NCBI GenBank assembly: GCA_013696745.1
Contig: JACCXZ010000008.1
Coordinates: 1 to 38,131, forward strand
Source: Nocardioidaceae bacterium
Lineage (GTDB): Bacteria > Actinomycetota > Actinomycetes > Propionibacteriales > Nocardioidaceae
Length of the DNA: 38,131 nt
Direction: 5' to 3'
In this document: piece by piece, positions 1-38,131 of the stretch
Layout: each line of letters opens with the position of its first letter
Numbering within the stretch: position 1 is the first letter of the stretch
Made by a program: the position numbers and the translations under genes
The notes under the pieces: model-generated
What the model was told of the DNA's origin: nothing
What the model saw: the letters and a program-made list of their open reading frames with translations, nothing else
Database searches by the model: none

Positions 1-54
1 GCTCAAGGCGAGCCGGAAGACCTCCCGGTCAATGACGCCCCGGGCGACCCCCCC

Positions 55-1331
55 GGTGACTCACGTCAAGATGCGCGCGTAGCCGGCTTCGTTGACTCAT
101 GAGCGGATGCGCGCGTGAGGACTGGCTTGACGGCCGCTCGGGCCTTGCTGGTGGTCAGGGTCAGGAGCTGGGCGGTGCGGGTCTGGATCTGTCGTTGGAT
201 CGCGGCGGGATTCAGGTCGGCGTAGGTGTCGGCGAGGATCGCTTTGTCCTCGATGCTAACCGCGTCGTGTCGCTCGGCACGCCGGTGCGGCGTGGTCGCC
301 GTGTCGTACTTCTTGGTGACTTTCGCGCTGTCGCGGACCTTGGAGATGAGTTTCTGCTGGGGCAGGAAGTAGTTCGTCATCTGTGACTGCAGAGCCCAGA
401 TCTCGTTGAGTAGAGCCAGTTCTGCGGCTGTGTCGTAGCGGTGGTAGCCGACCACGGTGCGCACGACCGCCCAGTTCTTCTGCTCCACGTGGGCGCCGTC
501 GTTGCTGTTGCCGGGCCGGGATCGGGTGAAGGTGATCTCGCGTTTTTGGGTCCAGTCGAGCAGGTGGTGGTTGATGAACTCGCTGCCGTTGTCGGAGTCG
601 ACCCCCAGCACCGGGAACGGCATGATCGAGGCGATGTCCTCCAGCGCCGCGATCACCCATCTGCGGGCCTTGTTGCGCACGCTGCGGTTCTCGGTCCACC
701 CGGTGGCGATGTCGGTGACCGCGTCGTCCCACTGGGCCCAGGTGCGGATCGGGATCTGGTCCTTGAGCAGCGACCCGGGTTTGGTGTGCGAGCGTCCCTT
801 GAGCGCCAGCTTCGCGCGGTCTCCGGCCAGCCGGCGGTCCATGGTCGCAGCCGACATGACGACCAGCGCGGCGGCCGTCTGGTCGGCGATCGTCAGCTCC
901 TCGAAACGGCGCAAGGTCGGCACCAGCTCGCCCATCATCGGAGCCAGCCGTTTCCCGGTCGGTGCGCCGAGCACCGCCCAGCAGAACCGCAGCGCCACAA
1001 CGGTGTCCGAGTCGTACGTCGGGGTGCGGGGCTTCCGTGCCGGACTCACGATCCTGGGTCTCAACGCCGCGGCCAGCGCCTTGCGGGCGTGGTTGCGGTG
1101 CCATCCGGTGGTCGCGCACAGCTCGTCGAGGATCACACCCTTGGCCGTCTTGCCGGCCCGCTTGTACCGCGTCGCGATGGCCTTGGTCACGGCCCGCCGT
1201 TGGCTCATCGTCAGTCCCATGTTCGGGGCCTACCGGTCATCCCCCGACCGGGTCCGGCAGGCGCGCTCTACGCGCGCATTCCTAGATGAGTCAACGAACG
1301 CCTCTACGCGCGCACTTTTGATGAGTCAACG
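55..1331 (-). mobile_element. Insertion sequence with integrase-type (DDE) transposase and doubled terminal inverted repeats
   Basis: Repeat units TTGACTCAT-N5/6-(A)TGCGCGCGT occur at about 55-80 and 91-116, and inverted at about 1270-1295 and 1306-1330, bracketing the transposase ORF. No convincing target-site duplication seen. Confidence 0.8.
66..1220 (-). CDS. Integrase catalytic-domain transposase, probably defective (internal in-frame deletion)
   Basis: Contains GVDSDNGSEFINHHLL, FTRSRPGNSNDGAHVEQKNW and PQQKLISK...AKVTKKYDTATTPHRR, typical of this transposase family. The segment carrying the first catalytic Asp seems absent between TWAQWDDA and VTDIATGWTENRS. Confidence 0.85.
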   Translation of the reverse strand: MGLTMSQRRAVTKAIATRYKRAGKTAKGVILDELCATTGWHRNHARKALAAALRPRIVSPARKPRTPTYDSDTVVALRFCWAVLGAPTGKRLAPMMGELVPTLRRFEELTIADQTAAALVVMSAATMDRRLAGDRAKLALKGRSHTKPGSLLKDQIPIRTWAQWDDAVTDIATGWTENRSVRNKARRWVIAALEDIASIMPFPVLGVDSDNGSEFINHHLLDWTQKREITFTRSRPGNSNDGAHVEQKNWAVVRTVVGYHRYDTAAELALLNEIWALQSQMTNYFLPQQKLISKVRDSAKVTKKYDTATTPHRRAERHDAVSIEDKAILADTYADLNPAAIQRQIQTRTAQLLTLTTSKARAAVKPVLTRASAHESTKPATRAS

Positions 1332-1421
1332 CGTCCTCTGGTGCGACCGGGTGATCGACGGCATGCTGAGCCTGTGTGCCTGCCGGCACCCGGTCGGTAG
1401 GCCAGGTCGGGAGGGACCGTC

Positions 1422-2972
1422 ATGGCCGAGCGGCTGCCGATCGTCTACGTCCGTGGGTTCGCCGGCGGACAGTCCGGCATCGACACCCAGACTGATGACC
1501 CGTTCTACGGGTTCAATGCCGGGTCGACGCACGTCCGAGTCGGAGCACGCGGGACGCCGACGTTTTACCAGTTCGAGAGTCCGTTACTCCGGTTGATGCT
1601 CGACCACGGCTACGACCTGAAGGTTCACGGCGGTCAGCTGGCGTGGCTCACTACCCAGGAAGACGGAGCAGTGGATCCGGCGACCATCTGGATTCACCGC
1701 TTCTACGACTTGTCCGCCTCCACGTTCGGCGAGAAGCCGGAGGACTACAGCCTTGAGCGTGCCGCCCAGAGCCTGCTCGAGCTGATCGAGCTGGTTAGGC
1801 GTAAGACCGGCGCCCCGCGCGTGTTCTTGGTGGCGCACTCGATGGGTGGGCTCATCTGCCGGTGCCTGATCCAGAAGGTGATTCCCGATCTGGGCGGCGA
1901 CGGGCAGGTCGCCACCGAGTACGTCGACCGGCTCTTCACCTACGCCACGCCGCACGGCGGCGTCGAGTTCGACATCGGCTTCGGGCTTTTCGAGAAGGTG
2001 CGCGACGTGCTCGGGATCAACGGCGCAGACGTCTTCGGTCCCGAACGCATGTGGTCCTATCTCACTCCCGGAAACCCTGGGCCGGCCCCCAAGGACTGGG
2101 ACCCTCGCGAGGTGCCCGACGAGGCGTTCCCGAGGGACCGGATCTTCACCTTGATCGGGACGAACCCAGGAGACTACGACGTTGCCCGCGGGCTGTCCTC
2201 TCGGGCCGTTGGCGCCAAGAGCGACGGGCTGGTACAGATCGAGAACGCCTACGTCCCGGGGGCCCGGTTCGCCTTCGTGCACCGTAGCCATTCCGGCCGC
2301 TACGGCGTCGTGAACTCCGAGGAGGGCTACCAAAACCTCCGCCGGTTCCTGCTCGGCGACCTCGAGGTCACCGCTGACCTGGTCGGCCTACGGCTGCCTG
2401 ACAAGCGCAGAGACGATGTCATCTGGCAGGCCGAGGTCGAGCTCGCGGTCCGCGGCCTGCCGATCCTGCTGCACCAGCAGGTCGCCGCCCACCACTGCCC
2501 AGTGGTACTTGAACTGCCCGAAGACGACAGCGACCGACCCCAGCCTCTAGTCACCACATTCCTGATCTCGGATCCGAGCATGCGTCCAGAGTCGGCGGAA
2601 ACATCCCGCTACAAGCTGGACCTGCGGGTGCTGTCCCTGCGACAGCACGACAGGATATTCGACTTCGGAGACCACCTGGAACAGACCCCGGACTTCCACG
2701 GCACCCTGGTCGTCGACATCGGTGACCGGGACGGCCAGCTTTCGGCCTGGGCGACCTGGCAGTCAGACCTCACCGTGCCGCTGCGAGAATACGTCCCCAC
2801 CGGCGAGCCACTGGCCGACGACGACCCCACCGCAGGCCGCTGGGTGAAACGGGTGCCGTTGCCGCAGCACGCCCAGGAGTTCCTCGGAGACCGCGCCGCT
2901 CTTCGGCTCACGGTGCAGAATCGGCGCGGATCGCCCGCCGCCGGTCTCCACGGCACCACCAGACCGACGTGA
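1422..2972 (+). CDS. Alpha/beta hydrolase (lipase/PGAP1-like) with uncharacterised C-terminal region
   Basis: GxSxG nucleophile elbow VFLVAHSMGGLICR, followed by YATPHGG. 516 aa ORF with ATG start. Confidence 0.7.
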   Translation: MAERLPIVYVRGFAGGQSGIDTQTDDPFYGFNAGSTHVRVGARGTPTFYQFESPLLRLMLDHGYDLKVHGGQLAWLTTQEDGAVDPATIWIHRFYDLSASTFGEKPEDYSLERAAQSLLELIELVRRKTGAPRVFLVAHSMGGLICRCLIQKVIPDLGGDGQVATEYVDRLFTYATPHGGVEFDIGFGLFEKVRDVLGINGADVFGPERMWSYLTPGNPGPAPKDWDPREVPDEAFPRDRIFTLIGTNPGDYDVARGLSSRAVGAKSDGLVQIENAYVPGARFAFVHRSHSGRYGVVNSEEGYQNLRRFLLGDLEVTADLVGLRLPDKRRDDVIWQAEVELAVRGLPILLHQQVAAHHCPVVLELPEDDSDRPQPLVTTFLISDPSMRPESAETSRYKLDLRVLSLRQHDRIFDFGDHLEQTPDFHGTLVVDIGDRDGQLSAWATWQSDLTVPLREYVPTGEPLADDDPTAGRWVKRVPLPQHAQEFLGDRAALRLTVQNRRGSPAAGLHGTTRPT

Positions 2973-3313
2973 ACAGCATACCGGGACTCGCTCTCGCCTA
3001 CGGTCGACGACGGCACTGCCCTTCTTCGCAGCACCCGGCGCACGCTACCGGCCCCGTGACCGGGTGGCGGACTTCAACCGCATGTAGATCGACGTCACCG
3101 AGCGTCTGGCGGCGCGCACGGCATGGCCGCGGCTTCGCTGACGCCCCATTCATGGACGAGCCCGAGGTGCGGCACGGTCGGCGCGTCAATCTGGCCGAGA
3201 AGACGCGACGATAAACCGGCTCGCCAGCACGTCTGCTCCTGGAGCGACACTCTTCCGCTCATCGGCACGTCCGGACGATCAGTCAGAGTCCCATTCGGTG
3301 TCCCGAGGTCCCC

Positions 3314-4546
3314 TCAGGCCAGAGGCTCACGCGTGATCGGGCAGGACATGCACCGGGGGCCACCGCGACCTGAGCCGAGCTCGGAGCCGGAGACGGCGAT
3401 CACATCGATCCCGGCCTCCAGCAGACGCTCGTTGGTCTCCGTGTTGCGTTCGTAGGCCACCGCCACACGCGGCGCGATCGCCAGCGTGTTGTTGCCGTCG
3501 TCCCACTGCTCGCGCTCCGCCGTGACCGGGTCGAGGCCGGTGTCTATGCGGTGCATCTCCGCCAGACCGATCGCATCCGCCGCTGCCCGCAGCAGCGGCT
3601 GCGGGGTGGCCACGTCGAGCACCACCTTGGCGGGATCACCCGCGCCGGGGTTCTCCGCGGTGATCGGGTACGCCCACAGCGAGTCGGCCACCTTCGGGTA
3701 CATCACCACCTTGTCGACATCGACCATCGTGACGACCGTGTCGAGGTGCATGGTGGCCCGTTCCTGCGCGATCGGGACCGCGAGCACGGTATGCGCGAGG
3801 TCGTGTGCCAGCAGTTGTCGGGCGAAGCTCTCGGCCCCGGCCGGCGTCGTCCGCTCGCCGACACCGATCGCGACGACACCGGACGCGAGCTGCAGCACGT
3901 CGCCACCCTCGACATGCTCGAGGTGGCCACCGTGCATGCGGGAGACGCCGGCGAACCGCGGGTGGTGGGCGTAGATGAGGTCGGTCAACCGGGTCTCGCG
4001 CTCGCGCGCCGGCATCGCGAGGCTGGTGACGGCGACACGGTCGCGCAACCAGACCGATGAGTCCCGCGTGAACAGCAGGTTGGGCAGCGGATCGACCAGG
4101 AAGTCGTCGTGCGTCAGCAGACTGGACACCAGTGAGTGCCCGACCCGCAGCTCGTCATTGCGGATGCCCTCGGTCAGCGACGCCGCCAGCTCCGACGGAG
4201 ACGCCGAGACCAGGGCGTCACTGAGGTACTGACGGATCGTGTCACCGAGGCGCAGGCTGGACGTGACGTGTCCGATCGCCATGGCCCGTGCAGCCGGGTC
4301 TGCCAACGTCTCGACGAGCAGGTCGACCAGGTAGACAACCTCGACGTCGCGCTCGCGTAGGGCCGCGGCGAAGGCGTCGTGCTCGTCCTGGGCACGGCTG
4401 ACCCAAGGAATGCCGTCGAACAACAACGAGTCGTTGTTGCGCGGGGTCAGCCGCTTCAGCTCGTTTCCGGGCCGGTGCAGCATGACGGTGCGCAGGGTGC
4501 CGACCTCGCTGTCCGCGCCGAGTGCCAAGTCAGGCGGCTGCGTCAT
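3314..4546 (-). CDS. arcA: Arginine deiminase
   Basis: [53 protein letters not shown], and C-terminal [23 protein letters not shown] active-site Cys motif. Confidence 0.95.
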
Positions 4547-4616
4547 TGTCGCCGCTCCTTGTCCTGTCGGGTGTCGGGCCGGGTGGTGGGGCGATCAACG
4601 CCGAAGGCTACTGCGT

Positions 4617-5753
4617 TCATGCCGGGGTCCGGGAGCTGGACGCTCGCGCCGCCTCATAGGCTTCGACCGCCGTCGCGGCGACGTCGACCTCCGAAGGCAG
4701 TGTGCGCGAGCGACGCAGGGCGCGGTCCCTCAGGTCGGCGAGCAGGGCAGGCTCGGTCAGGACCCGCCGCAGCTGGATCGAGAGCGCGACGGCGTCATCT
4801 GCAGGCACCAGGAGCCCTGCGTCGGACACCAGGTCGGGGACCCCGCCGACCCGCGTCCCGACGAAGGGCACCCCGGCGCGCAGGCTCTCCTGAACCGACA
4901 AGGGGCAGCCTTCCCACCGGCTGGACAGCGTGGACACGTCGGCGGCCACCAGCAGGTCCGGGACGTCGGCACGCTCGCCGAGCAGCTCGACGGGGGCGTC
5001 CAGCTCGTCGATGAGAGTCTGCGTCTGTTGCTCTCCGGGACCGCCCCCTGCGATCGCGACCAGGGGTAGCGGGTCGACATCGCGCAACAGGGCAGCTGCC
5101 CTGACCAGGGTGGACAGGTCCTTCTGCGGGTGCAAACGGGAGATGGCGAGCACCACCAGTCGCTCACCGGCACCGAGCTCTTCCCTGGCCTGCTCCCGGG
5201 AGCGGCTCGCGGATCGCCGGGGCGCGCTGATGAAGGTGCGGCGCACCTCCTCGGCGCCGGCGGCCTCGACGGCCTCGACCATGTCGCTGGAGACGCACAG
5301 CACCACGTCGGACCGCCGCACCGTCAGTCTCTGCAGGCCCTCCAGAACGCGGCGCCGGGCGCCGGTCTCGAGGATCGCGTTGTGCAGGGTCGTGACCAGC
5401 GCGACCGAGCGCGGGACGACCAGGGCGGTGAGGGCCCCCGCCCGCAGGCTGTGGGCGTGGACGACGTCCGCGGCGGCGACGGTGCGCCGTAGTCTCGCCA
5501 GCGTGCGTGCGTCTCGTGCCTGCGGCCGCGAACCGATGGGCAGCGGCTGGACGTGTGCGCCCCGCCCGTCGAGCTCGAACAGCTCGATGACCTCTGGTGG
5601 CGCGCAAACCGTGACGTCGGCACCGGCCTCGACGAGCAGCCGGGTCAGTGACTGCACGTGCGCTCCGGTGCCGCCGGTGGTGGTCGCGACGACCTGGACG
5701 ACACGCAACCCGCTCACCCGCAGCGGCGGGTCGTGGCTCTGGCCGCACCTCAT
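4617..5753 (-). CDS. Glycosyltransferase family 4 (GT-B)
   Basis: VVQVVATTTGGTGAHVQSL N-terminus; AISRLHPQKDLSTLVRAA; SSRWEGCPLSVQESLRAGVPFVGTRVGGVPDLV. The longer ORF in the track overlaps the opposite-strand gene, so the start is placed at ATG 5753 (GTG 5717 also possible). Confidence 0.85.
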   Translation of the reverse strand: MRCGQSHDPPLRVSGLRVVQVVATTTGGTGAHVQSLTRLLVEAGADVTVCAPPEVIELFELDGRGAHVQPLPIGSRPQARDARTLARLRRTVAAADVVHAHSLRAGALTALVVPRSVALVTTLHNAILETGARRRVLEGLQRLTVRRSDVVLCVSSDMVEAVEAAGAEEVRRTFISAPRRSASRSREQAREELGAGERLVVLAISRLHPQKDLSTLVRAAALLRDVDPLPLVAIAGGGPGEQQTQTLIDELDAPVELLGERADVPDLLVAADVSTLSSRWEGCPLSVQESLRAGVPFVGTRVGGVPDLVSDAGLLVPADDAVALSIQLRRVLTEPALLADLRDRALRRSRTLPSEVDVAATAVEAYEAARASSSRTPA

Positions 5754-5864
5754 CCGTCGACGGCCAAGAGCATGCCTGTCAGCATAGTCAGGCGGCGCAG
5801 TCTCAGCGGTCGGCATGCGTGGCGTGCCGGGACCGTCGCGTCCGCGCGGTCTAGTGTCGACTCC

Positions 5865-6290
5865 ATGGCGGTCGTGCTCAGCGTCCTCGCGCTCTGCGTA
5901 GGCTTCATCGCCCTCGTGCTGTCCTGGTTGGCCCTCGTGCACCCGGGGTCGGTTCGGCGCAGGTTGCGCCGCCGCGGCCGGGTCCTGGAGATCCCCGCCG
6001 AGGTCGAGGCGTTGCGTGACGAGGTCGAGGTGCTGCGTGCCGACGCGGCCGAGACGATGCGTCACGTCGCGGTGGTCCGCTACGACGCCTTCGGCGACAT
6101 GGGTGGGCACCTGTCCTGGTCGATGGCACTGCTCGACGACGGCGGCAACGGAGTCGTGCTGACCTCCATCCACGGCCGCAGCGACGCCCGGACGTACGCC
6201 AAGAACGTCGCCGACTGGGCCTGTGATCAGCAGACCTCCCCGGAGGAGGACGAAGCCCTCGGTTACGCCCGCTCGAGCGCCCGCCCGTAG
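5865..6290 (+). CDS. DUF4446 family membrane-anchored protein
   Basis: N-terminal TM helix, then MRHVAVVRYDAFGDMGGHLSWSMALLDDGGNGVVLTSIHGRSDARTYAKNV, characteristic of DUF4446. Confidence 0.85.
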   Translation: MAVVLSVLALCVGFIALVLSWLALVHPGSVRRRLRRRGRVLEIPAEVEALRDEVEVLRADAAETMRHVAVVRYDAFGDMGGHLSWSMALLDDGGNGVVLTSIHGRSDARTYAKNVADWACDQQTSPEEDEALGYARSSARP

Positions 6291-6300
6291 CGTGGTCCCG

Positions 6301-7029
6301 GTGAGCTCACCACCCCTGCGCCTGGACAGCTACGACGCCGTCCTGTTCGACCTCGACGGTGTCATCACGCCCACCGGCGAGGTGCACATGCGGGCATGGA
6401 CTGTGCTGTTCGACGACTTCCTGCGCGAGCGCGGCATCACCGAGCCGTACACGGACGCTGACTACTTCGCCCACGTCGACGGCAAGCCTCGCTACGACGG
6501 TGTCCGTGACTTCCTCGCCTCCCGCCGGATCGAGCTCCCGGAGGGCTCGCCGCAGGACGGCAGCGACGCCCAGAGCGTCGCCGGACTGGGCAACCGCAAG
6601 AACGACGTGTTCGCCGGCATCCTGCGCACAGACGGCGTGCAGGCGTACCCAGGATCGCTCCGGGTGCTCGACCAGCTCGCGGTCGCCGGTACGGCGGTAG
6701 CCGTCGTGTCCAGCTCACGCAACGCCCGAGCCGTGCTCGAGGCGGCTGGCATCGTCGAACGCTTCGAGGTGGTCGTGGACGGAACTGTTGCCGCCGAGCG
6801 CGGCCTGGCCGGCAAACCCGCGCCAGACACGTTCTGGGACGCGGCCCGTCAGCTGGGTGCCGCCGTCGAGCGCTGCGCGGTGGTCGAGGACGCAGTCTCC
6901 GGAGTGGCGGCCGGGCGCGCGGGTAGGTTCGGCCTGGTGGTCGGTGTCGACCGCGGTGCCGGTGCCGGCGCCCTGCAGGATGCCGGCGCCGACGTCGTGG
7001 TCGGCGACCTCGCGCAGCTGGTGCCATGA
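6301..7029 (+). CDS. HAD-superfamily hydrolase, beta-phosphoglucomutase family
   Basis: AVLFDLDGVITPTGEVHMRAW, VSSSRNARAVLEAAGI, GKPAPDTFWDAA, VVEDAVSGVAAGRAG. GTG start at 6301; stop overlaps the next start. Confidence 0.85.
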   Translation: MSSPPLRLDSYDAVLFDLDGVITPTGEVHMRAWTVLFDDFLRERGITEPYTDADYFAHVDGKPRYDGVRDFLASRRIELPEGSPQDGSDAQSVAGLGNRKNDVFAGILRTDGVQAYPGSLRVLDQLAVAGTAVAVVSSSRNARAVLEAAGIVERFEVVVDGTVAAERGLAGKPAPDTFWDAARQLGAAVERCAVVEDAVSGVAAGRAGRFGLVVGVDRGAGAGALQDAGADVVVGDLAQLVP

Positions 7030-9545
7030 CCCACCCACCGCTCACCGAGCTTCCGGTCAGCCCGTCGGACCCGCTGGACCGCGACCGCTACCCGGTCGAC
7101 CCGTGGCGGCTCGTCGAGACGGAGTTCAGCGCCGACGACCTCGGGCGGGCGGAGACGGTCTTCGCTGTCGGCAACGGCTACCTGGGACTGCGCGGCAACC
7201 TGGAGGAGGGCCGTGACACCTTCGCCCACGGCACCTTCATCAACGGTTTCCACGAGACGTGGCCGATCCGGCACGCCGAGGAGGCCTACGGCTTCGCCCG
7301 GGTCGGCCAGACCATCGTCAACGTGCCGGACGCCAAGTTGATAAAGCTCTACGTCGACGACGAGCCGCTGCTGCTTACCGTGGCCGACCTCACCGAGTAC
7401 GAGCGTGCGCTGGACTTCCGCTCCGGAGTGCTCGAACGCTGCCTGGTCTGGCGCACGAACTCCGGCAAGCGGGTCCGGGTCCGGTCCCACCGCATGGTCT
7501 CGTTGCCCGACCGGCACCTGGCCCTTCTCACCTTCGAGGTGACAGTCCTGGACCACGACGCCCCCGTGGTCATCTCCTCGCAGCTGCTCAACCGGCAGGA
7601 CGGCGAGGACGAGTACCACGTGCGTGCGCACGCGATGGGTGAGGATCCGCGCAAGGCCGCCAAGTTCGAGCAGCGGGTGCTGCAGCCGCAGGTCTCCATC
7701 GGCAAGGAGGAGCGGCTGCTGCTGGGGTACCGATGCACCAACTCGGGGATGACGTTGGCGGTCGGGGCGCATCACCAGATCAGAACCGACTGCCGGTACA
7801 GCATGATCACCCGGGCCGAGGAGGACTCCGCCAAGGTCGTCCTGCGCGTGGACGCCAAGGCCGGTCAGTCGATCCTGGTCAGCAAGTACATCTCGTATCA
7901 CACCTCGCGAGGCGTACCGGCCAGGGAGCTGTCCGACCGCTGTCGGCGCACCCTGGACCGGGCGGTCGAGCGGGGAGCCGATCGGGTGCTCGCCGAGCAG
8001 CGCGCCTGGCTCGATGACTTCTGGGCACGCTCCGACGTCGAGATCCACGGCCAGCCGGGGCTCGCGCAGGCGCTGCGGTGGAACATCTTCCAGCTCGCAC
8101 AGGCCTCTGCGCGTGCGGAGTCGACCGGTGTGCCGGCCAAGGGCGTCACCGGCCCCGGGTACGGTGGGCACTACTTCTGGGACACCGAGGTGTACGTCGC
8201 ACCGTTCCTGACCTACACCTCGCCGCCGATCGCCCGGAACTTGCTGCGCTTCCGCTACCAGATGCTCGGCGCCGCCCGTCGCCGCGCCGGTGAGCTGAAC
8301 CAGGCCGGTGCGCTGTTCCCGTGGCGCACGATCAACGGCGAGGAGGCGTCGGCGTACTACGCAGCCGGAACTGCGCAGTACCACATCGACGCCGACGTCT
8401 CGTACGCGCTGAGCCAGTACGTCGCGGCCACCGGTGACACCGACTTCCTCGATCGTGAGGCCGCCGACATCCTGGTCGAGACGGCGCGCCTGTTCGCCGA
8501 CCTCGGCTTCTGGCGGGCGAACGGGACCGACAGCTTCCACATCCACGGGGTGACCGGCCCCGACGAGTACACGACCGTGGTGAACGACAACCTCTTCACC
8601 AATGTGATGGCCCGCTTCAACCTCCGCCGGGCGGCCGCGGTGGTGCACGAGATGGCCGAACGTGACCACGGCGCCTACACGCGCCTGGTGAAGCGCCTGG
8701 AGCTGCAACCGGCGGAGGTGGAGGAGTGGGATCGGGCGGCGGACGCCATGGCGATCCCGTTCGACGACCACCTCGGCATCCACCCCCAGGACGCGTACTT
8801 CCTGGACCGCGAGGTGTGGGACGTCCCGCGCACCCCCCACGACAAGCAACCACTGCTGCTGCACTACCACCCGCTGGTGATCTACCGCTTCCAGGTGCTC
8901 AAGCAGGCCGACGTCGTGCTCGCCCTGTTCCTACAGGGGGACCAGTTCGCGCCCGAACAGAAGCGTGCGGACTTCGACTACTACGATCCGATCACCACCG
9001 GCGACTCGACGCTGTCGGGCTGTGTGCAGTCGATCATCGCCTCCGAGGTCGGGTACGCCGAACTAGCACTGTCGTACTACGTGCCGGCGCTGTTCGTCGA
9101 CCTCGCCGACCTGCACCAGAACGCCTCCGACGGTGTGCACGTCGCCTCGACCGGAGGGTCCTGGTCGGCTGCCGTCTTCGGCTTCGGCGGCCTGCGCGAC
9201 CACGGCGGCGTCCTGACCCTCGATCCGCGACTGCCGTGCTCGTGGGAGGCGTTGACGTTCCGGATCACGATTCACGGGCTGCGGCTGCGAGTGCACGTCG
9301 CCTCGGCGTCGGTCCAGCTGTCGATCGAGGACGTCCCGGGGGACGCCTCTCTCGACGGCCAGGCGGGCGGTCAGGTCGAGCTCAGCGTGCGCGGCACACC
9401 GGTCGTCGTCCGGCCCGGCGAGCCGGTCGTCCTCGAGATGGACACCCACGGGCCGGTCATCGACGGCAGCCCGTCCTCGCTCGCCCTCACCGGGGCGCGA
9501 CGCGAAGACGGCACCATCATCACGGCGATCGTCCCGACCGCCTGA
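7026..9545 (+). CDS. Glycoside hydrolase family 65 (trehalose/maltose/kojibiose phosphorylase-like)
   Basis: GNGYLGLRGNLEEG, GHYFWDTEVYVAPFLTYTSP, HIHGVTGPDEYTTVVNDNLFTN (catalytic Glu region), HYHPLVIYRFQVLKQADVVLALFL. ATGA overlap with the upstream beta-PGM-like gene. Confidence 0.93.
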   Translation: MTHPPLTELPVSPSDPLDRDRYPVDPWRLVETEFSADDLGRAETVFAVGNGYLGLRGNLEEGRDTFAHGTFINGFHETWPIRHAEEAYGFARVGQTIVNVPDAKLIKLYVDDEPLLLTVADLTEYERALDFRSGVLERCLVWRTNSGKRVRVRSHRMVSLPDRHLALLTFEVTVLDHDAPVVISSQLLNRQDGEDEYHVRAHAMGEDPRKAAKFEQRVLQPQVSIGKEERLLLGYRCTNSGMTLAVGAHHQIRTDCRYSMITRAEEDSAKVVLRVDAKAGQSILVSKYISYHTSRGVPARELSDRCRRTLDRAVERGADRVLAEQRAWLDDFWARSDVEIHGQPGLAQALRWNIFQLAQASARAESTGVPAKGVTGPGYGGHYFWDTEVYVAPFLTYTSPPIARNLLRFRYQMLGAARRRAGELNQAGALFPWRTINGEEASAYYAAGTAQYHIDADVSYALSQYVAATGDTDFLDREAADILVETARLFADLGFWRANGTDSFHIHGVTGPDEYTTVVNDNLFTNVMARFNLRRAAAVVHEMAERDHGAYTRLVKRLELQPAEVEEWDRAADAMAIPFDDHLGIHPQDAYFLDREVWDVPRTPHDKQPLLLHYHPLVIYRFQVLKQADVVLALFLQGDQFAPEQKRADFDYYDPITTGDSTLSGCVQSIIASEVGYAELALSYYVPALFVDLADLHQNASDGVHVASTGGSWSAAVFGFGGLRDHGGVLTLDPRLPCSWEALTFRITIHGLRLRVHVASASVQLSIEDVPGDASLDGQAGGQVELSVRGTPVVVRPGEPVVLEMDTHGPVIDGSPSSLALTGARREDGTIITAIVPTA

Positions 9546-9593
9546 GCTGAGCGGGCTTGGGCGGAATGCGGGTGATCACCTGGACGCAGCCGG

Positions 9594-11195
9594 TCAGCGC
9601 GGCAACCGGGGCACGCGGACCAGCAGCGTGCCAGCCATGATCTGGGCACGGATCTCCCGGCCGGGCAGGATCGGGTCGCCGTCCAGCTGACGCGGCGTGG
9701 TGCGCTCGGCGCGCACGACCACCGAGCGCCCGGTCATCCGGTCGAGGCGGTCGTCGGTCCGACGGCCACGTGCCAGCACGCGTGCCACCAACGGGAGCCA
9801 GCCGAGCAGTCGGCCCGGCGCAATGACCACGACGTCGAGCATCCCGTCGTCGATGCGTGCATCGGGCAGCAGGGGGATCCCGGCCTGCAACGAGCCGACG
9901 TTGCCGACGACGACGGTCCGTGCTCGACGACGCACCGGTGGCCGGCCGTCCACGCTGATCTCGACAGTCACCGCCGGGTAGCGGACCTGTCGCAGCGCCG
10001 ACACGACGTAGGCGGTCCACCCCATGCGGGCCTTGAGCTGTTCACGCGCACCCTCCATGATCGCCGCGTCCAGCCCAAGGCCGGCCATCACCATGAAGCA
10101 GGTCTCGTGCAGCTCGTCACCACCGATGGAGACCGCGTCCACGGCACGATCCTGACCGGACAGGGCTACCTCGACGGCGTCGGGGCCGTGCAGGGGGATA
10201 CCCAGGTTGCGGGCCAATAGGTTGCCGGTGCCGAGCGGGACGACCCCGATCGCGACACCGGTGCGGGCCAGCTCGGTGCACACGACGCGTACGGTGCCGT
10301 CACCGCCGGCCACCAGGACCATCTCGACCTCGGCGGCCAGGGCTGCCTCGGCCATACCGGTGCCGGGATCCTCAAGGGTGGTCTCGAACCACAACGGCTG
10401 GTCCCAGCCGTGCGCCGCGGCGGCGTCGCAGACCAGTGTCCGAAAGGAACCGAGATCACCGACCTTGACCGGGTTCACGATGACCGCCAACCGGGAGGGG
10501 CGGATGCCGACGGTGCCGACAACCGGGCCTGGCTGCTCCGGGTCGAGCCGCAGCAACAGTGCCCCGCCGAGCAGCACGACGAGGACTCCGAGCGACCAGC
10601 CGCCGATCACGTCACTGGCGTAGTGCACGCCGAGGAGGATCCGGTGCAGTCCGATCGCGACGCTCACCAGCACCAGACCGGTGCAGATCGCGCCGCGAAC
10701 CCGTCCGCGCGGTAGGACCAGCAGGGCGAGGATCACTCCCGCGGAGGCGAAGTAGCCTGCGCCGGCTGCGTGGCCCGACGGGTAGGCGAAGCCACCGATC
10801 TGGTGCAGCGGCTCCTCCCAGGTGGGGCGAGGTCGCTCCACCAGGAGCTTGAGCCCGGGAGCCACCACCCACTCCACCGCGGTCACCAGCGTCAGCCACA
10901 CGCCGATGCGCACGTGTCCCCGCCACAACAGCACCACGGCGACGACCAGCATGACCGAGCGCAGCCAGATCGGCCGGGACACCTCGGCGACGAGGTCGAG
11001 GACGGCGACCCAGGTCGGGTGCCCGACGGACAGGTCGTACGCGGCTGCGGCGCTCTGTGCGTCGAGCCTCGTGACCGGCTGCCAGGTCGTGGTGACGGCG
11101 AGTGTCGTGAGTGCCAGGACGAGCCCTGGGACGGCGATTGCCCACCACCAGGTCCGCGGGTTGCGCGGCTGGGTCCGGCGGGTGTCGATCGGCAC
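9594..11195 (-). CDS. PAP2 phosphatase - diacylglycerol kinase catalytic domain fusion protein
   Basis: PAP2 motifs KLLVERPRP, YPSGHAAGA, HRILLGVHYASDVIGG; DAGK motifs VIVNPVKVGD, VLVAGGDGTVRVVCTELA, GVVPLGTGNLLARNLGI. Start placed at GTG 11195 to avoid overlap with serS. Confidence 0.88.
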   Translation of the reverse strand: MPIDTRRTQPRNPRTWWWAIAVPGLVLALTTLAVTTTWQPVTRLDAQSAAAAYDLSVGHPTWVAVLDLVAEVSRPIWLRSVMLVVAVVLLWRGHVRIGVWLTLVTAVEWVVAPGLKLLVERPRPTWEEPLHQIGGFAYPSGHAAGAGYFASAGVILALLVLPRGRVRGAICTGLVLVSVAIGLHRILLGVHYASDVIGGWSLGVLVVLLGGALLLRLDPEQPGPVVGTVGIRPSRLAVIVNPVKVGDLGSFRTLVCDAAAAHGWDQPLWFETTLEDPGTGMAEAALAAEVEMVLVAGGDGTVRVVCTELARTGVAIGVVPLGTGNLLARNLGIPLHGPDAVEVALSGQDRAVDAVSIGGDELHETCFMVMAGLGLDAAIMEGAREQLKARMGWTAYVVSALRQVRYPAVTVEISVDGRPPVRRRARTVVVGNVGSLQAGIPLLPDARIDDGMLDVVVIAPGRLLGWLPLVARVLARGRRTDDRLDRMTGRSVVVRAERTTPRQLDGDPILPGREIRAQIMAGTLLVRVPRLPR

Positions 11196-11273
11196 GCCGC
11201 GATTGTGGCAGGCGTACGCCCGCTCGTCGGCCGCCGGTGCTCGCGAGGCACGGTGCGTCGTTAGGCTGGCCCC

Positions 11274-12548
11274 GTGATCGACATCCGGCTGCTGCGCGAG
11301 GACCCCGACCGTATCCGGGCTGCCCAGAAGCACCGGGGCGAGTCCGTCGCGGTTGTCGACGCACTGCTGTCCGCTGACGACCGGTGGCGGTCGACGATCG
11401 CCGCGTACGAGCATCTGCGCGCCGAGCAGAAGTCACTGGGCAAGCAGATCCCGCGGGCGCAGGGTGAGCAGAAGCAGACGCTGCTCGCGCGTACCAAGGA
11501 GCTGTCGGCGCAGGTCAAGACCGCTGAGGCGGCGCAGAACGAGGCCGACCGGGAGTTCCGTGAGCTGGCCATGGCGCTGCCGAACCTGGCGTCTCCCGAG
11601 GCTCCGGTCGGGGGCGAGGACGACTTCGTCGTGCTGGAGGAGATCGGTACGCCGCGTGACTTCGCCGCCGAGGGGTTCGCCCCCCGGGACCACCTCGAGC
11701 TCGGCACGCTGCTCGGGGCGATCGACGTGGAGCGTGGAGCCAAGGTCAGCGGGGCTCGGTTCTACGTCCTCACCGGCATCGGTGCCCAGCTCGAGCTGGC
11801 GCTGGTCGCAGCCTCGATCGCCAAGGCCACCGAGTGGGGCTTCGTACCGATGCTGCCGCCGGCGCTGGTCAAGCCGAGTGCGATGGAGGGCACCGGGTTC
11901 CTCGGGCAGGCCGCCGACGACGTCTACCACTTGCCCAAGGACGACCTTTACCTCGTCGGGACATCCGAGGTCGCCCTTGCCGCCTACCACGGTGACGAGA
12001 TCTTCGACGCCGAAACGTTGCCGCTGCGCTACGCCGCGTTCAGCCCCTGCTTCCGCCGGGAGGCAGGCTCCTACGGCAAGGACACGCGGGGGATCTTCCG
12101 CGTGCACTGGTTCGACAAGGTGGAGATGTTCACGTACACGACAGTGGAGGAATCCGACGCCGAGCACCAACGACTGCTGGCGTACGAGAAGGAGTGGATG
12201 ACAGCCCTCGGGCTGCCGTTTCGCGTCGTCGACGTGGCCGCGGGCGACCTCGGCAGCAGCGCGGTCCGCAAGTTTGACTGCGAGGCGTGGATCCCGGCCC
12301 AGGGCAAGTACCGCGAGCTGACGTCGACGTCGAACTGCACCCAGTTTCAGTCGCGACGTCTGGACACGAGGGTCAGGCGCGCGGGCCGCACGGAGCACGT
12401 CGCGACGCTCAACGGAACCCTGATGGCCTCGACCCGCACGATCATCGCGCTGCTGGAGAACCACCAGCAGCCCGACGGGTCGGTGCTGGTGCCGGAGATG
12501 CTGCAGCCCCATCTCGGCGGCCGGACCGTGTTGGAGCCGATCACGTGA
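11274..12548 (+). CDS. serS: Seryl-tRNA synthetase
   Basis: [24 protein letters not shown]-terminus, coiled-coil arm, class II motifs including [27 protein letters not shown] and [37 protein letters not shown]. Confidence 0.97.
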
Positions 12549-13327
12549 CCTTCACTCCGCGCCTGGTCGCGCTCGACGTCGACGGCACGCTGGTCGACTG
12601 GCACAACACCATGGCCCCAGCCGTACGCGACGCGGTCCGGGCCGCAGCGCACGCCGGTCTGCACGTCGTGATCTCCACCGGCCGCTCGGTTCCGGGTGTC
12701 ATGGATGCCGTCGACAAGGTGGGCATGGAGCACGGCCTCGCCGTGGCATCCAACGGGGCGGTGACGTTCTCGTACTCACCGGTCGAGCTGCTCGAGGTCA
12801 CGACGTTCGACGCCCGTGAGACGGTCAAGCTGCTGCTGGAGCACGTCCCCGATGCCGCTGTTGCCGTGGAGGACATCGGGCGTGGCTACCGGATCAACAA
12901 GCCGTTCCCCGAGGGCGAGATCAACGGCGACATGACCGTGCAGAGCGTTGAGGAACTGGTGGCCGAGCCGGTGACCCGGGTCATCATCCGCAGCCCCGAC
13001 CAGTCCGCGGAGGACTTCGCCGAGCTCGCCGAACGGTTGGGCCTGCACGGCATCAACTACTTCGTGGGTTACACCGCGTGGCTCGACCTCGCGCCGGACG
13101 GGGTGTCCAAGGCCAGCGGTCTGGAGATCATCTGCGCACGCCTGGGGGTCGATCAGGCTGACGTGCTCGCGGTGGGCGACGGACTCAACGACCTGGAGAT
13201 GCTGCGGTGGGCGGGGCGGGGTGTCGCGATGGGGGATTCGGCGCTGCCGGTGCAGGACGCCGCCGACGACGTCACCCACACGGTCGAGGACGACGGTGTC
13301 GCCGTCGAGCTGTCCCGCTGGTTGTGA
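12545..13327 (+). CDS. HAD family (Cof-type) hydrolase
   Basis: [73 protein letters not shown] overlap with the serS stop. Confidence 0.9.
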
Positions 13328-13373
13328 CGCCCGCACACCGCACCCGGGGGTATGCCGGGCATGGGCGGCGGGG

Positions 13374-13670
13374 TCAGGCGCAGTCGCGGCACAGCGGTGG
13401 AGTGGTGCTCACCATCGCGCTGGGCTGGTGCACGAGGAAGCAGACGGAGCAGGTCAGCTCGTTCTCCTGTTTGGGGATGACCTCGACCACCAGCGTCTCG
13501 TTGGACAGGTCGGCCCCGGGCAGCTCGTAGGAGTCGGCAGCGGCGTTCTCGTCCTCGTCGATGTTCGGCTGCTGCAGAGTCGTTCCCTGTGCGGCTGCCT
13601 TGGCCTCCTCCAGGGACTGTTCCTGGGCATCGGCCTGTTCCTTGCGCGGCTCGTCGTAGTCCGTCGCCAT
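13374..13670 (-). CDS. DUF4193 family protein
   Basis: MATDYDEPRK...DEDENAAADSYELPGADLSNETLVVEVIPKQENELTCSVCFLVHQPS...CRDCA with paired Cys motifs. Confidence 0.85.
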   Translation of the reverse strand: MATDYDEPRKEQADAQEQSLEEAKAAAQGTTLQQPNIDEDENAAADSYELPGADLSNETLVVEVIPKQENELTCSVCFLVHQPSAMVSTTPPLCRDCA

Positions 13671-13808
13671 CAGCGGTGTTCCCCTGTTCGATCATCGGTG
13701 CCGGCACGTCGGCCGCCGGCGATGACAGTAACGCCCGAAGGCGTCAAGTCCATCCCCGATCCGTGTGATCTACGTCGGACTTTCCTGAACGGGGGCAACG
13801 ATCGGGTG

Positions 13809-14261
13809 TCAGCTCGCCGGTTCGAGGACGAACACGGGGATCTCCCGGTGGGTCCGGCGCTGGTAGTCGGCGTAGTCGGGGAACGCCGCTACGGCCCGGT
13901 CCCACCACAGTGCCCTCTCCTGCCCACTGGCCTGCCGGACGAGCATGTCCTGGCGGACGGGTCCGTCCTGCAGCTCCACGCGGGGATCGGCCACCAGGTT
14001 GTGGTACCACACCGGGTGCTTCGGAGCGCCTCCCATCGAAGCCACGACGGCGTAGCAGCCGTCGTGCTCGACGCGCATCAGGGGCGTCTTGCGGACCTTG
14101 CCGGAGCGTGCACCCGTCGAGGTGAGGATGACCACTGGAAACCCGCGCATCGTGGTGCCCTCGCTGCCGCCGGACCCCTCGTACTGCGAGACCTGGTCGC
14201 GGACCCGCGGCTGCGTGCTCGGTTCGTAGACTCCGTCGATCGGCATCTGCTGAGTCAACAC
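13809..14261 (-). CDS. Nitroreductase-family deazaflavin (F420)-dependent oxidoreductase, Ddn-like
   Basis: [59 protein letters not shown]. Confidence 0.9.
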
Positions 14262-14447
14262 CGCCGACCGTCTCGAGCCAAGTGCGCCCTAGCCGCCGGG
14301 CTAGCGGGGGTAACGGAGAGTCGTGGCGGCCAGGTGACCGTGCTCTCAGCGCGATCAGCTGCGCCAGTGGTGCGAAACCGGGCCTGACCAGCCGGGGGCG
14401 ACCCCGCTTCTGCACCACTGGCCGCCTGGGGACACACGGAGGTGCCG

Positions 14448-15335
14448 CTAGCCGCCGATCGGCGAGCGGACGCCGGTGAGCTGCTCGGAGGCGTCCCACA
14501 GCAGGCGCGCCATCGTCGCGTCGCTTGCTGTAGCACTGCGCGAGACGAGCGTCGGATGCCCGCGCACCTGGAGCAGCCCGTCCGGTCCGACGTACGACGC
14601 GCCGGGCAGGTCCTGGGTCGCGGCGTACAGCGTCGGTAGCGCACCCATCTCGTCGCTCTGTGCCACGACCCGGTTGAGCACCGACATCCCGAGGCCGGCG
14701 ACCCGGCTGGCCGAGTGCGACTGCAGGTTCGTCGCGGAGTAGCCGGGATGGGCAGCGAGGGCGCGCACGGTCGATCCGCTCACGCTCAGCCGGCGCTGCA
14801 GCTCCAGGGTGAACAACAGGTTGGCGAGCTTGGACTGCTGATAGGCACCCCAGGCGGCGTAGCGACGCCGCTGCCAGTTGAGGTCCTCGAGGTCGATGCG
14901 TCCGCCGTGGTGGGCGACCGAGGAAACGGTGACGACCCGGTCGGTCAGGTGCGGGAGCAGCAGGCTGGTGAGCGCGAAGTGGCCGAGGTGGTTGGTGCCG
15001 AGCTGCATCTCGAAACCGTCCGCGGTGCGTCGCTCCGGGATGGCCATCACTCCTGCGTTGTTGACCAGAAGGTCGAGGCCGCCCTCCCAGGACCGCGCGA
15101 ACGTACGGACCGAGGCGAGATCGGCGAGGTCCAGTGGGCGGATGTCGGTGTCCCCGCCGATCGTGGCGGCAGCCCACCTCCCGCGCTCCACGTCGCGCAC
15201 CGCCATCACCACCCGCGCGCCGGCGCGGGCGAGCTCGCGGGCGGTGATCAGCCCCAGCCCGCTGTTGGCGCCGGTCACCACCGCGACGCGTCCGGACAGA
15301 CTCGGCAGGTCGGCAGCGGTCCACGTGGGCGTCAC
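14448..15335 (-). CDS. Short-chain dehydrogenase/reductase
   Basis: VAVVTGANSGLGLITARELARAGA, NNAGVM, VTVSSVAHHGG, YQQSKLANLLF catalytic YxxxK. GTG start at 15335. Confidence 0.88.
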   Translation of the reverse strand: MTPTWTAADLPSLSGRVAVVTGANSGLGLITARELARAGARVVMAVRDVERGRWAAATIGGDTDIRPLDLADLASVRTFARSWEGGLDLLVNNAGVMAIPERRTADGFEMQLGTNHLGHFALTSLLLPHLTDRVVTVSSVAHHGGRIDLEDLNWQRRRYAAWGAYQQSKLANLLFTLELQRRLSVSGSTVRALAAHPGYSATNLQSHSASRVAGLGMSVLNRVVAQSDEMGALPTLYAATQDLPGASYVGPDGLLQVRGHPTLVSRSATASDATMARLLWDASEQLTGVRSPIGG

Positions 15336-15367
15336 GAGGACCACCGTAGACACCGGCAGCGCGAGGG

Positions 15368-15973
15368 TCAGTCCCGGTCGGGCTCCACAACTTGGTCGAA
15401 GGCGTCGAGCACGTCGTCCACCGTGGGCAGGCTGCTGTCGCGGGGAGTCGGGCGTGCGCACGCGGCGCCCTGCTCAACGGAGGCTGTGGCACGGCGAGCC
15501 CGGCGCAGATGGCGCTTCACGGTGGACAGCGAACACTCGAGTCGAAGGGCTAGTTGCTCGAGAGAGTCGTCGGGGTGGGCAGTTCGCATGGCGACGACGG
15601 CGTCGTGGTCGACGGGGCGACGTTCGCCCCGGACCCCGGCGAGGACGTCGAGATCCTCGCCTGCCACGGAGATCCCGAGCAGGCCACGCATCTTCTGGCG
15701 CTCCCGAGGGGTCGTGCACCCCATGAACCCGGAAACGTCGACCTGCGCGACCGCGGTGTAGAGGCACTCGGCGAGCATCGGGCACTCGGCGCACGCCTGG
15801 CGCGCGCGCTGCAGCAGCGCCCGGTGCTCGCGCCACTGGTCACCGCTGACTCGAGACCGGGAGGGCGTGCTCTCCAGCGACGGGTGCAGAAACAGGTCGG
15901 GCTCGGTCGCGCACGCGGGAAGCGCGGGGGCATCGGTGCGTACCGGTGCCGCCCGGGTGGTCGCGATTCGCAC
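15368..15973 (-). CDS. WhiB-like [4Fe-4S] regulator with C-terminal helix-turn-helix
   Basis: Cys pattern ACATEP...CAECPMLAEC (C-x2-C-x5-C), SGFMGCTTPRERQ at the usual GVWGG..ERR position, then VVAMRTAHPDDSLEQLALRLECSLSTVKRHLRRARR. Confidence 0.75.
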   Translation of the reverse strand: MRIATTRAAPVRTDAPALPACATEPDLFLHPSLESTPSRSRVSGDQWREHRALLQRARQACAECPMLAECLYTAVAQVDVSGFMGCTTPRERQKMRGLLGISVAGEDLDVLAGVRGERRPVDHDAVVAMRTAHPDDSLEQLALRLECSLSTVKRHLRRARRATASVEQGAACARPTPRDSSLPTVDDVLDAFDQVVEPDRD

Positions 15974-16087
15974 GAGTGTCCCCCCAAGAGCGGACCACCC
16001 GCGGAGGCCACGGGGTATCCGGTGGCTCGAGTGGTCGCGCCGGTCAACTTGCGATGGTGTGACCGGTTTCCGACCGCTCCAGACTAC

Positions 16088-16654
16088 TCACAGATACATT
16101 CCACCGGAGTGGTTCTGGGCGGGTTCTCCACCGTTCGAGGGGTCCGGGCCCTGCATCCCCGGGTGGCCGCCGCCGCTCGGCAGTGCCCGGCGCATCTGCT
16201 CCAGCTGGGCCCGTGCGGACATCTGCTGGGCGTAGATGGCCGTCTGGATTCCCTGAAAGAGTCCTTCCAGCCACCCGACGAGCTGGGCGTGGGCGACCCG
16301 CAGCTCCGCGTCGGACGGCGTCTCGGTATCACTGAACGGAAGGCTGAGCTTCTCCAGCTCCTCGATCAGCTCGGGTGACAACCCGTCCTCCAGCTCCTTG
16401 ATCGATGCCCTGTGGATCTCGCGCATTCGACGTCGGCTCGCGTCGTCGAGCGGGGCGGACTTCACCTCATCGAGCAGCTGGCGGACCATGTTGCCGATCC
16501 GCATCACCTTGGCGGGCTGCTCGACCATGTCGGTCACCGAGCGTTGCTCCACGCCGTCCGCACCGCCGCCGGCGACCGCCATCCCGTCCGGGCCGACCAC
16601 GAGCACCTGGTGCTGGCGGTCGTCCTCGGCTGGCTGTCCCTGCTGTTCGCTCAT
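16088..16654 (-). CDS. bpa: Bacterial proteasome activator Bpa/PafE family
   Basis: TDMVEQPAKVMRIGNMVRQLLDEVKSAPLDDASRRRMREIHRASIKELEDGLSPELIEELEKLSLPF...AQLVGWLEGLFQGIQTAIYAQQMSARAQLEQMR, ending GGMYL (cf. C-terminal GQYL in M. tuberculosis PafE). Confidence 0.9.
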   Translation of the reverse strand: MSEQQGQPAEDDRQHQVLVVGPDGMAVAGGGADGVEQRSVTDMVEQPAKVMRIGNMVRQLLDEVKSAPLDDASRRRMREIHRASIKELEDGLSPELIEELEKLSLPFSDTETPSDAELRVAHAQLVGWLEGLFQGIQTAIYAQQMSARAQLEQMRRALPSGGGHPGMQGPDPSNGGEPAQNHSGGMYL

Positions 16655-16697
16655 GCCTGCCACCCTAGTAGCCGGCGCTCGGGGCCACCGGGGGGCG

Positions 16698-17675
16698 TCA
16701 CAGCCGCAGCAGCACCTTGCCGACATGGGTGCTCTCCTCGACGAGCCGGTGGGCGTTGCGTACGTCGGCCAGGTCGAAGACGTCGTGCACGATCGGTCGT
16801 ACGGTGCCGTCGGTGAGCAGCGGCCAGACATGCTCGTGCACCGCAGCCATGATCGAGGCCTTCTCCGCCGCTGGTCGCCCGCGCAGCGAGGTGGCCAGTA
16901 CCGCGCCCCGCTTGCCGAGCAGGGTGGCCAGATTCAGCTCCGCCTTGACGCCGCCCTGCATGCCGATGACCACCAGCCGGCCGTTGGCGGCCAAGGCGTC
17001 GACGTTGCGACCGAGGTACGCGGCGCCCATGTTGTCCAGGATGACGTCGGCGCCGGCGCCGTCGGTCGCCTCGCGGATCCGCTCGACGAAGTCGTCCTCG
17101 CGGTAGTTGATCAGGATCGAGGCACCCAGTTCGCGGCAGCGTTCCAGCTTCGCCGGGCTTCCTGCCGTCACCGCGACACGCGCGCCGAGTGTGGCCGCGA
17201 GCTGAGTGGTCATGGTGCCGATGCCGCTGGAGCCACCGTGCACGAGCAGCGTCTCGTCGCGCTGCAGGCCGGCCACCATGAACACGTTGGACCACACGGT
17301 CGCCGTGACCTCGGGCAGCGCGGCCGCAGTCACCAGGTCGATCCCGGCTGGCACCGGCAGCACCTGCGCCTCGGACACGGCGACCCGCTCGGCGTACCCG
17401 CCTCCGGACAGCAGGGCCACCACGCTGTCGCCGACCGACCAGCGCGTGACCTCCGGCCCGACCGCGCACACGGTGCCGGAGCACTCCAGGCCGAGGATCT
17501 GGCTCACCCCCGGCGGTGGGGCGTAGTTGCCTTCGCGTTGCAGCAGGTCGGCCCGGTTGACAGCAGTGGCGGCCACGTCGATGACCACGTCTGCTGGCCC
17601 TGGCACGGGGTCCTCGGTGCTCCCGATGCTCAGCACCTCGACGCCACCGGTCCCGTTGCACACGACTGCTCGCAC
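16698..17675 (-). CDS. NAD(P)H quinone oxidoreductase (MDR/zeta-crystallin type)
   Basis: VVIDVAATAVNRADLLQREGNYAPPPGVSQILGLECSGTV, LVHGGSSGIGTMTTQLAATLGARV, THVGKVLLRL C-terminus. Confidence 0.9.
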   Translation of the reverse strand: MRAVVCNGTGGVEVLSIGSTEDPVPGPADVVIDVAATAVNRADLLQREGNYAPPPGVSQILGLECSGTVCAVGPEVTRWSVGDSVVALLSGGGYAERVAVSEAQVLPVPAGIDLVTAAALPEVTATVWSNVFMVAGLQRDETLLVHGGSSGIGTMTTQLAATLGARVAVTAGSPAKLERCRELGASILINYREDDFVERIREATDGAGADVILDNMGAAYLGRNVDALAANGRLVVIGMQGGVKAELNLATLLGKRGAVLATSLRGRPAAEKASIMAAVHEHVWPLLTDGTVRPIVHDVFDLADVRNAHRLVEESTHVGKVLLRL

Positions 17676-17680
17676 GTGTC

Positions 17681-17926
17681 TCAGCCTTCCGCACCGGAGT
17701 GCTCTGCGCACATCCGGGTGATGACATCGGCGACATCGGCGACGTCGGTGGCACTGCCGCCACGCAGGGCAGCGGCGTAGCCGAGAAGGAACGTGGTGAG
17801 CGGGGCCGCCGGACGTTCGACGGCGTGTGCGGCGTCGCGGGCGAGATCGAGCACCAGGTGGATGTCGACCTCGGTGTCGATGCCCACAGCCCTCTGGACC
17901 GCCGCTGTCCACTCCTGCAGGGTCAT
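17681..17926 (-). CDS. DUF6457-like small protein
   Basis: MTLQEWTAAVQRAVGIDTEVDIHLVLDLARDAAHAVERPAAPLTTFLLGYAAAL. ATGA overlap with mobA, consistent with the usual mobA-DUF6457 pairing. Confidence 0.75.
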   Translation of the reverse strand: MTLQEWTAAVQRAVGIDTEVDIHLVLDLARDAAHAVERPAAPLTTFLLGYAAALRGGSATDVADVADVITRMCAEHSGAEG

Positions 17927-18510
17927 CGCTCCTCCTGTGCCGGTCCTACCGCGCCGGGCAGGTCGCTCGGCGCGTCGACGTCGTGGGCTTCGTGGCCGCG
18001 GGCGGGCACCTCGACCAGGGACAGCCCGGCCAGCAGCGTACGCATAGACGCGTCCGTCCAGTCGCGCTGCCCGGCCTGGTCGCGCAGCAGATCGGTCCGC
18101 GCCGCGACGCTCAAGTGCTGGCGGCGGCCCCCGGCATCGACGAGCACGGCGCCGTGCCCGTTCGTGCGTGCGGTGCCGAGCAGTCGCCGGACCGTTCCGG
18201 CGTCGACGTACGGCAGGTCCCCGGCCAGCAGCACGGTCCACGGCGCACGGACGTGGCGCAGTCCGGCGACCACTCCTGCCGCTGGCCCAGCGCCCGGCGG
18301 GTTTTCACGTGCCCAGACCACGTCGTCGCGGACCGGTCGTGGCATCCCGACCACGATGCGCCGGTCCGCCGATGCGACCGCGGCGAGCACCCGATCGAGC
18401 AGCGGGACGCCGTCGACCAGAGCCGCGGTCTTGTCACCTCCGAATCGTCGGCCGGTGCCGCCGGCGAGCACCAGCGCGTCGTACGCCGCGTCATCGGTAC
18501 CAGCCGTCAT
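17923..18510 (-). CDS. mobA: Molybdenum cofactor guanylyltransferase
   Basis: YDALVLAGGTGRRFGGDKTAALVDGVPLLDRVLAAV, LLAGDLPYVDAGTVRRLL, DVDAPSDL. Confidence 0.9.
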   Translation of the reverse strand: MTAGTDDAAYDALVLAGGTGRRFGGDKTAALVDGVPLLDRVLAAVASADRRIVVGMPRPVRDDVVWARENPPGAGPAAGVVAGLRHVRAPWTVLLAGDLPYVDAGTVRRLLGTARTNGHGAVLVDAGGRRQHLSVAARTDLLRDQAGQRDWTDASMRTLLAGLSLVEVPARGHEAHDVDAPSDLPGAVGPAQEER

Positions 18511-18629
18511 GGCGTGCAGTCTGCCTCGGCAGCGCACCAGGCCGCGTACAGCCCAGGACGCGCCTACGACTTCGGGTTGGCGCGGGTGCTGAACGGTCTC
18601 GCCGTGCTGGTCGCTGCCAGGATGGGGGG

Positions 18630-19427
18630 ATGAAGGTAGTCCTCGTCCAGCTGGCCTCCGCCACCGACTCGGCGGCCAACCGGCATGCGATGTCCGGTTG
18701 GGTGGACCGTATCCACGCGAGCAGGGCCGAACCGGACCTCGTGGTCTTCCCGGAGGGCGCGATGCACGACTTCGGCAGGCCCGACCACGACCTCTCCGCT
18801 GTAGCGGAGCCGCTGGACGGACCGTACGTCGCGGCGCTGATCGGGCACGCGCGACGGCTCGGCGCCACTCTCGTGGGCCACATCTTCGAGCGCAGCGACA
18901 CCGGGCTGCCGTACAACACCTCGGTGGTCGCGACACGGGACGGCTCGATCGCCGTGACGTACCGCAAGATCCACCTGTACGACTCCTTCGGCTACGCGGA
19001 GTCCGACCGGTTGAGTGCCGGCGGGATCACCCCGGTGGTGCTCGACGTCGCCGGCGTGCCGGTGGGCCTCATGACCTGCTACGACCTGCGCTTCCCCGAG
19101 ATGGGGCGCGCGCTCGTCGATGCGGGAGCCGGGCTGTTCGTGGTCCCGTCCGCCTGGGTTGCCGGCGTGCTGAAGGAGGACCACTGGCGGCTGCTGCTGC
19201 GGGCCCGGGCGGTGGAGAACACCGTGTACGTCGCGGCTGCGGCGCAGTGCGGACGGGCGTACTGCGGGCACAGCATGCTGGTCGACCCGATGGGTGTGAC
19301 CGTGGCTGCGGCAGCCGAGGCCGAGGCTCTGGTGGTAGGGGATGTCGACCCGGACCGGCTCGAGCTGGCACGGGCGACCAATCCCTCGCTTCGCAACCGT
19401 CGCTTCGGTCCACAGGGGGGCATGTGA
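18630..19427 (+). CDS. Carbon-nitrogen hydrolase (nitrilase superfamily)
   Basis: MKVVLVQLAS, DLVVFPEGAM, VTYRKIHLYDSFGYAESDRL, GLMTCYDLRFPEMGRALVDAGAGLFVVPSAWVAG: Glu-Lys-Cys triad present. Confidence 0.93.
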   Translation: MKVVLVQLASATDSAANRHAMSGWVDRIHASRAEPDLVVFPEGAMHDFGRPDHDLSAVAEPLDGPYVAALIGHARRLGATLVGHIFERSDTGLPYNTSVVATRDGSIAVTYRKIHLYDSFGYAESDRLSAGGITPVVLDVAGVPVGLMTCYDLRFPEMGRALVDAGAGLFVVPSAWVAGVLKEDHWRLLLRARAVENTVYVAAAAQCGRAYCGHSMLVDPMGVTVAAAAEAEALVVGDVDPDRLELARATNPSLRNRRFGPQGGM

Positions 19428-20437
19428 CGGGTGCTGTGCCGACGGTTCTGCGCCTGGGCGCCGCAACCGCATGGCTGCTCGCCTGGCTCGCCGGGTCACT
19501 CGCAGCTGCCGCCGGACTGGTCGCCGTCGAGCGCACCCCGACGTGGTTACCCGAGGCTGGTGCCGCCACGCTCACCGTCCTGTTCGCGGTGGCACTCACC
19601 CGGCGCAGCGGTGGTCGGGTCTGGTTCTGGTCGCTGCTGGTGGTCGTGCCGGTCGTGGCGGCGCTGACCCTCGACCAGCGCTGGCTGCTGTCGTCGGTCG
19701 CCGTACTCGCGGCAGTGCTCGGTGGGATCACCGCGGTGATGCTGACCAAGCCGGCAGCCAGTCCCCTCAGGCTGCTCTACGAGTACCTCCTGGCGCTCGT
19801 CCTCGCCGCCAGTGCTGGGTTGGCGGTCGCCGCGTGGGGAGCACCCGTCGACCCGATGCGCTTTCCCCTGGCCGTGCTGGCTCTGACCCTGACCCTGACG
19901 ATCGCACTCATCTGGCAGCTGGGTGCCGGCTACCACGGCATCGGCCGCCGCGGCCTGGTGCTGATCGCCGGAGGAGCGATGCTGGTGACCCTGGTGCTCG
20001 TCTACTCGCGGATGCTGCGCGAGTACGGCTCGGTGACCGTCACCGAGGCCGTCGAGAGCGCCGTCGCGTGGACCACCGACCGGCTGGGCGGGGGGGTGCC
20101 ACGGCCGATCGAGGTGCTGGTGGGATTCCCCGCACTGGTGTGGGGAATCTGGGTTCGCTCAAGCCGTCGCCAAGGTTGGTGGATGTGCGCCTTCGGCACA
20201 GTCGGCACCGCTACGTTGGCGACGACCCTGGCGAACCCTGAGGTGGAGCTGGAGAACGCCGGCTTGTCCACTGCGTACTCGGTGGTGCTCGGCCTGCTGC
20301 TGGGACTGTTGGTGATCCGCATCGACGCCCTGCTGACCCGTGGACGCCGCCGGGACGCCGGTCGACGTGCCCGCCGGGAAGGCTGGGAACCCGACCCGGT
20401 GCGACCAGAGCCGGGGCGCACCACGCCCCTGCGGTGA
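19424..20437 (+). CDS. Polytopic membrane protein, unknown function
   Basis: Multiple hydrophobic segments. GTGA overlap with the upstream nitrilase suggests translational coupling. Confidence 0.7.
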   Translation: MTGAVPTVLRLGAATAWLLAWLAGSLAAAAGLVAVERTPTWLPEAGAATLTVLFAVALTRRSGGRVWFWSLLVVVPVVAALTLDQRWLLSSVAVLAAVLGGITAVMLTKPAASPLRLLYEYLLALVLAASAGLAVAAWGAPVDPMRFPLAVLALTLTLTIALIWQLGAGYHGIGRRGLVLIAGGAMLVTLVLVYSRMLREYGSVTVTEAVESAVAWTTDRLGGGVPRPIEVLVGFPALVWGIWVRSSRRQGWWMCAFGTVGTATLATTLANPEVELENAGLSTAYSVVLGLLLGLLVIRIDALLTRGRRRDAGRRARREGWEPDPVRPEPGRTTPLR

Positions 20438-20515
20438 GCCACCGATGACTCGTCGGTGCCGGTGTAGCGTTCAGACGTTCCGATGCCTACGACGCCAGCG
20501 ACTCGAGGAGCACCG

Positions 20516-20731
20516 ATGGCCAGCGAGATCGTCGCGGAGATGGTCGCCCACGTGTGGAGAATCGTGGCTGCGCCGGGCGACGTCCTTGCCGCCGGTGACA
20601 CCGTGGTCATCCTGGAGTCGATGAAGATGGAGATCCCAGTCCTCACCGAGCATGCCGGTCGGGTCGCCGAGCTGCGGGTCGACGAGGGCGACGTCGTCCA
20701 GGAGGGTGACATCCTCGCCGTGCTCTCCTGA
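20516..20731 (+). CDS. Stand-alone biotin/lipoyl attachment-domain carrier protein (71 aa)
   Basis: VVILESMKMEIPVLTEHAGRVAELRVDEGDVVQEGDILAVL: biotinylation motif SMKM. Confidence 0.88.
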   Translation: MASEIVAEMVAHVWRIVAAPGDVLAAGDTVVILESMKMEIPVLTEHAGRVAELRVDEGDVVQEGDILAVLS

Positions 20732-20755
20732 CCAGCGGGGCGCGAGGCGTCGAGA

Positions 20756-21367
20756 TCAGCCCTCCACCACCACCACCACATGCAGCCGGCGGGGACCGTG
20801 CACCCCTTCAACGCGCTGCAGCTCGATGTCGCTGGTGGCAGACGGTCCGCTGATGAACGTGAGTGGCCGGGTCGGATCCAGTCGGGCCATCATCTCCGGC
20901 ACCGAGTCGACGACCTGGTTGGCGCGCACGACGCAGACGTGGTGGTCCGGCACCAGGGTGATCGCGCGACGGCCCTGGTCGAGCGAGGCGTCGAGGACGA
21001 TCGTGCCCGTGGTCGCGCAGGCCACGGCACAGGCGGTCACCACGGCGTCCATCCCGTCGAGGTCACCAGGGGCGAAGCCGTCGTCGACCACCCCGTCGGT
21101 CACCCATCCCTCGGGTAGCCCGACGGGCACCAGCACGCGCGACGCCTCACCAAGCGCATCGGTGACTGCGCCGACGATCCCGTCAGCGCGTTGCACGCTC
21201 GTGACGCGCGCCCGGTAGTCGAACAACCGGTCGACCAGCAGCGCGACGGCTTCTGGAGACCCAGGGGGGTGCGAGCCGGTACGGGCGTACGCGCGCTCGA
21301 TCTCTGGAACGTCACCGTCGCCGCGTGCCGCGCGTACCGCCGACAGCATCGCCTCACGGCTGGTCAT
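20756..21367 (-). CDS. lutC: L-lactate utilization protein LutC (LUD domain)
   Basis: LVPVGLPEGW, CAVACATTGTIVLDAS, LVPDHHVCVVRANQVVDSVPE, LTFISGPSATSDIELQRVEGVHGPRRLHVVVV; directly downstream of lutB. Confidence 0.92.
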   Translation of the reverse strand: MTSREAMLSAVRAARGDGDVPEIERAYARTGSHPPGSPEAVALLVDRLFDYRARVTSVQRADGIVGAVTDALGEASRVLVPVGLPEGWVTDGVVDDGFAPGDLDGMDAVVTACAVACATTGTIVLDASLDQGRRAITLVPDHHVCVVRANQVVDSVPEMMARLDPTRPLTFISGPSATSDIELQRVEGVHGPRRLHVVVVVEG

Positions 21368-22814
21368 CGCGGTCCCTCCACCAGTCCCGGAAGGTGTGTT
21401 GCGGGGGATCGGGAAGGTCTCGCGAGGCGGTCCAGCCCGACAGCGGTGGCGGCAGCCGTCGGCCGCGTGCGAACCGTGCCAGGCGGGCGCCGCGGCCGGC
21501 GCGGGCGAAACGCCGGCCATCGGCCATCGTCCATGCGGCCGCGGCCATGGCGACCTGCTCGGCGCTGGGCAGCCGGTGCTCCTTCTCGCGCTCTTCGACG
21601 TGGCGGGCCCGCAGATGCACCAGCATCGCAGGGATGTCGATGCGCACCGGGCAGGCGTCGAAGCACGCTCCGCACAGGGACGAGGCGTACGGCAGCGAGG
21701 CGTTGTCCTCGACCCCGGTGAGCTGGGGGGACAGCACAGCACCGATCGGCCCCGGGTAGACCGAGCCGTACGCGTGGCCGCCCACCCGTTCGTACACGGG
21801 ACACACGTTGAGGCAGGCCGAGCAGCGGATGCAGTGCAGTGCGGAGCGGCCGGCCTCGTCGGCGAGGGTCGCCGTGCGGCCGTTGTCGAGAAGTACCAGG
21901 TGGAACTCCTGCGGGCCGTCGCCGGGCGTGACACCGGTCCAGGCCGAGGTGTAGGGGTTCATCCGCTCGCCGGTGGAGGAGCGTGGCAGCAGCTGCAGGA
22001 AGACCTCCAGGTCCCGCCAGCTCGGCACCACCTTTTCGATGCCCATCACGGTGATGAGCGTCTCGGGCAGCGTCAAGCACATCCGCCCGTTGCCCTCGGA
22101 CTCCACGACGAGGAGCGTGCCGGTGTCCGCGATCGCGAAGTTGGCGCCCGAGACCGCGACCCGGGCCGACAGGAACTTCGCCCGCAGGTGTAGCCGGGCG
22201 GCCTCGGCGAGTGCATGCGGGTCGTCGGTGAGGTCGGCGGGTACGCCGGGCATGTGCTCAGCAAAGATGTCGCGGATCTCGCGACGGTTGCGGTGGATCG
22301 CCGGTACCAGGATGTGCGAGGGCTGGTCGTTGTCCAGCTGCACGATCAGCTCGGCAAGATCTGTCTCGTACGCGGCTATCCCGGCGTCGGCGAGCGCCTC
22401 GTTCAGGCCGATCTCCTGAGTCGTCATCGACTTGACCTTGACGACCTCGTCGCAGCCGGTGGCGCGCACCAGCGCGGTGACGATGCGGTTGGCCTCGTCG
22501 GCGTCGCGCGCCCAGTGCACGACGCCACCGCGCGCCGTGACGGCTTGTTCCAGGCGGGCGAGGTGCTCGTCGAGGCGCGCCATGGTCGCGGCCTTGATCG
22601 TCTCGCCGGCACGGCGCAGTTGCTCCCAGTCGTCGACCTCGGCGACGACCCGCAGTCGCTTCGCGCGGATCGCCGAGGTCGCGTGGCCCAGGTTGCGGCG
22701 CAGCTGCTCGTTGCCCAGCGCGGTCCGGGCGGCGTCAGGGAACGACTGCTCACCGCGCAGGTGCCCGACGCCGCGCGGCGCCACCATCGGCATCCCCAGG
22801 TCGACCGGGGTCAT
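21354..22814 (-). CDS. lutB: L-lactate utilization iron-sulfur protein LutB
   Basis: VKVKSMTTQEIGLNEAL, NFAIADTGTLLVVESEGNGRMCLTLP, HCIRCSACLNVCPVYERVGGHAYGSVYPGPIGAVLSPQ, CGACFDACPVRIDIP. Confidence 0.95.
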   Translation of the reverse strand: MTPVDLGMPMVAPRGVGHLRGEQSFPDAARTALGNEQLRRNLGHATSAIRAKRLRVVAEVDDWEQLRRAGETIKAATMARLDEHLARLEQAVTARGGVVHWARDADEANRIVTALVRATGCDEVVKVKSMTTQEIGLNEALADAGIAAYETDLAELIVQLDNDQPSHILVPAIHRNRREIRDIFAEHMPGVPADLTDDPHALAEAARLHLRAKFLSARVAVSGANFAIADTGTLLVVESEGNGRMCLTLPETLITVMGIEKVVPSWRDLEVFLQLLPRSSTGERMNPYTSAWTGVTPGDGPQEFHLVLLDNGRTATLADEAGRSALHCIRCSACLNVCPVYERVGGHAYGSVYPGPIGAVLSPQLTGVEDNASLPYASSLCGACFDACPVRIDIPAMLVHLRARHVEEREKEHRLPSAEQVAMAAAAWTMADGRRFARAGRGARLARFARGRRLPPPLSGWTASRDLPDPPQHTFRDWWRDRDDQP

Positions 22815-23566
22815 GCCGGCTGCTCCCTGGTCGAGGCGAGCACCTGAGCGAGGTGCAGGGGGCGGACGGTGGCGGCGCCGGTTCCGCTCGACAGCCGCGA
22901 CAGCCCGCCACCGATGTGCATGAGGCACGAGGAGTCGCCCGCGGTGACGTACTCGGCACCGGTGCCGAGTACGGCCGTCATCTTGTCGGTGAGCATCGCG
23001 CTCGAGGTGTCGGCGTTCTTGAGGGCAAAGGTGCCACCGAAGCCGCAGCACTCCTCCGCACCAGGCAGCTCGACCAGATCGATCCCTCCGACCGCTCGTA
23101 GCAGGGACAGCGGCTTGTCTGCGACCCGCAGCATCCGCAGCGAGTGGCAGGTCGGGTGATACGTCACCCGGTGGGGGAACCAAGCGCCGACATCGGTGAC
23201 ACCGAGCACGTCGACCAGCAGCTCGCTCAGCTCATGCGTCCTCGCAGCGACGGCGGTCGCTCGCTCGGCGAGTGCGGTACGCCCCGCCCGCGCCGCCACG
23301 CTCGCGTGTTGGTGGCGTACCGAGCCCACGCATGACCCGGACGGTGCGACCACCACGTCACAGCCCTCGAAGGCGTGCACGTGGTGCTCGATGAGGGCCA
23401 GCGCCTGCCGCTGATAGCCGGTGTTGACGTGCATCTGGCCGCAGCAGGTCTGGTCTTCCGGGAACTCGATCGCGTGGCCGAGCCGCTCGAGCAGCCGCAC
23501 GGTCGCCTTCCCGACGTCGGGGAACATCGTGTCGGCGAGACAGGTGATGAACAACCCGATCCTCAT
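22811..23566 (-). CDS. lutA: L-lactate utilization protein LutA ((Fe-S)-binding, CCG domains)
   Basis: LFITCLADTMFPDVGKATVRLLERLGHAIEFPEDQTCCGQMHVNTGY, YHPTCHSLRMLRV, LPGAEECCGFGGTFALKNADTSSAML. ATGA overlap with lutB. Confidence 0.94.
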   Translation of the reverse strand: MRIGLFITCLADTMFPDVGKATVRLLERLGHAIEFPEDQTCCGQMHVNTGYQRQALALIEHHVHAFEGCDVVVAPSGSCVGSVRHQHASVAARAGRTALAERATAVAARTHELSELLVDVLGVTDVGAWFPHRVTYHPTCHSLRMLRVADKPLSLLRAVGGIDLVELPGAEECCGFGGTFALKNADTSSAMLTDKMTAVLGTGAEYVTAGDSSCLMHIGGGLSRLSSGTGAATVRPLHLAQVLASTREQPA

Positions 23567-23581
23567 GTCGGCACCTGGGCG

Positions 23582-24016
23582 TCAGTCGGCACGGGTGGCG
23601 TGGACCAGGAAATCCACCTGGCGCTGCTTGCGCATGATCACGTGCTCCAGGAGGTGCTCGAGCGCCTCGCTGTGCGGCTCCTGGCCAGAGTGCGCTATCA
23701 CTTCGTGCAGAGCGGCGACGGCTTCCCGCTCGTTGTCCAGGAGCTGTGCCAGTGCCTTCGCCGACGACGAGCTCACCTCGACACTGGGGGCCTCGAATGA
23801 CGGATTTCCGCCCAGCGCCGACATCTTCTCCACGAGTTGGTAGGTGTCGGTCAGCTCGTTCGCCACGAAGCTTCGCAGGGTGGGCTTCAAGGCGGTGCCG
23901 AGGACGCCGCCCATCGACCCGGCGAGCAGAGTCAGCGTCAACAGGGACCTGCCCTGCAGCTTCAGTACGTCGGTCAACGACCGGATCACCTCGTGGGTGT
24001 CCATCTGCTCGCCCAT
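23582..24016 (-). CDS. Hypothetical protein, possibly ferritin-like helical
   Basis: Helical ORF MGEQMDTHEVIRSLTDVLKLQGRS...EREAVAALHEVIAHSGQEPHSEALEHLLEHVIMRKQRQVDFL. Start uncertain. Confidence 0.6.
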   Translation of the reverse strand: MGEQMDTHEVIRSLTDVLKLQGRSLLTLTLLAGSMGGVLGTALKPTLRSFVANELTDTYQLVEKMSALGGNPSFEAPSVEVSSSSAKALAQLLDNEREAVAALHEVIAHSGQEPHSEALEHLLEHVIMRKQRQVDFLVHATRAD

Positions 24017-24184
24017 GCCGTTCCGTTCCGTGAGACCGTCGCCCCAGGCTGCTCCAATCGCGACGGTCCGGCCACTCGAACGGTGCTCGTGGCCGAGGGC
24101 GTCGACGTCCGACCCGGTCCAGCGGCCCGGCTGGCCGGCCAGGTGCCAGAATGTGTGTGCGGCGGATCCGCGGGATCCGTCGGA

Positions 24185-24273
24185 GGAGGGGTGCCGGAGC
24201 GGCCGATCGGAACCGCCTTGAAAGCGGTCGCTGGCAGAGATGTCAGCCGCGGGTTCGAATCCCGCCCCCTCTG
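24185..24273 (+). tRNA. tRNA-Ser (anticodon TGA)
   Basis: Acceptor GGAGGGG/CCCCTCT, anticodon loop CTTGAAA, long variable arm, T-arm GCGGGTTCGAATCCCGC. Genomic 3' sequence CCG, so CCA not encoded. Confidence 0.95.
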
Positions 24274-24313
24274 CCGCCCGGCGGTGAACGTCTCGACCAG
24301 CCGAAAGGACGTT

Positions 24314-24784
24314 GTGTCGACGAGCCGATACCACCTCGCGCGTGGCGCGAGCATGCTGGCGTTCGGTGGGTCGTCGCTGTTGTGCGGTGGGGCCTACCTC
24401 AGCGGCGTCGTGCTCGAGCGGATCACCGACGGAAGCGCCGGATGGGTGGCCCTGCGTGCCGTCCTCCTGGTGCTCGCCGTGGTCTTCCTGGTCGGCCTGC
24501 TGCGTGCGCTGTGGCGCCTGGTACGACCACCGGTGGCTCTGCGCATGGACACCGAGGGCTACTCGATGGCACGCAGCATCGGCTCGGGGATCCGGGCGGC
24601 CGGCTGGCAGGACGTGGAACGGGTCGAGTCCGTGACGTCGGGCCGCAGCACGGTCGTCGTCGTGCGCCTGCACTCCGGGGCCACCACGCAGATCCCGGCT
24701 CGGCTGGTGGAGGAACCGCTGGGCGACTGGACGGCTGAGCTCGACGAGCGTCTCAACACCGCACACGGACAACGTCGGTTGTAG
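24314..24784 (+). CDS. Small membrane protein, possible PH-like domain
   Basis: Two hydrophobic segments, then ALRMDTEGYSMARSIGSGIRAAGWQDVERVESVTSGRSTVVVVRLHSG. GTG start. Confidence 0.65.
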   Translation: MSTSRYHLARGASMLAFGGSSLLCGGAYLSGVVLERITDGSAGWVALRAVLLVLAVVFLVGLLRALWRLVRPPVALRMDTEGYSMARSIGSGIRAAGWQDVERVESVTSGRSTVVVVRLHSGATTQIPARLVEEPLGDWTAELDERLNTAHGQRRL

Positions 24785-24866
24785 GGGGGTCCCGAGGCCC
24801 TGTGCTGCTTCCTGGTAGCGGCCTGTAGCCTGTCTCGGCGGGCCGGTCCTCGTGACCGGACGGCGT

Positions 24867-24956
24867 GGAGGTGTCGCATAGTGGCCTAGTGCGCCCGCCT
24901 GCTAAGCGGGTTGAGGATGAAACCTCTCGCGGGTTCAAATCCCGCCACCTCCGCCA
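24867..24956 (+). tRNA. tRNA-Ser (anticodon GCT)
   Basis: Acceptor GGAGGTG/CACCTCC, anticodon stem-loop CCCGCCTGCTAAGCGGG, long variable arm, T-arm GCGGGTTCAAATCCCGC, 3' GCCA encoded. Confidence 0.95.
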
Positions 24957-25020
24957 CGAATGGTACAGCCGCTGATGGCTCGGCCTGTGCTAGACAGGCG
25001 CATCAACCAAGGGGGCGCAC

Positions 25021-26205
25021 GTGGGTCAGCTCAGTCTCGGAGTCATGGCGCGGTCGCGCAAGGAGAACGAGCGCCGGCTGCCGATCCACCCGCTGCACGT
25101 GGAACGGATCGAGCCCGACCTCCGGGCGCGTGTCTACCTCGAGCATGGCTACGGCGAACCCTTCGGCGTGCCCGATGCGCAGCTGGCGTCCTTCGTCGGC
25201 GGGCTGCGTTCACGCGAGCAGCTGATCGCCGAGTGTGACGTCATCCTGCTGCCCAAGCCGCTGCCGGAGGATCTCGCGCAGCTGCGCGAGGGGCAGGTGC
25301 TGTGGGGTTGGCCGCACTGCGTCCAGGATGAGCAGCTCACTCAGGTGGCTGTCGACCGGCGCCTGACGCTCATCGCGTTCGAGGGGATGAACCACTGGAC
25401 CGACGACGGCCGGTTCAACCTGCACGTCTTCCACAAGAACAACGAGCTGGCCGGGTACTGCTCGGTGCTGCACGCCTTGCAGGTCATCGGATCGACGGGC
25501 GACTACGGTCGTCGGCTGAGCGCCGCCGTGATCGGCTTCGGAGCGACCGCCCGCGGGGCCGTGACCGCCTTGAACGCCCACGGCGTGCACGACGTCCATG
25601 TCCTCACCCACCGCGACGTGGCTGCGGTCAGCTCGCCTATTCATTCCACCCGGATGGTGCACTTCGAGCACGACCCGGTGCACCCGCGCAACTGCCACGT
25701 GTCGACCGACAGCGGGCAGGTGCCGATGGCCGAGTTCCTTGCCGAGCACGACATCATCGTCAACTGCGTTCTGCAGGACACCGACGCGCCCCTGACCTTC
25801 CTCGTCGACGACGACCTCGCCATGCTGACGCCGGGAAGTCTCGTCGTCGACGTCTCCTGCGACGAAGGCATGGGCTTCAGCTGGGCGCGACCCACCTCGT
25901 TCGATGAGCCGACCTTCGTGATCGGGTCCAACGTCCACTACTACGGCGTGGACCACAGCCCGTCGTACCTGTGGAACTCCGCCACCTGGGAGGTCAGCGA
26001 GGCGCTGCTGCCGTACGTCCGGGCGGTGCTGACCGGCCGCGACGCTTGGGAAGCCGACGAGACCCTCCGGCGCGCCATCGAGATCCGCGAGGGTGTCATC
26101 CGGAACGCCGACATCCTGTCCTTCCAGCACCGCTCGCCGGACTACCCGCACGTCCTCACCCGTACTGGCGAGCGGCTGGGATCGGCTGCTCAGCGCCCAC
26201 GTTGA
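25021..26205 (+). CDS. N(5)-(carboxyethyl)ornithine synthase-like (alanine dehydrogenase/transhydrogenase family)
   Basis: LGVMARSRKENERRLPIHPLHV, YLEHGYGEPFGVPD, WGWPHCVQDEQLTQVAVDRRLTLIAFEGMNHW, AAVIGFGATARGAVTALNAHGVHDVHVLTHR. Confidence 0.82.
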   Translation: MGQLSLGVMARSRKENERRLPIHPLHVERIEPDLRARVYLEHGYGEPFGVPDAQLASFVGGLRSREQLIAECDVILLPKPLPEDLAQLREGQVLWGWPHCVQDEQLTQVAVDRRLTLIAFEGMNHWTDDGRFNLHVFHKNNELAGYCSVLHALQVIGSTGDYGRRLSAAVIGFGATARGAVTALNAHGVHDVHVLTHRDVAAVSSPIHSTRMVHFEHDPVHPRNCHVSTDSGQVPMAEFLAEHDIIVNCVLQDTDAPLTFLVDDDLAMLTPGSLVVDVSCDEGMGFSWARPTSFDEPTFVIGSNVHYYGVDHSPSYLWNSATWEVSEALLPYVRAVLTGRDAWEADETLRRAIEIREGVIRNADILSFQHRSPDYPHVLTRTGERLGSAAQRPR

Positions 26206-26237
26206 CTCAGGCGGTGTCGCACGGCCAGGGTCGTGGC

Positions 26238-26708
26238 ATGGCAGCAAATCTCGCGACAGCTGACCGGGTCGAACGCCAGACCCTCCTGGACTTCGTACGC
26301 CCACGGCACAAGGGCACGCTCGTCACGCGGCGCCGCGACGGGCGCCCGCAGTTGTCCCCGGTCGCCTGCGGCGTCGACGTCGAGGGTCGCATCGTGATCG
26401 CGACCTATCCCGAGCGCGTCAAGGTACGTAACGTGCGTCGGGCTCCTGAGGTGTCGATCCTGATCCACTCCGACGACTGGGACGGCCCGTACGTCCAGGT
26501 CGACGGCACCGCCGAGGTCATCGACATGCCGGCCGCCGTCGAGCCACTGGTCGACTACTTCCGGGCGATCTCCGGGGAGCACCCCGACTGGGCGGAGTAC
26601 CGCGAGGCGATGCAGCGTCAGGGCAAGTCGATGATCCGGATCACGATCGAGCGCTGGGGCCCGATCGCCACCGGGGGGTTCCCGCCCGGCCGTGCACCGC
26701 AGGGCTGA
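26238..26708 (+). CDS. PPOX-class F420/FMN-dependent oxidoreductase
   Basis: RHKGTLVTRRRDGRPQLSPVACGVDVEGRIVIATYPERVKVRNVRRAPEVSILIHSDDWDGPYVQVDGTAEVID. Confidence 0.88.
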   Translation: MAANLATADRVERQTLLDFVRPRHKGTLVTRRRDGRPQLSPVACGVDVEGRIVIATYPERVKVRNVRRAPEVSILIHSDDWDGPYVQVDGTAEVIDMPAAVEPLVDYFRAISGEHPDWAEYREAMQRQGKSMIRITIERWGPIATGGFPPGRAPQG

Positions 26709-26732
26709 GCCCCGGACGTCCAGGCTGCTCGG

Positions 26733-27305
26733 TCAGGGGCGACGGCCGAGCAGCGCGAGTAGCCGTGCCTGAGGATCCTGCGAATCGGCGTGCACCGGAT
26801 CGTGGAAGAGTCCCGACCTGGTGAGCTCGTGCTCGTGTGCTCGGGCGTACGCGAGCACGTGGGCGACCACGTCGTCGTCGAGGTCCTCGCTCAGGCCGGC
26901 TCCACGCGCAAGATCCCAGGCGTGCACGGTGAGGTCCAGCAGCATCTCCTCGGCGTACTCATCGACCGGGCGCTCCCCCGATGACAGCTGCACCGTGTCG
27001 TCCGCACCGGCAACGGCCCAGGCGTCCATCGAGTCGTTGATGGCAAGCGTCCAGCTCTTCTGGGGGTTCGCATTGAGCACGTCCCCGTCGAAACGGGCAC
27101 CCACCTCTGCGGTGGTGGCCCCTTCGAGCAGTGGGACCGCCCACAGGTGCTCGACGACGAGGTGCCCGACCAGATCGCGCACCGTCCACTCGCTGCAGGG
27201 TGTCGGGCGGTCCCAAGCGTCGTCGGGGATGTCAAGGACACGGGAGCCGAACTCCTTGGCGGCGGTCGGCAGGAGGTCACGGGCGGACAGGCCGGTAGTC
27301 GACAT
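26733..27305 (-). CDS. TIGR03086-type metal-binding protein (maleylpyruvate isomerase-like/DinB fold)
   Basis: TPCSEWTVRDLVGHLVVEHLWAVPLLEG, LLDLTVHAWDLARGAG. Confidence 0.85.
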   Translation of the reverse strand: MSTTGLSARDLLPTAAKEFGSRVLDIPDDAWDRPTPCSEWTVRDLVGHLVVEHLWAVPLLEGATTAEVGARFDGDVLNANPQKSWTLAINDSMDAWAVAGADDTVQLSSGERPVDEYAEEMLLDLTVHAWDLARGAGLSEDLDDDVVAHVLAYARAHEHELTRSGLFHDPVHADSQDPQARLLALLGRRP

Positions 27306-27417
27306 GTCCCCAGCCTCGCGTGCGAGGGCACGCCTGTCATCCCGAAGACCCGCACCGGGTTCGGCGTCGTGTCATCTTCCAGAGGTGCCTCGCGGGTAGA
27401 TGCGACGAGGGGGTGCC

Positions 27418-27868
27418 ATGCGCGACAACGATCAGGGTTTTGCCGAGTTCGTCGCACGCGAGCTCCCCGGCCTGCTGCGACTGGGACGTGTCCTGACCCT
27501 CAACGAGCACGACGCGTGGGATCTGGCGCAGGAGTGCCTGGTCAGGGTCGGCACGCGGTGGTCGCGTCTGGACCAGGAAGCGAACGTCGCAGCGTACGCC
27601 CACAAGACACTTGTGAATCTCAACCTCAACCGGTTGCGCCGGCTCGCCCGTGAGCCCCCACTGGCCGTTGCAGACGCCCAGGGCGTCGATCAGGCAACCG
27701 TGGACGGCGACGCGGGAACCTACGACCCGTGGCTCGAGATCGCACTGAAGCGGCTGCCGCCGAGACAGCGGGCGGTCGTCGCCCTGCGCTTTCAAGACTC
27801 ACCTTTCGCGCGCCATGGTCTCGCTGCGGGAGGCCCGGCGACTCAGCAGTGCAGGAGAAATGCCATGA
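27418..27868 (+). pseudogene. SigE-family RNA polymerase sigma factor, frameshifted by internal deletion in region 4
   Basis: Region 2 (FAEFVARELPGLLRLGRVLTLNEHDAWDLAQECLVRVGTRW) and start of region 4 (LKRLPPRQRAVVALRF) in one frame; C-terminal KTHLSRAMVSLREARRLSSAGEMP* in the +1 frame from 27794. Its stop overlaps the next ATG (27865) as ATGA. Confidence 0.8.
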
Positions 27869-28200
27869 ACAGCGCAGAGTCCGAAGAGCTCGCTGCGCGC
27901 ATCCAGCGGCTGGCCGATCGCTGCGCCGCACCCCTGGACGCGCACGCACAGATCGTGGCAGGTGTCCGTCGGCGCAGGCGGCGGTACCGGGCTACCAGCG
28001 CGCTCGCGGTCGGCGCCGTGGTGGCCGTCCTGGGCGGTGTCTACGCGTTGGTCGGCCCGGTGAACCCTGCCGGACCGACCGAGGCCGTTGAACAGAAGAG
28101 TCTTGCGGCCGATCCGGAGACATCGATCACGCCTGAGCCTCCGCCGCTCACCGACACGGGCAGGGCCGTCACCTCGATCGCCTACTGCCTGGGCGACTGA
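27865..28200 (+). CDS. Small putative membrane protein, downstream partner of the sigma factor
   Basis: MNSAESEELAARIQRLADRCAAPLDAHAQIVAGVRRRRRRYRATSALAVGAVVAVLGGVYALVG, single TM. Start overlaps the sigma factor's ancestral stop. Confidence 0.7.
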   Translation: MNSAESEELAARIQRLADRCAAPLDAHAQIVAGVRRRRRRYRATSALAVGAVVAVLGGVYALVGPVNPAGPTEAVEQKSLAADPETSITPEPPPLTDTGRAVTSIAYCLGD

Positions 28201-28235
28201 CAGCCGCATGGCCGCAGTTGAGCCAGACTGTGCGG

Positions 28236-29339
28236 ATGCGGACCGTGGGCGTGGAGGAGGAGCTGCTGCTGGTGGACGCCGGCACGGGGGCTCCGGTGTC
28301 GGTGGCGCCGGCTGTACTGCGGCAGGAGGGATCGGGCCACGGCCACCACGAGGGCGAACAGCCGGGCGGCACGCTGGACTCCGAGCTGAAGCAGGAGCAG
28401 GTCGAGACCGACACCCGCCCACACACGGACCTGGCCGCCGTGGCCGAGGAGCTGTGGGCCTGGCGCCGGCACGTGGATGCCTCGGCCCGCGAGTCCGGCG
28501 CCCGGCTGGCGGCGCTGGCGACCTCTCCCGTTCCGGCCACCCCCCGGACCACGCCGACCGAGCGCTACCTCCGGATGGCCGAGCACTTCGGCCTCACCCA
28601 GCACGAGCAGCTTGCCAACGGGTGCCACGTACATGTGTCGATCGACTCGCCTGAGGAGGGCGTGGCCGTGCTCGACCGGATCCGGGTCTGGCTCCCGGTG
28701 CTGACAGCACTGTCGGCGAACTCGCCGTACTGGCAGGGGGCGGACTCGCTGTACGGGAGCTTTCGCTCCCAAGCGTGGGGGCGCTGGCCCATGGCCGGCC
28801 CGATCGACGTGCAGGAATCGGTCGAGCGCTACCGCGCCCTGATCGACGAGATGCTCGCCACCGGGGTCGTGCTGGACGAGGACATGGTGTACTTCGACGC
28901 CCGGTTGGCTCGGGGGTACCCCACGATCGAACTCCGTGTCGCCGACGTCTGCCTGTACGTCGAGGACGCGGTGCTGATCGCGGGCCTGGCCCGGGCGCTG
29001 GTCGAGACGGCAGTCGAGGAGTGGCGGACCGGCCGGGCGCCGGTGTCCACCCCGACGTCGTTGCTGCGTCTGGCGCGCTGGCGGGCCGCGCGCAGTGGCC
29101 TGACCGACGTCCTTGTGCATCCGCTGGACAACCGCCCTCGCCCGGCCGGCGAGGTCGTCGCCGCGCTGTTCGAGCACGTCCGACCGGCCCTGGACGCGGC
29201 CGGGGACCAGGAGCAGGTGCGGATGCTCCTGGCGCAGGTGCAGCAGCGGGGGACCGGGTCACACCGGCAGCGGCAGGTGTTCGAGCGGACCGGCCGGCTC
29301 TCCGCGGTCGCGTTGGATGCGGCAGACGTCACGTGCTGA
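28236..29339 (+). CDS. Glutamate-cysteine ligase GCS2 family / YbdK-type carboxylate-amine ligase
   Basis: MRTVGVEEELLLVDAGTG, DSELKQEQVETDT, ANGCHVHVSIDSPEEGVAVLDRIRVWLPVLTALSANSPYWQG, YPTIELRVADVC. Confidence 0.9.
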   Translation: MRTVGVEEELLLVDAGTGAPVSVAPAVLRQEGSGHGHHEGEQPGGTLDSELKQEQVETDTRPHTDLAAVAEELWAWRRHVDASARESGARLAALATSPVPATPRTTPTERYLRMAEHFGLTQHEQLANGCHVHVSIDSPEEGVAVLDRIRVWLPVLTALSANSPYWQGADSLYGSFRSQAWGRWPMAGPIDVQESVERYRALIDEMLATGVVLDEDMVYFDARLARGYPTIELRVADVCLYVEDAVLIAGLARALVETAVEEWRTGRAPVSTPTSLLRLARWRAARSGLTDVLVHPLDNRPRPAGEVVAALFEHVRPALDAAGDQEQVRMLLAQVQQRGTGSHRQRQVFERTGRLSAVALDAADVTC

Positions 29340-29430
29340 CTGATCCGTCCGGCAATCGCTTCTCCCTCACGATGCCTCATCGGTGGGAAGGCGAGACGCG
29401 CTTTGCGATCAGTGAGTCCATGATTCTCGG

Positions 29431-30012
29431 ATGAGCTCTTTCTCGACCGACCGTCCACACGCGCACGTTCCTCCCCGGATCGTGAGCTCGTGGCGATCTG
29501 TGCTGACTGATCGCTTCCGTACCGGGTGCGACTACGCGGACGAGGACCGCCCCTTGCGCGGCTACGTCGCACTGACCAGCGTCTACCTCGGCGTCAGCGC
29601 TGCACTCCTGCGACGCGCCGGTCGGGTCTCGTCGGTCCGGATCTCCGCGGGCGACATCGTTCTGATCGGACTGGCGTCGCACCGGCTGAGCCGCACAGTG
29701 ACCAAGGAGGCCATCGCTTCTCCCTTGCGGGCGCCCTTCACCCGCTACACCCGGTCCGGCGTTGCCTCCGAGGTCTCGGAGGAGGTCGTCGCGGACAGCA
29801 CCCACCACCCGTACGCCCATGCCGTCGGAGAACTGCTGACGTGCCCCTTCTGCATGGCGCAATGGACCTCGACCGGTCTGGTGGCCGCGTACATCCTTGC
29901 GCCACGTCAAGCCCGCGTAGTGACGGCGATTCTCGACTCCGCGGCGATCGCCAACGTGTTGCACCTGCTGTACTCGTCGCTGGCTGAACGCGTCGAGCGC
30001 CAACCCGATTGA
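29431..30012 (+). CDS. DUF1360 family membrane protein
   Basis: DIVLIGLASHRLSRTVTKEAIASPLRAPFTRY, GELLTCPFCMAQWTSTGLVAAYILAPRQAR. Confidence 0.88.
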   Translation: MSSFSTDRPHAHVPPRIVSSWRSVLTDRFRTGCDYADEDRPLRGYVALTSVYLGVSAALLRRAGRVSSVRISAGDIVLIGLASHRLSRTVTKEAIASPLRAPFTRYTRSGVASEVSEEVVADSTHHPYAHAVGELLTCPFCMAQWTSTGLVAAYILAPRQARVVTAILDSAAIANVLHLLYSSLAERVERQPD

Positions 30013-30051
30013 TGCGATGCACGGCGGGACGACTCGCTGCCCGAGGACACG

Positions 30052-30384
30052 ATGGCACCCGGTGCCGTGCGCCGAATCGGCCGGTGGGCCGTCGGTACGA
30101 CACCTGCCGGCGAGGATTTAGCGGTGTCCCGTCGGTGTCGTCACCAGCTCGCCGACATGAGTACCGGGACCGTGGACGCCGACGGGTGCCTGGTCTGTCC
30201 CTGGCACCAGAGCCGGTACGACGTGCAGGACGAAAGGATGGTGACCGGACCGCGCGGCTTCCTCACGTACCACGGCGCAACGCCTTGCTACGCCCGGCTG
30301 GTGCTCGCCTACGGCCGCTACCTGCGGCTGGCTGCCGCGCGCGTGGTGCGCCGCGACGGGCGGGTCCGCGTCGAGTCGCGGTGA
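30052..30384 (+). CDS. Rieske [2Fe-2S] domain protein
   Basis: RRCRHQLADMSTGTVDADGCLVCPWHQSRYDVQD: CxH...CxxH Rieske ligands. Confidence 0.88.
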   Translation: MAPGAVRRIGRWAVGTTPAGEDLAVSRRCRHQLADMSTGTVDADGCLVCPWHQSRYDVQDERMVTGPRGFLTYHGATPCYARLVLAYGRYLRLAAARVVRRDGRVRVESR

Positions 30385-30444
30385 AACAGCGTGAGCTCGC
30401 TGGACCCCGCATCCGTGACTCGCGGCGGCTTGTAGCATCGCGAG

Positions 30445-30954
30445 GTGCCCGAACGGATCCTCATCTACGGTGTCACAGGGTCCGGCAAGACGACCCTGGC
30501 CGCCCGCGTCGCGGCGCGAACGGGATTGCCCTGGCACGCAGTGGACGACCTGACGTGGGAGCCGGGCTGGGTTGAGGTATCGCTGGAGGAGCAGCGTCGG
30601 CGCGTCGCGACCATCTGCGCTGGTGAGCGGTGGATCCTCGACACGGCCTACTCCCAGTGGATCGACGTCCCGCTGGCTCGGGTCCAGCTGATCGTGGCTC
30701 TCGACTACCCGAGGTGGTTCTCGCTCGGCAGGCTGTTGCGGCGCAGCCTGCTTCGCGCGGTTGACCACCGCCCGATCTGCAACGGCAACACCGAGTCGTT
30801 TCGCCAGCTGTTCTCCCGCGGCTCGATCCTCGTGTGGCACTTCCGGTCCTTCGACTCCAAGCGTGGTCGCATCCTCGACTGGGCCGCAGACCCGTCCGCG
30901 CCGGCCGTCGTCCGCCTAGCCTCGCCGCGGGCTACCCGCCGCTGGCTCGCGTAG
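30445..30954 (+). CDS. P-loop NTPase, adenylate kinase/topology-modulation-like
   Basis: ILIYGVTGSGKTTLAARVAARTGLPWHAVDDLTWEPGW, then RWILDTAYSQWIDVPLARVQLIVALDYPR. Confidence 0.8.
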   Translation: MPERILIYGVTGSGKTTLAARVAARTGLPWHAVDDLTWEPGWVEVSLEEQRRRVATICAGERWILDTAYSQWIDVPLARVQLIVALDYPRWFSLGRLLRRSLLRAVDHRPICNGNTESFRQLFSRGSILVWHFRSFDSKRGRILDWAADPSAPAVVRLASPRATRRWLA

Positions 30955-31006
30955 GATCAGCAGTCGCACCACCGCCCCTGGACGACGACCGAACGGCTGC
31001 AACAGC

Positions 31007-32485
31007 ATGACCTCGCTCCAGGACCCCGCATCCGTGACCGGCGACCAGGGGCCCGGCATCGATCCCGACGATCTCGCGCTCTGTCTACGCGTGCTGGCTC
31101 AGGCCGAGAACCTGCCGTCCGAGCACCCTGACGCACTTGCCGTCCGCCGGGCCACGGGCAAGGTGTTCAAGACGGTCAAGGAGCACCGACGAGCACAGCG
31201 CCGCGAGGCAGTCCTCGCCGCGGACCGTGCTGTCACCGCGTCGACCGCCACCGGGTCCCCCGACCGCATCGACGACGAGACGCAGGGGATCCCGCTCGTG
31301 TCAGCCGTCGCAGGAGCCGTCGCCGGCACCCTGCTGCGAGCCCGAGCCTGCTACACCTGCAAGCAGCGCTACACGGTGGTCGACGCGTTCTACCACCAGC
31401 TCTGCCCGACGTGCGCGGCGCTCAACCACGGCCGCCGCGACGCCCGTACGGACCTCACCGGCCGCCGCGCGCTGCTGACCGGAGGCCGGGCCAAGATCGG
31501 CATGTACATCGCGCTGCGGTTGCTGCGCGACGGCGCCCACACCACGATCACGACCCGGTTCCCGACCGACGCCTCCCGGCGTTTCGCTGCGATGCCGGAC
31601 AGTGCGGACTGGTCGCACCGGCTACGGATCGTCGGCATCGACCTGCGTGATCCCGGCCAGGTCGTGGCGCTCGCGGAGTCGGTGGCAGCGCGGGGTCCGC
31701 TCGACGTGCTCATCAACAACGCAGCGCAGACCGTGCGCCGGTCACCGGGCTGCTACGCCCCGCTCGTCGCGGCGGAGTCGGTGCCGCTGCCGATCGGTCC
31801 GCTGCCCGAGGTCAGCACCTTCGACCACTCCCGCGATGCCCACCCGGCGGTGGTGACGAGCTCGCTGCACCAGCACCGCGGCCCGCACGCGTTGTCGGCC
31901 GGGGCACTGACCAGGACCGCCCTGACCGCGGGATCCGCGTCACCCGCGCGGATCGCCGACGCCAGCGCCATCGACGCCGGTGGGCTGGTGCCCGATCCGC
32001 GCCCGATCAACAGCTGGACCCAGCGGGTGCACGAGGTCGACCTGATGGAACTGCTCGAGGTGCAGCTGTGCAACCAGACCGCACCCTTCATCCTGATCAG
32101 CCGGCTGCGACCGGCGATGGCGGCCTCGGCTGCGCACCGTACGTACGTGGTCAACGTGTCTGCGATGGAGGGACAGTTCAGCCGGGCGTACAAGGGCCCG
32201 GGTCATCCGCACACCAACATGTCCAAGGCCGCGCTCAACATGCTCACCCGTACCAGTGCCCGGGAGATGCTCACCGACGGAATCCTGATGACCGCGGTCG
32301 ACACCGGGTGGATCACCGACGAGCGTCCGCACCCGACGAAGTTGCGGCTGGCCGAGGAGGGCTTTCACGCCCCGCTCGACCTGGTCGACGGCGCGGCACG
32401 TGTCTACGACCCGATCGTGCGCGGTGAGCTGGGGGAGGACCTGCACGGCTGCTTCCTCAAGAACTACGCGCCCGCGGCATGGTGA
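31007..32485 (+). CDS. SDR-fold oxidoreductase with N-terminal CxxC/CxxC zinc-ribbon-like segment
   Basis: CYTCKQRYTVVDAFYHQLCPTCAALNHGRRDARTDLTGRRALLTGGRAKIGMYIALRLLRDGA; LINNAAQ; YVVNVSAMEGQF; HPHTNMSKAALNMLTRTSAREM. Confidence 0.85.
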   Translation: MTSLQDPASVTGDQGPGIDPDDLALCLRVLAQAENLPSEHPDALAVRRATGKVFKTVKEHRRAQRREAVLAADRAVTASTATGSPDRIDDETQGIPLVSAVAGAVAGTLLRARACYTCKQRYTVVDAFYHQLCPTCAALNHGRRDARTDLTGRRALLTGGRAKIGMYIALRLLRDGAHTTITTRFPTDASRRFAAMPDSADWSHRLRIVGIDLRDPGQVVALAESVAARGPLDVLINNAAQTVRRSPGCYAPLVAAESVPLPIGPLPEVSTFDHSRDAHPAVVTSSLHQHRGPHALSAGALTRTALTAGSASPARIADASAIDAGGLVPDPRPINSWTQRVHEVDLMELLEVQLCNQTAPFILISRLRPAMAASAAHRTYVVNVSAMEGQFSRAYKGPGHPHTNMSKAALNMLTRTSAREMLTDGILMTAVDTGWITDERPHPTKLRLAEEGFHAPLDLVDGAARVYDPIVRGELGEDLHGCFLKNYAPAAW

Positions 32486-32498
32486 GCGTGCTGCTGCC

Positions 32499-32954
32499 AT
32501 GACGGGATCCGAGACACCTTCCCCGGAGCGCATCGACCGCAACTGGGCAGAGCTGCTCCAAGAGCTCCGCGTCACTCAGACCGGTGTGCAGATCCTGACC
32601 GGCTTCCTGCTGACCATCCCGTTCAGCGCCCGTTTCGAGTCCCTCGACGAGATGCAGCGCACCGTCTACCTGTGCGTGCTCAGCGGGTCGATGCTCGCCA
32701 CCGCTCTGCTCGTCGCCCCGGTCGTCTATCACCGGGTCCTGTTCCGTCAACGCCAGCGGGTCTGGCTGGTCGCCGCCGGCAACCGCTCGGCCAAGGCCGG
32801 CATGGTCGCCCTCGCCGCCACCGTGAGCGGGGTGACCTGGCTGGTGTTCGACGTGGTGGTCGGCCGGACCGCTGGCCTGCTGGCTCTGGGCGTCGCGTCC
32901 GTGGCGTTCGTGGTGCTGTGGTGGCGCGTCCCGCTGGTGCTGCGTCGTCGCTGA
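32499..32954 (+). CDS. DUF6328-like membrane protein
   Basis: ELLQELRVTQTGVQILTGFLLTIPFSARFESLDEMQRTVYL, multiple TM segments. Confidence 0.8.
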   Translation: MTGSETPSPERIDRNWAELLQELRVTQTGVQILTGFLLTIPFSARFESLDEMQRTVYLCVLSGSMLATALLVAPVVYHRVLFRQRQRVWLVAAGNRSAKAGMVALAATVSGVTWLVFDVVVGRTAGLLALGVASVAFVVLWWRVPLVLRRR

Positions 32955-33019
32955 TACGGATGCGCGGTCAGGTGTGCCTGGACAAGCGGGCGCGAGTCAC
33001 CCCGTTCGCCGCGCATGCG

Positions 33020-33382
33020 GCTGGTGTCGTGGGGCACGAGAGCCTCTGCTTCGTCGAGCCAGGAGAGGCTGGCCTCGGCGTGCACAACCCCCCCGCGCCG
33101 TGAGGCGGCTGAAGTCCGCTCCGGGATGATCGGTGAGCTGGTCGACGATGGCCTGGAGGTCAGCCAGGTGGAGCCCTACCGCTTCGCGGTGGCTGCGGAG
33201 CACCGGCCCGAGGGCATCGGGTCGTGCGTGGCGGGCCATGAATCGGTGATCTCGAAGACACGCTTGTCCGGCGCGGACGTTTGAGGCACGTGCGTTCCGC
33301 CGATCAGGTCGAGCTCCTCGAGGCGAGCGAGCTCGCGGTACAACTGGCTGCGCGGGATCGGCCAGAAGTAGGCAATGCTCCG
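33020..33382 (-). pseudogene. PadR-family transcriptional regulator remnant
   Basis: Fragments in three frames: DRSIAYFWPIPRSQLYRELARLEELDLIGGTHVPQTSAPDKRVFEITD; FMARHARPDALGPVLRSHREAVGLHLADLQAIVDQLTDHPGADFSRLTAR; VVHAEASLSWLDEAEALV. Confidence 0.78.
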
Positions 33383-33404
33383 GTCGGCGCAAGCCCTTAC
33401 GTCG

Positions 33405-35219
33405 TCAGCCCGTCCGCTTGGCGTACAGCGCCTCGACGTCGGCGGCAAAGTCGCGCATCACCACCGAACGCTTGACCTTGAGCGTGGGCGTGAGGTGCCC
33501 TGACTCCTCGGTGACGTCGACCGGCAGCACCCGGAACTTCTTGACCTGCTCGGCCGAAGACACCATCTCGTTGGCTGCATCGACGGCCCGACGCACCTCG
33601 GCCAACAGGTCGGCGTCCTGGGTCAGCTCGGCCACCGGCACCGACGGACGGCCCTGCTCCTGCAGCCACAGGGCCACCGACTCCGAGTCCAGCGTGATCA
33701 GCGCCGCGATCTGTGCGCGGCCGTCGCCGACCACAAGCGCCTGGCTGACCAGCACGTGCGAGCGGATCACGTCCTCCAGTGGCGCCGGTGAGACGTTCTT
33801 GCCCGCCGACGTGACCAGGATCTCCTTTGAGCGTCCGGTGATCGTGAAGTAGCCGTCGGCGTCGATGCTGCCGAGGTCGCCGGTGTGGAACCAGCCGTCG
33901 TCGTCGAGCACGTCGGCGCTGGCCTCGGGGTTACGCCAGTAGCCGGGGAACACGTGCCCCCCACGTACGAGCACCTCCCCGTCGTCGCCAGTACGCAGCT
34001 CGACGCCTGGCAGTGCGCGCCCGACGGTCCCGATCCGCGTGTGCAGCCGGGTGTTGACGGTGGTCGCGGCCGTGGTCTCGGTGAGGCCGTAGCCCTCCAG
34101 CACGGTGACGCCGATCCCGCGGAAGAAGTGCCCGAGCCGCGGACCCAGCGCTGCGCCACCGGAGACGCCCCAGCGCAGACGGCCACCGAAGGCCGCCCTG
34201 ATCTTGGCGTACACGAGCCGGTCGAACACCGCACGCTTCGCGCTCAGCAGCGGGCCCGGACGTCCGGTCTCCAGCGCCCGGCTGTAGGCGATGGCCGTGT
34301 CGGTGGCCATCGTGAAGATGCGCTCCTTGCCGTTCGCCGTCGCCTTGCGTCTGGCCCCGTCGTAGATCCGCTCGAAGACGCGGGGCACTGCCAGCACGAA
34401 CGTCGGCTGGTACGTCGGCAGATCCCGTGCCACGCGGGCGATGTCGGTGTGTCCGGTGCGCACCGCCGCGAGCAGCACAGCGACCTCGATCATGCGGCCG
34501 AAGACGTGCGCGAGAGGGAGGAACAGCAGTGTTGCTGCGTCCTCCTCCTCGAACAGCTCGGGCAGGAACTCGATGGCGGCCACGACCTCGGTGAGGAAGT
34601 TGCCGTGGGTGAGCTCGCAGCCCTTGGGACGCCCGGTGGTGCCGGAGGTGTAGATGATCGTGGCCAGGCTGTCCGGACCCAGTGTGGCCCGACGCGCATC
34701 CAACTCGGCCGGGTCCTGACCCCTTCCAGCGGCGATCAGGTCCGCCAGTGTGGACTCCTCACCGTCCAGCACCCAGTGGGCACGCAGGTCGGGAAGGTCG
34801 CCCAGCCCACGGAGCATGCTCGCGTGTGCCGGGCTCTCCACGATGGCAGCGACCGCCCCGGAGTCCCGAAGGACCCAGCGCAGCTGATCGGCCGCCGACG
34901 TCTCGTACACCGGCACCACGACGGCACCGGCCGCCCAGAGCGCTGCATCGACCAGGGTCCACTCGTACCGTGTCTTGGACATGAGGGCCACCCGGTCGCC
35001 GCACTGGATCCCGGACGCGAGGAATCCGCAGGCGACCTGCTGGACCTCCGCGGCGAACTCCGCCGCGGTGACCGGATGCCAGGTGTCACGCTCGCGCCGG
35101 TTGAGCACCACCCGGTCGGGAGTTCGTCGGGCGTTCGCCCCGATGATCTCGGCCAAGCTGGCGGGACGCCCCTCGCCCTCCCACCAGCGGTTTCGCGCAC
35201 TCGCTTCTTGTGCAGTCAC
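33405..35219 (-). CDS. fadD: Long-chain acyl-CoA synthetase, AMP-binding enzyme
   Basis: TIIYTSGTTGRPKGCELTHGNF, GYGLTETTAATTVN, WFHTGDLGSIDADGYFTITGRSKEILVTSAGKNVSP. Confidence 0.93.
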   Translation of the reverse strand: MTAQEASARNRWWEGEGRPASLAEIIGANARRTPDRVVLNRRERDTWHPVTAAEFAAEVQQVACGFLASGIQCGDRVALMSKTRYEWTLVDAALWAAGAVVVPVYETSAADQLRWVLRDSGAVAAIVESPAHASMLRGLGDLPDLRAHWVLDGEESTLADLIAAGRGQDPAELDARRATLGPDSLATIIYTSGTTGRPKGCELTHGNFLTEVVAAIEFLPELFEEEDAATLLFLPLAHVFGRMIEVAVLLAAVRTGHTDIARVARDLPTYQPTFVLAVPRVFERIYDGARRKATANGKERIFTMATDTAIAYSRALETGRPGPLLSAKRAVFDRLVYAKIRAAFGGRLRWGVSGGAALGPRLGHFFRGIGVTVLEGYGLTETTAATTVNTRLHTRIGTVGRALPGVELRTGDDGEVLVRGGHVFPGYWRNPEASADVLDDDGWFHTGDLGSIDADGYFTITGRSKEILVTSAGKNVSPAPLEDVIRSHVLVSQALVVGDGRAQIAALITLDSESVALWLQEQGRPSVPVAELTQDADLLAEVRRAVDAANEMVSSAEQVKKFRVLPVDVTEESGHLTPTLKVKRSVVMRDFAADVEALYAKRTG

Positions 35220-35243
35220 GGGCTGACTGTAGCGCCGTGGTGC

Positions 35244-36770
35244 TCAGACCTTGGCGCCCTCGTCGGTCGGGTCCACCGGCGACTGCCCGGTCGCCGGCGC
35301 GGTCGTGGCGGTGATGGTGCGTACGGCCTCCTCGACCCGCTTGCCGAGCTCGGCGTCGACATTGCCCCAGTACTCGAAAGCACGCTCCAGGACCGGCTCG
35401 CTCACGCCGTTGGACAGGTGACCGGCGATGTTGGCGACCAGGCGCTCGCGCGCCGGTTCGTCCATCACCTCACGCACCAGGGTGCCCGGCTGGACCCAGT
35501 CACTGTCCTGCGCGTGCTGCTCGTACGGGGCACGGAGCTGCTCGCCGCCACCGGACCAGCCAGCCGCGTCACCGAACCGCTCGGTGTCGGCGTGCGGACC
35601 ACCGTAGGAGTTCGGTGCGTACACCGGCTGCTCGGGCGCGTTGTACGCGTAGCGCATGGCGCCGTCCTTGGAGTACGTGTTGACCACCGACTTCGGCGCG
35701 TTCACGGGCAGCTGCTGGTAGTTCGTGCCGACCCGGTAGCGCTGGGTGTCGGCGTAGCTGAACACTCGGCCGAGCAGCATCTTGTCGGGGCTCGGCGCGA
35801 TGCCGGGCACCAGGTTCGACGGCGCGAAGGCGGCCTGCTCGATCTGCGCGAAGAAGTTCTCCGGGTTGCGGTTCAGCGTCATCGTGCCCACCTTGACCCG
35901 CGGGTAGTCCTCCTGCGGCCAGACCTTGGTCAGGTCGAAGGGATTGAACCGGTAGTGCTCCGCATCGGCGAACGGCATGATCTGCACCTCGAAGGACCAG
36001 CTCGGGAAGTTACCCTCCGCGATGGCGCCGAAGAGGTCCTGGCGGTGGTGGTCCGGGGACGTCCCCGCGAGTTCGTCGGCCTTGGCCTGGGTCAGGAACT
36101 CGATGCCCTGGTTGGTCTTGAAGTGGTACTTCACCCAGAAGCGCGCGCCGGCGGTGTTGATCCACTGGTACGTGTGCGAGCTGAAGCCGTCCATGTGCCT
36201 GAATGACTTGGGGATGCCCCGGTCGCCCATCAGCCAGGTCACCTGGTGAGCGCTCTCGGGGGACAGCGTCCAGAAGTCCCACTGCATGTCGTGGTCGCGC
36301 AGGCCGGAGTCCGGCATCCGCTTCTGCGAACGGATGAAGTCCTGGAACTTCATCGGGTCCTTGACGAAGAAGACCGGCGTGTTGTTGCCGACCATGTCGT
36401 AGTTGCCCTGCTCGGTATAGAACTTCAGCGCGAAGCCGCGCGGGTCGCGCCAGGTGTCCGGGCTGCCCTGCTCGCCGGCGACCGTGGAAAACCGTGCCAG
36501 CATCTCGGTCCTCCTGCCGGGCTGCAGGAGGTCGGCCTTGGTGTACGCGGAGACGTCGCCGGTGATCTCGAGCTCGCCGAACGCCCCGGCCCCCTTGGCG
36601 TGCACGACCCGCTCCGGGACGCGCTCACGGTTGAACTGCGCCATCTTCTCGATCAGGTAGTGGTCGTGCAGCAGGATTCCGCCGCCGGTGCCCTGGGTCA
36701 GGGAGTGCTCGTCGCTCCCGACTGGGATTCCTGCGTTCGTGGTCGTGTGATCAGCGGCGTTATGGGTCAT
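35244..36770 (-). CDS. katA: Monofunctional heme catalase
   Basis: [116 protein letters not shown]. Confidence 0.96.
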
Positions 36771-36798
36771 GACATCTCCTTGTGATGGTCGAACGGGG

Positions 36799-36958
36799 CT
36801 ACTGGGAGGGGTTGGCTTGAGTGGGGGTCGACCGGCAGGTAGGGCACAGGCCCCAGAAGACGACCTCTGCCTCGTCCACGGCGAAGCCGGCAGTGTCCGC
36901 GGGCGTCAATCCGACGGACCAAGCCCGCCTGCGTGCACACAGCGAGGACGTCGTACGA
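36799..36958 (-). pseudogene. Fur/CatR-family repressor remnant upstream of catalase
   Basis: [18 protein letters not shown] in one frame joined to [25 protein letters not shown] in another. Both match conserved Fur-family segments; N-terminal HTH and the central HHHxxCxxC metal-site segment are missing. Confidence 0.75.
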
Positions 36959-36989
36959 GCATCGAGCGGGGATCTGCTTCGGGGTTGGG

Positions 36990-37214
36990 TCACTCCCGCT
37001 CGGGGTCACCGCTGACCGGGGTGCTCGGCCCGTCCTGTGGTTCGACGGATTCCTGAAGGTTCTCGGTGGGGGCGAGCGATCCGTCGCCGAGCACCACCCG
37101 CTCGGTCTCGTCGCCGTCACCGTGCATCCGGGTCTCGTCGGGCAGGGCGTTGACAGCCATGACCGACGGGTCGACGTCGTCCACGGTCGGCCTGCGTGTG
37201 CCGTCGCTGGTCAT
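36990..37214 (-). CDS. Small acidic hypothetical protein (74 aa)
   Basis: Intact ATG ORF MTSDGTRRPTVDDVDPSVMAVNALPDETRMHGDGDETERVVLGDGSLAPTENLQES, collinear with flanking genes. Confidence 0.5.
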   Translation of the reverse strand: MTSDGTRRPTVDDVDPSVMAVNALPDETRMHGDGDETERVVLGDGSLAPTENLQESVEPQDGPSTPVSGDPERE

Positions 37215-37241
37215 GGTGCTCCTCGCTGGTGGGTGAGTAGG

Positions 37242-37673
37242 TCAAAGCCGGTTCAAGTTGTCGCGCAGGCCGCGTTCGGCCTCGTCGCCGAGCTTCTTCA
37301 ACGGGATCGACATCAACGGGTCGGCCAGCCTGGCCGGACCTTTGAGGACGAACTGCGCGTGGTAGGTGACCGTCGTGGAGTCGGCGTCGGCTTCGAAGGT
37401 GATGGTGTCGGTGAGACTGACCGTCTTGTTCTCGCCGCGCAGACGCAGCAGACGCTCCGGCTCGACGTCGACCACGGTGTAGTCCACCTCGACCTCACGG
37501 CCCAGGAACTTCGAGATGTTGTGGTAGACGGTGCCCACCCCTCCGTCGCCGGACGAGCGGACCGTTTCGATGGTGCCCGGGTCCCAGTCGTTCGTGCTGC
37601 GGAAGTCCGAGAGATAGGCCCAGACCGTGGCCAATGGCCTGTCGACCGTGACGCTGCGCTCGATGCTTCGCAC
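37242..37673 (-). CDS. SRPBCC (polyketide cyclase/START-like) family protein
   Basis: MRSIERSVTVDRPLATVWAYLSDFRSTNDWDPGTIETVRSSGDGGVGTVYHNISKFLGREVEVDYTVV. Confidence 0.85.
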   Translation of the reverse strand: MRSIERSVTVDRPLATVWAYLSDFRSTNDWDPGTIETVRSSGDGGVGTVYHNISKFLGREVEVDYTVVDVEPERLLRLRGENKTVSLTDTITFEADADSTTVTYHAQFVLKGPARLADPLMSIPLKKLGDEAERGLRDNLNRL

Positions 37674-37693
37674 GCTGCTCCTTCGTTGCTGGT

Positions 37694-37837
37694 TTAGGTG
37701 AGGATGCTCACTCCGCCTGGACCGACGAGCAGGCCCGCGACGATGAGCAGAGCGCCCATGAGGATTGCGCCCCTGACCAAGGAGACGATGCCGGAGATGA
37801 CAAGGATGACGGCGATGACCCAGAGAACTGTTTCCAT
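37694..37837 (-). CDS. Very small membrane protein (47 aa), GPGG-motif type
   Basis: METVLWVIAVILVISGIVSLVRGAILMGALLIVAGLLVGPGGVSILT, two TM helices, ATG at 37837. Confidence 0.65.
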   Translation of the reverse strand: METVLWVIAVILVISGIVSLVRGAILMGALLIVAGLLVGPGGVSILT

Positions 37838-37922
37838 GAGTGCAGATCCTTTCAGTGAACTGGTCCGAGACGTACCAGACATCCTGGTGCCGATCTCGAG
37901 ATCGCGCAGTTCGGTTGACGAA

Positions 37923-37960
37923 ATCCAGGACCCCACCGCCGAAGCGATGGGGTCCTGGAT
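37923..37960 (-). terminator. Candidate Rho-independent-like terminator of the cold-shock gene
   Basis: Perfect 13-bp inverted repeat ATCCAGGACCCCA-N12-TGGGGTCCTGGAT, about 30 nt after the csp stop; followed on the minus strand by a short T-rich stretch (ATTTCGTC). Confidence 0.7.
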
Positions 37961-37991
37961 CTGATTCCGAGGAGCGCGAGGGCTCCGGCGG

Positions 37992-38131
37992 TCAGACGGG
38001 GCGGACGTTCTCCGCCTGCGGGCCCTTCTGGCCCTGCGTGACGTCGAACTCGACGCGCTGGTTGTCCTCGAGCGAGCGGTAGCCGTCGCTGGCGATCGCC
38101 GAGAAGTGGACGAAGACGTCGTCTCCGCCAC
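37992..38131 (-). CDS. Cold-shock protein, C-terminal part (truncated by window edge)
   Basis: Translates [45 protein letters not shown], the classical CspA C-terminal half. Confidence 0.93.

Follow-up and report, generated by a model that had tools for sequence, protein, structure and literature searches.

A SigE-family sigma factor gene in a Nocardioidaceae draft genome, very probably broken and read through into its membrane-protein neighbour

A single open reading frame in a Nocardioidaceae bacterium joins region 2 of an ordinary, stress-type ECF sigma factor of the SigE family to a membrane protein, and raises the question of whether it encodes a functional chimera or is the remainder of a broken gene. 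We examined this locus within a window of 38,131 nucleotides, the whole stretch of contig JACCXZ010000008.1 that was analysed. Counting a real, recent deletion and an assembly error together, the sigma gene is very probably broken, and of the explanations weighed here we favour, with some reserve, a recent loss-of-function deletion. The parts of the locus are collected in the table.

Features of the fused reading frame and its junction (positions within the window)
Feature	Position	Strand	Content and basis
Fused open reading frame, 266 codons	27400..28200	+	sigma region 2 and start of region 4, then out-of-frame bridge, then downstream membrane protein
Surviving N-terminal part of SigE-family ECF sigma factor	27418..27792	+	region 2 intact, linker, first helix of region 4 (to LRF); Sigma70_r2, TIGR02983, alignment
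Deletion junction	27792..27794	+	59 nt (20 codons minus one base) absent relative to homologues; 20-residue spacing in 29/29 loci
Surviving end of sigma gene in +1 frame, KTHLSRAMVSLREARRLSSAGEMP, stop TGA	27794..27868	+	best 12-mer of window
Fusion bridge QDSPFARHGLAAGGPATQQCRRNA	27793..27864	+	codon usage of out-of-frame type
Downstream gene (111 aa, single membrane segment; anti-sigma-like from its position)	27865..28200	+	ATG overlaps sigma TGA; C-terminus possibly truncated

The layout of the junction can be read base by base. The sigma-frame segment LPPRQRAVVALRF ends with the codon TTT at 27790-27792, the C at 27793 is a single extra base, and the AAG at 27794 opens the tail in the +1 frame. 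This tail stops at a TGA (27866-27868) that interlocks with the start ATG of the following gene (27865-27867), and the two genes overlap by the four bases ATGA at 27865-27868. The sigma frame, meanwhile, stays open to 28200, and its length of 266 codons is counted from the ATG at 27400; the ATG at 27418, with GAGGGGG just 5' of it, is the likelier start. On re-reading the sequence we recovered the coordinates and frames that the first-pass annotation had given for 27785-27870, together with the ancestral overlap between the two genes and the joining of region 2 to the downstream transmembrane protein.

What remains of the sigma factor can be recognized on either side of the junction. Region 2 matches Sigma70_r2 (PF04542) at 33.5 bits against a cut-off of 24, retains the DAWDL and VNLNxNRLRR motifs in the alignment, and keeps 32 of 40 near-invariant positions with no clear decay; two of its eight departures, the two N residues of VNLNxNRLRR, also occur in an intact homologue (L023), which itself retains 31 of 42 such positions. 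This undecayed state points to a recent event. The full-length model TIGR02983, on the other hand, is reached only in part, with 76.2 bits against 141.55 and coverage of positions 3-124 of 162, and the helix-turn-helix of region 4 is incomplete (PF04545, 17.2 bits against 24.1, positions 1-18 of 50; PF08281, 14.7 against 25.7). Behind the junction, a 12-residue profile built from the C-terminal motif of the relatives' sigma factors was slid across all six frames of the window. Out of 64,786 stop-free 12-mers, KTHLSRAMVSLR at 27794 scored highest, at 18.7 against 11.9 for the runner-up, and the C-terminal remnant is thus real and not a chance match. Programmed frameshifting can be ruled out, as the helix-turn-helix residues are absent and not merely out of frame.

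Comparison with homologous loci fixes the size of the loss. All 29 homologous sigma loci of the same family (Nocardioidaceae) have a complete region 4, and in every one of them exactly 20 residues separate the LR-aromatic (or equivalent) motif from the K or R that opens the C-terminal tail. Since 20 codons (60 bases) stand there in every homologue and one base remains here, 59 nt are missing. The first-pass annotation had put the loss at about 20 residues with a length of 2 mod 3, an estimate that this comparison bears out and refines. It had also proposed setting the locus beside an orthologue, and the fused form is found at none of the 29 homologous loci. The nearest homologue, L023, lies in a different gene neighbourhood, and the comparison is one of homology and not of strict orthology. 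The relatives searched all come from outside the source genus: a DNA-level search of 59 of them gave short matches only and no orthologous DNA. Neither the sigma part nor the downstream protein brought up a relative in searches of genome contigs, and a search of plasmids gave none either.

We then consider whether the fusion itself calls for explanation. Over its 24 codons the bridge has a codon score of -0.36; genes of this genome read in frame have a mean of 0.25 (5% point -0.12), and open stretches read out of frame a mean of -0.51 (standard deviation 0.21). By these references the bridge resembles out-of-frame DNA, while the +1 tail, at -0.16, scores better than the bridge, yet is not typical. 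In this genome's genes a shifted frame is free of stops over 24 codons at 59% of positions for one shift and at 81% for the other; 59 is 2 mod 3, and one in three deletion lengths gives the phase needed for fusion. Deletions of this kind will therefore often yield an in-frame fusion. The first-pass annotation had also suggested that a second TCAAG might mark the far side of the deletion, but 27300-28300 holds no further copy, and TCAAG is simply the sequence of the junction.

Taken together, these features have the form of a deletion pseudogene: an out-of-frame loss set against intact homologues, with a recognizable remainder. In the explanation we favour, a 59-nt deletion would have removed most of region 4.2, the helix-turn-helix responsible for recognizing the -35 element, and shifted the frame, so that by chance the sigma frame would now continue into the anti-sigma-like membrane gene that overlaps it. 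A protein made from this frame would have region 2 but no means of recognizing the -35 element, would be tied to the membrane, and would most likely be non-functional. Twenty codons are missing, the end of the gene survives in the +1 frame, the ATGA overlap is intact and the homologues in relatives are complete. We infer three further points: that the organism's own DNA carries the deletion, as against the assembly alone, that the event is of recent date, and that function was lost with it. In favour of a real deletion we also count a second regulator gene of the window that is broken, a PadR-family gene at about 33020-33415 on the minus strand. Several small losses have removed its start and left its pieces in different frames (the N-terminal piece at 33242-33382, the C-terminal pieces in others), and relatives have the gene whole. 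Other genes of the window match their families well, among them those for a glutamate-cysteine ligase type, a mycothiol-dependent isomerase type, a catalase and an AMP-binding enzyme.

The chief competitor is a local error of assembly or consensus, in which the sigma gene would be intact in the organism and the contig would have lost 59 nt, for instance where a G+C-rich hairpin lies or where strain variants were merged. The genome is a fragmented draft (2.6 Mb in 202 contigs, 85% complete), and everything on both sides of the gap is intact, with region 2 before it and the tail and overlap behind it. Assembly errors account for many of the apparent pseudogenes in public genomes (PMC11017572), and for this reason the explanation retains substantial weight, even though we consider it rather unlikely. 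Against it, the loss of 59 nt where no long repeat flanks the gap would be an unusual consensus error, and the 30-nt flanks of the junction share no repeat of at least 5 bases. A coding-frame model run on sampled stretches, in a survey that bears on general indel error only and not on one local misassembly, and that is blind to losses as small as the 59 nt, found, in 213 kb of this genome, 6 changes of frame on the same strand at which no gene boundary is plausible, compared with 9 in 288 kb of relatives, single-contig genomes included; it flagged nothing in the window. With frame lesions at the background level of its relatives, the genome is not unusually frameshift-rich, and general indel error is not the cause. 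The first-pass annotation had left the choice between a chimera and a sequence or assembly error. Its description of the structure, a deletion of most of region 4.2 with read-through, holds, and the error it envisaged keeps its weight as a local one, while an ordinary deletion is the likeliest of these readings.

Its other proposal, a functional chimera, fares less well. Here a membrane-tethered region 2 would bind RNA polymerase without recognizing promoters and act as a decoy or competitor, and it is true that the fused frame is open, that region 2 is intact and that a membrane segment follows it. The absence of this form from all the homologous loci, the out-of-frame character of the bridge codons and the ease with which a shifted frame stays open, so that no selection is required, make the chimera very improbable. 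That the fusion is expressed and competes as a membrane-tethered region 2 with other sigma factors for RNA polymerase is, by our estimate, slightly more improbable again. A fusion that did exist, was expressed and had been selected would amount to a region-2 decoy bound to the membrane, for which nothing found here speaks and of which we know of no example.

The locus can be set beside several known systems. SigE-family ECF sigma factors (TIGR02983) stand next to a membrane-protein gene that often overlaps them, and our locus shares with these pairs region 2, the first helix of region 4, the KTHLSRA remnant and the ATGA overlap with a single-pass membrane-protein gene; it differs in that region 4.2 is lost and both genes lie in one frame. 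ECF sigma factors with C-terminal extensions do exist, in ECF41, ECF42 and other groups (PMC8103513). Like these, the fused frame would give one polypeptide with sigma sequence and a C-terminal part. The ECF41/ECF42-type groups retain both sigma2 and sigma4. Here, by contrast, sigma4 is incomplete ahead of the would-be extension, and the join lies outside the ancestral frame. The split sigma factor SigO-RsoA offers a sigma2 domain without a sigma4 domain, but RsoA has a separate partner, SigO, that supplies sigma4, whereas here a deletion scar is present and the rest of region 4 lies out of frame behind the junction; given that scar, a split factor of this kind is unlikely. With an ordinary bacterial deletion pseudogene, or with the assembly artefacts that resemble one (PMC11017572), our locus shares an internal out-of-frame loss, an intact remnant behind it and intact homologues elsewhere. 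It is set apart only by the chance joining of the shifted frame to the gene that follows. Left to automatic annotation, the locus would be recorded as a sigma factor of 266 aa with a membrane segment, and not as a broken sigma gene whose frame continues into the gene beside it. Outside annotation this matters little. The observation is accurate and the biology ordinary.

The downstream gene may itself have suffered. Most of the 29 homologous sigma genes are followed by a single-pass membrane-protein gene, often with the same 4-base overlap, and the counterpart proteins mostly have 199-455 aa; the one in L048 has 142 aa, and that in L042, which lies at the end of its contig, 86 aa. At 111 aa, the protein in our window is shorter than nearly all of them, and its stop lies 17 bases ahead of the earliest point at which the next gene could start. 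A second truncation is suggested by these lengths, and suggested only. The end of the 111-aa protein and the 199-aa counterpart in L023 have TSIAY in common, which hints at an internal loss, the match being too short for reliance. The protein scores 18.8 bits against 100 on the anti-sigma model NF052375, and we infer an anti-sigma role from gene order and the hydrophobic segment only.

Frame changes are also seen on other contigs of this genome. At least two of the six that the survey flagged are genuine split genes: a RibD_C-type reductase gene near L078:630 and an AAA_16-type ATPase gene near L074:13178, each divided across two reading frames. A LuxR-type gene near L074:10785 shows an apparent frame change. 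At the contig edge, finally, the window carries a transposase/integrase-like gene (66-1220, minus strand) whose rve core scores slightly under the cut-off, such a gene being a usual place for an assembly to break.
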